A DNA stretch of 56,029 nucleotides from a virus. Under the pieces are notes generated by a model. The model was not told where the DNA came from. It was given only the letters and a program-made list of their open reading frames with translations, and made no database searches. The stretch spans positions 1-56,029 of IMG/VR virus record IMGVR_UViG_3300008108_000196; one strand, given 5' to 3'. Position 1 is the stretch's first letter; the number at the start of each line of letters is the position of its first letter. Both the position numbers and the translations under genes were made by a program. Of the stretch, positions 1 to 56,029 are shown piece by piece.

Positions 1-630
1 ATTATCAATGGAAGTTTCCATATCCCAATCACTATGAGTTGTGAATACATCTTCCCACCAATCGTAAATCAGGTCTGTGAGTGTTTTTGATTTAGTAGAT
101 GAAACTACACCTTGCTTGACTGCTTCACGAAATGCTTCTTTCAATCCATCAGCAACTTGTTCTGGTGTTTGTGGTGTTGGTTGGTAATCAACTACACCAT
201 AACCATCGTGGATTTTGATAGTTTCTTCCATTTCATTATGAACTCGTTCTCCTCGTTCTTGTGCGGTTTCACTTACCTTTTCTTCATAAGCAGCATTGTA
301 ACCTGCTTGGAAACCCAACCACCTTGCATCATCAGTATTAGAAGCAGTTGTTCCAGTTTCAGGATACTCACCCCACCAATCTTTGTATGCTTCTTCTACT
401 CGTGATTTTGTTTTTTCCAGTTCTTCAAGGAATGAGAGTTTCTTTTCAAGCACTTTGATTTGTGCTTTTACTTCTTCAATTTCAGTCATAGGAGTTTCGT
501 ATTGTACTGGTTCAGATAGAGGAGAGATAGGGCATTTGTAGGGATTAACACAAGTGCTGTTGATTGCGTTTGTTTTCAGATAATTAGGAGCATAACACCA
601 ACCACAATCCCAGTATTTACAAGCAGTCAT
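1..630 (-). CDS. Conserved Cys-rich cyanophage protein, C-terminus cut by window edge
   Basis: At least 210 residues; the frame is still open at the left edge. The N-terminus holds a cysteine cluster (C4, C9, C12, C27, C33, with a CKYWDCGWC motif) that looks like a zinc-binding knuckle. A charged helical stretch rich in Glu and Lys follows (about 48-75), then a segment rich in Trp and aromatic residues. An internal Met at 489 could be a second start. The start at 630 is preferred because ATGA overlaps the stop of the upstream gene, as in the rest of this operon, and because it includes the Cys cluster. Function is unknown; a nucleic-acid or protein adaptor role would be a guess. Confidence 0.7.
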   Translation of the reverse strand, partial: MTACKYWDCGWCYAPNYLKTNAINSTCVNPYKCPISPLSEPVQYETPMTEIEEVKAQIKVLEKKLSFLEELEKTKSRVEEAYKDWWGEYPETGTTASNTDDARWLGFQAGYNAAYEEKVSETAQERGERVHNEMEETIKIHDGYGVVDYQPTPQTPEQVADGLKEAFREAVKQGVVSSTKSKTLTDLIYDWWEDVFTTHSDWDMETSIDN

Positions 631-806
631 AGGTTCTCCAATTCATCACTCCAAGGATAATGATAATCTACCTCAATACATTCTAAAAGTGTGCGAGCAA
701 ACATAATCTCACCATAATCAGAACCATCTTCAAAAATATCCCAACTATGGTGTGGATATTCATAATCTGGATTTAGATTATAACAATGGTGTCCATTGAA
801 TACCAT
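627..806 (-). CDS. Small hypothetical protein (59 aa)
   Basis: Short acidic protein rich in aromatic residues (His, Tyr, Trp, Asp). A TTG start at 824 would add six hydrophobic residues; ATG at 806 is the simpler choice. Its end overlaps the ATG of the next gene by four bases, and its start lies inside the end of the upstream gene. It has no recognisable domain. It is judged real because of its place in a chain of overlapping genes. Confidence 0.6.
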   Translation of the reverse strand: MVFNGHHCYNLNPDYEYPHHSWDIFEDGSDYGEIMFARTLLECIEVDYHYPWSDELENL

Positions 807-966
807 TACCAGGAGTACCACCAAATAGATAACAAGTCCAATTAGATATCTTTGGTGTGATGAGTTGATAGTCTGGGAATTTAGTTTTATACCATTCAGG
901 ATCTACCGTCAATTCAGGATTTATTGGTTGTCCTTCGTTGATTTCAGTTGATTTCCATTCAGTCAT
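778..966 (-). CDS. Small hypothetical protein (62 aa)
   Basis: Begins MTEW, like many genes in this operon, with ATGA overlapping the upstream stop. Contains several Pro and Trp residues and no recognisable motif. Its last 29 bases overlap the next gene. Function unknown. Confidence 0.6.
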   Translation of the reverse strand: MTEWKSTEINEGQPINPELTVDPEWYKTKFPDYQLITPKISNWTCYLFGGTPGNGIQWTPLL

Positions 967-1133
967 CGTATTCCATTATCAAAGAGTTCTTTTAGTTCCC
1001 GATAAAGTGGTCGCAGTTCATCATACCCAGACCCAATATCCAATAGTTCCTTATTAGCTTTTAGCATAGAATGGAGTTGTCGTGCTTGGTCTTCTGCGAG
1101 TGTGAGTTTATACTGCTTTTCAATTTCAATCAT
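963..1133 (-). CDS. Small helical hypothetical protein (56 aa)
   Basis: Predicted to be almost fully helical and charged (heptad-like Leu/Glu/Lys pattern), so a small helical bundle or coiled coil. The ATG at 1133 is chosen over a TTG at 1148 because a strong GGAGG lies 8 bases upstream and the ATG overlaps the upstream stop as ATGA. Function unknown. Confidence 0.65.
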   Translation of the reverse strand: MIEIEKQYKLTLAEDQARQLHSMLKANKELLDIGSGYDELRPLYRELKELFDNGIR

Positions 1134-1342
1134 TTCCGTGCCTCCCAATACTTACCTTCCATACCACATCCATAATACTTTCTCGCCTGATCACAATACT
1201 TACCATTAGATTTTCCAGTCACAACATTTTCAGTCACAAGAGGATGAAGGCATAAGTCAAATGTGTCTCCAAATCCAGTGATACGAGCATTCCAATCTTT
1301 CTTATACCACTTACAATCTTTACAGAGTTTGAGGTCAGTCAT
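1130..1342 (-). CDS. Small Cys-rich protein (70 aa), probable zinc-binding
   Basis: Starts MTDLKLCKDCKWY. The CxxC near residues 7-10 and three later cysteines (CLHP, CDQA, GCG) suggest a treble-clef or zinc-ribbon fold. A TTG at 1360 could extend it by six residues, but the ATG at 1342 overlaps the upstream TAA as TAATG. A zinc-stabilised phage accessory protein is the likely class; the target is unknown. Confidence 0.65.
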   Translation of the reverse strand: MTDLKLCKDCKWYKKDWNARITGFGDTFDLCLHPLVTENVVTGKSNGKYCDQARKYYGCGMEGKYWEARK

Positions 1343-1443
1343 TATTGTGATACTCTCCAAAGAAAAATAGAGACAGGAACCATAAAAACTGCAAGTTGGG
1401 CAACATCAATCCAAGTTGTAGGGTCAGAAACACATTCAGTCAT
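1342..1443 (-). CDS. 33-residue single-pass membrane microprotein
   Basis: A short acidic N-terminus with a Cys is followed by a hydrophobic run at about residues 16-29 (AQLAVFMVPVSIFLW) and a basic end, which looks like one transmembrane helix with the C-terminus in the cytoplasm. It fits exactly between its neighbours: its ATG overlaps the upstream TGA (ATGA) and its TAA overlaps the downstream ATG (TAATG). That fit is the main reason to believe it is translated. No family recognised. Confidence 0.55.
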   Translation of the reverse strand: MTECVSDPTTWIDVAQLAVFMVPVSIFLWRVSQ

Positions 1444-1625
1444 AGGTCATAAGGTTGTTGAGGGTCTTTAGTCCACAGTTTATAATACACTAACCATTTC
1501 TCTTGTTTATTATCCATCTCTGCTGTCCAGTGATGTCCATTCTCATCAATAGCATCAAGATAATGAATACCTTTGCGGTCGTCAATTACACGAGTGACAG
1601 ATACAAATTTTACCTTCTCAACCAT
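1440..1625 (-). CDS. Small hypothetical protein (61 aa)
   Basis: Predicted beta-rich (alternating Val/Tyr/Trp), beginning MVEKVKFVSVTRV. It overlaps the upstream gene by 8 bases and the downstream microprotein by four. Function unknown. Confidence 0.6.
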   Translation of the reverse strand: MVEKVKFVSVTRVIDDRKGIHYLDAIDENGHHWTAEMDNKQEKWLVYYKLWTKDPQQPYDL

Positions 1626-1911
1626 TTTTCACAACCTCAAATGTAGGGACACCTTTTTCATCAAACTCTACAGCAAGATTTACTGTATAACCAACATTAG
1701 TTTTCCATACTGCATTCTGGAACTCTGTAGTTTCTTTCTCTGGATACTTTGCTTTGTAAGTTCCATCTACAAATTCATTAGCATCCACATCACCAAGATA
1801 ATGAAGGTTGATGAACTTTCGCAGTTTTACTTGGTCATAACTTGAAAGTTCAACTGTTACTGGAACAACAAACTTGTTTTCTGGTTTTAAAAGATCGTCA
1901 AGGTCAGTCAT
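1618..1911 (-). CDS. Hypothetical protein (97 aa)
   Basis: Starts MTDLDDLLKPENK. Mixed alpha/beta pattern with no recognised motif. Overlaps its neighbours by 8 bases on each side, consistent with translational coupling in the operon. Function unknown. Confidence 0.65.
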   Translation of the reverse strand: MTDLDDLLKPENKFVVPVTVELSSYDQVKLRKFINLHYLGDVDANEFVDGTYKAKYPEKETTEFQNAVWKTNVGYTVNLAVEFDEKGVPTFEVVKNG

Positions 1912-2110
1912 CGGTAAGATACTCGTGTTGGTGTGCTTGCCATCGTAGCAGAGTTGGGATGGAGGATGGTTGGATGCCCATAGATTCTAACACAATCACA
2001 AACCAGTCAGCAGTAGCATCAATCACATTCTGTGCCATAATCTCACTGTTATCTGGTGATCGGTCGATAGCATCTTCAACCATTTTAAGTAGTTTAGTTT
2101 TATCAGTCAT
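1904..2110 (-). CDS. Small helical hypothetical protein (68 aa)
   Basis: Starts MTDKTKLLKMVEDAI; an amphipathic helix is followed by a hydrophobic helix (about residues 28-45). Overlaps its neighbours by 8 and 4 bases. Function unknown. Confidence 0.6.
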   Translation of the reverse strand: MTDKTKLLKMVEDAIDRSPDNSEIMAQNVIDATADWFVIVLESMGIQPSSIPTLLRWQAHQHEYLTDD

Positions 2111-2457
2111 ACTCCGTCTCCAGTTTCATTCCATCCATCTGGATGATTATCCATACGTGTAACTATCTCTTCAATCTCCTCCCAGTGTTTCTCCACTTCT
2201 TTTACACGATACATAAAACTATCTTCACCATGATCACCAGAATACAGATAATCAATATGACGCATGATTTCTGATACCTTACGCATCTGACGAAGTTGCT
2301 TCCTTAAATACTTGATAGTTTCTGGTGAAAAATTGGGAGCATACTCATACTCATCTAGCTTTTTGTTGTTGTTTTGGATTTCTACTTCCAACTCATCAGC
2401 AAACTGTGCTACCTTGTAGTAATCATAACCGCAGTCACCAAAATGTCCGCCGCTCAT
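2107..2457 (-). CDS. Hypothetical protein (116 aa), helical
   Basis: N-terminal MSGGHFGDCGYDYYK followed by long charged helices (about residues 20-100) that look like a helical hairpin. Proteins beginning MSGGHF are familiar small phage proteins of unknown function. It is part of the overlapping operon, with a 4-base overlap on each side. Confidence 0.65.
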   Translation of the reverse strand: MSGGHFGDCGYDYYKVAQFADELEVEIQNNNKKLDEYEYAPNFSPETIKYLRKQLRQMRKVSEIMRHIDYLYSGDHGEDSFMYRVKEVEKHWEEIEEIVTRMDNHPDGWNETGDGV

Positions 2458-2648
2458 TGTTGTGCCTCAATAATAAATTTGATTTGTTGGAGATCTTCTA
2501 TACGTTCTTTACATAGATCATATTCCTCACAATACCAATCAAGATCTGGATTTTCTTGATTAGTTTCCTCACGAATGTCCCATTCAAGACACTGAAGATG
2601 ACCTTCTTGATCTTGAATGAAAAAGTTTAGAGTATCAATTAGTGCCAT
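2454..2648 (-). CDS. Small acidic hypothetical protein (64 aa)
   Basis: Strongly acidic and helical, with three Cys residues. Overlaps the upstream proline-rich gene by 14 bases and the downstream gene by four. No recognised domain. Confidence 0.6.
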   Translation of the reverse strand: MALIDTLNFFIQDQEGHLQCLEWDIREETNQENPDLDWYCEEYDLCKERIEDLQQIKFIIEAQQ

Positions 2649-2943
2649 TTGTGGTCGGTGCAGGTGGGGGAGGAGGTGCTACAGGTGGCATCATAGCAGG
2701 TTTTGGCTCTGGAGCAAGCACAGGAGGTTCTGCAACTGGCTCTGGCAGTGGCTCTGGCTCTGGTTCTGGAACAGGAGCTGTCTTAGAAAGATCTTCCAGT
2801 TTTTGATCCAACTCATTTAGTTTCTGATCTAATACAGTTGGTGGTTGTTGTGAATTTGCTTCAGTAAGTTTCCATCCAGCAGCAGCAGCACCAAAGATAC
2901 TTGCAAGAGCAGCAACAGTTGAAATGGTCTTGGTGAAACTCAT
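2635..2943 (-). CDS. Membrane-anchored proline-rich protein (102 aa)
   Basis: A basic start and a hydrophobic segment (about residues 7-25, Ala-rich) form an N-terminal membrane anchor or signal sequence. A short amphipathic helix follows (about 38-55, with a repeated LDQKL motif), then a Pro/Glu repeat tail (about 57-95, PEPEPEPLPEP type). The layout resembles periplasm-spanning proteins such as TonB-like linkers or spanins, but no Cys lipobox is seen, so a spanin role is only a possibility. Confidence 0.6.
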   Translation of the reverse strand: MSFTKTISTVAALASIFGAAAAGWKLTEANSQQPPTVLDQKLNELDQKLEDLSKTAPVPEPEPEPLPEPVAEPPVLAPEPKPAMMPPVAPPPPPAPTTNGTN

Positions 2944-3149
2944 TTAGCCTCCAGTTGATCGAGTTTTTCATTCACAAAATCAGTCATATCAATGTCACTG
3001 ACAATGATGCCAGCGTCATCGCAATCTAACATAAACTCCATGAATGCTCCCAGAATGAGACAGGCACGGCGTTTATCATGCTTTGTGATAGCAGTATGTG
3101 GCATAGCAACATACTTTACCACATGCTCGTAGAGTTCGTCGTAGGTCAT
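2940..3149 (-). CDS. Hypothetical protein (69 aa)
   Basis: Helical, beginning MTYDELYEHVVKYV. Overlaps both neighbours as ATGA. No recognised motif; function unknown. Confidence 0.6.
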   Translation of the reverse strand: MTYDELYEHVVKYVAMPHTAITKHDKRRACLILGAFMEFMLDCDDAGIIVSDIDMTDFVNEKLDQLEAK

Positions 3150-3328
3150 TCTTCATCCTCCTCAAATCCACCAATACCAATATCTACAAAGGTAGAACCA
3201 TCAACATCCTCAAAGAGTTGAAAATCAAAATCACCTTCATAAAAGTGATATTTGTGCCCATCTGTAATCCTTACTTCTTGGTCAAGTGGAAACTCTTTGA
3301 GTTTTTCAATCCATTCAGCAACAGTCAT
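3146..3328 (-). CDS. Small acidic hypothetical protein (60 aa)
   Basis: Begins MTVAEWIEKLKEFPLDQEV, a helix then strand pattern often seen in short phage proteins (helix, then EVRITDG). The C-terminus is very acidic. Overlaps its neighbours by four bases. Confidence 0.6.
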   Translation of the reverse strand: MTVAEWIEKLKEFPLDQEVRITDGHKYHFYEGDFDFQLFEDVDGSTFVDIGIGGFEEDEE

Positions 3329-3510
3329 TTGAATTGCTCCAATACATCAATTACATGTTGGATACAATCTTTGGGAATGTGAATGGTCTGACAAGTTGCA
3401 CCATTCCCATCACCAAAGCGAACAGTTCCATACTCATCAGCGGAGAAATCATAACTGAAACCATCTTCATAGTCAATAATTTTAATTTCTTTAGTGATGT
3501 GGTAAGTCAT
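3325..3510 (-). CDS. Small hypothetical protein (61 aa)
   Basis: Beta-rich with alternating hydrophobics and one Cys; starts MTYHITKEIKI. The ATG overlaps the upstream TGA and its own TGA overlaps the next ATG. Function unknown. Confidence 0.6.
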   Translation of the reverse strand: MTYHITKEIKIIDYEDGFSYDFSADEYGTVRFGDGNGATCQTIHIPKDCIQHVIDVLEQFK

Positions 3511-3668
3511 CGGATGTAAAGATGTTTTTTGTTTACAATCATATGATCCAGAACCTGTGCTAGCTTCTGTTCATATGTGGGGTTGTTGTGTTTCAAACAC
3601 TCAGCATAAGCATCGTGCAGACGAGCATAAAGATCTTCCCAGTGGGTTTTGTCGATGGGTTTGATCAT
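3507..3668 (-). CDS. Small hypothetical protein (53 aa)
   Basis: Begins MIKPIDKTHWEDLY; helical with a basic C-terminus. It fills the space between two other operon genes exactly: ATGA at its start with the upstream stop, and its TGA overlapping the ATG of the next gene. The exact fit and coding character support it despite its size. Confidence 0.6.
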   Translation of the reverse strand: MIKPIDKTHWEDLYARLHDAYAECLKHNNPTYEQKLAQVLDHMIVNKKHLYIR

Positions 3669-3874
3669 TTCAGGGTCTCAATCTCTTTGGACAGTGCCAT
3701 CATATCACCTCGGTCAACCACTGTCAAGTTGTTAAGCTTTGCTGCTGTCATGGTTTTCACATGTTCCAAGGTCTTGCGGATGACGGCAGCAACCAGCTTT
3801 TGCTCGGTATCTGCCCATGTGTTACGCTCGTGCCAAATAGCATCCATTAATTTTTGTGCTCTATCACTCATCAT
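3665..3874 (-). CDS. Small helical hypothetical protein (69 aa)
   Basis: Starts MMSDRAQKLM (the second Met at 3871 is equally possible). Mostly helical, Ala/Lys/Thr-rich. Overlaps the upstream gene by about 10 bases and the next by four. Function unknown. Confidence 0.6.
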   Translation of the reverse strand: MMSDRAQKLMDAIWHERNTWADTEQKLVAAVIRKTLEHVKTMTAAKLNNLTVVDRGDMMALSKEIETLK

Positions 3875-4238
3875 TTGACTCCTGATTATCTAAAAGATCT
3901 GACATGCGTTTCAGTTGGTCTAAATCCATAGGAATAAGTTTTTCTTCCCCACGATCAATACGATCTACCATTTCTTGTAGATGTTCCAGAAACTCTTTTG
4001 GTAGTGTATCATCATCACCAAGATAAGACCAGAAGCAATCACGACATTCTTCAAAAGGATCATCATAAAACATGAGAGCATAATCCTTCCAGTTTCCAGT
4101 CATCAAATCACCCCAGTTACGGAATGAATGATTGATGCTCTGCCAGCCAGTAAACCAGCAGTGACCAATCCAATAGTCCCACCAACTCATTTTAGGTTTG
4201 TTTGGTGATGTTCCTTTAACTTCTCGTGAAAAAATCAT
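3864..4238 (-). CDS. Aromatic-rich hypothetical protein (124 aa)
   Basis: The first 75 residues are very rich in Trp, Phe and Tyr (WWDYWIGHCW and similar). A charged helical C-terminus follows, with Cys residues at about 64 and 68. It could be a small membrane-associated or protein-binding domain, but there is no true transmembrane segment. Overlaps neighbours by 4 and 10 bases. Confidence 0.6.
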   Translation of the reverse strand: MIFSREVKGTSPNKPKMSWWDYWIGHCWFTGWQSINHSFRNWGDLMTGNWKDYALMFYDDPFEECRDCFWSYLGDDDTLPKEFLEHLQEMVDRIDRGEEKLIPMDLDQLKRMSDLLDNQESNDE

Positions 4239-4630
4239 CGTCCTGTCACATCCTGAAAATCTTGTAGTTTGCCAGATCTAAAATGCAATCGGCACCGTGG
4301 CCAATCTTCCCATTTTCCTTTCCACCATTCAGGATATACTTCAACATATTTTGTGATATGGTGTGGCACATATTTACCATGCTTGCCAGTTGGAACCCAT
4401 TCATAGTTTAGAAATAGTTTTTTAGGATCATAACGTGGATCATCCTCTTTAATTTCCTCGTATGTGCTTGCGCCTCTATAATCAGGATACCACAACTGAC
4501 CAGCTGGATCTAACCAGTAGTCAGTCATTGTACCACCAAGACCATCTTCAATGTCTTTGGTTTGGCACACTACATTAGTAAATGGTTCACCCAAATCATA
4601 CGATGAGCGAAAATAATCAAACATTCCCAT
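4235..4630 (-). CDS. Hypothetical protein (131 aa), MGMFDYF family
   Basis: The opening MGMFDYFRSSYDL with later Trp-rich segments (WPRCRLHF, EVYPEWWKG) matches a type of small phage protein of unknown function common in T4-like cyanophages. Overlaps the thioredoxin-like gene by 14 bases; a second Met at 4624 would still overlap. Function unknown. Confidence 0.6.
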   Translation of the reverse strand: MGMFDYFRSSYDLGEPFTNVVCQTKDIEDGLGGTMTDYWLDPAGQLWYPDYRGASTYEEIKEDDPRYDPKKLFLNYEWVPTGKHGKYVPHHITKYVEVYPEWWKGKWEDWPRCRLHFRSGKLQDFQDVTGR

Positions 4631-4892
4631 GCTTTTCTACCGTAGTCCTCCAGAAATCAGAAGTCATGTGCTGAGACCCTGCCATTTTAGCAATGATCAC
4701 GCCATCCGTCAATGCCACGAGCGTTGGTGTGGCATCAACACCACAGTCACGAGCAAAGTCAGACCACACACCATTCTGCTTAGCATTGGTGATGGTCACA
4801 ACATTCTCCCATCCTTCTACTTTCTTGAGTTGTGTTTCGGCATACATGCAAGGGCGACAACCTTCTTGCACAAATAAATGAATTTCAGTCAT
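4617..4892 (-). CDS. Thioredoxin/glutaredoxin-like protein (91 aa)
   Basis: The fold is read from the order of motifs: a beta strand (IHLFVQ), a CxxC redox centre (C12-R-P-C15), a middle strand (NVVTIT), and a cis-proline motif (ATPT, P56) before the last strands. The short length fits a glutaredoxin or mini-thioredoxin. Such proteins act as electron donors for ribonucleotide reductase or as cytosolic thiol reductants; the phage partner is not in this window. Starts MTEIHLF, three bases after the upstream gene's stop. Confidence 0.8.
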   Translation of the reverse strand: MTEIHLFVQEGCRPCMYAETQLKKVEGWENVVTITNAKQNGVWSDFARDCGVDATPTLVALTDGVIIAKMAGSQHMTSDFWRTTVEKHGNV

Positions 4893-4894
4893 AA

Positions 4895-5104
4895 TTACAA
4901 TAATTCAAAACAAACAGAATTAAATTTACCCTTTACACCACGAAGTTCTATTTTAGTATGATAAGCATGATGCTCTACATGTTCAATGTAATACTTATCA
5001 CCAACAATTAACATATCTCTTGGATCATCATTACTGCCCCAATTAATTTGTTCTTGAGAGCAGCCAATATATCTGACTGTTATACCAGAATGTAATTTGT
5101 CCAT
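4895..5104 (-). CDS. Small beta-rich hypothetical protein (69 aa)
   Basis: Strand-rich sequence with a VGDKYYIEHVEHH segment resembling small SH3-like barrels of phage and bacterial unknowns. One base separates it from the oxygenase gene stop and two from the thioredoxin-like start. Function unknown. Confidence 0.6.
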   Translation of the reverse strand: MDKLHSGITVRYIGCSQEQINWGSNDDPRDMLIVGDKYYIEHVEHHAYHTKIELRGVKGKFNSVCFELL

Positions 5105-5105
5105 T

Positions 5106-5696
5106 TTAAGAATTTGGAAAAGAAGAATCTAAGTATATCCATCCAGTACAAACATATTTGGTTTGTTTTATTGGAGGAGTTCCTTGATGATAAAATGGCC
5201 AAGCAGCAGGAAATATAATAAGTTTACCTGTCTCTGGTTGGATTTTTGTACCATCAATAAATTCGGTATGTCCACCCTCTTCCACTGTATTTAAATACCA
5301 AAGATAAGTTAAAAATCTTGCTTGTTTTTCCGTAGAAAAAAAGTCATGATGCCACTTGTAAAATCCACCTGGAAGAGTTTCCTGTATCTGATAGCCATGA
5401 TCATCATACCTATCAGTATTTAACCAAAGTAGCTTTCTTTTATGTAAATCTCTATATTCATTCAAAGCTTTTGTCAGGGAATCAAAAAAAGTTTGATCCT
5501 CTTCTTTCCAGGTATCAAATTTAGATATATTAATATCAGTAGATTGTTTTATATCTAAAATTACCCCTCCACCAGTTTTCCCTTGTGTCTTATTAGGATC
5601 TAATTTGAATTTTTTAATACAGTGTTGACAAAATTCTTCTGTTAAAGCATCTTCTTTGATGTAATAAAAATCACTTAATTTATTATATTCAGTCAC
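5106..5696 (-). CDS. 2OG-Fe(II) oxygenase (196 aa)
   Basis: Double-stranded beta-helix dioxygenase of the prolyl-4-hydroxylase type. Visible iron ligands are H116-x-D118 (WHHDFF) and distal H170 (FYHQGTPP); K180 two turns later (KYVCTGW) would bind 2-oxoglutarate. These enzymes couple 2OG decarboxylation to substrate hydroxylation. Members of this class are common in cyanophages, but substrates are unknown and might be protein or nucleic acid. The start at 5696 lies inside the end of the upstream small gene (8-base overlap). Confidence 0.85.
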   Translation of the reverse strand: MTEYNKLSDFYYIKEDALTEEFCQHCIKKFKLDPNKTQGKTGGGVILDIKQSTDINISKFDTWKEEDQTFFDSLTKALNEYRDLHKRKLLWLNTDRYDDHGYQIQETLPGGFYKWHHDFFSTEKQARFLTYLWYLNTVEEGGHTEFIDGTKIQPETGKLIIFPAAWPFYHQGTPPIKQTKYVCTGWIYLDSSFPNS

Positions 5697-5865
5697 TTGC
5701 CCTCCATTGCTTACCTAAACTACGAATTGTTTGGAATTCTTCTACATGCTCAAGGATGCGGTGTGCTGCTACTTCTGCTCTTTGTTCATCCCACACGGCA
5801 ACATCACCATAAAATTCCCATAGCTCTTGCTTAATCGTGTCGATCAGTTTGTCGTAATGAGTCAT
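5689..5865 (-). CDS. Small hypothetical protein (58 aa)
   Basis: Begins MTHYDKLIDTIKQELWEFYG; a single helical domain, Glu-rich. The start overlaps the upstream membrane protein gene by 35 bases and the stop overlaps the oxygenase gene by 8. Supported by frame fit and by the MT- start shared with its neighbours. Function unknown. Confidence 0.55.
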   Translation of the reverse strand: MTHYDKLIDTIKQELWEFYGDVAVWDEQRAEVAAHRILEHVEEFQTIRSLGKQWRASD

Positions 5866-6091
5866 CTTTTAAGTCCTTTTCAAGTTGTCGAGTCATGCGT
5901 TCGATACGCCAGTTCAATGTCCAGCGTGGAATTGGATTGATTGGATGAAACCTAACAATCCACCATGCACGTTTTACTTGAACCCAAGCAAAGCGTACCA
6001 TAAGCTCTATGAATATAGCTACATTTTTATCAACGACAATCATGTAACATACTATAGCAAATACCGTGAATATAGCATAGTAATACAACAT
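5831..6091 (-). CDS. Small membrane protein (86 aa)
   Basis: One strong hydrophobic helix at about residues 2-22 (YYYAIFTVFAIVCYMIVV) is followed by a second amphipathic segment (about 25-45) and a basic, Trp/Arg-rich cytoplasmic tail. The positive charges after the helix predict N-out/C-in topology. The ATG at 6091 overlaps the upstream TGA (TGATG); a TTG at 6109 is less likely. Function unknown; holin-like or host-membrane-acting roles cannot be judged. Confidence 0.6.
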   Translation of the reverse strand: MLYYYAIFTVFAIVCYMIVVDKNVAIFIELMVRFAWVQVKRAWWIVRFHPINPIPRWTLNWRIERMTRQLEKDLKDDSLRQTDRHD

Positions 6092-6408
6092 CAGTCTCTT
6101 TGCCTCCAATCATCTGATTTATCTTGTTTAAACCACTCAGCAAGTGTGGTAGGGTCTTGAGGACCAATCAGATGATTTGAAGGGTCTGGGTCACCAATAT
6201 CTAATCCCTGCATCAATTCATCTAAACTACCTTTAGGTGCTTCTCCCTGAATTGCTATCCTCCTCGCCTTTCTTAGAATTGCTTCTGCACTTTTATTGTG
6301 AGTTGCCCACTTCTGTGCCCATTGCATTTCTTCAAAAGAAACACTTAGACCACCTTGAATCCTTGCAGCAATATCTTCTAGGCGAAGACGAGTTTCGGTC
6401 GAGAGCAT
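6091..6408 (-). CDS. Hypothetical protein (105 aa), first gene of the small-gene operon
   Basis: Helical N-terminal half (ETRLRLEDIAARI) and a loop-rich C-terminus. It is the first gene after the late-type motif CTAAATA at 6428-6434. All genes leftward to the window edge follow with little or no spacing, so it probably heads that transcript. Function unknown; not a recognised family. Confidence 0.65.
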   Translation of the reverse strand: MLSTETRLRLEDIAARIQGGLSVSFEEMQWAQKWATHNKSAEAILRKARRIAIQGEAPKGSLDELMQGLDIGDPDPSNHLIGPQDPTTLAEWFKQDKSDDWRQRD

Positions 6409-6427
6409 AATTTGTTTGCGTCTGAGG

Positions 6428-6434
6428 TATTTAG
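6428..6434 (-). promoter_or_regulatory. Candidate late promoter CTAAATA
   Basis: Minus-strand CTAAATA, the cyanophage version of the T4 late element TATAAATA, 19 bases upstream of the gene ending at 6091. It sits in the 27-base gap after the 6436-6687 gene and is the only promoter-like motif noticed before the long small-gene operon. Confidence 0.5.
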
Positions 6435-6435
6435 G

Positions 6436-6687
6436 TTAAAACCACGATCCTCGCAGTGATTTACGTGACGATTTCATAGCTTTGTAAAGCTTTTTGATTT
6501 CTTCGTAACCTTCTTCTGCTTTCATTTTACCGCCGATTACCATCGAGTTGATGTATCCAGCATGAGTTACAAAGTTATTTAAATTGTTGGTTAGAGCAAG
6601 CTCCAAAAAACTCATGTCTGTTTCTGGATTAATAGCTGGAGCAGGGCAAAGAAATTCTTCTTTAGTTTGTTGTTTTGTGGTAGCCAT
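6436..6687 (-). CDS. Small helical protein downstream of uvsW (83 aa)
   Basis: Disordered N-terminus (about 1-20) then two or three helices (SFLELALTNNLNNFV; EEGYEEIKKLYKAM) with a basic end. It follows uvsW by two bases. In T4 a small helical protein, UvsW.1, also follows uvsW; the position and helical character are similar, but I cannot confirm homology from sequence alone. It may be a helicase partner. Confidence 0.6.
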   Translation of the reverse strand: MATTKQQTKEEFLCPAPAINPETDMSFLELALTNNLNNFVTHAGYINSMVIGGKMKAEEGYEEIKKLYKAMKSSRKSLRGSWF

Positions 6688-6689
6688 AA

Positions 6690-7916
6690 TTAACGAACAT
6701 CGATAGCGGGTTGACCTTTGACAAAGATGGTGTCTACAACTTCTTCCAGACGACGCTGAGTTTTCTTACCGTAGTTTTTGAACACAGGCACAGTCACAAA
6801 ACCAGTTGGTTTGCGATACATTTGGAAGTTGCCTGCTTCAATCTTACCAGCAGCAATATCTTTAGCGTCTTCTTTGTTGAGACGAATGACACGACCAATA
6901 GTTTGTGCCATCTCAACAACAGGAAGGTTGCGAAGAAGAATTGTATGAGTCAGACCGTGAACGTTGATACCTTCAGACAGAATGCTGTAGTGGAAGATAA
7001 TAAACTTCCGCTCGGGTTGTTGACCCCATGTGTTAAAGGTGTCGAAGAATGTCTCACGATTTACTTTAGTGCCATTGACATAGGCACCGAACTTGCTGGT
7101 GATGTGAAGAACATCATAGCCACGCTCAGCAAGGTCTGCAATGACCGTGGTGCGAGAAAGCATCTGCCACAGTACTTTACTGCTAGGAGCGGCTACAAGC
7201 ACCTTCTGGGCGTTTCTAGAGTCCAGTCCGTCGATCATATCGAGCAGGGTGCTGTGGTCGTTGTCAGCAGCACTGAGACCCTTCTGGCGTTCGTAATCTA
7301 CTTCATGAACTTCAATAGTTGGAGAAAGGATATTGCCTTGCTCAACAAGTTCGGGAGCAGAAATGTTAGAAATGATTTCTCCAAACACAATTTTGTTATT
7401 CATGCCATTGCCATAAGGAGAACGACTATGCTTAGGAGTGGCAGTAAAGTAGTAGTAATTAGTAGCACAACACTCACCAACACTGACAATAAAATTCTTT
7501 TTGGTAGCGTTGTGAGCTTCGTCGTAGTAAGCAACATCAAGGTGAATACCCGACTCGTTCACACGACGGAGAGAATTGTATGTGGTAAAGATTAATTTGT
7601 GGTTGTCAACAATAGAATCCCAAGCAGCAATTACCTGCGGGTTAGTTGTGCTTTTGTGGTGCGTTTCTCCACTGTGAACGTGAAGAACGTTAGCATTATC
7701 AATAAACTCAAGAAACTCACTAGATAGCTGTTCTGCAAGAAGAATACGAGGAGCACAGACAACAATAGTCTGTGGTGTGGTAGCCTCACGCATACGACGC
7801 ATGATGTCAAAAATCATGATCAAGGTCTTGCCAGCACCAGTCGGAGCAATGATCTGACCGAACTGGTGGCGAGTCATGGCGGCGAGTGCTCGTTCTTGGT
7901 GGGGACGAAGTTTCAT
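6690..7916 (-). CDS. uvsW: UvsW-like SF2 helicase (408 aa)
   Basis: Superfamily 2 helicase acting on branched DNA and RNA-DNA hybrids; in T4 it unwinds R-loops and helps switch replication from origin- to recombination-dependent mode. Motifs in order: Walker A APTGAGKT (about 24-31), DEAH box (132-135), motif III FTATP (157-161), motif VI QTIGRVIR (about 338-345). The start MKLRPHQE at 7916 is chosen because the longer TTG-initiated reading would include the promoter and terminator hairpin upstream. Preceded by an early-type promoter. Confidence 0.92.
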   Translation of the reverse strand: MKLRPHQERALAAMTRHQFGQIIAPTGAGKTLIMIFDIMRRMREATTPQTIVVCAPRILLAEQLSSEFLEFIDNANVLHVHSGETHHKSTTNPQVIAAWDSIVDNHKLIFTTYNSLRRVNESGIHLDVAYYDEAHNATKKNFIVSVGECCATNYYYFTATPKHSRSPYGNGMNNKIVFGEIISNISAPELVEQGNILSPTIEVHEVDYERQKGLSAADNDHSTLLDMIDGLDSRNAQKVLVAAPSSKVLWQMLSRTTVIADLAERGYDVLHITSKFGAYVNGTKVNRETFFDTFNTWGQQPERKFIIFHYSILSEGINVHGLTHTILLRNLPVVEMAQTIGRVIRLNKEDAKDIAAGKIEAGNFQMYRKPTGFVTVPVFKNYGKKTQRRLEEVVDTIFVKGQPAIDVR

Positions 7917-7938
7917 GGGAGTGCGTTTGGATGTCGTT

Positions 7939-7967
7939 AGTATGGCATGAAAAAAGGGGGCTGTCAA
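7939..7967 (-). promoter_or_regulatory. Early-type (sigma70-like) promoter for uvsW
   Basis: Minus strand: TTGACA (7962-7967), exactly 17 bases, then CATACT (7939-7944), with TGC just before the -10 box (extended -10). The -35 box lies in the loop of the terminator hairpin at 7956-7972, the arrangement described for PeSL (early promoter plus stem-loop) elements of T4-type phages. Confidence 0.75.
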
Positions 7968-7972
7968 CCCCC
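7950..7972 (-). terminator. Rho-independent terminator overlapping the uvsW promoter
   Basis: Minus strand GGGGG-TTGACAG-CCCCC followed by six T. It would end transcripts coming from the tail-fibre region (last gene 8032-8415) before uvsW, while its loop supplies the -35 box for a new start. Confidence 0.8.
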
Positions 7973-7995
7973 GTGTGTCGGTTTGGTAACTGGAC

Positions 7996-8024
7996 TTGAC
8001 AGATCTCAAGAAACCCAGTAGAAT
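7996..8024 (+). promoter_or_regulatory. Possible plus-strand promoter in the uvsW/fibre gap
   Basis: TTGACA (7996-8001), 17 bases, TAGAAT (8019-8024), in a CTTGA/TCAAG hairpin context. It would transcribe antisense to the 8032-8415 gene and onward. Confidence 0.4.
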
Positions 8025-8031
8025 AACTCTG

Positions 8032-8415
8032 TCAGGGTTCAGATGAATATGGTAACTCTGTTAATCCTTTAACACTATTATTACCATATGCAAACTCACC
8101 ATTATGAAAGATATAAAATTGAACAAAGTAATCAGAATCAATATTTTTTTTATTCATTGGTAGATTTTCTAAAGCAAAATTATATGCTTCTTCTTCAGAA
8201 TCAAAGTGAATAAAAACAAATTCATTGTATAGTAATTTATCAAATAATCCTTCTCCAATAGGATCAAGATTTAAATGATAAGCTGAGTAAATTTCATTTG
8301 CTTTTTGTGTATCTGTAACACCGTCTGGTCCAACTGTTCTGAGAATCATTAGAGTTGATTGATCTCTTTCAGTAATATATCTAGCAAATTCTAAAAAGTC
8401 ATGTACTATCATCAT
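8032..8415 (-). CDS. Hypothetical protein (127 aa)
   Basis: Begins MMIVHDFLEFARYITERD; alternating helices and strands with an acidic segment (FDSEEEAYNFALENL) and no recognised motif. The ATG overlaps the TGA of the upstream gene, so it is coupled to the possible fibre chaperone. It is the last gene of the tail-fibre module, so a fibre-assembly role is possible but not shown. Confidence 0.6.
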   Translation of the reverse strand: MMIVHDFLEFARYITERDQSTLMILRTVGPDGVTDTQKANEIYSAYHLNLDPIGEGLFDKLLYNEFVFIHFDSEEEAYNFALENLPMNKKNIDSDYFVQFYIFHNGEFAYGNNSVKGLTELPYSSEP

Positions 8416-9353
8416 ACACCCCCAAGATTAAGTTGAGATAAATCAAAATCAAGAAGGTCTTGATTTAAATTGTATTTTTTAATTACATCATAAATTTGCT
8501 TCTCAACTGGAATTCCTTGATTATCTCTAAGTTTTTGTTGATTAATGATTGCTACAGAATTTTTTCTAATGATATTTTGTACTTCAGTTGAAACTTTTTC
8601 TGGAATAATATCATATTGATCTTCTGTGCTTAGATATTCCACTTCATTATTAGGATATTTTGAATAATACACTAAAGGATCAATTGGCCATTTGAAATCT
8701 TGAGCATAAATTAAATAATCTAGTTCATCGTCAAAATCTTCTCTAGATTTAACACAATTTCTTAATTCATCTCTCCATTTAATCCACAAATCTTTTTCTC
8801 CAGTAAATAGTTCTGGATAATCTGGAAGCACTCTATAGTCACTTGTCCTTAATAAATCATCTCTTTTTATAATTGTTTTGTTATATAAGTCATTAATGTA
8901 TTCATCTTTGGTTAAAATTTCTAATACTGCTTTGTTTCTAGCTTCGGTATCAGAAACTTGTTGAACAAATACAGCAGATTTCAATACATTAAAAATTTCT
9001 TTAGCTTCTTCTGTAGTAACATCAAATACTTCATACTTAACCCATTTTGCTTGTTGTGTAGCAAAATCATATTTCATCTTCTCTTTAAACATAGTAAAAG
9101 ATCCATCATCATATATTCCAAACACAACAATTCTATCTTTATCGTCAGATAATTCAGATGGAATATTAGTTAAAATATTTTGATTTAATTTCTCACTAAG
9201 ATAAATTGCATTATACTTTACTTCATTTTCTTTGTTAAATACACGCACTAAAACCATCCTTGATTTAGAATCGTATTCTAAAATCGTAGATCTTTTTTCT
9301 GGTGGTGCTATTTCCTGTAATATAAAATCACTAGGATTAAAATTAGTTGCCAT
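8412..9353 (-). CDS. Possible tail-fibre assembly chaperone (313 aa)
   Basis: No confident family. At about residues 195-240 it has a Trp-rich segment (LWIKWRDELRNC, then WPIDPLVYYSKYP) similar in pattern to the small tail-assembly chaperone domains that follow fibre genes in many phages. Its position right after a large fibre gene and behind a late motif supports a fibre-maturation role by inference. The C-terminus is helical and acidic. Start ATG at 9353, 19 bases from the late motif. Confidence 0.5.
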   Translation of the reverse strand: MATNFNPSDFILQEIAPPEKRSTILEYDSKSRMVLVRVFNKENEVKYNAIYLSEKLNQNILTNIPSELSDDKDRIVVFGIYDDGSFTMFKEKMKYDFATQQAKWVKYEVFDVTTEEAKEIFNVLKSAVFVQQVSDTEARNKAVLEILTKDEYINDLYNKTIIKRDDLLRTSDYRVLPDYPELFTGEKDLWIKWRDELRNCVKSREDFDDELDYLIYAQDFKWPIDPLVYYSKYPNNEVEYLSTEDQYDIIPEKVSTEVQNIIRKNSVAIINQQKLRDNQGIPVEKQIYDVIKKYNLNQDLLDFDLSQLNLGGV

Positions 9354-9372
9354 GGCAGAAGCTTTTATTTAA

Positions 9373-9379
9373 TATTTAG
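9373..9379 (-). promoter_or_regulatory. Candidate late promoter CTAAATA
   Basis: Minus strand CTAAATA made from the last codon and TAA stop of the 1804-residue fibre gene (TTC TAA ATA). Drives the 8412-9353 gene 19 bases further on. Confidence 0.55.
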
Positions 9380-12300
9380 AATGCTTTTATTAGCCACTTA
9401 ACCCATATGTATGGTGATATAAGTGGAACTTCAGTTTGAGGTGCAAATTCAGGAACTGGAATCAATTGCTTAGTTGATGCTAAAGTAAATGTTCCAGGTA
9501 ATACTTCAATACCAACTTCCAATGATGAGAAAGAAACACTGATAGAATCGGTAGCAAATTGACTTCCTGATGTAATGACTCCAGGGCCATCATCTTTACC
9601 CCAACTGAATGTGGTATTTTGACTTCCAGGATTACTTAAACTAATATAATGGGAATGTGATTTTCTTTCTGGTGTATATGATTGAACAGTTACTGATTTT
9701 TCTGGAATATCTACTGCACCTATAAATCTGTATAATCCACCAGATGAAGAAGATCCACCACCAGACCAAGTTTCTAAGTTTACATATTCATTTATTTCAT
9801 TATATGCTGGAGTACCTTTTCTAATATTTGGTTGTCTTACTTCTAATTTTTCATACGTTTCCCCGACATATGCTCCAATGTATCCACTACCTTGAGGTTC
9901 TCCATCCCATTCAGTAAGAGTTTTTGCAAATACTGGAACATTTCCACCATCATCTGCGTTTACGGATATTCTTGGAACATCATCACTTCCAGCTTGAATA
10001 TCATAATCATCAGTGCAATATCCCCAAACATTAAATCTATATGTATCTGTTTGAATTGTTGGTCCATCTTCTCCTGCTCTACTTGTTACTGGAAGTTGAC
10101 CACCAAAACCTCCTCTTCCTCCCCAGGAAACATATCCTTTTGATCTACCTGGATCTGGTTGACCACTTACCATTTCGTGAGTATGTCTAGGAACTTCAAA
10201 TATTCTAGTGTCACTTAATGATACATTACCACTAATTGAACCAGACGTAGTAAATTCAATGTTTCCAGTAATTTGCTCGTAACCACTAGTTCTAATATTA
10301 GCGATAGCAAAATAATCACTTGACTGAGCAGGCTGTCCAGTTGCTGGTTTTTCTACTTGTTCAAATTCATTGTTGTTTCCTGTTGTATCAACACCAGGAT
10401 CTGCAATTTTATCAACAAACCACATACCACCTTGCGATCCTGGAATATTACCACTCGCATTAATACCAGTTTTTCCTGGTCCATATAGTGGATTTACGAT
10501 TGGCGATGATGCAGAATTTCCATCAATAGGACCAGTACCTAATACTTTCCTATTTCTAAAATCAGGTAACCTGAATAAAGTTGCGTCAACTGATGTAGCT
10601 CCGTATGATTTACCAATTATTTCATATAATAATGGAAAATCTTCATTGCTAATAAAATCACCATTACACCATATCCAACCATGGAATCTAGAGTCTGCTT
10701 TTCCACTTAAATTACCCCAATTGTCAGTTTCTGTGGAATCTTGGAACACTGGCATAATTGTACCAATTGGTAAACCTTCAAATTTTGTGGAGAATCTAAT
10801 TTGTTGTCCTCCATCTGCTGGTTTGATAGTTTGAACACTACTATACCACTGTCCTAAAATAGGATCTTCTACATCAGCATTTGCAAATACAGAAAATGAT
10901 GTCATATATGATCCAACAGTAATAGCAGAAACAACATCAAATCCTTCAATAGCACTTGCTAATAATCTAACTTTAAATGTTTGACCATTTGAAATTGACC
11001 CTGGAGATGTTACGGTATACTCTGTAAATGGACCACCATTGATTGAAAACTGTGCTCCATTAGTTCCGTATATAGAAACAGCGGAAACTCCTAATCCAGA
11101 AACAGTAATTGTTTCATTTGATACTCCATATTGTAAAGAATCTGCATAAACATTAGTAAAAATAAATGGAGTTGGATTTGTGCCAAATGATCCATCTGTA
11201 GTCACCGCCCAAGATGTTTCAAAATCCCCAGCCGTAACTGTAAACTCTACTCTTTCACCTGGAACATCTGAAGTTAGATATTTTAATCTTACTATATCAA
11301 ATAATTGAACTTGAATAGATGATTGATTAGTATCAACACCATTCAAAATAATTGTAGCATTTGGTTGTTGACCGTCATCTCTAGTAATAGCAAATGTAAC
11401 TGGAGAATCAATGCCTTGTATTACAACAGAATTCTTTGATTTTACTTGAGTCTCTAATGGTTGTTTAGTGAGTTCAAAAAATATAAACGAGTTTGGATCT
11501 CTATCTGGTTCTTTAATTGTTGTTAAATTAAATGCTTCTCCGTTAGAATCTCCTACTACTACAGTGGTCCCTACTGTTGTTAAATATTGATCTGATGATC
11601 TCAATCTAATCTTAAATGATTGATTATTGCCAATTTGTTGTGGACTTGGAGCAAAAGAACTACAAACTCCAGGAGAAGAACAAATTGAAATTAAAGCTCC
11701 TCCAGTTGCTGTAACGTCAACTAAGGTATTAATACCACTAATTTCTACTTCATCACTATCAATTAATGTATCTAATTCTACATTAATCTTATCTGGGATT
11801 TCAAAAGGATTTGGTAATGTATCTGGTGGTTCTCCAGTTTCTACAATCCAATAGGCTTCTGTATCACCAACAACAACTCTAACTGGATACGTAGTATAAT
11901 AATCTAAACCTGTTGTCATTTGTACTTGAATCCATTCTCCATTCCTTACATATTGAGAAGTGGAAGTATAAGCACTACAATTTTGTTGATTTGTACCACA
12001 TACTCTAATTTTTGATTGACTTTCAAAAGCAGTAACTAAAACTCTTCCAGTAATGCCAGTAATTTCTACTTTTTCTGATTCATATATTGTATTTGGGGAA
12101 GCAGATAAAACAGATGTAAATGCAAATGGATTTGGTGTTCTATCCTGAGGAGGAATTCCTACTACAATTAATCCATTTCTTTCACTACCAGCACCAAAAT
12201 TTGAAAAATTATTTGTTACCGTTAAGTTAACTAAATTTGGATCGTAATATGCTCCTCCCCCAGTTCCTCCAGTGGCATCTAAATCATCTGTTTGTATAAT

Positions 12301-14790
12301 TTCACCAAATTCGTCTAATTTATTAGACGGTACAATTCCTGCAGTACCAAATCCGCCACCAGCACCACCAGCACCTCCACCTTGAGAATCATTATTTTCT
12401 CCATCAATACCATCTAAATTTAAACCATCTAAAGTACTTTTTAATGTACCAAAACCATTATAATTTCCATTTTGTGTTTCTTTTTGTACTTCAGTATCGT
12501 TACCAGCACCTCCACCACCAGCACCGCCACCAGCAAGAGCAATTAAAGTACCATCATTAAATGCAATTGCTGTAGCACCACCACCACCGCCACCAGATCC
12601 AGAATTATCCCCTAAACCTGAAGATCCTCCATTTCCTCCAGTTGCATATCCCCAACCACCAGTACCTCCTGGAGCGTTACCAGTAAAATTAATTCCTGTC
12701 CCTCCTCTAGAACCTGGGTAGAATTTCACACTGAAATCATTTCCTAGGAAGAATGAATCTGGTAGTGCAATAGAACCACGTAAAAGATTTCCAAATCCTC
12801 CTCTCCCCCCATAACTGTTCGGAGCATCATCACCACCATTTCCTCCACCTGCTCCAACTAAAACAAAATCAAAGTTTTCTGCATAATCTGGAACAACAAA
12901 ATTTTCTGGTTGAGTTCTATTAACATTACCAGAAAATACACTATAAATCCATCCTCTTTTTACCGTATATGCATATACGGTATCAGTATAACTACCTATA
13001 CTATATGTGACAAAAGCTACTCCACCATAACTAGTAGAAGCAGAAAATCTTAAACTTAGTGTAGTTGCACTAAGTGGAATATCCGTTAATGTAGAAGAAG
13101 AAAAATTGGATCCATCATAACTTATTTGTGCTGCAGCTGCAGCAGATTGCGATACAATAGTTGCATCTACTGGAATATCATATCCATCTAAAGGAATGCC
13201 AATTAACAAAGACTCTCCAGGATCTGCAGAATAAACATTAGATCCTTTAAATGGATACGGAGTTTCTCTTGCTAATCTTGTTCTTATTGTAATTGTATCT
13301 TCTAAATTTGGAAATGATCTATTAGCTGCGCTTGGACCATTTGTTGGATTTGAGTATGGGGAAGGACCGCCATCAGGAGGACCATCTAAAATAACTTTTG
13401 TTGTAAACTGTTGATTATAAAATTCACTGGATTTTTGTCTTACTGTAACTTTATCACCATTTTTTACGTATAAAGATTGAACCCATTCCCCTGTATCATT
13501 TTTTCGTAATGATCCATTACCTTGAGCAATTCTACAATTAATTTCTACATTTCTTCCATTTACAATTGAAGTATCAATAGGTAACTGTGGTTTTCCTGTA
13601 GATGTATAGCTAAATGGCTCCTCTAAATCTGAATATGTTCCAGATGTATATTCGACTCCAAGGCCAGTAATATTAAAATCAGCATAATACCAAAATTCTG
13701 CCCCATTTTCAGAAGCTTCTGCTCTAGAGTAAGAATGTTGACTAGAAACAAATACTTTTTCTCCATCAGAAATTGTATAAATTGGTTCTAACGCAATCGA
13801 ATCTGGATATCTATCAACTTCTGTCCAAACTTGCCAATTATCTGTTACATCCCCTAGTGTTTGTGTTACTGTATATCTTTCACTTACACTTAAATCTGGT
13901 CTACCATAAGTTCCTGGAGTATTATTGTCATAATTATTACCATTACGAGTATAAGTTTCGTCAGCAACTGCATATACCCTCACTATACCTGTAGTTTTTG
14001 TAGTATAAGAACCTATAGCAATTCTAGTATAAACTGTATCCCCTAAAATTAATCCAGTCAATGACTGAGACCAATTAATATTATCTTTAGAAATTTGAAC
14101 ATTTGCAGTTGAAGTTGCTCTTAAAACTGCATCATTATCAATATTACTTACGGGAATAGTAGTGGTTTTGTATGATCCAAACTCATCAGCTGTAACATCA
14201 ATATAATCAAGGAATGAAAATTGAGGAACATTTTGAACTTGAGGTCTAGTTGTAATTGACCAAGTATCAACGGTAGTAGTTGGAGTTAATCCTAAATTAC
14301 CTCCCCATGTTTCATCAGATACACTAAGAGTTACATTAGTTGTAGTAGTATACCAATTTTCAGTTTTTATTCTTAATCTGATTCTATCTCCATTTCTAAC
14401 TTGCGCTGATGTTACCCAAGTTCCACTATTATTAACTTCAAAAGCTGCTTGACTTGCATTTGCAGATAAATTTCTTGGGCCAGAAGTAGTCACCGAAATA
14501 CTAGCTGGAACAAAAATTTCAATGCCACTAACTAGAATTGAATTTGAATAATAAAATGTATTTTTTTCAAAACTAGTAAGTGATGTTCCTCCAGGAGTTA
14601 ATGATCCACTTTGATTAGTAAAATTAAACTGATCTGGTTTTGCATCAGGAATTCTAGTACCAAAAGTTACGTCAGTAGGATCTAATCCAGTTCCAATTTT
14701 AACTTGTACTGTAGTTCGTGTGTTCCAAGTTGATGGAGTGGGATATCTGATTTGTATTTGATCCCCTTTGCCTACTAAAATTCTAGCCAT
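9376..14790 (-). CDS. Large tail-fibre protein with Gly-rich and tail-collar domains (1804 aa)
   Basis: Structural fibre or adhesin. It opens with a series of about 90-residue Ig-like modules (pattern: I-G-I, then NG/GD, then VTVG and TTRP; about residues 1-620). A Gly-rich domain follows (about 640-870, GGGGG and GGAGGG runs, as in receptor-binding tips), then more Ig-like modules (about 880-1310). Next is a tail-collar domain (about 1345-1440, HGWIWCNGDFI, as in T4 gp12-type fibres) and a beta-rich tip with a second collar-like HSHYISLSN near 1710. The Gly-rich domain is shared with two genes upstream. Transcribed from a late motif at 14827-14834. Confidence 0.8.
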   Translation of the reverse strand: MARILVGKGDQIQIRYPTPSTWNTRTTVQVKIGTGLDPTDVTFGTRIPDAKPDQFNFTNQSGSLTPGGTSLTSFEKNTFYYSNSILVSGIEIFVPASISVTTSGPRNLSANASQAAFEVNNSGTWVTSAQVRNGDRIRLRIKTENWYTTTTNVTLSVSDETWGGNLGLTPTTTVDTWSITTRPQVQNVPQFSFLDYIDVTADEFGSYKTTTIPVSNIDNDAVLRATSTANVQISKDNINWSQSLTGLILGDTVYTRIAIGSYTTKTTGIVRVYAVADETYTRNGNNYDNNTPGTYGRPDLSVSERYTVTQTLGDVTDNWQVWTEVDRYPDSIALEPIYTISDGEKVFVSSQHSYSRAEASENGAEFWYYADFNITGLGVEYTSGTYSDLEEPFSYTSTGKPQLPIDTSIVNGRNVEINCRIAQGNGSLRKNDTGEWVQSLYVKNGDKVTVRQKSSEFYNQQFTTKVILDGPPDGGPSPYSNPTNGPSAANRSFPNLEDTITIRTRLARETPYPFKGSNVYSADPGESLLIGIPLDGYDIPVDATIVSQSAAAAAQISYDGSNFSSSTLTDIPLSATTLSLRFSASTSYGGVAFVTYSIGSYTDTVYAYTVKRGWIYSVFSGNVNRTQPENFVVPDYAENFDFVLVGAGGGNGGDDAPNSYGGRGGFGNLLRGSIALPDSFFLGNDFSVKFYPGSRGGTGINFTGNAPGGTGGWGYATGGNGGSSGLGDNSGSGGGGGGATAIAFNDGTLIALAGGGAGGGGAGNDTEVQKETQNGNYNGFGTLKSTLDGLNLDGIDGENNDSQGGGAGGAGGGFGTAGIVPSNKLDEFGEIIQTDDLDATGGTGGGAYYDPNLVNLTVTNNFSNFGAGSERNGLIVVGIPPQDRTPNPFAFTSVLSASPNTIYESEKVEITGITGRVLVTAFESQSKIRVCGTNQQNCSAYTSTSQYVRNGEWIQVQMTTGLDYYTTYPVRVVVGDTEAYWIVETGEPPDTLPNPFEIPDKINVELDTLIDSDEVEISGINTLVDVTATGGALISICSSPGVCSSFAPSPQQIGNNQSFKIRLRSSDQYLTTVGTTVVVGDSNGEAFNLTTIKEPDRDPNSFIFFELTKQPLETQVKSKNSVVIQGIDSPVTFAITRDDGQQPNATIILNGVDTNQSSIQVQLFDIVRLKYLTSDVPGERVEFTVTAGDFETSWAVTTDGSFGTNPTPFIFTNVYADSLQYGVSNETITVSGLGVSAVSIYGTNGAQFSINGGPFTEYTVTSPGSISNGQTFKVRLLASAIEGFDVVSAITVGSYMTSFSVFANADVEDPILGQWYSSVQTIKPADGGQQIRFSTKFEGLPIGTIMPVFQDSTETDNWGNLSGKADSRFHGWIWCNGDFISNEDFPLLYEIIGKSYGATSVDATLFRLPDFRNRKVLGTGPIDGNSASSPIVNPLYGPGKTGINASGNIPGSQGGMWFVDKIADPGVDTTGNNNEFEQVEKPATGQPAQSSDYFAIANIRTSGYEQITGNIEFTTSGSISGNVSLSDTRIFEVPRHTHEMVSGQPDPGRSKGYVSWGGRGGFGGQLPVTSRAGEDGPTIQTDTYRFNVWGYCTDDYDIQAGSDDVPRISVNADDGGNVPVFAKTLTEWDGEPQGSGYIGAYVGETYEKLEVRQPNIRKGTPAYNEINEYVNLETWSGGGSSSSGGLYRFIGAVDIPEKSVTVQSYTPERKSHSHYISLSNPGSQNTTFSWGKDDGPGVITSGSQFATDSISVSFSSLEVGIEVLPGTFTLASTKQLIPVPEFAPQTEVPLISPYIWVKWLIKAF

Positions 14791-14826
14791 TTAATGTCTA
14801 CAAAATCAGATTATATTCTCAATAAG

Positions 14827-14834
14827 TATTTATA
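14827..14834 (-). promoter_or_regulatory. Candidate late promoter TATAAATA
   Basis: Exact T4 late consensus on the minus strand, 36 bases upstream of the 1804-residue fibre gene. It is formed by the last codon and stop (CTA TAA) of the 59-residue gene plus ATA. Confidence 0.7.
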
Positions 14835-15009
14835 GCTCCGATGGATCAATAGTAATCCACTCTCCATTGTTTACTCTTACTTGAATTGGTTTATCTGATT
14901 TAATTTCATGCAATTCTCCCGAAGGAAGATCATCAACTGTAATTAATCTAGAATAAAACATGTCATCTGGTTTTAGATTTGTTGCTCTCTTATCTGCAAA
15001 ATTACTCAT
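14830..15009 (-). CDS. Small hypothetical protein in fibre module (59 aa)
   Basis: Begins MSNFADKRATNLKPDD. The C-terminal half (IQVRVNNGEWITIDPSEL) looks like a small beta hairpin domain. The ATG overlaps the TGA of the upstream gene (ATGA) and its stop overlaps the late promoter. Lying between fibre genes, it may be a small structural or chaperone part. Confidence 0.6.
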   Translation of the reverse strand: MSNFADKRATNLKPDDMFYSRLITVDDLPSGELHEIKSDKPIQVRVNNGEWITIDPSEL

Positions 15010-15227
15010 AGTCCCTCAAATGCAATTTGACAAAATTGTTGTACTTTTTCTTCGTGTGATGAATAATCAGTATCTTTTCCGATTACAATTGTATCAACTG
15101 TTTGTGGAATTCCCTCCACAATATTTTTATATGTAACTATCACTTGTGGTATATTTTTAACTTCTCCACCATCATCCAAATATTTTTGCCAATATCTAAT
15201 TGTGATAGATTCTAATCGTCTTTCCAT
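15006..15227 (-). CDS. Small hypothetical protein in fibre module (73 aa)
   Basis: Mixed alpha/beta (SITIRYWQKYLDDGGEV, then TVDTIVIGKDTDYSSHEEKV). The spacing to the upstream gene is 15 bases and holds a weak late-like AATAAATA too close to the ATG to be a clear promoter. No family recognised; position suggests a structural accessory. Confidence 0.6.
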   Translation of the reverse strand: MERRLESITIRYWQKYLDDGGEVKNIPQVIVTYKNIVEGIPQTVDTIVIGKDTDYSSHEEKVQQFCQIAFEGL

Positions 15228-15242
15228 TTTTATCTTTATTTA

Positions 15243-16814
15243 TTAAATAGAATTTGGTGTTTTCCAATTTGCATCATCAAAATCTATATCACCTTGTCTT
15301 TTGACATTTACTTCTAAATTTGTGTTATCTGATTTTATTTGAACTCCATAAGGATTTTCCAATTCGATTTCCCAATCACTTAATGCTTCTTCAACTATAG
15401 TTGGAGATTTTAAATAAGGAGATGGAACAACATCTGTAGTATCAATTTTGGGGTATGGAACAGAAAATTGATTATCGCCAAAATCAAATATTTCCAACAC
15501 ATTTGGTGCTCTTGTTTGAACTAAAAAATTATATGTAACTGTTCCTATTGTAACATAACAATTTTTATCATTAACTAAGCCATTTTCATCTGTGTTGAAT
15601 GGCTCTGTAGTAACTTTAAAAGTCAATGATTGAGAATTAGTTACTAATCTTTGCGTAGTAAAACTACCACTAACAGTTTCTACAGTTACTCCTGGACCAC
15701 AAATTACAAATGATGGCATATCAATTTCAGTAATTTGTAGATTACTTATGGTTAATTCTGTATTTGGATTTTTATTTAATTGATCAGGAATTTTAAATAT
15801 AGCTGGAGTATTATCATTATAAACTTGTGCGGTTACTGTTGCTGTATCACAAACAGAACCAGCACATGCAGTTAATGTATATACTTTTGTTGCTGGTGAA
15901 TTTGAACCAGCAACTGACTGCAATCCAGTGTTTATTGTAGAACTACCAGAAGAATTTACTGATCCCAAATCTGTAATTGTTACACTAGTTGCATTTGAAA
16001 CAGACCAAGATATTGTTACAGTGTCGCTAGGAACTCCACTCGAACTATCTTGTGGATCTGGAGAAATTTCAAATGAATTTATAGTTGGTGTCCATAAATC
16101 ATATGAAATACTTATAGCTCCATTTCCAGAATCTAATTGACCAAAATTTAGTATATCAAAAATGCTAGAATTATAAGCACAGCCACCACCACCACCAGCT
16201 CCCCCGCCAGTGCTTTGGTCCGATCCAGGCGATCCTCCATTTCCACCAGGAGATCCACCTCCACCGCCGCCACCGCCGCCACCATCGAAACCAACATCAC
16301 CTCCAGTTCCCCCAACACTTACAGTACCAACAGAAGATACCCAACCTCCTGCATCATTTCCTTTGTTGCCATTTCTATCCCAGGATGCTCCACCTCCGCC
16401 ACCACCTCCACCAGCAACTAATATTGCAGTGCCAGAACTATTTAAAATGGCAGATGCTCCTCCACCGCCACCACCACCACCAGAATAACCTCTTCCTCCT
16501 CCAGCATTACCTCCTCTACCACCAGAAGCTAAAATACTAGAGCCAGCAGATCCACTACCACCACCAGTTGAGTTATTACCACCATTTCCTCCAATAGTAC
16601 CAATAACTGCTGTTATATTTCTAGATACAAAATTTGTTTTATATTGAAAAGTTCCAGATCTTGAATATCCAAAACCTCCTCCAACACTACCTCCATCAAC
16701 ACCACCGCCACCTCCGCTTGCACCACGAATATAAATTCTAACATTGGTAGCGTTATCTGGAATTTGAATAGAAGATGATGAATTATAAGTATTAACTACT
16801 GATTGAGAAGCCAT
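15243..16814 (-). CDS. Adhesin-like tail protein A: Gly-rich N-terminus, shared C-terminal domain (523 aa)
   Basis: A short beta N-terminus (about 1-35) leads to a Gly-rich region (about 36-225) with many GGGGG runs. An Ig/PKD-like module follows (about 235-325), then a C-terminal domain (about 330-523) containing QTRAPNVLEIFDFGDNQF, SPTIVEE and EVNVKRQGD. The C-terminal domain is closely repeated in the two upstream genes, while the N-termini differ. Poly-Gly packing domains at phage tips bind receptors (T2/S16 gp38 class), so a host-recognition role is inferred. Preceded by a late-like motif. Confidence 0.75.
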   Translation of the reverse strand: MASQSVVNTYNSSSSIQIPDNATNVRIYIRGASGGGGGVDGGSVGGGFGYSRSGTFQYKTNFVSRNITAVIGTIGGNGGNNSTGGGSGSAGSSILASGGRGGNAGGGRGYSGGGGGGGGASAILNSSGTAILVAGGGGGGGGASWDRNGNKGNDAGGWVSSVGTVSVGGTGGDVGFDGGGGGGGGGGSPGGNGGSPGSDQSTGGGAGGGGGCAYNSSIFDILNFGQLDSGNGAISISYDLWTPTINSFEISPDPQDSSSGVPSDTVTISWSVSNATSVTITDLGSVNSSGSSTINTGLQSVAGSNSPATKVYTLTACAGSVCDTATVTAQVYNDNTPAIFKIPDQLNKNPNTELTISNLQITEIDMPSFVICGPGVTVETVSGSFTTQRLVTNSQSLTFKVTTEPFNTDENGLVNDKNCYVTIGTVTYNFLVQTRAPNVLEIFDFGDNQFSVPYPKIDTTDVVPSPYLKSPTIVEEALSDWEIELENPYGVQIKSDNTNLEVNVKRQGDIDFDDANWKTPNSI

Positions 16815-16830
16815 AATATATTTTTAAAAA

Positions 16831-16838
16831 TATTTATT
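16831..16838 (-). promoter_or_regulatory. Candidate late promoter AATAAATA
   Basis: Minus-strand AATAAATA in the 30-base gap, 16 bases upstream of the 15243-16814 gene; one mismatch to TATAAATA. Confidence 0.45.
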
Positions 16839-16844
16839 GAAAAA

Positions 16845-18791
16845 TTAAATAATATTTGGTTTTGTCCATGTAATATTTGGTTGTTCTCCTTGACGTTTGA
16901 CATTAACTTCCAAATCTGTATCATTTTGTGAACTAATATCAGTATAAGATGTAGTAGTTGGTGGAGAATATCTTATATCTTTTGCTTTTATTTGTACACC
17001 ATATGGTTTTTCTAGTTCTACTTCCCATGCAGTTGATGTTGGTTCTACGATAGTTGGTGAATTTAAATATTCCAACGGAGTTTGATATGTTCCTCCATCT
17101 GGTAATTGCTCTCCAACTAGCCTTGTATCAACTTTTGGATATGGATAACCAAATTGATTATCACCAAAATCAAATATTTCTTGAACAACTGGTGCTCTTG
17201 TTTGAACTTTAAAAGAAATTGTTTGGCAACCGACAGTTAAAGAAACAGTTTTTTCATTAACTAATCCATTTTCATCTGTATTAAAAGGTTCTGCATATAC
17301 ACGAACATTTAAAGTACTACCAGAAACTATAGTAGTTGAAGTTGTATATCCAATCCCTCCACTACCTATGACTTCAACTCCCGAACCACATACTACAGAA
17401 GTGACCATATCTATCCCTGTAATAGGAGATGTTGATATTTTTATTTCTTCTCCAGGTTCTTTTCCTAATTGATCTGGTATAGAAATTGTATCTGGACAAT
17501 TATCATTATATGCTTTAACCGTTACTGTAGCAGTAGCCGTATTAAATCCATCAGTAGCAGTTAACGTGTAAGTTGTATTTGATCCAGGTTGTGAAGATCC
17601 AGTTGCTACTGATTGATATAAATTTGTAACTGATTTACTTCCAGAAGAATAAAAATTTGGAGGTTGAGTTACGTCAGTTGGTTGTGTTTTTTGTTCCCAT
17701 GTTGCAGATACTGCATTGTCATCTCTAGTTGCAACAGCAGATAATACGCTAATTCCTTCCCAAATTAAAAAAGTATTATAATTTGGTATACCATCTTCAC
17801 CACTTGTTTGTGGATTTGGACTTGCTGTTAAACTTTTAATTTTTACTTTTGGTAATACTGTAAAAATTATTTTTGATTTTGCATCCAAAGCATCCGTGTA
17901 TGTATATTCTTGATTAATATTCTGTTCAGTTTCATTTGTGAAAGATGTAGTTACTGTTCCTGTATTGTTTAAAGAATCAGAATATTCAATTGTGATAGGC
18001 TCTCCAGATCTAACAATTGTTTTTGGAGTAGTTAAAGTTACCCAACCAGCAAATGAAATACCTCCGCCACCACCGCCTGGTCTACTTACATTAACTTGGT
18101 TACCGACAGGTGCTTGATCACCACCACCATAATCTATTTCAATTGTATCTACACTTCCTCCACCACCACCGCCATAATTAGCTCCATCAAGACCACTAGA
18201 ATTTACTATAGTTGTACTAAAACCAGAAGAATTGAAAACAAAATTAACACCATTTCCTCCAGCACCAGGGATAGATCCTCTTCCTGCAACAGAATTTAAT
18301 CCAGCAGCTCCACCACCTCGACAAGGAGTTGACCCCCCTCCAAATATTCCTCCAGGAACGTATATTGCTGGATTTTCTCCATTTTGACCATCTCTTACAT
18401 TACCATTTCCTCCAGAACCACCATTAAAAGTTTCTCCACCTTTGCCACCTTTGCCACTTCTTTCACCATAACTTGTTTTAACTAAACTATCTTTACCATC
18501 AGTACCAGATTCAGAACCACTACCAAGAGATGTACTTCCTTGCCCACCACCACCAGCTCTAATTCGTATTTCTCCTAGTGGATCAACTTGTAAGGTTCCT
18601 TGAGATAAACCCCCTCCGCCTCCTCCACCACCAGATGGATCTCCAGCACCAGATGGTCCACCTCCACCACCAGCTCCTAAACAGATATAAGATATTCTTA
18701 CTATATTTGTGGGAGCATTAAAAGTTACAGAACTATTTTCTCCTTCAAATCCTAAACCTCCAGCAGTTCCATATCTTATTTCGTATGGCAT
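16845..18791 (-). CDS. Adhesin-like tail protein B: Gly-rich paralog (648 aa)
   Basis: Same plan as the gene at 15243: a short beta start (MPYEIRYGTAGG), a Gly-rich domain (about 35-255), a longer linker with Ig-like modules (about 260-430), then the shared C-terminal domain (QTRAPVVQEIFDFGDNQF, VELEKPYGVQI, EVNVKRQGE; about 440-648). The two proteins are clear paralogs through the last 190 residues and diverge before that. It lies 5 bases after the upstream gene with no separate promoter seen. Confidence 0.75.
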   Translation of the reverse strand: MPYEIRYGTAGGLGFEGENSSVTFNAPTNIVRISYICLGAGGGGGPSGAGDPSGGGGGGGGLSQGTLQVDPLGEIRIRAGGGGQGSTSLGSGSESGTDGKDSLVKTSYGERSGKGGKGGETFNGGSGGNGNVRDGQNGENPAIYVPGGIFGGGSTPCRGGGAAGLNSVAGRGSIPGAGGNGVNFVFNSSGFSTTIVNSSGLDGANYGGGGGGSVDTIEIDYGGGDQAPVGNQVNVSRPGGGGGGISFAGWVTLTTPKTIVRSGEPITIEYSDSLNNTGTVTTSFTNETEQNINQEYTYTDALDAKSKIIFTVLPKVKIKSLTASPNPQTSGEDGIPNYNTFLIWEGISVLSAVATRDDNAVSATWEQKTQPTDVTQPPNFYSSGSKSVTNLYQSVATGSSQPGSNTTYTLTATDGFNTATATVTVKAYNDNCPDTISIPDQLGKEPGEEIKISTSPITGIDMVTSVVCGSGVEVIGSGGIGYTTSTTIVSGSTLNVRVYAEPFNTDENGLVNEKTVSLTVGCQTISFKVQTRAPVVQEIFDFGDNQFGYPYPKVDTRLVGEQLPDGGTYQTPLEYLNSPTIVEPTSTAWEVELEKPYGVQIKAKDIRYSPPTTTSYTDISSQNDTDLEVNVKRQGEQPNITWTKPNII

Positions 18792-18796
18792 ATCTT

Positions 18797-20185
18797 TTAA
18801 ACTATATTTTTTCCTGTTAAAACACCAGCTGATCTTGTATTAATAGATCTTGGAGTAGTATTATTAATAGTTCCACTACTTCTAGTAGTAAGAGTACTCC
18901 AATTCATATTTTCAACAGTTCTTGGACCAGGATCGACTATTTCATCATATAGATATTCTGTATTTATCCATGAACCCCAAGAACCACCGAATGGTTTGAC
19001 TCTAACCTGAGTTTTATCATTATATGTGGTTTTAACTTCCACCCCAGATTGTAATGTAACATTGTTTGGATATTGCAATTCAACTTGCCATTGTTCTGCT
19101 GTTGGTTCTACTGTATCTGGAGAAACTAGGTACTGCGGTGGTGTTTCATCATTACCAGGAGGAGCTGGATAAGGTACAGAATTTTTTACATCTCCAAAAT
19201 CAAAACTTTCATTATCATTTGGTGCTCTAGTAACTACCGTAAAATATCTTCTTAAAGTACCAAAATTAACATAATATTCTGCTGAATTATCCAAAGTTTC
19301 TGGATCTTGGCTAAAATCAGGAGCACGAAATCTTAATTTGATAACTGCATTATTAGATACTGTGATACTTTTAGTGTATGATTCGGATGCTCCAGAAGTA
19401 ACTAAAACATAATCATCTCCCGATACAGTTATTGGAGCATCAATTCCAGTTAAAGCTGGTAGATTATATGTTATAATTTCGTTAGGTTCTCTATTGTAAA
19501 AATTTGGTATTTCAATATTATTAGGTGTATTGTCGTTAAAAACTAGAACTTCGACAGTAGCTGTTTCTATATCTGACGGAGCATTTCCGTAAGCAGTTAA
19601 AGTATATATTTTTGAAGCAGGAGAATTTGTTCCAACATTAGATTGTAATCTAGTATTTACCGCTTGTTGTATTTTTCCAGTAACATCTCCAACGTTTTGA
19701 TTTATTTCTATTTTTCTAGCGTTTACAACATCCCAGTTTAATGTTGTATTTGTGGTGTTGGTAAGTATTCTTGGCGCAGCATTAAAATCTCGTATATCTA
19801 CTGCATTGTATTCACTTCTTATCCATCTAGCAGCAATTGCAGTTGGTTTTGTTCCACTATCAGTCCTAACGAAAGTAAGACGATGTACCGTAAATACATC
19901 ATAATATTTTGTCGTTGATATTCTTACATTATCATTAGATGGACCAAAATCACCTAGATACTCCCCATCAATATAAAATTGACAATCATCATCTGCAGCA
20001 GTACCAAATACTTGAATTCCCTGCTCCAAAAATCTAATATCAAATTCATAGATACCTTGATCTTGAATTGCATTATCAATTAAAAATACTCCCCAAGTAG
20101 CAGAATATTGGGTCGGTAAAGAATAATAATTATTGAAAATATTTAATGATCTTGTTGACCAATTTGTAGAATCTACTATTGACAT
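18797..20185 (-). CDS. Adhesin-like tail protein C: same C-terminal domain, different N-terminus (462 aa)
   Basis: The N-terminal 120 residues lack the Gly-rich domain; they look like a beta-sandwich of the PA14/lectin type (YEFDIRFLEQGIQVFG, DCQFYIDGEYLGDF). An Ig-like module and the shared C-terminal domain follow (VTRAPNDNESFDFGDVKN, VELQYPNNVTL; about 235-420), with a Thr/Ser/Asn-rich tail. This is the third member of the tandem family, with a swapped head. Carbohydrate binding is inferred from the N-terminal pattern only. Confidence 0.7.
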   Translation of the reverse strand: MSIVDSTNWSTRSLNIFNNYYSLPTQYSATWGVFLIDNAIQDQGIYEFDIRFLEQGIQVFGTAADDDCQFYIDGEYLGDFGPSNDNVRISTTKYYDVFTVHRLTFVRTDSGTKPTAIAARWIRSEYNAVDIRDFNAAPRILTNTTNTTLNWDVVNARKIEINQNVGDVTGKIQQAVNTRLQSNVGTNSPASKIYTLTAYGNAPSDIETATVEVLVFNDNTPNNIEIPNFYNREPNEIITYNLPALTGIDAPITVSGDDYVLVTSGASESYTKSITVSNNAVIKLRFRAPDFSQDPETLDNSAEYYVNFGTLRRYFTVVTRAPNDNESFDFGDVKNSVPYPAPPGNDETPPQYLVSPDTVEPTAEQWQVELQYPNNVTLQSGVEVKTTYNDKTQVRVKPFGGSWGSWINTEYLYDEIVDPGPRTVENMNWSTLTTRSSGTINNTTPRSINTRSAGVLTGKNIV

Positions 20186-20187
20186 TT

Positions 20188-21048
20188 TTATATTTTAATT
20201 ATATACTCTACTAAAATATATGGAGATATAATATCATCCAATTTTTTAACATTACTTGTTGTAATAATAATTTCGCTTTTTAAACCATCTGCTGGTATTT
20301 GTGTATTTGAGAAAGAATAATTTAATGTATTATTAGCTTTCAATTGCGTACTACCTGGCAAGTTGATTCTATGATTATGTGAAACTGTAGTTGATGATTG
20401 GTCTGGTGGTTCTATTTGAACTAAATTATTAGATCCTTCTGTCTGGGCTTCATTGCCACCTCTAGCGTATCCCTCAACAAAAATATTATCTGCCCACTTG
20501 CCAAGATAAGTAAAAACTCCTACGTCAGCATAATGTCCATGTGCTTGGAAGTTTTCTTCATTTAAACTATCGGATAAAGTAAATCCAGTATCAGTTTCAA
20601 AAACTGGAGTTCCGATAAAACTTATGTTATTTTTACCCAAAACTTCAAAATAACCAGAGTATGAAATTTCTGTAGTATCTCCAACCAAAGAAATAACTTC
20701 AACTTCAGTGCCAACTTTAGTAATTGTTGGATCTTGTTCTAATGTTGTATTTAAATATTGTCCAGATGAAGAAGAAGCTCTAATATATTTTGATCCCAAA
20801 TCTGGTAGTTGTATTTCATCGGCACCAATATCATTAGGATCTTTTGCAAATCTACAATTAGCTCCTACACCTATAGTTCTTGCTAAAGCTGGATATACTG
20901 ATGCTTTTAAGATAGAGCCATCACATTTTAAAAATCCAGCTGGAAGAAAATTTTCTTTTACGCTATCGGATAATGCAATTGGATATGGAATAATAGTTCC
21001 AGTAACTCCACCAAATTTTGCTCTTTGTTTTGAATAGTAAACAGTCAT
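20188..21048 (-). CDS. Tail-collar-domain protein (286 aa)
   Basis: N-terminal collar-type domain (about 18-100: PYPIALSD, PAGFLKCDGSIL, YPALARTIG, IQLPDLGSKYIR), the pattern PF07484-like fibre proteins use to attach to baseplates. The C-terminal half is beta-rich with VSHNHRINLPG. The start MTVYYSKQ at 21048 leaves 2 bases after the upstream stop; earlier in-frame codons lie inside that gene. Likely a baseplate or short-fibre component. Confidence 0.75.
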   Translation of the reverse strand: MTVYYSKQRAKFGGVTGTIIPYPIALSDSVKENFLPAGFLKCDGSILKASVYPALARTIGVGANCRFAKDPNDIGADEIQLPDLGSKYIRASSSSGQYLNTTLEQDPTITKVGTEVEVISLVGDTTEISYSGYFEVLGKNNISFIGTPVFETDTGFTLSDSLNEENFQAHGHYADVGVFTYLGKWADNIFVEGYARGGNEAQTEGSNNLVQIEPPDQSSTTVSHNHRINLPGSTQLKANNTLNYSFSNTQIPADGLKSEIIITTSNVKKLDDIISPYILVEYIIKI

Positions 21049-21050
21049 TT

Positions 21051-22739
21051 TTAATAAGCTCTTACTAAATGAATACAAGAAAGTGAAGGTGAGGTTACAG
21101 TAAATGTCATTTGAAATGCATTTTCTACATTATCTGGAGTAACTACTGGTTGTACTTTTGCAGAAATTCTTGGGGTGAGTGATATTGCATCGCCGTTATA
21201 ACTGATATTGAATTCCGAACCATGATCATGTGGTTGTATTGTTCTAACTACATTACCACCTTGATTTTGTGTAACATTATAATCAACTGCTGCACTATTA
21301 AATAATACTTGAGTTGGAGGACTAACAACACCATCACTTAAACCATTTGATGCACCACCTCCCCCATTATCATAGTTTGGTGCAGAAACAGCATTAGCTT
21401 CATCCGAAAATGGAATTCTAGATGTTCCAGCAATTAATTTACTATCACTAATTAAACTAGTCAAATATGGAGTTCCTGAACTTGTAATACTATCAGTTAC
21501 TCTCAATTTTTTAGCTTGATTGAACCAAGATTTTCCAACTCCATGTCTATCAATAGAACTTCTTTCTGGTCTATGATTTCTAATGGGAATAGAACCTTCA
21601 ATAGAAGCTAGTGCATATCTTCCAGCACCTATAGCAAATGGTTGTACCATTCCTGCTCCACTAACTACATTATCTAGTCCTTCTGTAGTCGGACCAGTTT
21701 CACTTCCCCATCTTATTTCTACACTTTTAGGAGTTGATCTGTTCTGTCTCCTTTCATCTGGATCACACTGAAGAGAACCGAATTCACATGGAACTCTTCT
21801 ATACCAATAACTGATTAAACTTATTTCTGGCGTATCAAACACACCAACACCTAAACCAGGATTATCTCCAGAATCTCCTTTGTTGATTGTAGTATATCCT
21901 CCTTCTGGACCTGGATGAAAATGTGCAGGAAAATGTTCTCTAGATAATTTTCTTCCAACGACATAAACAGATTTAATACCAAATCCAGGAATTACTGATT
22001 GACCTTCAATTCTACCATCAAAAAAACCATCTCCAGTTGATTGAACAGTTATTGTAATATCATTAGCTGGTGTTGTTCCAGCAGCTGTTCCTTTTGTGAA
22101 TGATGTTCCCAATATAGTAATAACTTCACCTTGAGCAAAATCTTGACCTCTACTAATGATTTTAACTGAATATGTTAAATTTGTATTTTGAACTACTTGA
22201 AATGTTGCATTTGTTCCATTACCATTACTTGATATTGTTAATTCAGTAGACTCATATCTTTGAGCAGTTGTTGTGGTTGGAGCATTGCCAGTATATTGAA
22301 ATGTTAAAATAACGCCATCTGGATCTGGCTCATATGTAAAATTCATATCAGTATTTGCAAATATTGTAGATGGAGTACCAAGATCTCCAATATCTCCAAT
22401 ATATTGTTGAACTATAGCAGCAGCTTTAGTTGTATCCATTTTGTTATTTCTTAACAATGGATCGTTACTAAAATAAGAAATATTAATATCAGCTAATCCT
22501 TTTTGATTAGTTGGAGGTAATCTAAATGTTCCTGCATAATTTGGAAATCCACCAGAAAAATTTACTCCACCATAAGTGTCTTTTAAAACTCTAGCAAGCA
22601 AAGGATATTCTCTTGCTTGCAATTCTGCTCCATTGGCTAACAACCAACCTTTTGGTATTTGTGTTAGAGGTCCAACCCAGGGTTGCACCGACCCAATGGG
22701 CAACCCTTTCATTGTTCTGATAGCTCCGTAATCTGCCAT
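21051..22739 (-). CDS. Tail-collar-domain fibre/baseplate protein (562 aa)
   Basis: The collar domain opens the protein (about 12-80: PIGSVQPWVG, IPKGWLLANG, YPLLARVLKDTYGG, FRLPP). A beta-rich domain with a YSVKIISRGQDFAQGE-type repeat follows (about 150-245), the GY/GQ-D-x-A pattern also seen in the C-terminus of the gp5-like hub. The His-rich AHFHPG (about 275) resembles metal-binding fibre segments. Gene lies one base after the giant upstream gene. Product is probably a short-fibre or fibre-base protein. Confidence 0.75.
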   Translation of the reverse strand: MADYGAIRTMKGLPIGSVQPWVGPLTQIPKGWLLANGAELQAREYPLLARVLKDTYGGVNFSGGFPNYAGTFRLPPTNQKGLADINISYFSNDPLLRNNKMDTTKAAAIVQQYIGDIGDLGTPSTIFANTDMNFTYEPDPDGVILTFQYTGNAPTTTTAQRYESTELTISSNGNGTNATFQVVQNTNLTYSVKIISRGQDFAQGEVITILGTSFTKGTAAGTTPANDITITVQSTGDGFFDGRIEGQSVIPGFGIKSVYVVGRKLSREHFPAHFHPGPEGGYTTINKGDSGDNPGLGVGVFDTPEISLISYWYRRVPCEFGSLQCDPDERRQNRSTPKSVEIRWGSETGPTTEGLDNVVSGAGMVQPFAIGAGRYALASIEGSIPIRNHRPERSSIDRHGVGKSWFNQAKKLRVTDSITSSGTPYLTSLISDSKLIAGTSRIPFSDEANAVSAPNYDNGGGGASNGLSDGVVSPPTQVLFNSAAVDYNVTQNQGGNVVRTIQPHDHGSEFNISYNGDAISLTPRISAKVQPVVTPDNVENAFQMTFTVTSPSLSCIHLVRAY

Positions 22740-22740
22740 A

Positions 22741-25700
22741 TTAGATTTCCATTAACCACCAACCTTGTTGCGATGCTGGAGCACCAGTAGACGTTCCATC
22801 ATAATTAACAGGTCCAACGTATACAAGTCCTAATCCAGCATTTGGAGTTTGAACTACTAGTTCTCCCCCATTATATGTAGTTCCTGGATCTGGTGTTCCT
22901 CCAGAATTAGTTGTATCACCTTGAATTGCAATACCAGATGGTGCTCTAAACTTCAATGATACATTATATGTTAAGTTTCCGCCAACATCAACGACTCTAA
23001 TTGTATCTCCAGTAAGAGGATTAGAAGGTAATTTAAGCACAGTAGTAGCTGTAGGTGAAACAAAATAGTTAACATTAGATTGTACTGTTACAACATCTTG
23101 TCCAGCCTGTATGTATTGCCACTTTCTAGCTCCAGTTTGTGTAAAGAATCCTTGCTGTCCAGCAAAATCAATTGCACCACCTGAAGGTCTATTTGTAGCT
23201 TGCTCAATCCAGCGAACTTTGAATAGATTAACTTCAGTATCTTCACCACCGATATTTAATACTTTGTTGAATGTTAAGTTATTACCATTAACTTTAAGGT
23301 CAGTATTAAATACGTTTTCACCAGAAGTAGTTTGTGATGTAAATAGTCCACTTATTGTTAAGTTACCAGTACCATTATGTAAGAATAATTTAGTATTATC
23401 AATATTATCAGCAGTGATTAATAGATCACCACCTCTAATTGTAGTATCTCCACTGGAAGAATCAACAAATAATCTATTATAATTTGTAGAATTTCCAACA
23501 TTTAAATTTCCGAAGATATATGTTTTACCTGTAGCACTATCAACTACAAATCTATCATTATTACTTTGATCTCTAATAATCAATCTTTGATTATTTTCTG
23601 TATTTGAACCAAGTAAACGAATATCTTTATAAACACTAAGATTACCTAGAATTTCTGTGTCACCAGTAGTAGAATCTACTGTAAACACATCAACTGATGG
23701 TGTTCCTCCATCATTAATAACAAATCTTTGAGGTGAGGTGACATTAATTTGATTAATGAAAGTAAGTTCAGAATCACTCAGTCTGAAGATATCACCTTGT
23801 TTAATTGTTCCACTGAATACTCCAGTTGAAAGATTTTCTAATGCACCAGTAATGCCATTAGCAAGACCATTAGCGTTATCAATAAAGCTAACATCTTCCG
23901 AAAGATTATATCTAATAATCTTAGCGTTATCTGGGTGATCATTTCTTAGATACTTATAGCCAGATGGTGATGCACCATCTACAATCATATTACCATTTTG
24001 ATCAAGACGGTTTCTTGCCCTCTTAACTTTAATACGTAGTGGAAGATCAGAAACGTTATTCAAGTTAGTTAACTCTGTAACTAATAATAACTCACTGTAT
24101 TGTTCTCCAACTGGAGAAATTATAGTGTTTTGCTGATCAACCTGAACTGATCTATCAATTAATAGATAAGCACCAACTTCAAATTGAATATTTGTGCTAA
24201 CCTGACCGATTGGTAGATAGTATTCTGTTGGATCATTGGAATCAACCAAAAATTCTGCACCAGACCAAACAGCAGCACCTTGGGTATCAATTGTTCTATC
24301 AATTGTTACTCTTGAGAAGAAGTCAATGTTAGTATTATCAATACTTCCTCTTACATGAGCTGAAGTTGGAGTTGCAAAAGAACCTCTTCTAATTTGGTAT
24401 TGACCAGCATTTAAACCACCTAGATGAGTTACATCACCCTTCATGGTAGTATTTGCTTCAACAACTAATGAGTTATTAATCGTTGTTGTTCCACCTTTGG
24501 AACCAATGCTTAATCTACCAACACCAGTTGCAAAGTTTAATCTTGAGGTGTTTACCGTAAACATCTCAACTTGCAACGCATTAGACTGCAATCTAGCAAT
24601 TCCAGTACCTGTTACTAATCCAGTACCAATTGATAAATCACCATCTAATTCTGTATATCTATTTTTTACATTGAATACAGAACCATCTTCTTTAGAGTTT
24701 GAATTCTTTGCAAATGCACCACCAATAGTAATAACACTAATACTTGCTGTACTTGTATTATTTGATGTGCCCAAATTCATAATGGATTTTGATCCATTGC
24801 TGTGTACATTAAATTCTCCATCTGGAGTAAATGTACCAATATTAACTTGCTGTGAACTTGGATTAATACCTAGAGTAATAACCTGATCTGCACTTACAAG
24901 TGTACCCAATGAAATATTTCTAGCAACACTAAATGCAGCGGCAGAAGTTGCATTAGTAACTGCTAAATTGAATGATGATTGTGTAGTAGTTATATTACCA
25001 CCATTTACCTCAAGATTCTTTTGTAATCTTACTTCATCTGTAATTCTAGCATCACCATAAACAACAAATGTTCTATCTAGATTTCCTAGATTTGTGTTAA
25101 TACCAACTCTACCATTATTAGTAGTAGCAACACGTAAAGTTGCATTTGAATCTGGATTTACACTATCACCACCAACTAAGAATGCATTTCCTACGTTATT
25201 AAATACTCTATTTGCTGCAGTTGGATTTGAAACAAAGCTATTAACTGGCGAAGTTGTGAGTGTCTTACCACTTACAAATGCAGTACCAACAATATCAAGA
25301 TTTGCTCTTGGCTGAGTAGCTGCGGAAACAAATCCATTCAAGCGATCAATGTGATCAGCTCTTGCAAAAGTATTAATACCTAGTCTAAAGTCGCCATAAT
25401 TATCCGTATTTGTTCTTAATGCTTCTGCTCCAAGAACACCAACTTCTTTCCACTGTACAGAAGAAACCTCAATCAATGCATTAGTTTGTTCTTGATCTAA
25501 ACGTGTTGGATCATCTGGACTTTGTGCTACAATAACTTGTGTATTGATAGTAAATGTAGTTGCAGTTACTGCAGAAACAGTTCTAACTCCATTTACTGGT
25601 TGGAATCTACCACTAAATCCAGTAAATTTAACTTCAGTTCCTTGAGCAATACCAATATCGGTAGGCGAAATACCAATTTGCATTGTAAAGGTTACTGATA

Positions 25701-28700
25701 AGTTACCATCAGCTCTTACAGTAAATACATTAGATGTTTTATTTGTATAGAAATTAGCAAATATCCATCCTAATGATCCAGACTTACCAACTTCAACACC
25801 TTTTAGTAAGATATCACCAGCTTTTGGTGATTTCTGACCATATTGTACTTGCTTACCTAAACTTCCATTTGTTTGATTTGGAGTAATATTTGAAGGTAAA
25901 TTGCCATTTGTTTGGTCTGCATGAGTTCTAATGCTATAATTTTGACCAGGAATAGTTACACTTCCTCTTGGGTTAAATGCATATACACCAGCATAGATTT
26001 TATTCTTATGAAGTGTAATGTTACCTTCAGATTCGATGGTGCTTAAAGCAAATGTAGCACTATCAAGTGAAGTATCTTCGCCTGAGTTTGCGTCAATATT
26101 AGAGATAACAGTTAATGCATTTGGTTCATTTGGCTCTACATTAATTGTTACTGGATTGTTGAATGTAGCATCGCCATCAACGGTAATGTCTCTTTCAAAT
26201 ACAACTGGAAGTTCAAATGTAGTAACAAGATTACCAAGATCTCCACCGTCATCATCAGAAGAAATAAGTTCAGCTCTTTCTAGGAAAGTTTCTTCGCCAG
26301 TAATGGCATTGATCTTTCTGTTACCAATGTAAAGATCTCCATTAGAGTTTAGACCAGTGTAGAATACAATACCACCATCTTCACGCTTAGATTGAGCATA
26401 GAAATCTTGAATATCAGAAAGAACAACTTCTTGACGTAGTGGGAAACCAGTTGAGTAGTTACCAGGACCGAAACCAAGATATTCAAACGTGTGGTTACCA
26501 GAACGAGCAATAGATGGACGACGAAGTTCTACATATAATCTACCTTCTGTTGGATATACTGAATTTCCAGCAATTGAAATCTTACGATCTTCAGACCCAG
26601 AGGTTGCATTACCAGATTGTGCCGAAATTAATCCAGTATAATCATAACGATCAAGTGCTGGATTATTAACTAAATCTAGAACAACTTCTTTAGTTTCACT
26701 ATTCTTATAATCATTAGTTCTTACCAAACCATGAACATAATTATCAGCAGCACAAATAGTAGCAGGAACATCTGTTAATGTGGTGTCTCTAGAACCATCT
26801 GGTCTAATTTGGAACCATAATGGATCATTTTTGTAATCAAGTGGATATAGTTGTGAAATTGGTTGAGAGAACTTAAAGTTTCTGAAGTTTGTACCAACAC
26901 CAGCTCCAACTGGGAATGGAGAAACATTACCCTTAACACAAGTTAAATAGTAAACACCTTCCTGTTGATTTGGAATTCTTCTTTGAATTTCATTGATATC
27001 AAAGATATAGAATGAATCTTCAATTTCTCCAGAATCTTCAACAGAAATAACTCTATACTGAGTAGCATCGTCATCCTCAATAATATCACCAGGGGTTACA
27101 GTTAAGACATTAGCATCTTTGTTGCTGTATAAGTAATCAGCTTTTTCTGACTTACTCTTAGATTCATTTGGACTACCAACACTATTTGGCTTTTTGATTA
27201 GCTTGGCATAAATCTGCACTGGTTGATTTTGATTATCAAGCACAGGATCATTATTTACATCAAGTAGTGGTTGATAGAATACGGTATCAATTAATGGATT
27301 GTAATTGATAGAACCAGTTACAGCTCTTAAAATTAAATAATGCTCATTTGTTTCAGGAACATTGAAGTATGCCTGAATTGTAGCAGATCCAGAAGAGTTT
27401 CCATTCCAAATAATGGTATTGAATCCTTCAGTAGCTCTAAATGTACCTTCTTGTGGTGCTTCGATTTTAACTGTTACGAAAGTTTCATTTTTTAAGGCAT
27501 CATTAGTAATCGTATGATCAAATACAGTTAATTCTAATAAATTATCACCATTTACATTTACTTGTCTAGCAGACTGAATACTAAATGAAACTTTACTAGA
27601 AGTTTTGTCACTAGATACAATTTTTACACTATTAACATTATATGGATCATAAGAGAAGTTTGGATCTAATTGACTCTTTGGTAATCCAAGCTGTTGTGCA
27701 ATAGTTCCACCAGCTTCTGTTGGAAGTTGAATTTCAAAATAAGCAAGATCTGGGGAGCCAGAAGATACTGGACTTAAAACAATACGCTGAGGAAGAAGTT
27801 TTCTTGTTGTATCAGTTCTTGCTTTTAGTACAAATCCATTTAATGGATCACGAACACCATCAGCATATTGTGGAATTACATAACGTAAACGATAAATTCT
27901 ATCTTCTTTTTCTCTATTATCGACAAGACGTGTGAAGAAAGTATTTTTACTTCTACTATCTTTTAATGTATCACCAAGCTCTTGGAATCTAGCAATAATA
28001 TTATTAGTACTTGATGTTTCATCTAATACATTAACATACCATTGTCCAGTTGAAGTGTCGTCATTTTGAAGTGCTGCATCAAATCTTACTGGGCTTTCTC
28101 TCTTGTCGGAGAATACATAGAAATTTTGTCCAAATCCTGGAGTAAATGTAATTCTTGGTGTTCCAGCAATAGCTTGAGCAGCAGTTTCAAATACAGCAAA
28201 AGTCTTATTAGTTACATATCTAACGTAGTAATATCTATTAGGATCTACCTCAGCATTCGTTCCTCCAGAAGAGATTTGAGGAAGTTCCGACTCATTGGGA
28301 TCTCCGAAAGTTCTAAAGAATACTTTATGAACTGTGTTTATAGATCCTGGAACATCAAAGATATGTGGAACATCGGTTTGGATTACATCAGTTTGACCAG
28401 TTGCAAAATTACACAAATATTGATGTAGATCATAACTGTCATCTAATACATATTGTTGCAATTCAATCTGAACATCTGGATCAATTGCATCAGTTTCAGA
28501 TGAATAGATGTAAATACCAGCAGCAGCATTTTCTTTAGTAGATGCAAGCATCAAACGAGTTGAAGCATCTGCAGTGAAAATATCTTGATACTTAGCAGAA
28601 TTTGAATAGTCTTCTGGGGTTGTTTTTCTACCAGGAGCAATTACATAATAAATTGTATTTGTTTCAAATCCTCTGGGAAGTCTAATAACTCTCTTGTCAG

Positions 28701-31700
28701 GATTTGTACCCTCTCTTGCCTTAGGAACGAGACGAACTGGAGTTCCAGTTTCAAAATTATGAGGGTTAGAAGAACCTTGACCAGTATTTACGGTAAAGAT
28801 GGTTGATCTTGCGGCAAGGTTTGCTGTATCAAGAACAGGCTCTACTCTAGTAATATTAGTAAATGTAGGAGCAGTTCTAACAATACCGATTAAATCACCT
28901 GGATCTGCTTCTGTACCAATAGCATTCGTAATAATTGCCATTAGTGTAGTAATAGCACTAGCTACATCAGCACAAGCTGGTGTTACTAAATTACCATTTC
29001 CATCATACTCAAGTAGTACACTATTATCAATAGTTTGGGTTAAACCATGAGATCCTTGTATATTGATTGTTTCATTTCTCATGGCTTGGATAGCCATATT
29101 TCTAACTTCAAGATATACTTCTACTGATTGTTCTCTTTCTCCAGATAGAAGATTTGGTTGTTCTACATAAATTTTTGCAGCATCATAAATTCTATTATTG
29201 CTACCATATTTTACGTTAAATGCTAAAGCATCGATAATTTGTAATACATCATCAATACAATTTTGATTACCACCAGGAACAGAGAATCCTGGATTTGCTG
29301 CTAACATTCTAGCAACTGCTTCATTAGCAATTAAATTCTTGTTGGCTAAAATAAGATTTGATGCGTCTACCCATCTACCACCAACTGGAGTAAGTCCCTG
29401 ACTTAAAATTAGAGAAATATTAGTAAAATAGCCAATAATAGTAGTAGCAACTCCACTGCACTCTGGATATCCATCAGGATCACTAATTTCCCATGCTGTA
29501 GCATCTTGAATTACTGTTGGATCACGCTTAGCATTTACTGATGACCAAACACCAGAAAGAAGATTTTCGTTATCAGTTAAACTTGCTGTTTTAGGAAGTT
29601 CAAAGTAAATATATGCAGATCCAGTAGAAATATTAGCTGTTACCGTAGTTCCTGTATTCAAATAGCTTCCTTGAACACCTAATTCAATTCTTGAGCTATC
29701 AATAATTCTTTTTACATAAGCACCAGATGGAATTGCAGATGTAATTGGAGTTGCATTTGTGTTTAATTTACCATTAGTAAAATTGGTAGTATTATACTCA
29801 TATTGAGTAGCTTTCATACCAATAACAATACCAGTAGTATCTCCAATATCAACAATAGCAGAGCCAGCAATAGTAGTGCAATTACGGATGAGATAATCAA
29901 AGTTTCTCATCGCAGAAATGCACAAATTCTTAACATAATCGTATGCTTCTAACGATTCATTAAGTTCATTTTGAATATATGCAAGCTGACCACCAACATA
30001 ATAACCTTCCGCTGCTTGAATTGTATTAATATTTCCACCTAATCTTAGGTCAGAAACTACAGCATCAACAAAATAACCAATATCTCTTTCACACTTTGAA
30101 ATAGTAATATTAGTATTTGTTAAAAGATCTGGATATTTTGCTGTAATATATCCATATGCTTCTTTTTGAATAAATGCCTTATTATCTTCAATTAAATTAG
30201 CAGCATCTTGTGCTAAATTGTTGATAACAATACCATCTGGGTTTAATGTTTGTAAAGCAACTGTATAACGCTTAAATCCAGATGGAGAAACAGTGCTTTC
30301 AAATGGAATAGTCGTTCCTACACTTGATTTAATTTTTACAAATAACTTTTCATTAGTTTTAGCACCCAATCTATAACCATTAATAGATGTAGCTGGCTTT
30401 AAGAAAGGATTATATGCTTCGTCTGTGCCGTAGTATAATTTTGTCTTATTTGAAGGGTCTTTGGTTGGTTGAATAGCAATAGAATAATACTTTTGATCTT
30501 CTTGATTGAAAGCACTATCATCAATTTCCTTGACAGGAATAATATCAGTAATATAACCACCTTTATCTTGGTTAAAAGCAAATCCTTTATGACCAATAGC
30601 GTGTAGAGAAGTGTTACCGAAGTTTGAGTTAGAGTTGGTGATGGACATGTCACCACCAGACTCCATCAAGAAGTGATCAAAGAATCCAACAGCGAAGACC
30701 GAAACGCACTGAATGAATGCATCATTAGAAGCACGAATGTGGAAGTTTCTCCAGTCATCCTTCCAATAAGCATCGCCCTTGGTGTGATAAGGAACAGTAG
30801 CAAAAGCATCAGTTAGTGATGCTTGGTTCCATGTGTTGCTAAATTCGTCGTAACGGATGAAAGCACGGTCATCTTTCTGCAGAGAAACACCAGTATACTG
30901 TGCAACAACCATCGAACGGAAACCAGTTGCCTTAGCACCATCTGCCCACATGCCACAGAGACCCCAGGTGGATCTGATTGAGCAGTTGAAGACATATGGT
31001 GATGCAGATTCTACAGAGTCAATTTCTGCTTGTGCTCTACAGTTGACACTTAATGCTGGGGTTGATCCAGCATCATATCCTTCAGCATTAATTTCAAGAC
31101 CAAGAATAGTAGGAGTTGCTTCTACCTCGTAACGGAATTTCTTTGGATCTGTATCATCAACTGCAGCAACCTTAAAAGTTCCATTTAAAAGATCGCTTAT
31201 TTGAGTATCAATAATTGCAATAGATTGGCCCACAAAATATCCGTGAGGAATTTTTGTGGTAGCTTCAATAAGAGTTTTATCTCTTCCACCAGATTGTGAT
31301 TGTGAAACAAGACGTAGATTTACAATGCTTCTGGTATCAGAAAGAGGTCCAACAATTCTATTTTCTTGAGGAAGTGCTTCAAAATCGCCATTATCAATTG
31401 TTGGCTGGAATAGAGAGAACGCCTTACCAACTTTCTGGTAATACTTTTCAAGTTCAAAGTCCTCCGCATATTCCATAATTGTAATCTTATGGTGCGAATA
31501 CTCAGGAATCGCTAGCTGACTATTGTTACCCTTCTGGAAATATACTTTACCAACTCTATCATTTGCATCATATAGAGGTGAATTTTCTGATAGATCACCA
31601 TCTTTGATAGTAAACTGCCAAATATAGCAACCACCAGTTAGATTAAAGATTGATGTTCTTCCTTGTGTTCCGTCAGCAGGATCTGGAACATAAAGAGGAC

Positions 31701-33222
31701 GTACAATAGTTCTACGAAGGTCATAACCAACGAGTGAACAGCCTCTAGGTACGATAGCACCACCCGTAGAAGCATTGAACTTATATAGTACGTTATCTGG
31801 GTTGGAAAGATCCAATACTGATTGATCATTCCATTCTTGCTTTGCCTGATCAAAATAGAATACAGGAATATCACCACTAATTTCTAGATCAGCAAGACCA
31901 TCTAAATTACCATCTTCAATTGAAGAAGTAATAATGTTAACTAGAGTTGCAATAGATGCTTGTACATCAACACAAGTTGCTGGATTTCCTGATGGTAGAT
32001 TTGGAATTGCAGCACCACCAGCAGAATAATCAGCTGGACCTTCAGATAATGTTAAATCTTTAACATATAGCTGATTTGTTACTGCCTTCTGCATCATTAG
32101 CTTGGCAGAATTAAATGCAATAACGGATTGAGTTACTTCACCAACTAATCCATTGGAAATTGGAGTACCATTTGCATTAAAATATGCTTTAGTTGCAGCA
32201 ATGACACTAGCATTACCACCATTACCGATATCAGAAGCAACAGCATCTACAATATAGCCAATATCACGCTTACACTTAGACATTCCAGCACCAGCTTCTG
32301 GAACTGTTTCTGGTGCTTCTGTATCAAGATCATCGATATTACCCTGAGTAACATATGAAGTTACTAAAATTTTAAGGGTATCAATAGCTGTTTGAACGTT
32401 ACCACAAACTCCTGGATTTGTATTCGATCCATATGAAGGATCTGGAGTAATAGTAAGATCCTTATAAACTAGTTGATTAGCAACTGCTTGCTTCATCAAA
32501 GCAGATGCTTTAGTAAATGCAGTATTGGATTCTACCTCTTCTCCTTCAAGAGTGTTAGATTTCCAAGTGTTGCCAGAGAAGTAATTTTGTAGGAATTTTC
32601 TGGTGTACTTATTAGCACCACCAAGAGAAATATCAAGAGAAACTGCATCAATAAAGTATCCAATATCTCTTTGGCACTTTACTGGATTTGGGTTTACAAA
32701 TGTAGGATGCTGAATAGCAATTTCTGCATAAGCAGTATCAATAATTTGTTGTCTATTTTTTTGAATTAGACGATATGCATCTTTATAACGTGAAAATTCA
32801 TCAGTTACATCATCACCAGGAACAACCCAATTAGTTCCCCAGAGATCTTCACGATAATCAAGCATGATTTGAGCAAACGCTCTATCAACAATCTCATCTC
32901 TATTGGCATTGATGAGATTTCTGGCATCAAAATAACGCTGTCTATCAGAATCATCAAGGTCAACAAGACCAGGACGGTTATCAATATAGTGATCACCAGG
33001 CATCAACATGATGCTAAACTGGTCGAATCTATCGTTATCTTTACCTGGAAGATACGAGAATCTTGCTACTTCAAGAAAGGCTCTTTGAATTGTTTTAAAT
33101 GGTCTTAGAGGTGAATTACCTCTATTGTCTAGTTCGTCTGTTGCATTAAAGTCATCAGGCGAAACATATAGATATTTTCCTGTCTTACTTGAGTAAAGGT
33201 TATCAAGTCTTGTAAGAGCCAT
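22741..33222 (-). CDS. Giant fibre-like structural protein (3493 aa)
   Basis: Start MALTRLDNLYSS at 33222; the longer TTG reading to 33273 would run through the late promoter. Visible plan: N-terminal domain (about 1-170, SIMLMPGDHYI); a repeated helical unit (about 181, 314 and 1041: RDIGYFIDAV, RDIGYIVDAV, RDIGYFVDAV, then D-x-x-x-GG; a diverged copy near 1321); a beta-helix core (about 775-880, FHIRASNDAFIQ, HAIGHKGFAF); long beta regions; C-terminal short repeats of type FVVDSATGKTYIFGNL (about 3175-3300); and a Trp-rich end (GWWLMEI). Proteins of this size in T4-like cyanophages are virion fibre or whisker parts; the exact location is unknown. Confidence 0.8.
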   Translation of the reverse strand: MALTRLDNLYSSKTGKYLYVSPDDFNATDELDNRGNSPLRPFKTIQRAFLEVARFSYLPGKDNDRFDQFSIMLMPGDHYIDNRPGLVDLDDSDRQRYFDARNLINANRDEIVDRAFAQIMLDYREDLWGTNWVVPGDDVTDEFSRYKDAYRLIQKNRQQIIDTAYAEIAIQHPTFVNPNPVKCQRDIGYFIDAVSLDISLGGANKYTRKFLQNYFSGNTWKSNTLEGEEVESNTAFTKASALMKQAVANQLVYKDLTITPDPSYGSNTNPGVCGNVQTAIDTLKILVTSYVTQGNIDDLDTEAPETVPEAGAGMSKCKRDIGYIVDAVASDIGNGGNASVIAATKAYFNANGTPISNGLVGEVTQSVIAFNSAKLMMQKAVTNQLYVKDLTLSEGPADYSAGGAAIPNLPSGNPATCVDVQASIATLVNIITSSIEDGNLDGLADLEISGDIPVFYFDQAKQEWNDQSVLDLSNPDNVLYKFNASTGGAIVPRGCSLVGYDLRRTIVRPLYVPDPADGTQGRTSIFNLTGGCYIWQFTIKDGDLSENSPLYDANDRVGKVYFQKGNNSQLAIPEYSHHKITIMEYAEDFELEKYYQKVGKAFSLFQPTIDNGDFEALPQENRIVGPLSDTRSIVNLRLVSQSQSGGRDKTLIEATTKIPHGYFVGQSIAIIDTQISDLLNGTFKVAAVDDTDPKKFRYEVEATPTILGLEINAEGYDAGSTPALSVNCRAQAEIDSVESASPYVFNCSIRSTWGLCGMWADGAKATGFRSMVVAQYTGVSLQKDDRAFIRYDEFSNTWNQASLTDAFATVPYHTKGDAYWKDDWRNFHIRASNDAFIQCVSVFAVGFFDHFLMESGGDMSITNSNSNFGNTSLHAIGHKGFAFNQDKGGYITDIIPVKEIDDSAFNQEDQKYYSIAIQPTKDPSNKTKLYYGTDEAYNPFLKPATSINGYRLGAKTNEKLFVKIKSSVGTTIPFESTVSPSGFKRYTVALQTLNPDGIVINNLAQDAANLIEDNKAFIQKEAYGYITAKYPDLLTNTNITISKCERDIGYFVDAVVSDLRLGGNINTIQAAEGYYVGGQLAYIQNELNESLEAYDYVKNLCISAMRNFDYLIRNCTTIAGSAIVDIGDTTGIVIGMKATQYEYNTTNFTNGKLNTNATPITSAIPSGAYVKRIIDSSRIELGVQGSYLNTGTTVTANISTGSAYIYFELPKTASLTDNENLLSGVWSSVNAKRDPTVIQDATAWEISDPDGYPECSGVATTIIGYFTNISLILSQGLTPVGGRWVDASNLILANKNLIANEAVARMLAANPGFSVPGGNQNCIDDVLQIIDALAFNVKYGSNNRIYDAAKIYVEQPNLLSGEREQSVEVYLEVRNMAIQAMRNETINIQGSHGLTQTIDNSVLLEYDGNGNLVTPACADVASAITTLMAIITNAIGTEADPGDLIGIVRTAPTFTNITRVEPVLDTANLAARSTIFTVNTGQGSSNPHNFETGTPVRLVPKAREGTNPDKRVIRLPRGFETNTIYYVIAPGRKTTPEDYSNSAKYQDIFTADASTRLMLASTKENAAAGIYIYSSETDAIDPDVQIELQQYVLDDSYDLHQYLCNFATGQTDVIQTDVPHIFDVPGSINTVHKVFFRTFGDPNESELPQISSGGTNAEVDPNRYYYVRYVTNKTFAVFETAAQAIAGTPRITFTPGFGQNFYVFSDKRESPVRFDAALQNDDTSTGQWYVNVLDETSSTNNIIARFQELGDTLKDSRSKNTFFTRLVDNREKEDRIYRLRYVIPQYADGVRDPLNGFVLKARTDTTRKLLPQRIVLSPVSSGSPDLAYFEIQLPTEAGGTIAQQLGLPKSQLDPNFSYDPYNVNSVKIVSSDKTSSKVSFSIQSARQVNVNGDNLLELTVFDHTITNDALKNETFVTVKIEAPQEGTFRATEGFNTIIWNGNSSGSATIQAYFNVPETNEHYLILRAVTGSINYNPLIDTVFYQPLLDVNNDPVLDNQNQPVQIYAKLIKKPNSVGSPNESKSKSEKADYLYSNKDANVLTVTPGDIIEDDDATQYRVISVEDSGEIEDSFYIFDINEIQRRIPNQQEGVYYLTCVKGNVSPFPVGAGVGTNFRNFKFSQPISQLYPLDYKNDPLWFQIRPDGSRDTTLTDVPATICAADNYVHGLVRTNDYKNSETKEVVLDLVNNPALDRYDYTGLISAQSGNATSGSEDRKISIAGNSVYPTEGRLYVELRRPSIARSGNHTFEYLGFGPGNYSTGFPLRQEVVLSDIQDFYAQSKREDGGIVFYTGLNSNGDLYIGNRKINAITGEETFLERAELISSDDDGGDLGNLVTTFELPVVFERDITVDGDATFNNPVTINVEPNEPNALTVISNIDANSGEDTSLDSATFALSTIESEGNITLHKNKIYAGVYAFNPRGSVTIPGQNYSIRTHADQTNGNLPSNITPNQTNGSLGKQVQYGQKSPKAGDILLKGVEVGKSGSLGWIFANFYTNKTSNVFTVRADGNLSVTFTMQIGISPTDIGIAQGTEVKFTGFSGRFQPVNGVRTVSAVTATTFTINTQVIVAQSPDDPTRLDQEQTNALIEVSSVQWKEVGVLGAEALRTNTDNYGDFRLGINTFARADHIDRLNGFVSAATQPRANLDIVGTAFVSGKTLTTSPVNSFVSNPTAANRVFNNVGNAFLVGGDSVNPDSNATLRVATTNNGRVGINTNLGNLDRTFVVYGDARITDEVRLQKNLEVNGGNITTTQSSFNLAVTNATSAAAFSVARNISLGTLVSADQVITLGINPSSQQVNIGTFTPDGEFNVHSNGSKSIMNLGTSNNTSTASISVITIGGAFAKNSNSKEDGSVFNVKNRYTELDGDLSIGTGLVTGTGIARLQSNALQVEMFTVNTSRLNFATGVGRLSIGSKGGTTTINNSLVVEANTTMKGDVTHLGGLNAGQYQIRRGSFATPTSAHVRGSIDNTNIDFFSRVTIDRTIDTQGAAVWSGAEFLVDSNDPTEYYLPIGQVSTNIQFEVGAYLLIDRSVQVDQQNTIISPVGEQYSELLLVTELTNLNNVSDLPLRIKVKRARNRLDQNGNMIVDGASPSGYKYLRNDHPDNAKIIRYNLSEDVSFIDNANGLANGITGALENLSTGVFSGTIKQGDIFRLSDSELTFINQINVTSPQRFVINDGGTPSVDVFTVDSTTGDTEILGNLSVYKDIRLLGSNTENNQRLIIRDQSNNDRFVVDSATGKTYIFGNLNVGNSTNYNRLFVDSSSGDTTIRGGDLLITADNIDNTKLFLHNGTGNLTISGLFTSQTTSGENVFNTDLKVNGNNLTFNKVLNIGGEDTEVNLFKVRWIEQATNRPSGGAIDFAGQQGFFTQTGARKWQYIQAGQDVVTVQSNVNYFVSPTATTVLKLPSNPLTGDTIRVVDVGGNLTYNVSLKFRAPSGIAIQGDTTNSGGTPDPGTTYNGGELVVQTPNAGLGLVYVGPVNYDGTSTGAPASQQGWWLMEI

Positions 33223-33262
33223 AATTACCGAAACCCTGGGCTGCGTGTTTTCTTCTTGAATG

Positions 33263-33270
33263 TATTTATA
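33263..33270 (-). promoter_or_regulatory. Late promoter TATAAATA for the giant gene
   Basis: Exact T4 late consensus on the minus strand, 40 bases upstream of the ATG at 33222 and directly after the tRNA island. It marks the boundary between early-type and late-type transcription. Confidence 0.75.
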
Positions 33271-33292
33271 CAATAAAACCCCCCTTCGCCAA

Positions 33293-33364
<72 letters not shown>

Positions 33365-33370
33365 ATATAA

Positions 33371-33511
33371 TCAAAAGCTATCTTTTGATTTAATTTTAAC
33401 CCACTGCAAAAGATTCATATATTCAAAACGATTATCTTCATCTTTTTGCTCAATTAATGCCTCAAGTGCTTCGATAACCATTTCGTGATCTTTCTTTGAA
33501 AGTAACGTCAT
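33371..33511 (-). CDS. Small hypothetical protein between tRNAs (46 aa)
   Basis: Begins MTLLSKKDHEMVIEALEALI; one charged helix followed by FEYMNLLQWVKIK. It has a clear ribosome site, GAGG seven bases before the ATG. The 73-nt element copy A overlaps this leader, placing the gene directly behind a conserved sequence. Function unknown. Confidence 0.6.
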   Translation of the reverse strand: MTLLSKKDHEMVIEALEALIEQKDEDNRFEYMNLLQWVKIKSKDSF

Positions 33512-33518
33512 TTTTTTA

Positions 33519-33591
33519 CCTCAACTTTTTTGGCTATTTTTTGGCGGAGAATTTTTTCCCCGTTTCGTGGATTTAAAAGTTGAATTTGGAA
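33519..33591 (-). repeat. 73-nt repeated element, copy A
   Basis: Aligns without gaps to 52546-52618 at roughly 80% identity. Its core is a near-palindromic GGAAAAAATTCTCC followed by GCCAAAAAAT. This copy lies in the leader of the 46-residue gene, between it and tRNA-Leu(TAG). Confidence 0.7.
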
Positions 33592-33604
33592 AAACCAAAT
33601 TCAA

Positions 33605-33686
33605 TGTCGATGAGAGGACTTGAACCTCCACGTCCGAAGACACTGGAACCTAAACCCAGTGCGTCTACCAATTCCGCCACATCGAC
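33605..33686 (-). tRNA. tRNA-Leu (anticodon TAG)
   Basis: 82-nt class II tRNA with a long variable arm (TGTCTTCGGACG). Acceptor GTCGATG/CATCGAC, anticodon arm CTGGGTTTAGGTTCCAG, T-arm GGAGGTTCAAGTCCTCT. Reads CUA and other CUN codons. Confidence 0.92.
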
Positions 33687-33691
33687 TTGTT

Positions 33692-33763
33692 ACCTCTGTC
33701 TAGGAATCGAACCTAGTTTCCATGTGTGTTGTCCACCCGTCCTTACCAATAGACTACCAGAGG
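33692..33763 (-). tRNA. tRNA-like sequence with degenerate anticodon arm
   Basis: 72 nt with a good acceptor (CCTCTG/CAGAGG), a D-arm of the Glu/Asp type (GTCTATTGGTAAGGAC) and a perfect T-arm (CTAGGTTCGATTCCTAG). The middle segment (GGGTGGACAACACACAT) does not make a normal 5-bp stem with a U33 loop, so no isotype can be assigned. It is either a decayed tRNA or a tRNA mimic. Spacing within the cluster is normal. Confidence 0.5.
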
Positions 33764-33767
33764 AGAT

Positions 33768-33788
33768 GGGGTGGACAGTGCCCACCCC
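33768..33788. other. Perfect inverted repeat in tRNA cluster
   Basis: GGGGTGG, seven bases, then CCACCCC: a 7-bp GC-rich stem just upstream (minus sense) of the tRNA-like gene. There is no U-tract, so it is not a standard terminator. It could be a processing or pausing site. Confidence 0.5.
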
Positions 33789-33838
33789 GACGCTATAACG
33801 GCATTCTGGTTTATCTTTCCAGCGCATGAAATAGCGGA

Positions 33839-33912
33839 AGCCACATGTCGGACTTGAACCGACGACCTACGGTTTACAAAACCGTTGCTCTATCCAGCTG
33901 AGCTAAAGTGGC
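33839..33912 (-). tRNA. tRNA-Thr (anticodon TGT)
   Basis: 74-nt cloverleaf: acceptor GCCACTT/ATGTGGC, D-arm GCTCAGCTGGATAGAGC, anticodon arm ACGGTTTTGTAAACCGT, T-arm GTCGGTTCAAGTCCGAC. Its first ten bases also encode the end and the TAG stop of the CpeT gene. Confidence 0.93.
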
Positions 33913-34427
33913 ATTCTTGCAAATTCAAATCTACCATATTTAGAACCCCAAATTTGATGATTGTGTTCTGCACAAAATCCTTTGTCAATTACATAATAAT
34001 GAGTAGAGTTCAATTCAATTTGATTTTGAAGATAAGTATTTCTACCCATCCAATCTACATAACATTCACAACCAGTAAGACCACCTTTAAATGAATCTTG
34101 ATCTTTAGTCACAACTACGTCACAACCACTCTTTAATTTTAGCATACTTCTATTAATCTTGTCAAGGTTTTGACAATTTTTAAATTGATTCTTATCTTCA
34201 ACTTCGTAGTTAAGAATACGAATTTGATTTTCTTCTTGAATAGGTTCAAGAATAAACTGACGATAAGGAGATTTTAAATTATAGTTGTATGCTTGTTCAC
34301 CGTAGTAAAGACCATCACCAATATCAACATGAGTAATTCTGATATAAGCAAACTTACTTGGATTTTTAAAAGCCTGAAGTTTGTTTTCAAATTTGCCAAC
34401 TAAAAGTTCTTTGAATTCTTCAATCAT
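33903..34427 (-). CDS. cpeT: CpeT-like phycobiliprotein lyase (174 aa)
   Basis: Matches the CpeT/CpcT family, lyases that attach phycoerythrobilin-type chromophores to phycobiliproteins and are carried by many cyanophages as auxiliary metabolic genes. Visible family pattern: FENKLQAF near the start, GLYYGEQAYNY, SPYRQFIL, SGCDVVV, GGLTGCECYVDW and a C-terminal HNHQIWGSKYGRFEF. Expected to act in the host cytosol on antenna proteins. The start at 34427 overlaps the upstream stop; the end overlaps tRNA-Thr by 10 bases. Transcribed behind a late-type motif at 34713, so probably late. Confidence 0.88.
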   Translation of the reverse strand: MIEEFKELLVGKFENKLQAFKNPSKFAYIRITHVDIGDGLYYGEQAYNYNLKSPYRQFILEPIQEENQIRILNYEVEDKNQFKNCQNLDKINRSMLKLKSGCDVVVTKDQDSFKGGLTGCECYVDWMGRNTYLQNQIELNSTHYYVIDKGFCAEHNHQIWGSKYGRFEFARMPL

Positions 34428-34692
34428 CTTTTGGTAATAAATCTGGATTGTCAACTTCAATATCAAACATAAGAGGATGAGCTGCTTCTGTCATCAAATA
34501 ATTTGATGCCATATAAAGCCATTCATCATCATAATCTGGATGTTGTAGTGCTTCTGCTTGTACAGAAGGATGATCTTGAACTATTTGAGGTAGTTCGTCA
34601 AAGGTATATGGCATACCTTGTATGAAATACATACGCACAACTTCCCCCATGTAAAAACAATATTGTTGAGATAGGGTGTACTTGTATTTCAT
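34420..34692 (-). CDS. Hypothetical protein upstream of cpeT (90 aa)
   Basis: Helical protein starting MKYKYTLSQQYCFYMGEVV, with an aromatic N-terminus and an acidic C-terminus. It overlaps the cpeT start by 8 bases, so the two are co-translated. No recognised domain; partnership with cpeT is only positional. Confidence 0.6.
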   Translation of the reverse strand: MKYKYTLSQQYCFYMGEVVRMYFIQGMPYTFDELPQIVQDHPSVQAEALQHPDYDDEWLYMASNYLMTEAAHPLMFDIEVDNPDLLPKDD

Positions 34693-34712
34693 GTGTTAAA
34701 TCCCACACAATA

Positions 34713-34719
34713 TATTTAG
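34713..34719 (-). promoter_or_regulatory. Candidate late promoter CTAAATA
   Basis: Minus strand CTAAATA, 20 bases upstream of the gene preceding cpeT, embedded in a CACAC-N10-GTGTG inverted repeat. Confidence 0.55.
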
Positions 34720-34727
34720 TGTGAGAA

Positions 34728-34811
34728 TAGGGACGGGGGGACTTGAACCCCCACGGGATTGCTCCCAACAGATTTTAAGTCTGGTGTGTCTACCACTTCC
34801 ACCACATCCCC
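34728..34811 (-). tRNA. tRNA-Leu (anticodon TAA)
   Basis: 84-nt class II tRNA: acceptor GGGGATG/CGTCCCT (two G-U pairs), anticodon loop CTTAAAA, long variable arm, T-arm GGGGGTTCAAGTCCCCC. Reads UUA, a codon favoured in AT-rich phage genes. Has its own early-type promoter upstream. Confidence 0.92.
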
Positions 34812-34824
34812 GTGGTATGAGACA

Positions 34825-34853
34825 ATCATAGCATGGATTGCTGAGATTGTCAA
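34825..34853 (-). promoter_or_regulatory. Early-type promoter before tRNA-Leu(TAA)
   Basis: Minus strand TTGACA (34848-34853), 17 bases, TATGAT (34825-34830), with CATGC before the -10 box. A 7-bp inverted repeat GACAATC/GATTGTC (34821-34827 and 34845-34851) spans the whole core promoter. Confidence 0.8.
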
Positions 34854-34854
34854 G

Positions 34855-34927
34855 TGCTGGTTGTGGGGATCGAACCCACCTTAGTCGAATTATGAGTTCG
34901 GTGCTTTCGCCAGAGAGCTAAACCAGC
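34855..34927 (-). tRNA. tRNA with CAT anticodon (Met or Ile2)
   Basis: 73 nt: acceptor GCTGGTT/AACCAGC, anticodon arm CGAACTCATAATTCG, T-arm GTGGGTTCGATCCCCAC. Anticodon CAT means elongator Met, or Ile2 if the C is modified to lysidine; the sequence alone does not decide. Confidence 0.9.
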
Positions 34928-34933
34928 AACAAG

Positions 34934-35005
34934 TAGGACTGCTGTGAATTGAACACAGTTCACACCGTTATAAGCAGTGGGCCTTAACCAATAGGCGACA
35001 GTCCC
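34934..35005 (-). tRNA. tRNA-Ile (anticodon TAT)
   Basis: 72 nt: acceptor GGGACTG/CAGTCCT, D-arm GCCTATTGGTTAAGGC, anticodon arm CACTGCTTATAACGGTG, T-arm CTGTGTTCAATTCACAG. The TAT anticodon reads AUA. Bacteria usually use lysidine-CAU for this codon, so this gene is unusual. Confidence 0.85.
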
Positions 35006-35012
35006 ATGAATT

Positions 35013-35053
35013 GATACGAACCTATCGTATCATATTCGACCCGTTGCTGTCAA
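35013..35053 (-). promoter_or_regulatory. Early-type promoter with palindromic -10 region before tRNA-Ile
   Basis: Minus strand TTGACA (35048-35053), 18 bases, TACGAT (35024-35029). A perfect 7-bp palindrome GATACGA/TCGTATC (35013-35019 and 35025-35031) covers the -10 box and start point, so it may be an operator or a hairpin at the 5' end of the tRNA transcript. Confidence 0.6.
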
Positions 35054-35161
35054 GCGATTTTTTAGTGCTTGTCTGCGCTTCCTAGCGTCACGTAAAGCTT
35101 GAGGCTTGAGGTGTCGCTTCTGTTCTTTCTTGCTGTGGTGTTGCCAATTTGGAATAGTCAT
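35030..35161 (-). CDS. Small basic protein (43 aa)
   Basis: Starts MTIPNWQHHSKKEQKRH; extremely basic (many Lys/Arg) and helical, suggesting nucleic-acid or ribosome binding. The ATG at 35161 is chosen because a GAGG precedes it and because the alternative TTG at 35218 is the -35 box of its promoter. It lies between two promoters at the head of the tRNA island. Function unknown. Confidence 0.55.
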   Translation of the reverse strand: MTIPNWQHHSKKEQKRHLKPQALRDARKRRQALKNRLTATGRI

Positions 35162-35184
35162 TCGACTGCCTCGACCCTTGTACT

Positions 35185-35218
35185 TATTTAGTATAGCACG
35201 AGATGGCTGGCTTGTCAA
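35185..35218 (-). promoter_or_regulatory. Overlapping early and late promoters
   Basis: Minus strand TTGACA (35213-35218), 17 bases, TATACT (35190-35195); the -10 box runs directly into a late CTAAATA (35185-35191), sharing two bases. Both would transcribe the 43-residue gene and the tRNA island. Confidence 0.75.
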
Positions 35219-35253
35219 CCCCTAGTTCAAATAGATAGCCGTTCCTTTAACTG

Positions 35254-36309
35254 TCACACCCTTAGCGTCAGCTGTGACCCAAATTTACTTGCTTGCTTTG
35301 CTGTTTCAAGTAAGAATCCATCAGTTAATGTTTCAATCTTAACACCAGAACCAGAAGTAATAAAGTAAGAAGGAATTTCTTTTGCAGCTGCGCCAACCTC
35401 AAGAATATATGTTTCTTTTTGTGCAGATGTTTTGTTGATACCACTGAATACAGATTTTGCTTTGCCCTCTACCTTCATAGAGTAATCACCTTTAACTGAT
35501 GTAGCAAAATCTTTATCAACTGAAATACTATAGTGACCATTTACAATTTGTTTATAGTCACCCGTAACACCTACTTCATAATCACCATTAACTGTATATT
35601 TAATACTACCTGGAGTTGCTATTTCATTTGTTGCTCCTGGATTGTATTGTTCTACCTGTGTTTCTCCAGAACCCTTTGAGTATTCACCACCAGATATATT
35701 TTTATTGAAAAATGCAGCATTGAGATCAAACTTACTACAGTTCATTGTGATCTTGCCACTTTGATCTCCAGCTTGAATGTTAATATCTTTACCAGATTTT
35801 AAGTTAAGAGTATTAAGTGCGTTAAGTGTAATATTATCACCCTTAATAGCAACTTCACCCCCAACTGATTCTAGAAGAATATCTCCTTCAACTTTAAGTG
35901 AATATGCAGGTAGTTTTGTTTCTTCTATACCACCATCTTTTACTTCTTGTTTTGCAACACCATCATCTTTTCTACCAGTAACATGAGTAGAAACTGATCC
36001 TGTTTTTTGAACAATTGCTTCGCTTTTTTGAATTAATTTACCACCACAACCACCTTGAGATGGAGGACCAGCAGTAAAGATAAAATTGTTATTGTTATCT
36101 ACATGGAATGCCCAAGACTTAGAAAAGATAGCAAATCCATCCGAACCATCTGGAAATTTATAGCTAGCAATAGATGCAGCTCCCATTTCCATGAAAGCAT
36201 CTATTACTGGACCACCATACTGTCCAGAATATTCACCTTCACCTTTAGGAACGTTACCTGATAGTTTTGTTGCTGTATCTTCCGATACTGGTTTATTAGT
36301 TAATGACAT
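35254..36309 (-). CDS. Spike beta-helix protein of the baseplate hub (351 aa)
   Basis: After an N-terminal domain of about 95 residues, the rest is built of short beta repeats: GDILLESVGGEVAIKG, LNLKSGKDINIQAG, GDYEVGVTGDYKQIVNG, GDYSMKVEGKA. This is the pattern of the triple-stranded beta-helix in T4 gp5 C-terminus, VgrG and P2 gpV spikes. The ATG at 36309 overlaps the stop of the gp5-like gene (TAATG); a TTG reading to 36318 is rejected. The likely product is the membrane-piercing spike attached beneath the hub. Confidence 0.7.
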   Translation of the reverse strand: MSLTNKPVSEDTATKLSGNVPKGEGEYSGQYGGPVIDAFMEMGAASIASYKFPDGSDGFAIFSKSWAFHVDNNNNFIFTAGPPSQGGCGGKLIQKSEAIVQKTGSVSTHVTGRKDDGVAKQEVKDGGIEETKLPAYSLKVEGDILLESVGGEVAIKGDNITLNALNTLNLKSGKDINIQAGDQSGKITMNCSKFDLNAAFFNKNISGGEYSKGSGETQVEQYNPGATNEIATPGSIKYTVNGDYEVGVTGDYKQIVNGHYSISVDKDFATSVKGDYSMKVEGKAKSVFSGINKTSAQKETYILEVGAAAKEIPSYFITSGSGVKIETLTDGFLLETAKQASKFGSQLTLRV

Positions 36310-39300
36310 TATGGGCAATCAATATACTTACCTGTTCCAATCTTAGCATAACCAATACTTTCAAGTTCGAGAGGATCCTTACAAACAATATTAGGAAGGA
36401 CTCTAGCTCCAGATCCACCACCACCTTGGATAATGATAGATGGAATTTCGTAATACTCTTTAGATCTATCAAGTATTCTTACACTATAAACGTAACCATC
36501 ACTATTTACCAATGCTTCTGCAAGATCTTTTTCTCCATTGATGATTACTTTAGGAGCAGAAGTATAATCTCTTCCTGGATTCAATAATGTAAATGAATCA
36601 ATAACACAACGGAGATTAGGATCTGGTAGATTCTTCAGGTAATTAGTTCCTGTCTTTGTTAATCTAACTTCAGTAACATAACCTTTATCATCAAGTAAAG
36701 GAATAGCTCTAGAACCATATCCATTACCAGAAATAATAATAGTTGGTGGTGTTTGGTATGGGCATCCTCTTTCCACAATAGGAATACTAATGATCGATCC
36801 TTTTGCATCGGTGATTGGTGTTCCAAATGTTGGTGGAGTTACGCAAGGAACTGCGATATCTGGATCATCTTCTATCTCATCACTAGGATCTGTATTAATA
36901 ATAACCTGAGCTGATGCTCCAGTTCCATTAACACTAAATGTTAATGTCTCATCCTTTTCTATTTGAGTATCATCTTCAATACCAACATAAACCTTTGCTT
37001 GGTTGTTTAAGATTGTGAATGTACCATACAAAGATCCACCAGAAATATCAGATGGAGTAATTGACTCCCCAAATAAAGAATATTGGAATACAGTTCCATC
37101 TGGTATATTATTAGTAGTAATTGTGTAAGTTATAGTTTCTCCTTCATCATAATTTAATTTGTCAGTGGTTACAGTTACTCTAGTTAAATCTGGGTCTGTT
37201 AAAATTTGTATGTCAGGTAGAACAATAACATCAACTGAAGCTGTTGTGTTATCAATAGTAAATGTAAGCAATTCACTTTGTTCTATTGTTCCATCTTTAG
37301 TTAACTGAATTTCTACTGTTGCTTTATCGTTTTGAATTTCAAATGAACCTGTTAAACTATATCCAATGATATCTAAACGATCTATTCCACCAGATAAAGT
37401 ATAATTTAATATAGTGCCATTAGCCACATTAGCTGTAGTAATAGTATATGTAATCTTGTTACCCTCTTCAGCAACAGTTCTATCAGCTATAACATCATAT
37501 GTTGGAATACTATCTGCAATAATAGAAACTGTTTTGAATGCTGGAGTATTGAGTAAACTTAAAGTTAATGTTTCATTTGTTGCATCTGTATCATCAACTG
37601 TAGTAAATTTTAATGTAGCAGTATTGTTTACTATAGTAACTTGACCTGTTAAACTTTCTGCAACGTCAGCAGCATTAATAGAGCCATCAACTTCATAGCT
37701 TAATACAGTATTGTTAGCCACATTTGTAGTATTAATTGTAAACGTGATAACTTCACCATTATAATAGTAAGATTTGTCTGATGATATTTTATATGTTTTC
37801 CTCAACGGATTTGTTGATGGACTTAATGTAATTGGTGTTACAGGAACTACTGTTGTTGTTTGAGGTGGTATGGATGGAGTAGATCCAACAACTGGACCGT
37901 AATTATTATTTTTAAAGTCAGTAATAGCACACTTAAATGTATTTCCATTGGGAAATCTAGGTGTAATTCCAGCAGGAGTAGATGCTGGTACTAATACAAG
38001 CTGAAATTCTTCAACGCCTTCCGTTTTTCTATCTCTAAAAGTTCTAATCTGAATAGTTTTTGATCTTTCTCCTCTAGCAAATCCTACTGTACCAACTACG
38101 ACACCAGTATAATCTTCATTATATTTTGCTGTTAAATCAGTGATAGTATAAGACAAACTTGATGTGAACAATGTATTACCAGCTCTAGTTATATTAAACA
38201 CAGCAAAATTACCCTCAGTAACCGTAATATCAGAACAGCTATAAGAAATACTATTAACTGTACTTAGTGTTATTCCACCACCAGAGCCAGGAGTGCTAGT
38301 CGTTCCTCCAGAAGGTCCAGTAGTTGTAGTGCCAGGAATATTAGAGCCAGGAGCTGGAGTAAATACACCACCAACAGCAACTACATTTGTTTTTCTGATT
38401 GTAGGGAACTTCTTTGCATCAGAACAAACAGAATCACCAGCAGATTCTCCATCTTCAATTTGATTAATTAATTTATCCAACCAATCTTCCGTCTCTTCGG
38501 TGTCACATTCAGTGCATTCCTTTTTAATTTTTTGACATTGTTCTGCTGGACCATCACAAGAAATACCAAGCAAACCTAATACAGTATTAATTGCAGAGCC
38601 AATTAAATTTAAAGGTGCTGCTGCAATAGAAAGAATTGCTTGCAGTGGTCCCAGAATACTAGAAATTAATGTTTCGAGTAGCGAAACAATCTGATTTATA
38701 ATACCATTAACTAAAGTATCTACTAAGCAAGTAGCAGCATTAAATGCATCCATTAAGAAGCCAAGTAATAAATCAGTTAACCACTGAGCAATTCTATCCG
38801 TAATATCTTCAATGCTGCATCCAAGTTCTGCTAATGTTTTATCTAAAAATTCTTGAATAGATTTTAATCTAGATTCTTTTTTTACAATTGGTTGGAAAGG
38901 TTCAATGCCAAGATCAGGTGCTACAGGACCAGTGTTTACATTCCCCAGTGCATCTGTTGCTGCAGCTTCTACTGTCAATGCATTTTCAATTAAGAAATCT
39001 ACTCCCTGTCTAATGAGTTTAATTAGCTCACCTTTAACTCTAGCAATAAAGCTTTTAACTAATCTAATAGCTCTGTTAGCGTGGTATCTACCTACATCCA
39101 AATATCTTGTTAGTTCCCCACTAACTTTACTAACATAAAAATCCCCAAGTTGTCCACCTGATTGTTGATTAGCAGCTAGCATACCACCAAGAATGTTAGT
39201 CAATCCTCCCTTTAAATCAGATTCAGATCCACATTTTGGATCAGCAATTTCTACACAAATCTTAGCACCATTAGGATTTGTTTCTGAATTTTCTGCAAAC

Positions 39301-39890
39301 AACGCATAAAAATTAGCTGCATGTTTTTCTGGTACAGCATTAGCTGGAAGACCAGCCTGACCTATGGTAGTTGCTTTAACTGCAGCAGTAGCAGAATTTG
39401 CAGCTGCTTCTACTGTACCATTTGTTTTATCTTTTTCTGGTAAAGGTTCATGCTTATATGGATCCCTATCAGGAGAAAGGAATGTGGTAAATGACTTGCA
39501 AGTTTCTCCTGGAGATGGATCTTCCTCTACATTCTTTAGTAACGTAGCACCAGCTGTATGACCAACAGAACCCATGATAATTGGTTTCTGTTTATCATTA
39601 TCAAGATAAAATCCTACTACCCAGTTACCTTGATTGAGATTAACTGATGCTCCAGTAACACCACCATCAGACCATGGAGTTGTGACGGGCATCACTACAT
39701 TTGCCCATGGCAATTCTTCTGTTGGTGTAGCATCACACGTCTTTAAATGCTGGCCAACGATCCTTACTCGATACCTTCCAGAATTCTTTGGATCGTCATT
39801 CTTATTTGATTCGATCTGACCGATCCACCAATTGAATCCGTCAGCACCAATCTGATGAACAGGAAATAGTGATGTTAATACTGGATCCAT
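36309..39890 (-). CDS. 5: gp5-like baseplate hub protein with added domains (1193 aa)
   Basis: The N-terminal 120 residues follow the OB-fold of T4 gp5 (FNWWIGQIES, GRYRVRIVGQH, LPWANVVMPV, WVVGFYLD, PIIMGSVGH). After that it departs from T4: helices (about 200-350), a very hydrophobic helical block (about 353-450) with a cysteine cluster (about 455-480), a Calx-beta domain (about 540-665, VTEGNFAVFNITRAG), three Calx-like repeats of about 105 residues (about 697-1007, YDEGETITYTITTNN) and a C-terminal beta repeat (about 1020-1193, GYGSRAIP, GGGGSGARV). No gp5 lysozyme domain is seen. Placed between gp27-like and spike genes. Confidence 0.75.
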   Translation of the reverse strand: MDPVLTSLFPVHQIGADGFNWWIGQIESNKNDDPKNSGRYRVRIVGQHLKTCDATPTEELPWANVVMPVTTPWSDGGVTGASVNLNQGNWVVGFYLDNDKQKPIIMGSVGHTAGATLLKNVEEDPSPGETCKSFTTFLSPDRDPYKHEPLPEKDKTNGTVEAAANSATAAVKATTIGQAGLPANAVPEKHAANFYALFAENSETNPNGAKICVEIADPKCGSESDLKGGLTNILGGMLAANQQSGGQLGDFYVSKVSGELTRYLDVGRYHANRAIRLVKSFIARVKGELIKLIRQGVDFLIENALTVEAAATDALGNVNTGPVAPDLGIEPFQPIVKKESRLKSIQEFLDKTLAELGCSIEDITDRIAQWLTDLLLGFLMDAFNAATCLVDTLVNGIINQIVSLLETLISSILGPLQAILSIAAAPLNLIGSAINTVLGLLGISCDGPAEQCQKIKKECTECDTEETEDWLDKLINQIEDGESAGDSVCSDAKKFPTIRKTNVVAVGGVFTPAPGSNIPGTTTTGPSGGTTSTPGSGGGITLSTVNSISYSCSDITVTEGNFAVFNITRAGNTLFTSSLSYTITDLTAKYNEDYTGVVVGTVGFARGERSKTIQIRTFRDRKTEGVEEFQLVLVPASTPAGITPRFPNGNTFKCAITDFKNNNYGPVVGSTPSIPPQTTTVVPVTPITLSPSTNPLRKTYKISSDKSYYYNGEVITFTINTTNVANNTVLSYEVDGSINAADVAESLTGQVTIVNNTATLKFTTVDDTDATNETLTLSLLNTPAFKTVSIIADSIPTYDVIADRTVAEEGNKITYTITTANVANGTILNYTLSGGIDRLDIIGYSLTGSFEIQNDKATVEIQLTKDGTIEQSELLTFTIDNTTASVDVIVLPDIQILTDPDLTRVTVTTDKLNYDEGETITYTITTNNIPDGTVFQYSLFGESITPSDISGGSLYGTFTILNNQAKVYVGIEDDTQIEKDETLTFSVNGTGASAQVIINTDPSDEIEDDPDIAVPCVTPPTFGTPITDAKGSIISIPIVERGCPYQTPPTIIISGNGYGSRAIPLLDDKGYVTEVRLTKTGTNYLKNLPDPNLRCVIDSFTLLNPGRDYTSAPKVIINGEKDLAEALVNSDGYVYSVRILDRSKEYYEIPSIIIQGGGGSGARVLPNIVCKDPLELESIGYAKIGTGKYIDCP

Positions 39891-39910
39891 ACTAAAGGAG
39901 GTTTATTACC

Positions 39911-39918
39911 TATTTATT
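39911..39918 (-). promoter_or_regulatory. Candidate late promoter AATAAATA
   Basis: Minus strand, built on the TAA stop of the gp27-like gene (AAA TAA ATA), 20 bases before the gp5-like ATG. Confidence 0.5.
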
Positions 39919-41335
39919 TAACATTGGAAGCACTATCTTGTCTTCCATATGAATCTCTAATTAGTGTGAGATAGGTGGTGCATTTCTGATCCTTTGGACT
40001 GAATGCATGGTTCACTTCCGAGATCAAATACGTTCCGCTATGCTCACTATCATACAATGCTTGTGCTCTTTTACCTGTTGGGATCTGATTTGGTATTAAA
40101 ATCTCTATCTTATCACCGACTTTCAATTCTGGATTGCCAGTCACAGTTAAATTTACTTTCTGATTTTCTAGTGAATGATATCTAGATATTGACTGAGATA
40201 TATAATACTTTTGAAAATCTGGATAGCCACTTGTTTTTCCATTTGCTCCGTCTCTCTCTTCTGGCGATGCAGTTTCTTCTCCATCAAACCATGTCTCGTG
40301 ATCAAGAAGAACACTCATAATTCTGGTGGGATACTTAGACAATTCTTTCTGACCATATGGCAATCCTTTTTGTGATCCCATATGTCCCATGTTTTCATAT
40401 TCTTTTGCTAGTGAGTAAACATATTCTTCATAAGCACCAGTGCTATAGTTATAGAAACAAATTAAAGATGAGTAAGCACCCATTCTAAGTTTGCTCATGA
40501 TATCAATCTCATTATTGAAATCAATATCTAGAATCTTTCTATCAGGTGAACCACCAACGTTTGCATTCTCTTGAATGTATGTTGCTACGGGTTTCTCTCC
40601 ATTAAATTTGTCAGAAGAACATAACGAATCAACAGATTTGAAGAAGTATCCATCTCTATTTTCATAGAAGAAGTAACCTGCCGTGCCACCAGCTGATTGA
40701 TAATCTGCTTTATCTGTAGCAGCAATATCAGATGCTCCACCCTCACTGCTACCAGATTTTGCTGTGGATGATTTACCTTTTGACTTCACCGATGTTCCTT
40801 CTGGAACTGCTTTAGTTTTGATAGCATTGATGATCGAGAATGGACTTTTCTTTCCTGGTTGGAAGACCATATTATAGACAGATTTATCTACAGTAATTTC
40901 TTTCTCCGTCTTGAGATATGATTGTAGTATCTCTTGCACAATAGCATCTGGCTTACCACGTAAAGTTTTCGCTACACGAATACCCTCATTCAATAATGCT
41001 TCTGTTGATATAAGACCTAGAGTATATGTCTGGAATCTGTCAGCACCAAATCTATTATCAATTTTATATACTCTAAAAGAATATTCATAGGTTTCTTTGT
41101 TACCCATTTCTAAAGTAATCTCTACCTTTTCAAATCCTTGGATAGGCAAAGATGCAATTAAATTCTCTACACTATCAACTAACATTAACCTCGCTGATAT
41201 AGTAGGATAATGTATATTCTCAAAGTAATCAAATTTTATAGCAAGATCAGTTATATCAAATGACTTATTACTTTCTACCTGATAAATTAAAATTGATTTT
41301 ATTTTAAAACTTGCTGCGTATGGTAACTGTGACAT
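39914..41335 (-). CDS. 27: gp27-like baseplate hub protein (473 aa)
   Basis: Hub ring protein candidate. It has the phage hub pattern of an N-terminal beta domain (SFDITDLAIKFDYFENI, PTISARLMLVDS) and a middle domain with VYKIDNRFGADRFQTYTL. A low-complexity Ser/Gly linker follows (about 185-205), and the C-terminal domain has GNPELKVGDKIEIL and a closing strand pair (LISEVNH), as in gp27/gpD-type hubs. T4 gp27 is 391 residues. It is followed by the gp5 relative, matching the T4 gp27-gp5 complex. The ATG overlaps the stop of the upstream gene (TAATG). Confidence 0.7.
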   Translation of the reverse strand: MSQLPYAASFKIKSILIYQVESNKSFDITDLAIKFDYFENIHYPTISARLMLVDSVENLIASLPIQGFEKVEITLEMGNKETYEYSFRVYKIDNRFGADRFQTYTLGLISTEALLNEGIRVAKTLRGKPDAIVQEILQSYLKTEKEITVDKSVYNMVFQPGKKSPFSIINAIKTKAVPEGTSVKSKGKSSTAKSGSSEGGASDIAATDKADYQSAGGTAGYFFYENRDGYFFKSVDSLCSSDKFNGEKPVATYIQENANVGGSPDRKILDIDFNNEIDIMSKLRMGAYSSLICFYNYSTGAYEEYVYSLAKEYENMGHMGSQKGLPYGQKELSKYPTRIMSVLLDHETWFDGEETASPEERDGANGKTSGYPDFQKYYISQSISRYHSLENQKVNLTVTGNPELKVGDKIEILIPNQIPTGKRAQALYDSEHSGTYLISEVNHAFSPKDQKCTTYLTLIRDSYGRQDSASNVK

Positions 41336-43947
41336 TATCCTATGTATAATCCAGAATCTTTTAGTGGGTTTCTACCTGATGGAATTGTGCTATCACCTAA
41401 TGATGGTGGTGTTGCTGCTCCAGCTGTCTGAGTAGTATTTCCACCAGTATTTAATGCAACAATTTGTGGTTTAACATTCTGTCTTGGATTTGTAGAGATT
41501 TCTCCGAGAGTTTCCACTTTTGATTGCTGTGATGGTCTTTGGAATATAGGACTCGGAACTGCCATTACTTTTTCAGCAACGAATTTTTCTTTTTCTTTAC
41601 CTTTTAATCCCAATCTATCTGCTTCGGCTCTAGCAGCAATAGCAACTCTTTGTTGTTCTGCTGATGGTATTATATCTGGTCTTTGTCCATTTGCTAATGC
41701 TCCAGGTGGATTACCTGCTATTGAAGTTGTTGGAGTTGTAGATGGTTTATTAAATAATCCAGATGGGGCAGCCACTGCTCCTCTTGCTATCTGCTTACCA
41801 GAACCATACTGAACAGAAAAATAATTATCACTTTTTCCTCCTCGATGAACTTCTCCAGATGTTCCAGTACGATATCCACGAAATTCTGTTCTTCCTTGTA
41901 CATATGCAGATGCATTTTGTCTTAATTTAGGATCGGAAATAGCAGAAGCAGATTCTCGATACATTTTTCTTGCTCTATCTGCAGTAATAGACTGACCTCT
42001 AGCCTTGTAATAGTACATAATTGCTTTCACTGCATCATCTTCTGTTTTTATATTTTTAAATACATCAGCTATTTGTGTTCCAGCTCCACTAGATGCTTTT
42101 GGATCTTTAAATGCTACTTGATATTGTCCTTGTCTTGTAAGAATATCTGTAATAGAACTACCATATGATCCATCCCCCAATCTATTATAAACTGACTGAG
42201 CTACATCAGCTCTTCCTTGAGCAGATCCAGATTCAAGTGCAGCTACCGTAGCAAGTGTAGCAAAATCTTGCCCAGATCCACCAGCACCTGTTCCACCACC
42301 ACCCATACCATCTCCGCCTGCACCACCATCACCTGAAGTATCTACATCATTAATCTTTTTACCAAGAAGTTCCATAAACTTCCCAAAACCTTCTTTCAGT
42401 TTATCAAATATTCCTTTTTTCTTTTCTCCATCACCTTCTTTAGATTTATCTTCCTCTTCTGTTTTCTTAGCTATTGTTTTTGTTCCTGTTGCTTTGGTAA
42501 TAATAGACGAATTTAAACCAAATACACTAGCGAGAGGACGTTGTAGTTTACTCATTTCAGGAGCAATATCTTGTCCAGCAGATTCTCCCAAAACTTTAAC
42601 ATATTCCGATGTCAAAGCAAGAGCACCACCTCCAGCAGCCATTGGTATTAATTCCATAGCATCTATCAATGGTTGTGACGCATCGGTGTTTATATTGAGA
42701 GCTGCAGGAGCAAAATTATTTTTAGTACCCATTTCAAACTTTTGAATATTATTAATCATGGGAGTTTTTGGTTTTGGTTCTATTTTACCAGTCACTGCAC
42801 TCTTTTGTCCTTGTGTAAAATTATTATCAATTGGAATTACTTCACTTGGCTCATCAATTTTATGTAGATATCCACTGTCAGGACCAGATACAATTTTAAC
42901 ACCACGATCAGATGCCAGTGCTTCCGTGCCATGTAACTCCACTCCACCTTTACCAAACATTCCACCCCTTTCTGCCTTAGGATAACCATAAGCTTCCATA
43001 GAAGCAGTATCATTTACCATGCTATTAACTGGTTTTACTTCAGGTGGTTGCCTCAAGTAAGGATCCATCATTGCTTGCTCATTAGCAAAGGTAGAAAAAC
43101 TTCTACTTTCGTTGACTATTGTTCTCAAATCATCTGGTGTTTCTGCTCCAGCAGCAGCTCTCTTTCCTTCTAATTTACTTTCTTGTTGTATATCTTCTTT
43201 CTTGTCAATAAAATCTTTTTGTACTTGGGTTTGATTAGAAATTACATCAACTAATTTTTGTAGTTTATCTTCGAGTGTAGTATTTCTAACCTTAAGATCT
43301 TGTGCAACATCTGCTTGTAACTGATTGGCAGTAATCAGTGTTCCATAAACAGAAGCAGATGATTGTGTAATCGATTGCGCTGTTTTTTCAATTGATTTTG
43401 CAATAGCATCAATAGATTCAATAATTTGTTCTCTTGAAACTCTTTTACCAGTTCCTCCACCAATAGCATTTTGAACTTTCTTTCTCGTGCTAGGAACCTT
43501 TTCACTTTGTGGAGCAAACATTTCATCATAATCATTATAATCAAACTGACTACGAAACTTCTTAGCGTTCTTTAAATTTGCTTTAGAATATATTAATGAT
43601 TGTTTTAGTTGACCAATAACTTTTCCACGTAATTGTTTATTCTTAGATATCTTACCAAGAAGTAATCCTTTCCTATAAAGTGCAGCAAGTTCCTGTTTCT
43701 TTTTCTTGATAGCGAAGCCACCAAACTCACCTATCAATGCTTTCCTGAAAAAGAATCCAGGTGGATTCATTGCATCAAATTGAGCCTCATCAATACCCTG
43801 TTTCCATGCTTCTTTTTTGGCATAAGCACGTTCTTTATCTGCCATCACTTTGGCAGCAAGAACTTTGGAGATCATTGCTCCCATAGAATCTTTGAGGATT
43901 GTAGAATCTCCTCTCGTATCTACTGCGGTTTCAAACCCTGCTGCCAT
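41335..43947 (-). CDS. Tail protein with coiled coils and SleB-type cell-wall hydrolase (870 aa)
   Basis: The N-terminus is basic and helical (about 1-150), followed by coiled coil (about 170-275) ending KLEGKRAAAGAETPDDL, then a linker and a hydrolase domain at about 562-650 (ALESGSAQGRADVAQSVYNRL, then DILTRQGQYQVAF). That domain matches the SleB/Hydrolase_2 lytic transglycosylase family; E in ALESG is the likely catalytic residue. A Pro-rich end follows. Parts resemble the upstream 1291-residue gene. Likely a virion protein that opens peptidoglycan during injection. Strong AGGAAGG ribosome site; late motif at 43968. Confidence 0.75.
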   Translation of the reverse strand: MAAGFETAVDTRGDSTILKDSMGAMISKVLAAKVMADKERAYAKKEAWKQGIDEAQFDAMNPPGFFFRKALIGEFGGFAIKKKKQELAALYRKGLLLGKISKNKQLRGKVIGQLKQSLIYSKANLKNAKKFRSQFDYNDYDEMFAPQSEKVPSTRKKVQNAIGGGTGKRVSREQIIESIDAIAKSIEKTAQSITQSSASVYGTLITANQLQADVAQDLKVRNTTLEDKLQKLVDVISNQTQVQKDFIDKKEDIQQESKLEGKRAAAGAETPDDLRTIVNESRSFSTFANEQAMMDPYLRQPPEVKPVNSMVNDTASMEAYGYPKAERGGMFGKGGVELHGTEALASDRGVKIVSGPDSGYLHKIDEPSEVIPIDNNFTQGQKSAVTGKIEPKPKTPMINNIQKFEMGTKNNFAPAALNINTDASQPLIDAMELIPMAAGGGALALTSEYVKVLGESAGQDIAPEMSKLQRPLASVFGLNSSIITKATGTKTIAKKTEEEDKSKEGDGEKKKGIFDKLKEGFGKFMELLGKKINDVDTSGDGGAGGDGMGGGGTGAGGSGQDFATLATVAALESGSAQGRADVAQSVYNRLGDGSYGSSITDILTRQGQYQVAFKDPKASSGAGTQIADVFKNIKTEDDAVKAIMYYYKARGQSITADRARKMYRESASAISDPKLRQNASAYVQGRTEFRGYRTGTSGEVHRGGKSDNYFSVQYGSGKQIARGAVAAPSGLFNKPSTTPTTSIAGNPPGALANGQRPDIIPSAEQQRVAIAARAEADRLGLKGKEKEKFVAEKVMAVPSPIFQRPSQQSKVETLGEISTNPRQNVKPQIVALNTGGNTTQTAGAATPPSLGDSTIPSGRNPLKDSGLYIG

Positions 43948-43967
43948 TTGTTATACCTTCCTACTGA

Positions 43968-43975
43968 TATTTATT
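43968..43975 (-). promoter_or_regulatory. Candidate late promoter AATAAATA
   Basis: Built on the TAA stop of the 1291-residue gene (CAA TAA ATA), 20 bases upstream of the next ATG. Confidence 0.55.
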
Positions 43976-46900
43976 GTAAGGATAGACGTAATTTTTCTAA
44001 TGTTCTTACATCATATTCTTTATCAGTCATCCACTTACCATTTGATTGTATAAAACTAACTCCATAATTTTGTGGTAGCGGCGGCATTTGTTGATTATTA
44101 ATTACCATATACATTTTCGATTCATCTGTGCCGTATGCATTGATTAATTCATTCTTTTTAGCAGGAGGAACATCAGGAGTAATATTATTCTTCATCATAA
44201 ACATGTCTGCTGGATTATCATTATCAACTTTTTCAAATTGTACTCCTTGAGATGCCATAAAATCTCTAACTAATGCATTGTTTTGTCCACCGCTTGTTTG
44301 TATTGGCATCATGCCATCAAAAAATTCAAATCCATTTTTTGTTTTGTGTGCTTTATATTGTTTACCACCAGAAGTAAACATTTTTTCTTGACCAGTTTTC
44401 ATACCAAAATTTTGTGTGATTTCTTGACCACTAGTTGGAGTTCCTGCATATGTTTCAAGTGGAGTAGATCCATTCGGATCTAATGATAATCCAGGTATTT
44501 TACCAGCTTGTATGTCAGCCATTTTAAGTGCTTTTTTCAGAATACTGCTACCAGCTTTATCTGGATCAATATGTTTTCCATTGACAATCATTTCAAAGTG
44601 TAAGTGAGGAGCACTACTAATGTTATCCGTCTTAGTAATTACACCAAGTTTTTGTCCTGCTTTAACTTGATCTCCAACTTTAACTGATGGAGTAACATGT
44701 AAATATTTTGTCTTAATATTATTAGCATGTTCAACTGTAATTCCATAACTAATTCCTCCCCCTGGAATATCAGCAACTTCAAATACTTGAGTAACCTTTC
44801 CTGGCAATGAGGAAACAAATTTCATTCCAGGAGGGCCAATTATGTCTCTACCCATATGTCTCCTTCCACCATCTCTAGGAGCACCAAACATAGCACCAGG
44901 ATAATCTTGTAGTTCACCTTGTTCCATTGGATTTACAATATTACCTTTAAGATCTCCTTCAATACCAGTACCATCATAATCTTCTAATGGAGCAAATGGA
45001 TTTCTTATTTTCTTTGCTAAGTTATCCAAGAAATTTTTAAACTTGTCTTCTGGATCTATCATCTTCAGTAATTTTTCAGCAAAACTCTCAGGATCTCCCT
45101 GCAATGCTTCTATTTCTTCACGGGACATACCCTCAAATCCATCTTTCATTGATTGCTTTTTCTTTTTATTTTTGATTCCATTAAATGTTCCTCCAAGATA
45201 AGAGAAACTACCCCCAACATTTGTCTGTGCTGTCGTTGATGGAAGTCCAAATAATTTAATTAACGGTGCTGCTTTTTGTTCAAACATTGGAGCAATAGAA
45301 GCACCAGCAGGACCAAGACCATTAATAAATTTGGATGCAGCAGAAACTAAAATTCCTCCAGCTGAATTAAATGGATTGAATTGATCTGCTTTATCTTTAT
45401 CAATCAGCATTTCTGTGCCGTGAAGAATAGCAGTTCCTGGTTTTGCTTCTTCTGTGCCCATTTCATATTGTTTTTTATCAGCTCCAGTAACTGTATCAGC
45501 AATTTTAGCCCCAGCATAACCACCAGCAGCACTGAACGCAGCGCCAATTAGAAGACCAGCTAAGGTTCCTACACCAGGGAACAGCATGGTGCCTATCGCC
45601 GCACCAGCAGCAGCACCAGCAAGACCACCACCGACACCTACAGCTGCCTGTACATCACTTTGTCCTGCTGATTTTCTATCACCATATTCCCAAACAGCAA
45701 GTGCCTGTTTTAATCCAGGAACATTTCTACCAACACCTTTTATTTTGGATACTCCACCCATTCCTTGAGCAGCAGATCTAGCTGAAGCTATATTCTTACC
45801 AAAATTTGCTGCTTTTGCTGGAAGCATTCTATTGATTTTACCAGCAGCTGCATTACTAATTCTACCAACTGCTTTACCAGGAACTCTTTGTACTTTTCTT
45901 CCAGCAGTTCTTAATGATCTTAATCTCTTAGGAAGTTTTCTGTATAAATTACGTACTAATTTTTGTCTATAATATTGTTGTATTCTATTAGTTCTTTTTT
46001 TGCCAGGTTTTTCTTTAGTTAAATCTTCAGGAACTTCTATCCCAGCAGAATCATACTGTCCTTCTAATTTTTGCTCTGCTTTTAATCTATCAATATCTTC
46101 TTTTGCTTTTTCAGATTGTTCATATTGTTTCTGAAAAGCATTTAAAATAGCATCAAATTTTCTTGTAAGGATATCGTCCTGAGCTTGTAATGCTTCAAGT
46201 GACGCTGTACTTATTTCAATATTTGTTCTAATTAAATCATTCTGCTCAAGCAAAGATTGATTTACTTGCTCAAGCTGTCCAGTAACTGCTGCTAAACTTT
46301 TGGTAATGCCTTGCAGTAGTTTAGTATTAGAAACGTAGTAAGATTTTCTTTCTTTAGTTCCTGTTTTCTTTCTTTTTTTGTTGAGTACTTCTTCTAGTGT
46401 TGTTGGATCAATAGAATCATCTAATACTTCATCTGGGATAGTTTCCTCCGATCCCATGCCATCATCTTCTTCATAATCTATTTCTTCAAAATCGTCATCA
46501 TCTTCATCTTCTTCAAAATCTTCTCCAAATTTACCTTCAAATGCTTCCTGCATTCGTTCAGCAAGTGTCTTACGACGAGTTGTACTTTGTTCTTCTTCTA
46601 CAGCATCTTCTAGCTCTTTTTTCTTCTCTTCAATCTGATCCTTAAGTTCTTCTGGATCTTCTGGATCTTCCGCTTCTTCATCCCTTACATTTCCAAGAAG
46701 ATCATCTAAGCTGTTGCCATAAAGATCATCATCCTCTTCTTCATCATCCTCTTCTTCATCCATTTCATCATAATCTTCTTCATCTTCCTCTTCTTCTTCT
46801 TCATACTCTTCTGGATCTTGATAAAACCCATCATAAACAGGAGGAACTTCTATTTCACCTACATCATCATTGTTTAGTATTTCTCGTATCGTTTCAAGAA

Positions 46901-47846
46901 TTTTTTTCTTATAAGATTTAATTATATCATAATCTTTCATATCATGTATCGATAAGCCAGTAGCTTCAAATAACCACGTTCTAAAATCTATTGTTTTTTG
47001 TTGAGTGGTTTTACTATAGTAACCTTCTTTATCTGTTGATTTAACAAGAGAATGATAAATGGCTTTATCAATATCAGATTCAAAATATACACTATATTTT
47101 CCTCTGTTTCCCCAAAGATAATGGGTATGAACTTTTTGTAAATGTAAAGGTAATTTTGGGTGGTTTACATTCTTTTTGACTGCTACTTCTTTTTCTTCTT
47201 TTGGTTTATCATTTACTACTATTTTTTCTGGTTGTTCATAAATTTTCTTTGTTCTATATTCAGGTAGATATGTATCTACTAACCAGTTTTGATATACTTC
47301 GTTGTGTATTCCCGATTGATCTTCAAGTGAGGGAAACTCTCCACTCTTCTTAATATTAGCGATCAATTTATCAGCATCTTTTTCTGATAAATCTACCTCA
47401 GAAAAATAACCTTTCCCAGTAAGTTGTGCTTTTAACGTTTCCCAAACACTTGGTCCAACTTGATTAAGCGAAAACCAATGTATTTGTATACCAGCAGGAG
47501 TTGCTGGTCTATTGTTTTTCTTTTCTGCTGGTGCTGGAGCCGATACTCTAGTATCAACCGCAACTTCAGCACCAGCAGAAGAGATATCATAAAATTCTTT
47601 TAGGTGTCTACGAATAGCACGAATGCCTTCCGTTTCTTTTCCGATTATTAAATCATTTTCAATAGTATCATAATATTCAGGAAGATCTGATGGTGCTAAC
47701 CATGTATCTTTACTAGCAGCAGTTTCTTTTGCTTTCTGTATTCCTTCACTTGTTTGTGGGAATACACCATAGGCTATGAGAGATCCAGCAGCAATTTCTA
47801 GATGGATCTCATTCTTAACTTTCTTTATAGCCTTTGGTGGTATCAT
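43971..47846 (-). CDS. Tape-measure-like tail protein with M23 peptidase domain (1291 aa)
   Basis: Order of regions: N-terminal domain (about 1-300); a block of Glu/Asp (about 340-385); coiled coil (about 490-600, ending KLEGQYDSAGIEVPEDL); a very basic helical stretch (about 605-690); a hydrophobic Gly/Ala zipper (about 728-785, GLLIGAAFSAAGGYAG); and an M23 (LytM) endopeptidase at about 985-1095 with zinc ligands in HMGRD and HLHFEM. Long helical proteins with zipper and hydrolase domains, lying behind frameshifted tail-chaperone genes, are usually tape measures. In T4 that role belongs to gp29 (590 aa), so here it is inferred. ATGA overlap with the frameshift frame. Confidence 0.7.
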   Translation of the reverse strand: MIPPKAIKKVKNEIHLEIAAGSLIAYGVFPQTSEGIQKAKETAASKDTWLAPSDLPEYYDTIENDLIIGKETEGIRAIRRHLKEFYDISSAGAEVAVDTRVSAPAPAEKKNNRPATPAGIQIHWFSLNQVGPSVWETLKAQLTGKGYFSEVDLSEKDADKLIANIKKSGEFPSLEDQSGIHNEVYQNWLVDTYLPEYRTKKIYEQPEKIVVNDKPKEEKEVAVKKNVNHPKLPLHLQKVHTHYLWGNRGKYSVYFESDIDKAIYHSLVKSTDKEGYYSKTTQQKTIDFRTWLFEATGLSIHDMKDYDIIKSYKKKILETIREILNNDDVGEIEVPPVYDGFYQDPEEYEEEEEEDEEDYDEMDEEEDDEEEDDDLYGNSLDDLLGNVRDEEAEDPEDPEELKDQIEEKKKELEDAVEEEQSTTRRKTLAERMQEAFEGKFGEDFEEDEDDDDFEEIDYEEDDGMGSEETIPDEVLDDSIDPTTLEEVLNKKRKKTGTKERKSYYVSNTKLLQGITKSLAAVTGQLEQVNQSLLEQNDLIRTNIEISTASLEALQAQDDILTRKFDAILNAFQKQYEQSEKAKEDIDRLKAEQKLEGQYDSAGIEVPEDLTKEKPGKKRTNRIQQYYRQKLVRNLYRKLPKRLRSLRTAGRKVQRVPGKAVGRISNAAAGKINRMLPAKAANFGKNIASARSAAQGMGGVSKIKGVGRNVPGLKQALAVWEYGDRKSAGQSDVQAAVGVGGGLAGAAAGAAIGTMLFPGVGTLAGLLIGAAFSAAGGYAGAKIADTVTGADKKQYEMGTEEAKPGTAILHGTEMLIDKDKADQFNPFNSAGGILVSAASKFINGLGPAGASIAPMFEQKAAPLIKLFGLPSTTAQTNVGGSFSYLGGTFNGIKNKKKKQSMKDGFEGMSREEIEALQGDPESFAEKLLKMIDPEDKFKNFLDNLAKKIRNPFAPLEDYDGTGIEGDLKGNIVNPMEQGELQDYPGAMFGAPRDGGRRHMGRDIIGPPGMKFVSSLPGKVTQVFEVADIPGGGISYGITVEHANNIKTKYLHVTPSVKVGDQVKAGQKLGVITKTDNISSAPHLHFEMIVNGKHIDPDKAGSSILKKALKMADIQAGKIPGLSLDPNGSTPLETYAGTPTSGQEITQNFGMKTGQEKMFTSGGKQYKAHKTKNGFEFFDGMMPIQTSGGQNNALVRDFMASQGVQFEKVDNDNPADMFMMKNNITPDVPPAKKNELINAYGTDESKMYMVINNQQMPPLPQNYGVSFIQSNGKWMTDKEYDVRTLEKLRLSLQ

Positions 47847-48735
47847 TGATTAGCTGCTTCTTGCTTTGCTTTCTCTTCTTTAATATGTTGTTTCAACAAT
47901 GCAATGTAAACATCCCTCTCCCATGGTATGAGGTTTTCAATCTCAGTCAAAGAGTATTTATGATACTGCATCAAAGCAAAGTTAGTTTTATAATACCCTT
48001 CCAAACTTTCTTGGAAGAGTGCTATGCGAAAAAATTCTGCAGACCCTCGATAACATAATCAGATTCCTCTCCAGTATTAGGATTCTTCACGGTAAACTTA
48101 TGCTGTAGTTTAGGCATAGTCTCATAAAATTTTTGAATCTCTTCAAACTGTTTAGCAGTAAGAGTTTCTACCCATTCAACCATTTCTTTTTTGGATGTAG
48201 TAGAAGAATCCCACACCTCTTCTACATCAAAGATTTGATCAATAGATTCAGCAATAAATTCAAATACTTCTTCAGTCTTCACCGACTTATCAAGGAATTC
48301 TGTTTCAATAAATCTATCCATGCTTGGATACTTCATCATGATACCCATAGTATTAGTCAGCATGATCTTATTGGTATGACCTTCTGGTTTGAATACTTCA
48401 ATGTCATTAATATTAATCTTTTTTTCTACCTGCGTCTTGCCATCATCTCTACAAGTTACATTCATTGTAATAACTTCACCCACGGCAGCAGCACGAATCT
48501 TCATGAAAATATACTCAAGATCAAAGGAAGGAAGTTCTTCTACTTTAATTCTTGTAAGAACACAGTTCTTAATCAAATCTTTTACCGCTTGCTTTACTTC
48601 TTTCTCATCCTCAGATTCCAAAGCAAGTAGTAATACCTTTTCTTCTTTTACAATAAAAGGTCTATATTTAATTGTCTTCCCATTTGAGGGTAACTCCAAT
48701 TCGTATGTTGGATAACCAACCTTAGGTAATGCCAT
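47843..48735 (-). CDS. gp26-gp51-type fusion made by -1 frameshift (297 aa)
   Basis: Predicted product when ribosomes slip -1 on the T TTT TTC heptamer (48028-48034). It has 236 residues of the gp26-like protein and then 61 residues beginning RIALFQESLEGYYK and ending KQEAANQ. The extension frame opens after a TGA inside gp26 and has no ATG or GTG before its residue 20; the only earlier candidate is a TTG without a good ribosome site. The extension contains SLTEIENLIPWERDVY, typical of small T4-type hub assembly proteins in this position. Its stop overlaps the tape-measure ATG. The exact parallel is lambda gpG/gpGT. Confidence 0.7.
47996..48034 (-). promoter_or_regulatory. -1 programmed ribosomal frameshift signal
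   Basis: Slippery heptamer TTTTTTC in the gp26 reading frame (codons TTT TTC), two codons before the TAG stop. Eight bases of spacer follow, then a 9-bp hairpin CTCTTCCAA-GAAAGT-TTGGAAGGG (one T-G pair). All three elements are in the normal order and spacing for bacterial and phage -1 frameshifting. Confidence 0.75.
48022..48735 (-). CDS. 26: gp26-like baseplate/tail assembly protein (237 aa)
   Basis: Matches the T4 gp26 type (T4_baseplate family): N-terminal PTYELELPSNGKTIKYRPF, then EEKVLLLALES, KNCVLTRIKVEELPSFDLEY and IRAAAVGEVI. T4 gp26 (208 aa) is listed as a hub assembly protein. It is late: a GATAAATA motif at 48760-48767 lies 24 bases upstream, made from the previous gene's stop. 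The end of the gene carries a frameshift signal, so it should exist in a short and a long form. Confidence 0.85.
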   Translation of the reverse strand: MALPKVGYPTYELELPSNGKTIKYRPFIVKEEKVLLLALESEDEKEVKQAVKDLIKNCVLTRIKVEELPSFDLEYIFMKIRAAAVGEVITMNVTCRDDGKTQVEKKININDIEVFKPEGHTNKIMLTNTMGIMMKYPSMDRFIETEFLDKSVKTEEVFEFIAESIDQIFDVEEVWDSSTTSKKEMVEWVETLTAKQFEEIQKFYETMPKLQHKFTVKNPNTGEESDYVIEGLQNFFA

Positions 48736-48759
48736 TTAAACTAAATCAATTCGTAATAT

Positions 48760-48767
48760 TATTTATC
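48760..48767 (-). promoter_or_regulatory. Candidate late promoter GATAAATA
   Basis: Minus strand GATAAATA formed by the last codon and stop of the tube-like gene (GGA TAA ATA), 24 bases before the gp26-like ATG. Confidence 0.6.
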
Positions 48768-49455
48768 CCTTATACTTACGAATGTCTGCTACAGTAGTCC
48801 TCATCTGATCATAATAAAAACTTGCACTTACCCTGGTAATCTGTGATGTTCCATATGATAGTGGCACAGCATCAATACTATATGGATAAACTCCCGTCAT
48901 CAAATGTACTAATGGTGTTCTTGAGTTTGGCGCATTAGCACCTTTTTCTGTCTTTGCTATACGTAATGTTGCTTGATATTCATTAGGATACTGCATTCTC
49001 ATGCTCAAATTTTGAGCTACAGGTATTGTATTTGATTTAAAATTCTTTAGCCTATCAGAACTATCTTTAAATAATGTAGTTCCTTGCATAAAATTATACC
49101 AAGCAAGCAAGAATTTATATGGTGCCATGTTAGCATCACACATCCATGTCAAACTAAAGTCAGTAATCAATCTAGTATGAGCATAATTTAAATTACCTCT
49201 GCCGAGATATCTACCATTGATTTGCCCAGTAGCAAATTGCATACCAGGAAGTTGTGCTTCATCACAAAACATATTAACCAATGATCCTGGTTTTCCACTA
49301 TCGTTAGCAGAATTTATATCAATTCCAATGTCTTTTAAAATACTAGACAATTTACTATTTTTTGACAAATCAAATTGCACATCATAACCATTGGTCATGG
49401 ACATGCCACCATTTGCACTGATGGCTGCCATAAAGTTGCTGATTGATCCTGCCAC
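48763..49455 (-). CDS. Tail-tube-like protein, gp19/gp54 family (230 aa)
   Basis: Tube-fold pattern: FCDEAQLPGMQF, GRYLGRGN, the long strand ITDFSLTWMCDANM, then YKFLLAWYNFM, as in T4 gp19 and in the tube-initiator gp54. Being next to hub genes, and across from gp48, favours the initiator (gp54) role over the main tube. Starts with GTG at 49455; a downstream ATG at residue 9 is possible. A divergent late motif CATAAATA lies 26 bases upstream, overlapping the gp4 start. Confidence 0.65.
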   Translation of the reverse strand: MAGSISNFMAAISANGGMSMTNGYDVQFDLSKNSKLSSILKDIGIDINSANDSGKPGSLVNMFCDEAQLPGMQFATGQINGRYLGRGNLNYAHTRLITDFSLTWMCDANMAPYKFLLAWYNFMQGTTLFKDSSDRLKNFKSNTIPVAQNLSMRMQYPNEYQATLRIAKTEKGANAPNSRTPLVHLMTGVYPYSIDAVPLSYGTSQITRVSASFYYDQMRTTVADIRKYKG

Positions 49456-49456
49456 T

Positions 49457-49489
49457 CTAAATATTAGTGTTGGGTATAATATATTTATG
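49457..49489. promoter_or_regulatory. Divergent late promoters between tube-like gene and gp4
   Basis: Plus strand CTAAATA (49457-49463) for gp4 onward; minus strand CATAAATA (49482-49489) for the tube-like gene. The two lie within one 31-base gap plus start codon. Confidence 0.55.
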
Positions 49490-49924
49490 GCATATTCTGG
49501 GATCTACAAACCAACTCACCCTGAAAAGTATAGGGGTAACCCCACTCGGATTATCTATCGTTCTATGTGGGAGAAAAAGTTCATGATCTTCTGTGATAAT
49601 ACTCCCAGTATTGTAGAGTGGGGGAGTGAAGAAGTGATTGTTCCTTATCGTTGTCCCACGGATGGAAGAGCACATAGATACTTTCCAGATTTTTATATCA
49701 AAGTAAAAAATAAAGATGATCTAACCCAAAAGTATATCATAGAAATCAAACCAAAGAAACAAGTTGAAGGTCCAAACAGAACACCCAAAAGAAAAACCGC
49801 TGCTTGGAAAAGAGAAGTCAATACATTCATTAAGAATCAAGCAAAGTGGAATGCAGCAAGAGAGTTCTGTGAGGATCGTCAAATGAAATTTCTAATTCTA
49901 ACAGAGGACCACCTTAAAGTATAA
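49487..49924 (+). CDS. 4: gp4-like head completion protein (145 aa)
   Basis: Matches T4 gp4 (head completion, also called gp50/gp65): MAYSGIYKPTHPEKYRGNPT, IIYRSMWEKKFMIFCD, HRYFPDFYI, IIEIKPKKQ and FCEDRQMKFLIL. The PDFY...EIK pattern resembles a PD-(D/E)XK nuclease core, so the fold may derive from a nuclease. The start at 49487 is fixed by the homologous N-terminus. It works after packaging to close the head before tail joining. Stop overlaps the next ATG (TAATG). Confidence 0.88.
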   Translation: MAYSGIYKPTHPEKYRGNPTRIIYRSMWEKKFMIFCDNTPSIVEWGSEEVIVPYRCPTDGRAHRYFPDFYIKVKNKDDLTQKYIIEIKPKKQVEGPNRTPKRKTAAWKREVNTFIKNQAKWNAAREFCEDRQMKFLILTEDHLKV

Positions 49925-50745
49925 TGGCAAAGAAGAATAACCTAAAGCCAAAAGCTTATGCCAAGACCAATATTGATAGGTGGTCTCACCTGTCTGGTCA
50001 CGAATTAGATTCTTTACAAGATTATACCAGGGATCAACTGCGTGGTATAGCAGCGAAGTATGAAATTAAAAATGCTTCCAAAATGACTGCCGAGGAAGTT
50101 ATTGAAAAGATCACTGAAAGCGAAGGTTACAAACAAGCAGGAAAGAAAACAAGGAAAACTTTGTTTGAACTTATTCGTGAAGAAACAAATGGAGAATCAA
50201 AAACTTTTTTATGGTATAGACAACAGCTTGCTAAGCTATCAACAAAAGTAAAATCATATCCAGCTAGAATGACCATAGAACAGAAGATGGATTCTGTTCA
50301 AAACATGGTAAACCAGGATGAAAATGAACTAAGAAGAACTGTGTTCCCTGGACACATGTATTTCTTTACTTACCATGCAATATCTAATATACCATACTAT
50401 GATAGATTACCCATGGTCTATGTTTTAAAAAGAGCATCGGATCATTTCTATGGTATCAACTTCCACTATCTTGATTACAAACGTAGAGCAATAGCAATTA
50501 GTAAACTAGAAAAAGGTCGTATTGACGTTCCTTTACATATACTACATAAATATCTCATTAGAGAGTGCAAAGGTTTGTTCCTTGATCTTGCGACATATGA
50601 GTGGGAATCCGCTGCTATGCTACCAGTTGATGACTTTGTATTGAAGTTAAAGAATGGCAAAGAAAACACATATGATAATGAATTAGTTTGGGAAGAAACC
50701 AATACCAAAACTAAACGATTAAAAGCAGCAGTCAAGAGGATTTAA
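49924..50745 (+). CDS. 2: gp2-like DNA end protector (273 aa)
   Basis: In T4-like cyanophages the gene beside gp4 with the pattern FFTYHAISNIPYYDRLPMVYVLKR then GINFHYLDYKRRAI is annotated as gp2, which binds DNA ends in the packaged head and protects them from RecBCD-type nucleases. T4 gp2 has 274 residues, nearly the same length. The N-terminal 70 residues are basic and contain a SAP/Rho-N-like helix pair (LQDYTRDQLRGIAAKYEI), consistent with DNA binding. Co-translated with gp4. Confidence 0.6.
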   Translation: MAKKNNLKPKAYAKTNIDRWSHLSGHELDSLQDYTRDQLRGIAAKYEIKNASKMTAEEVIEKITESEGYKQAGKKTRKTLFELIREETNGESKTFLWYRQQLAKLSTKVKSYPARMTIEQKMDSVQNMVNQDENELRRTVFPGHMYFFTYHAISNIPYYDRLPMVYVLKRASDHFYGINFHYLDYKRRAIAISKLEKGRIDVPLHILHKYLIRECKGLFLDLATYEWESAAMLPVDDFVLKLKNGKENTYDNELVWEETNTKTKRLKAAVKRI

Positions 50746-50748
50746 TTA

Positions 50749-51873
50749 ATGCCATATAACCCAGGAGAATTGGGCTTAGGAGCAAGTACTCCAGCCAATG
50801 GGTCATTTAGACCAGGAGAATTAGGACTTCCAGCAACAACTCCAGGTGGCTTGGCAACTGGAGTTAATGGAGAAAGAGTTGGGGCTACCAATGTAGCGGC
50901 AGATGGAACGGTAGGACAAACTGTAAGTCCAACCAACGAAGGAAGAGTAGTTATTAAAGCACCAAAAGTAAGTGCATCTGCTGATGCTACTGGAAAAGCA
51001 TTGAGATATCCCAAAGAAAGACAGATAGATTCCAAGAGTGATTATGTAATATTTGAATTCTATGATTACAATCCACCTTTTGGAAGCCCAGAAAAAGGAG
51101 AACCTCCTACGGTAGCAGGAGCATTTACTGGAAATCCAACCTCAGGATATAAAGATTATAACCAATCTATTGTAGCAAAAACTCCAGCAGATTTGCCATC
51201 AATTTTACTATACATGCCAGAAGATATTCAATCTGTGTATAGCCAAAAATGGGGAGGAGCTGATTTTGGATCCTTTGCTGCAGGATTGCTTAAAACTGCA
51301 GGACAATCTGTAAATTTAGAAACTGCAGTCAACAGTATAGATGATATAATAAAAACTGGAGCTTTCAAAGGTATCCAAGAATTAACAAACAAATTATCTG
51401 GCTCCAATATATCACTCAACCAAACTTTAGGTGGAATTTCTGGAACTATCATGAATCCAAATACTGAAATGATGTATGATGGTCCAAATATTAGAACGTT
51501 TAATTTAAAGTTTAAGCTAGTCCCATTTTCCACTGGAGAAGCACAAGAAATAAGAAAGATTTGTAATACATTTAAGAAAGCAATGCTTCCTTCATTTGGA
51601 GGACAAGCAATATTTGGAACTACAACAGCAACAAATCTAATTACAGTACCAAAAATCTGTCAAGTTACTTTTATGCAGGGTAATTCTGTGCATCCATACT
51701 TGAGTCAATATAAAACATGTGCTATAGATAATGTAAGTATAAACTATACTGCTGATGGATCGTATGCCACATATGAAGACGGATCTCCAGTAGCTACTGA
51801 ACTAACAGTATCATTTAAAGAGATGAAGAATATATTCGCAGAAGAAATCGTAGAGTCAGGACCATCATACTAA
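50749..51873 (+). CDS. 48: gp48-like baseplate tail-tube cap protein (374 aa)
   Basis: The C-terminal half carries the gp48 signature: MNPNTEMMYDGPNIRTF, KLVPFSTGEAQEIRKICNTFKKAM, a strand-rich core, and a final SYATYEDGSPVATELTVSF. T4 gp48 (364 aa) caps the baseplate and starts the tail tube. The N-terminal 80 residues are low complexity with a duplicated PGELGL motif (about 4-9 and 23-28), not expected in T4. Lies 3 bases after gp2-like; stop overlaps gp53 start. Confidence 0.85.
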   Translation: MPYNPGELGLGASTPANGSFRPGELGLPATTPGGLATGVNGERVGATNVAADGTVGQTVSPTNEGRVVIKAPKVSASADATGKALRYPKERQIDSKSDYVIFEFYDYNPPFGSPEKGEPPTVAGAFTGNPTSGYKDYNQSIVAKTPADLPSILLYMPEDIQSVYSQKWGGADFGSFAAGLLKTAGQSVNLETAVNSIDDIIKTGAFKGIQELTNKLSGSNISLNQTLGGISGTIMNPNTEMMYDGPNIRTFNLKFKLVPFSTGEAQEIRKICNTFKKAMLPSFGGQAIFGTTTATNLITVPKICQVTFMQGNSVHPYLSQYKTCAIDNVSINYTADGSYATYEDGSPVATELTVSFKEMKNIFAEEIVESGPSY

Positions 51874-52526
51874 TGTCATACTTCAGAAACATCCCCAATA
51901 TAGAATACGATACAAAACCAATACAGTATCCATTTTCAGAATCAGAATATGTTGTAGCGAAAAACTTCTTCAGAAGATATCAAGTCAATCCAGATGTATT
52001 TTCTTACGCAGTGTTCTTTAAAAAGTATGCTGTAGTAGAAGGAGAAAAGATTTACCAAGTAGCAGAGAAGGCATACAACGATCCATTCCTCGATTGGGTT
52101 ATTATATTATCAAATAATTTAGTTAACCCACAATTTGACTGGCCTCTGTCTGAATATGATCTTCGTAAATACTGCGAAAAAAATTACGATGATCCATATG
52201 GAACAATCAAATTTTACAGGACCGTAAAAGTTCTTAAGGATGATGGCACACCAATTATAAAAGAAAATTTAATTGTAGATGAAACATTTTATAATGGAAC
52301 GTATTCATATTGGGATACAAATCAAGTAAAAAATATTTCTGGTGGTGTAATATCAACTCCAGTTACAATATTTGAGGATGAACAAGAGAAGAATGAAAAG
52401 AAAAGAGAAATATTTTTACTAAAGCCTTCTTACCTAGAACCATTTCTAGATAACTTCAGGAAAACAAATCTATACCAGAAGTCAAAGGATTATATCAGTT
52501 CTACTCTAAAGAAAACAGGGATATAA
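51873..52526 (+). CDS. 53: gp53-like baseplate wedge protein (217 aa)
   Basis: The gp53 pattern is clear: YFRNIPNIEYDTKP, FFRRYQVNPDVF, AVFFKKYAVVEGEKIYQVAEK, then YNDPFLDWVIILSNN and a C-terminal FLLKPSYLEPFLD. T4 gp53 (196 aa) joins the six wedges into the baseplate. Last gene of the plus-strand block; its stop is followed at once by a strong terminator. Confidence 0.88.
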   Translation: MSYFRNIPNIEYDTKPIQYPFSESEYVVAKNFFRRYQVNPDVFSYAVFFKKYAVVEGEKIYQVAEKAYNDPFLDWVIILSNNLVNPQFDWPLSEYDLRKYCEKNYDDPYGTIKFYRTVKVLKDDGTPIIKENLIVDETFYNGTYSYWDTNQVKNISGGVISTPVTIFEDEQEKNEKKREIFLLKPSYLEPFLDNFRKTNLYQKSKDYISSTLKKTGI

Positions 52527-52558
52527 AAAAGGGGGGTCATTAACCCCCCATCTTTTTT
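52525..52558. terminator. Bidirectional terminator between gp53 and gp32
   Basis: Stem GGGGGGT (52531-52537) / ACCCCCC (52543-52549), loop of five, followed by ATCTTTTTT on the plus strand and preceded by six A (U-tract in the minus sense). It would stop the plus-strand baseplate transcript and the minus-strand gp32 transcript where they converge. Confidence 0.85.
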
Positions 52559-52618
52559 AGCAATTTTTTGGCGGAAAATTTTTTCCTAGATTCAAGGTTT
52601 TAGATTTTGAATTTGGAA
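52546..52618 (-). repeat. 73-nt repeated element, copy B
   Basis: Same element as 33519-33591, here beginning at the base after the gp32 stop codon and running into the terminator. It contains GGAAAAAATTTTCC, an exact short palindrome, and GCCAAAAAAT. Confidence 0.7.
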
Positions 52619-53518
52619 TCAATCTTCTTCAGCAAGACGAGCAAAGTAACTCAGTGCATCGTCATCATCATCGTTGCTGCTGTTGAACGAAGGCTTGCTA
52701 GATGCAAACACAGGCTCTTGCTTAGGAGCAGCATACACTTCTTCATCTTCGTCTGCTACATCTTGATCGATGCGACGCTGAGAAACTTTGTTACCAAGCA
52801 CCAGATCAAGGCGACCTTCAAGATCATCATAAGATTTAAATTCAGAAGGAGCAGTGAATGCTTCAAGTGAATGTGCTTGACGCCAGATTGCTTCCAGCTC
52901 ATCATCATCTTTGTTCAGTGCCATGGGAGCAGCGAATTCAGATGCATCATAGTTCCAGTAACCAGCAACGGTACGAATCTTCAGTTTGAAGTTGGCACCT
53001 TCCCAAAGATCAAAAGGATTGATAGGAGTTTCATCTTGAAATTCAGGTTGCATGGCAGCAAGGATCTTGTCATGAATCTTCTTACCATACTTAAACAACA
53101 ACACCTTACCATTGTTATCGGGGTTCGCAGAATCATTCAGAACATAAACGTTGCTGTAGTAAGAAAGCTTACGCTTACGGTTACGAACAACATCTTTGTC
53201 CGACTCATGACCACTGTTCCACAGTTTATTATTTGAAGCACAGATAGGACACTGTTCACCTTTAGTGGTAGGACAGTTTTCAATCAGCCAACCACCTGGA
53301 CCTTGGAAGGCGTGGTTGTAAAGCTTCGCCCAGGGTACGTTCTCGCCTTCAGGAGCGGGCAGGAAACGGATAACGGCATAGCCATTACCAGAAGCGTCAA
53401 GCTTGGGCTTCCAGAGTCGCTCGTCGGCACCACTAGAAGTGCTGCTGGACTTCTCAAGTTCTTTCTGAAGGAACTCGAAGTTGCTCTGGGACTTGCGCTT
53501 AAGATCTGCAAAAGACAT
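52619..53518 (-). CDS. 32: gp32-like single-stranded DNA-binding protein (299 aa)
   Basis: Coats single-stranded DNA in phage replication, recombination and repair. Visible: basic N-terminal cooperativity arm (SFADLKRKS), a zinc site H69-C82-C90-C93 with T4-like spacing, OB-fold core, and an acidic C-terminal tail ending DDDDDALSYFARLAEED used by T4 gp32 to contact other replication proteins. T4 gp32 has 301 residues. Served by a strong early-type promoter at 53570-53598; the 73-nt element follows the stop. Confidence 0.93.
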   Translation of the reverse strand: MSFADLKRKSQSNFEFLQKELEKSSSTSSGADERLWKPKLDASGNGYAVIRFLPAPEGENVPWAKLYNHAFQGPGGWLIENCPTTKGEQCPICASNNKLWNSGHESDKDVVRNRKRKLSYYSNVYVLNDSANPDNNGKVLLFKYGKKIHDKILAAMQPEFQDETPINPFDLWEGANFKLKIRTVAGYWNYDASEFAAPMALNKDDDELEAIWRQAHSLEAFTAPSEFKSYDDLEGRLDLVLGNKVSQRRIDQDVADEDEEVYAAPKQEPVFASSKPSFNSSNDDDDDALSYFARLAEED

Positions 53519-53569
53519 AGGATTCTTGGATAGTTAGGATTTGGTTTGTGTGACTCGGATCACTTAGAC

Positions 53570-53598
53570 ATCATAGCATGGGCAGAGGATCGAGTCAA
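53570..53598 (-). promoter_or_regulatory. Early-type promoter for gp32
   Basis: TTGACT (53593-53598), 17 bases, TATGAT (53570-53575), with CATGC before the -10 box. The -35 box includes the TGA stop of the DUF1825 gene and lies in the loop of a GGCAGAGG/CCTCTGCC hairpin. An imperfect inverted repeat (TGACTCGATC ... GATCCGAGTCA) also spans the promoter. Confidence 0.8.
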
Positions 53599-53936
53599 CC
53601 CCCCTCTGCCTCTAATTTTTCTTTCATCATACCCACCTTTTTAAGTAGGTCATCAAACATTGAAGTGATATTATCATTAGGTGAAGCACCAAGCATAACT
53701 ACAGCATCACGCATAGATTCTGCCATTTCAATTGCTTCTGGATCATCACTCAAACTGAGACGAGCATAAAAAATCTTTTGCTTTTCAATCAACGTCTCAA
53801 GTACATTGAAGTATTCCATTTTCTTTTCAGGTGGAAGAACGGGAAAAGCAACCATTGATCTCATACAGAACTGCTGTAGCTCTGCCATTTCTTGAATGTC
53901 ACCACGGACCATTTCGGATTTAAAAAATTGACTCAT
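53595..53936 (-). CDS. DUF1825-like protein (113 aa)
   Basis: Pattern FFKSEMVRGDIQEMAELQQ, EKKMEYFNVLETLIEKQKIFYARLSLSDDPEA matches DUF1825, a small helical family otherwise found in cyanobacteria, so a host-derived gene kept by cyanophages. Function is unknown. Its ATG overlaps the gp33 stop (ATGA), so it is translated with the late-transcription gene; its stop overlaps the gp32 promoter. Confidence 0.75.
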   Translation of the reverse strand: MSQFFKSEMVRGDIQEMAELQQFCMRSMVAFPVLPPEKKMEYFNVLETLIEKQKIFYARLSLSDDPEAIEMAESMRDAVVMLGASPNDNITSMFDDLLKKVGMMKEKLEAEGG

Positions 53937-54151
53937 ACTAACATCAGTTTTGCTCTACTTGTTTTCTTTATGTAATTAAGTTTTTGTGCATCATACTTTA
54001 GTTTTTCTTTCAATGGTTTTGAAATCAATTTGGGCACTGATTCCAGTTCAATTTCATTTGTTTCACAGTAGTGAATAATAGCATCGATGTAGTTCATCGA
54101 ATTTTCATATGCAATTTGTTCAACTTCCTGCGAGAATTTCGCAGCGGTCAT
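53933..54151 (-). CDS. 33: gp33-like late transcription coactivator (72 aa)
   Basis: MTAAKFSQEVEQIAYEN, then NYIDAIIHYCETNEIELESV, SKPLKEKLKYDAQKL: the pattern of cyanophage gp33, which links RNA polymerase carrying the gp55 late sigma factor to the sliding clamp. The start at 54151 is fixed by a strong GGAGG eight bases upstream (54160-54164), located within the last codons of the nuclease gene; longer readings into that gene are rejected. The target motifs, CTAAATA and NATAAATA, are seen throughout the window. Confidence 0.85.
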   Translation of the reverse strand: MTAAKFSQEVEQIAYENSMNYIDAIIHYCETNEIELESVPKLISKPLKEKLKYDAQKLNYIKKTSRAKLMLV

Positions 54152-54155
54152 AAAT

Positions 54156-54845
54156 TTATCCTCCAGATTGTTTAGCATGTTTTTCTTGGTACTCCTTGAT
54201 GTATTCTTGTAACGTAACAAAATATTCCTTCCTAGGAGGCACCACGCTGACTTGGGTATCGCCGTTTTCACACGACACAATGGTAACTAATTTGATAACT
54301 TCCAATTTGTATCGTTCCTGTAGCATACAAGCGTATGCACATTCTTGAACATAATAATCGTAAAGATATTCTTCCTTTTTTGGTTCAGCTGATGTTTTAA
54401 AATCAATGATAGCAAGTTCTCCCTCATATTCTGCAATGCAGTCCACTCGTCCTGCAATTTGTAAGTAATCAGAATAGAGTGCTGCTTCCTGAAGGTAAAT
54501 ATTATTTATACGATTCAGAATATCTCGTGAGGAATTGAACATAATCCAAGGCAAAGGTTGATCCTTGTATTTTGTAGTATCAAGTTCATTGTTAAGATAA
54601 TCTTCAACCAGTTTGTGGTATCGAGTGCCACGCCCAGCAGCACGATTAGATACTGCTTGGGCTTTTTCTTTACCAACCTTTGCTCTCCACTTAGCAAGTC
54701 CAGCTTGCTTCTTAGCATTACCACTGATCACGGTGGTGACTGAAGGATAATTGCCACCAGTTGGGGTAACATAATATCTCTTGCCGTCAATGGTAACAGT
54801 ATCTAATTCAATGGCATTCAGTCCCACATGATCAAATAGTTTCAT
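54156..54845 (-). CDS. PD-(D/E)XK exonuclease (229 aa)
   Basis: RecB/Cas4/MGME1-like nuclease core: H77 (GTRYHKL), E120 (YLQEAALY), D135 (AGRVDCIAE), D148-x-K150 (IIDFKTS) and a later YYVQ helix. These residues bind the metal ions for DNA cleavage. It could act in host DNA breakdown or in recombination with UvsW and gp32. It lies in a run with phoH, and its ATG overlaps the phoH stop (TAATG). Confidence 0.85.
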   Translation of the reverse strand: MKLFDHVGLNAIELDTVTIDGKRYYVTPTGGNYPSVTTVISGNAKKQAGLAKWRAKVGKEKAQAVSNRAAGRGTRYHKLVEDYLNNELDTTKYKDQPLPWIMFNSSRDILNRINNIYLQEAALYSDYLQIAGRVDCIAEYEGELAIIDFKTSAEPKKEEYLYDYYVQECAYACMLQERYKLEVIKLVTIVSCENGDTQVSVVPPRKEYFVTLQEYIKEYQEKHAKQSGG

Positions 54846-55597
54846 TAGAATCCCAAGTTAAGTTTGCTAATAATATAGGACTTCACAAGTCCAGAACGAA
54901 CGATATCTTCGATACCAAATTCAATAAGAGAAAACTCTTCCATGTTATCGAGAATCTTTTGGAAGTCAACGATACCAGTTCGTTCGTTTGATTTCTGTAG
55001 GTCTGACTGGTTAGCATCACCACAGAACATAATCTTGGTATCTTCACCAACACGAGTAATGATAGAGTCAAGTTCGTGGAAGTTCAAGTTTTGGCATTCA
55101 TCTACAATGACAATTGCTTTATCAAGAGTAGAACCACGAAGGAAAGAAGTGCTCCAGAAACTAACAGTTTCTTGTGCTTTTAGATTCTCATACAGCATTT
55201 CAAATGATGCATCATCAGGCATTTCAAACATGTATTTTACCATGTTCTTGTATGGAATCTGATAGAGAGAAGATTTATCTTCATGTGTACCAGGAAGGAA
55301 ACCAATCTCTCGTGTTGCAACTAGCGATCTAACAATGTAAATCTTTTCATAAGGAGAGTTCTCATCAAGTACATCTCTCAATGCAAGGTACAGAGCAACA
55401 AACGTTTTACCAGTTCCTGCACATCCATAAACAAATAGATGTTGTCCTTTGCCATACTCTTCAAACAAGATGCGCTGATTATCTGTCAGTGGCTCAATGT
55501 TTAGAAGGTAATTAGAATTAATTGGCTTCCTTCTCTTTAGTTGTTTTGCACTCATACCATTGATGTCTGGTGTCAGTTTCTTTCTTGCTCTTGGCAT
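54845..55597 (-). CDS. phoH: PhoH-like ATPase (250 aa)
   Basis: P-loop ATPase of the PhoH family, very common in marine phages. Walker A GCAGTGKT (58-65), Walker B IVIVDECQN (about 162-170), and the PhoH signature GFLPGTHEDK (about 99-108). The role in phages is unsettled (RNA metabolism and phosphate stress have been proposed). Followed directly by the exonuclease gene with a TAATG overlap. Confidence 0.92.
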   Translation of the reverse strand: MPRARKKLTPDINGMSAKQLKRRKPINSNYLLNIEPLTDNQRILFEEYGKGQHLFVYGCAGTGKTFVALYLALRDVLDENSPYEKIYIVRSLVATREIGFLPGTHEDKSSLYQIPYKNMVKYMFEMPDDASFEMLYENLKAQETVSFWSTSFLRGSTLDKAIVIVDECQNLNFHELDSIITRVGEDTKIMFCGDANQSDLQKSNERTGIVDFQKILDNMEEFSLIEFGIEDIVRSGLVKSYIISKLNLGF

Positions 55598-55615
55598 AGT
55601 TTTTACTTAGTTAGA

Positions 55616-55855
55616 TTACCATTGTACGTTTGAGCCAGGAAGCTTAGATGCTCTGGTCATGATCTCTCCCCATCCAGGATGGGTTTTGTTCATTTTGTTT
55701 CTCCAGTCACCTGCTTCGCCAACTCCAGCAACACCTGCAGACCAATCTTTATCCCAATTGGGATTGTCGATCTTCCATTGCTCATACTCTTTCATTGTCA
55801 TGTAGAGTTCTTGTGTCTCTCCAGTTTCTTTATGTTTAACAGGATAAGTAGGCAT
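55616..55855 (-). CDS. Hypothetical protein between thyX and phoH (79 aa)
   Basis: Starts MPTYPVKHKETGETQELYMT; the opening resembles short beta-ribbon proteins (an FmdB-like MPTY start) but has no Cys pairs. Conserved Trp/Gly segments follow (WDKDWSAGVAG, HPGWGEIM). The ATG at 55855 overlaps the thyX stop (TAATG); a GTG at 55864 is possible. Function unknown; it has the position of a conserved cyanophage gene. Confidence 0.65.
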   Translation of the reverse strand: MPTYPVKHKETGETQELYMTMKEYEQWKIDNPNWDKDWSAGVAGVGEAGDWRNKMNKTHPGWGEIMTRASKLPGSNVQW

Positions 55856-56029
55856 TAGTTCCACTCCAAAGCTTCAGCAACAGTAGGAAATTGTTCACAG
55901 AAAATCTGCTTACAAGCTTCTGCGATTCGCATGTGTTCCAGTTGAGTTCCGTTAGCAGATCTCAAAGATATATAGTGGATCCATGACCTGCACGATCCCG
56001 TCATATAAATTTTGGTTGGGACTGCGAGT
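55855..56029 (-). CDS. thyX: Flavin-dependent thymidylate synthase ThyX, C-terminal part only
   Basis: Only the last 57 residues lie in the window: TGSCRSWIHYISLRSANG, then GTQLEHMRIAEACKQIF and an end VAEALEWN. The RSW...LR...G-x-Q-x-E-x-R pattern is the dUMP-binding end of ThyX enzymes, which make dTMP from dUMP with FAD and NADPH and feed phage DNA synthesis. The 5' part continues past the right edge. Confidence 0.88.
   Translation of the reverse strand, partial: LAVPTKIYMTGSCRSWIHYISLRSANGTQLEHMRIAEACKQIFCEQFPTVAEALEWN

Follow-up and report, generated by a model that had tools for sequence, protein, structure and literature searches.

A probable programmed -1 frameshift joining a gp26-like gene to a gp51-type domain in a virus fragment and its T4-type relatives

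The sequence analysed here comes from IMG/VR (IMGVR_UViG_3300008108_000196, a virus fragment) and is 56,029 bases long; the whole stretch is referred to as the window. The gene order at the locus is a tube-type gene, a chaperone gene and a long gene, and the features are as follows:

48763..49455 (-), tail-tube type protein, directly upstream of the gp26-like gene (PF23849 Phage_TTP_2, E=7e-47; phrog_45, tail tube)
48022..48735 (-), gp26-like gene, putative short tail assembly chaperone (TAC-N), 237 aa (PF12322, E=3e-73; phrog_150, E=5e-78, positions 5-232 of 282)
48044..48048 (-), GAGGG, internal Shine-Dalgarno-like (SD-like) element, 9 nt upstream of the heptamer
48028..48034 (-), slippery heptamer T TTT TTC, in the X XXY YYZ phase of the 0 frame and in phase in 59/59 distinct relatives
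48022..48024 (-), 0-frame stop TAG, one codon past the slip codons, with identical spacing in 53/59 relatives
47995..48020 (-), downstream hairpin of 11 pairs, arms 48020-48010 / 48005-47995, spacer 7-8 nt
47843..48028 (-), extension in the -1 frame, gp51-type C-terminal domain, 61 aa (phrog_634, E=6e-28; phrog_150 positions 232-282)
43971..47846 (-), 1291-aa gene, probable tape measure, with an M23 peptidase domain (PF01551, E=3e-17), directly after the chaperone gene

The gp26-like protein was modelled with AlphaFold2 (pLDDT 89.4, pTM 0.83). The Foldseek comparison of the model with the PDB gave no significant structural match; the highest probability (0.72) was obtained for the HK97 tail chaperone 2ob9, yet with E=0.85 over 56 columns, and the likeness to this tail assembly chaperone is suggestive only. 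The comparison with a viral structure library returned gp26-type baseplate proteins. No sequence homologue of the gp26 profile was found in the PDB, and the NCBIfam scan of gp26 and the extension gave nothing useful.

The 237-aa open reading frame (48735..48022) ends with CAG AAT TTT TTC GCA TAG. The scan of viral contigs for gp26 relatives yielded 80 loci with 59 distinct gp26 sequences of 38-95% identity, including those of the named phages S-RSM4, S-CAM3 and S-CAM1. An in-phase NNT TTT TT(C/T) is present at the junction in all 59 (TTTTTTC in 55, TTTTTTT in 4), so the slippery heptamer that marks systems of the lambda G/GT type occurs in every distinct relative. The codon preceding the Phe-Phe pair encodes N, S, D or A, and its third base is T in every case, while 66% of the codons for the same residues elsewhere end in T. 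Phe-Phe pairs elsewhere in the gp26 genes are mostly written TTC TTT (20/33), and TTT TTC is used in only 3/33. The occurrence of the heptamer in phase in 59/59 relatives, set against this usage, is beyond chance. For the choice of codons at the junction alone, log10 P = -6.2 was obtained from 22 representatives with <75% identity, a figure that serves only as a guide because the sequences are related. The heptamer of four contigs (L058-L061) lies 24 nt before the stop. A divergent group (L063, L070, L072, L078) has its stop 6-9 nt past the heptamer, an ATG near the stop and an extension start unlike that of the main group.

After a -1 slip, reading would continue as CGC ATA GCA CTC... (R I A L F Q E S L E G Y Y K T N F A L M Q...) for 61 codons, up to the TGA at 47845..47843, which overlaps the ATG of the next gene (47846) as ATGA. 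The predicted fusion (TAC-NC) is about 297 aa long; its junction in the window reads EGLQNFFR, then IALFQESLEGYYK, and the predicted product spans EGLQNFFRIALFQ at the slip junction. The open -1 frame is limited upstream by a stop 37 nt before the gp26 stop. Its first ATG is codon 20, with no GTG before it and with TTG at codons 9 and 19. The extension matches phrog_634, labelled 'baseplate hub assembly catalyst' (gp51), and the gp51 domain is found in the -1 frame at every locus where both parts were scorable.

The stretch from the gp26 stop to the ATG at codon 20 was compared among 20 close relatives. The per-position difference was 0.077/0.100/0.339, with the third positions of the -1 frame highest. 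Read in the -1 frame, 711 single changes are synonymous vs 349 nonsynonymous, and in the other two frames they are mostly nonsynonymous. Since synonymous changes prevail in no frame but -1, this stretch is evidently translated in that frame, an outcome not expected from internal initiation at codon 20. Among the 59 loci, 18 have no ATG, GTG or TTG within the first 15 codons of the extension, no start is conserved, and no SD-like sequence was found ahead of the candidate starts in this part. The extension is, as in lambda G/GT, a -1 frame under coding constraint without a start of its own. The preliminary description had read the heptamer and the 3' end of the gp26-like gene correctly to the base, and its account of the open -1 frame (61 codons to a TGA overlapping the next ATG, no ATG or GTG before residue 20) was confirmed. 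It had asked for the conservation of the gp26 ends of relatives, which was found for the heptamer (59/59) and for the -1 frame throughout, and it had named a proper start with a ribosome site as evidence against a fusion; neither a conserved start nor an SD-like sequence ahead of the candidates was seen in the 59 loci.

The public annotation suggests another product, namely a separate small gp51 protein initiated within the -1 frame at the codon-20 ATG, with no fusion. This ATG is present in most cyanophage loci, and gp51 starts at it in the S-RSM4 and S-CAM3 records. In the public cyanophage records (L083, L084, L085, L099, L101, L102), gp51 is annotated from an internal ATG or is absent, and it is never joined to gp26: it starts from an internal ATG in S-RSM4, S-CAM3 and Melnitz-2 and was missed in S-CAM1, ACG-2014d and P19, and no joined gp26-gp51 gene was annotated among the public records viewed. 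However, the codon-20 ATG lies inside the conserved domain, the constraint on -1 coding sequence covers the 19 codons ahead of it, several relatives lack this ATG (e.g., L054, L058 and L063), and the in-frame starts of the first 15 codons have no SD-like sequence before them. A separate gp51 would also leave the choice of slippery codons unexplained, and the T4 counterpart of the domain forms the C-terminal part of a 249-aa protein. Given the start codons and the -1 coding constraint, independent initiation of gp51 was rejected as very improbable.

Termination followed by reinitiation at a start overlapping or just past the gp26 stop would release the extension as a free domain, either instead of the fusion or in addition to it. 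Overlaps of the TAATG/TGATG type, which would allow it, occur in nt-1, phiM12, the Rhizobium and Agrobacterium phages and some Ackermannviridae. Since the overlapping ATG is absent from the window, most cyanophages, P19 and Otagovirus, and the slippery heptamer is retained even where the overlap exists, this explanation of the locus is just as hard to credit as a separately initiated gp51. Ribosomal slippage at the heptamer is the reading retained below.

Two elements flank the heptamer. At the GAGGG site upstream, the Glu codon is GAG in 32/40 sequences vs 26% elsewhere. The pairing with the anti-SD tail of 16S rRNA averaged -6.5 kcal/mol in 22 representatives vs -5.0 (SD 0.26) in synonymous variants, a value that 0/400 null sets reached. 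The SD-like element is favoured beyond the requirements of its amino acids, and the conserved Glu-Gly accounts for part of it. The inventory of signals drawn up earlier had overlooked this element, although it is at least as widespread as the hairpin.

The hairpin downstream (42-nt segment) has a stability of -13.1 kcal/mol, with z = -4.2 vs synonymous variants, and in the close group z ranges from about -2.4 to -4.9. Pairing is maintained in 94% of cells in 19 close relatives, with a compensatory change from C-G to G-C in 4, and the covariation score was reached by 0/500 shuffles. In distant lineages this hairpin is either replaced or missing. Other hairpins of equal stability were found in L021 and L041/L044/L045. 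No significant downstream structure was detected in L022, L029-L033, L047 and L062-L067, all of which retain the heptamer, and the hairpin was ruled out as a universal element of the signal. Likewise, the 9-bp hairpin described earlier is real and lies within the 11 pairs, but as a general part of the signal it did not stand, being limited to some lineages. Across the relatives compared, the heptamer appears as the constant element, the SD-like site as a common one and the hairpin as a lineage-specific one.

The frameshift of E. coli dnaX combines an internal Shine-Dalgarno sequence upstream, a heptamer and a downstream hairpin. The same three-part -1 signal (SD about 10 nt upstream, hairpin about 5-8 nt downstream) is present in the window and its close relatives, in another gene and with another heptamer, and with a hairpin that is lineage-restricted among the gp26 relatives; the role of the SD in dnaX frameshifting has been stated (PMC5600365). 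Transcriptional slippage on the T6-T7 run could also make the fusion, and the homopolymer run is found at the site in all relatives, but with 6 T followed by C in 55/59 the run is short, its X XXY YYZ phase is strict and both flanking elements act on the ribosome, which makes this the least probable of the alternatives.

Profile searches vs T4 matched the gp26 profile to residues 4-207 of T4 gp26 and the extension profile to residues 207-243 of T4 gp51. In the PHROG scan, T4 gp51 matched phrog_150 (13-280) and phrog_634, while T4 gp26 matched only phrog_150 (14-235), and T4 gp26 terminates at the slip position (...GLKEFFELL). The short form is related to gp26, and the long form to gp51 including its C-terminal domain. 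Based on the profile and PHROG matches, T4 gp51 corresponds to the unbroken long form and T4 gp26 to the short form, which would explain both as tail assembly chaperones and would also account for gp26 and gp51 acting as a pair in T4. The earlier proposal that gp26 and the protein at the gp51 position are the two forms of a tail chaperone is supported by this homology. The proteins are homologous and gp51 carries the same C-terminal domain as the extension in the window; the difference lies in the gene arrangement. The gp26 and gp51 genes of T4 are divergent, and in Cronobacter phage leN (Pseudotevenvirus) and Pectobacterium phage POP12 they lie side by side with the long gene first, whereas the window has one gene and a frameshift.

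Taken together, a -1 programmed frameshift at the end of gp26 that produces a gp26-gp51 fusion, with gp26 and the fusion as the short and long tail assembly chaperones, is highly probable. The sequence shows the signal, both reading frames, how well these are conserved and that the extension is homologous to T4 gp51; slippage, its efficiency and the chaperone function are inferred from this in the following form. The majority of ribosomes would translate gp26 (TAC-N) and terminate at the TAG. A minority would pause at UUU UUC owing to the upstream pairing of GAGGG with 16S rRNA and, in the lineage of the window, to the hairpin 7-8 nt downstream. The paused ribosomes, their two sites occupied by tRNA-Phe, would move back by one base and would read 61 more codons, giving the 297-aa long form (TAC-NC) with the gp51 domain. 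The lambda G/GT system suggests the roles of the two products: a short form that would coat the tape measure protein (probably the 1291-aa product) and a long form that would bring in tail tube subunits.

Further phages share the -1 layout, their heptamer being T TTT TTC, T TTT TTT or T TTT TTG: phiM12, Astolliot and Milchi (Otagovirus type), Mendera, whose extension is weakly recognisable, Aeromonas phage P19 (Ceceduovirus), Vibrio phage nt-1 (Mylasvirus), Rhizobium and Agrobacterium Pootjesviridae and Methylophilales phage Melnitz-2. Emdodecavirus is likewise among the groups with this layout. As P19 and nt-1 are Straboviridae, both states exist within the family of T4 itself. On this sequence comparison, it is very likely that the frameshift is real, old and widespread in T4-type phages beyond the T4 lineage proper. 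With moderate confidence we favour a split of the T4-type phages, in which the frameshift is widespread and probably ancestral (Kyanoviridae, Otagovirus, Emdodecavirus, Menderavirus, Pootjesviridae, Mylasvirus and Ceceduovirus), with the dnaX-like three-part signal in cyanophages, and the T4 and Pseudotevenvirus lineages replaced it with separate gp51 and gp26 genes. If this is true, the exception of T4 to the G/GT rule would be a later gene-duplication event, and the regulatory elements known from tail chaperone frameshifts would be joined by a new one, the internal Shine-Dalgarno sequence. Homologues in a frameshift state and in a two-gene state lend themselves to a natural comparison of what determines the ratio of short to long form.

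The slippery heptamer occurs together with a TAATG/TGATG overlap in Vibrio phage nt-1 (L093), phiM12 (L086) and the Pootjesviridae (L096-L098), and in view of this combination frameshifting and reinitiation might both operate there. The Ackermannviridae and related Vibrio phages (L090, L091, L092) have an extension-like domain in the -1 frame, without the six-T heptamer. A frameshift based on the heptamer was not supported for those sampled (GR28A, K448 and Maynard), which lack the six-T heptamer; GR28A and K448 have an ATG at or near the stop.

Vladimirov, Gautam and Davidson reportedly identified the T4-like tail assembly chaperones in 2022 (PMID 34826709), under a title that is said to propose a mechanism other than frameshifting. 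The identification of gp26/gp51 as tail assembly chaperones is already published in that work. The passage of PRFect that concerns it mentions 'some T4-like phages' with a short and a fused long gene (PMC10885494), and the corresponding passage of the Adele paper credits it with poly-T slippery signals in T4-like chaperone genes (PMC12846349). As far as these citing passages go, T4-like chaperones were already in print, and the preliminary remark that no established case was known for T4-type gp26/gp51 is out of date. The literature search found no other account of the cyanophage frameshift, which Vladimirov et al. 2022 may already describe. The heptamer of lambda G/GT is G GGA AAG, and the window differs from that system in its U UUU UUC, the upstream SD-like element, the hairpin and the PF12322 protein. 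In lambda the ribosome slips by -1 shortly before the short chaperone gene ends and enters a -1 extension, with tube and tape measure genes adjoining (PMC5009743); the window has the corresponding signal, extension and tube-type gene, and a probable tape measure gene. Phage Adele (Vandenendeviridae/Andersonviridae) likewise has a conserved -1 frameshift ahead of the tape measure gene (PMC12846349), with the poly-T motif GTTTTT and not T TTT TTC; the likeness noted is one of layout.

The frameshifting of G-T has been described as broadly conserved with T4 as the exception (Atkins et al. 2016, PMC5009743), and gp26 and gp51 have long been counted among the assembly factors of the T4 hub, with a function that was unclear (PMC3004832). 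The cyanophage frameshift is, judging by its signal and layout, a known kind of system at a place that reviews list as the exception. It would bring a very abundant marine and freshwater virus group under the lambda G/GT rule, to which T4 is the stated exception (PMC5009743), and it would mean that gp51 is misannotated or missed in the sampled cyanophage genomes.

The 1291-aa product has hydrophobic segments at 734-780 and weak matches to tape-measure PHROGs. Its position, the hydrophobic segments, the M23 domain and these matches make it a probable tape measure and no more than that, as neither this product nor the 870-aa one has detectable similarity to T4 gp29. The M23 peptidase domain lies near the C-terminus, and a long acidic repeat-like stretch was seen around residues 360-480. 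The 870-aa gene (41335-43947, (-)) follows the 1291-aa gene and encodes a cell-wall hydrolase domain (PF07486). The two products show weak mutual similarity, so that each is a candidate for the tape measure or for a part of it.
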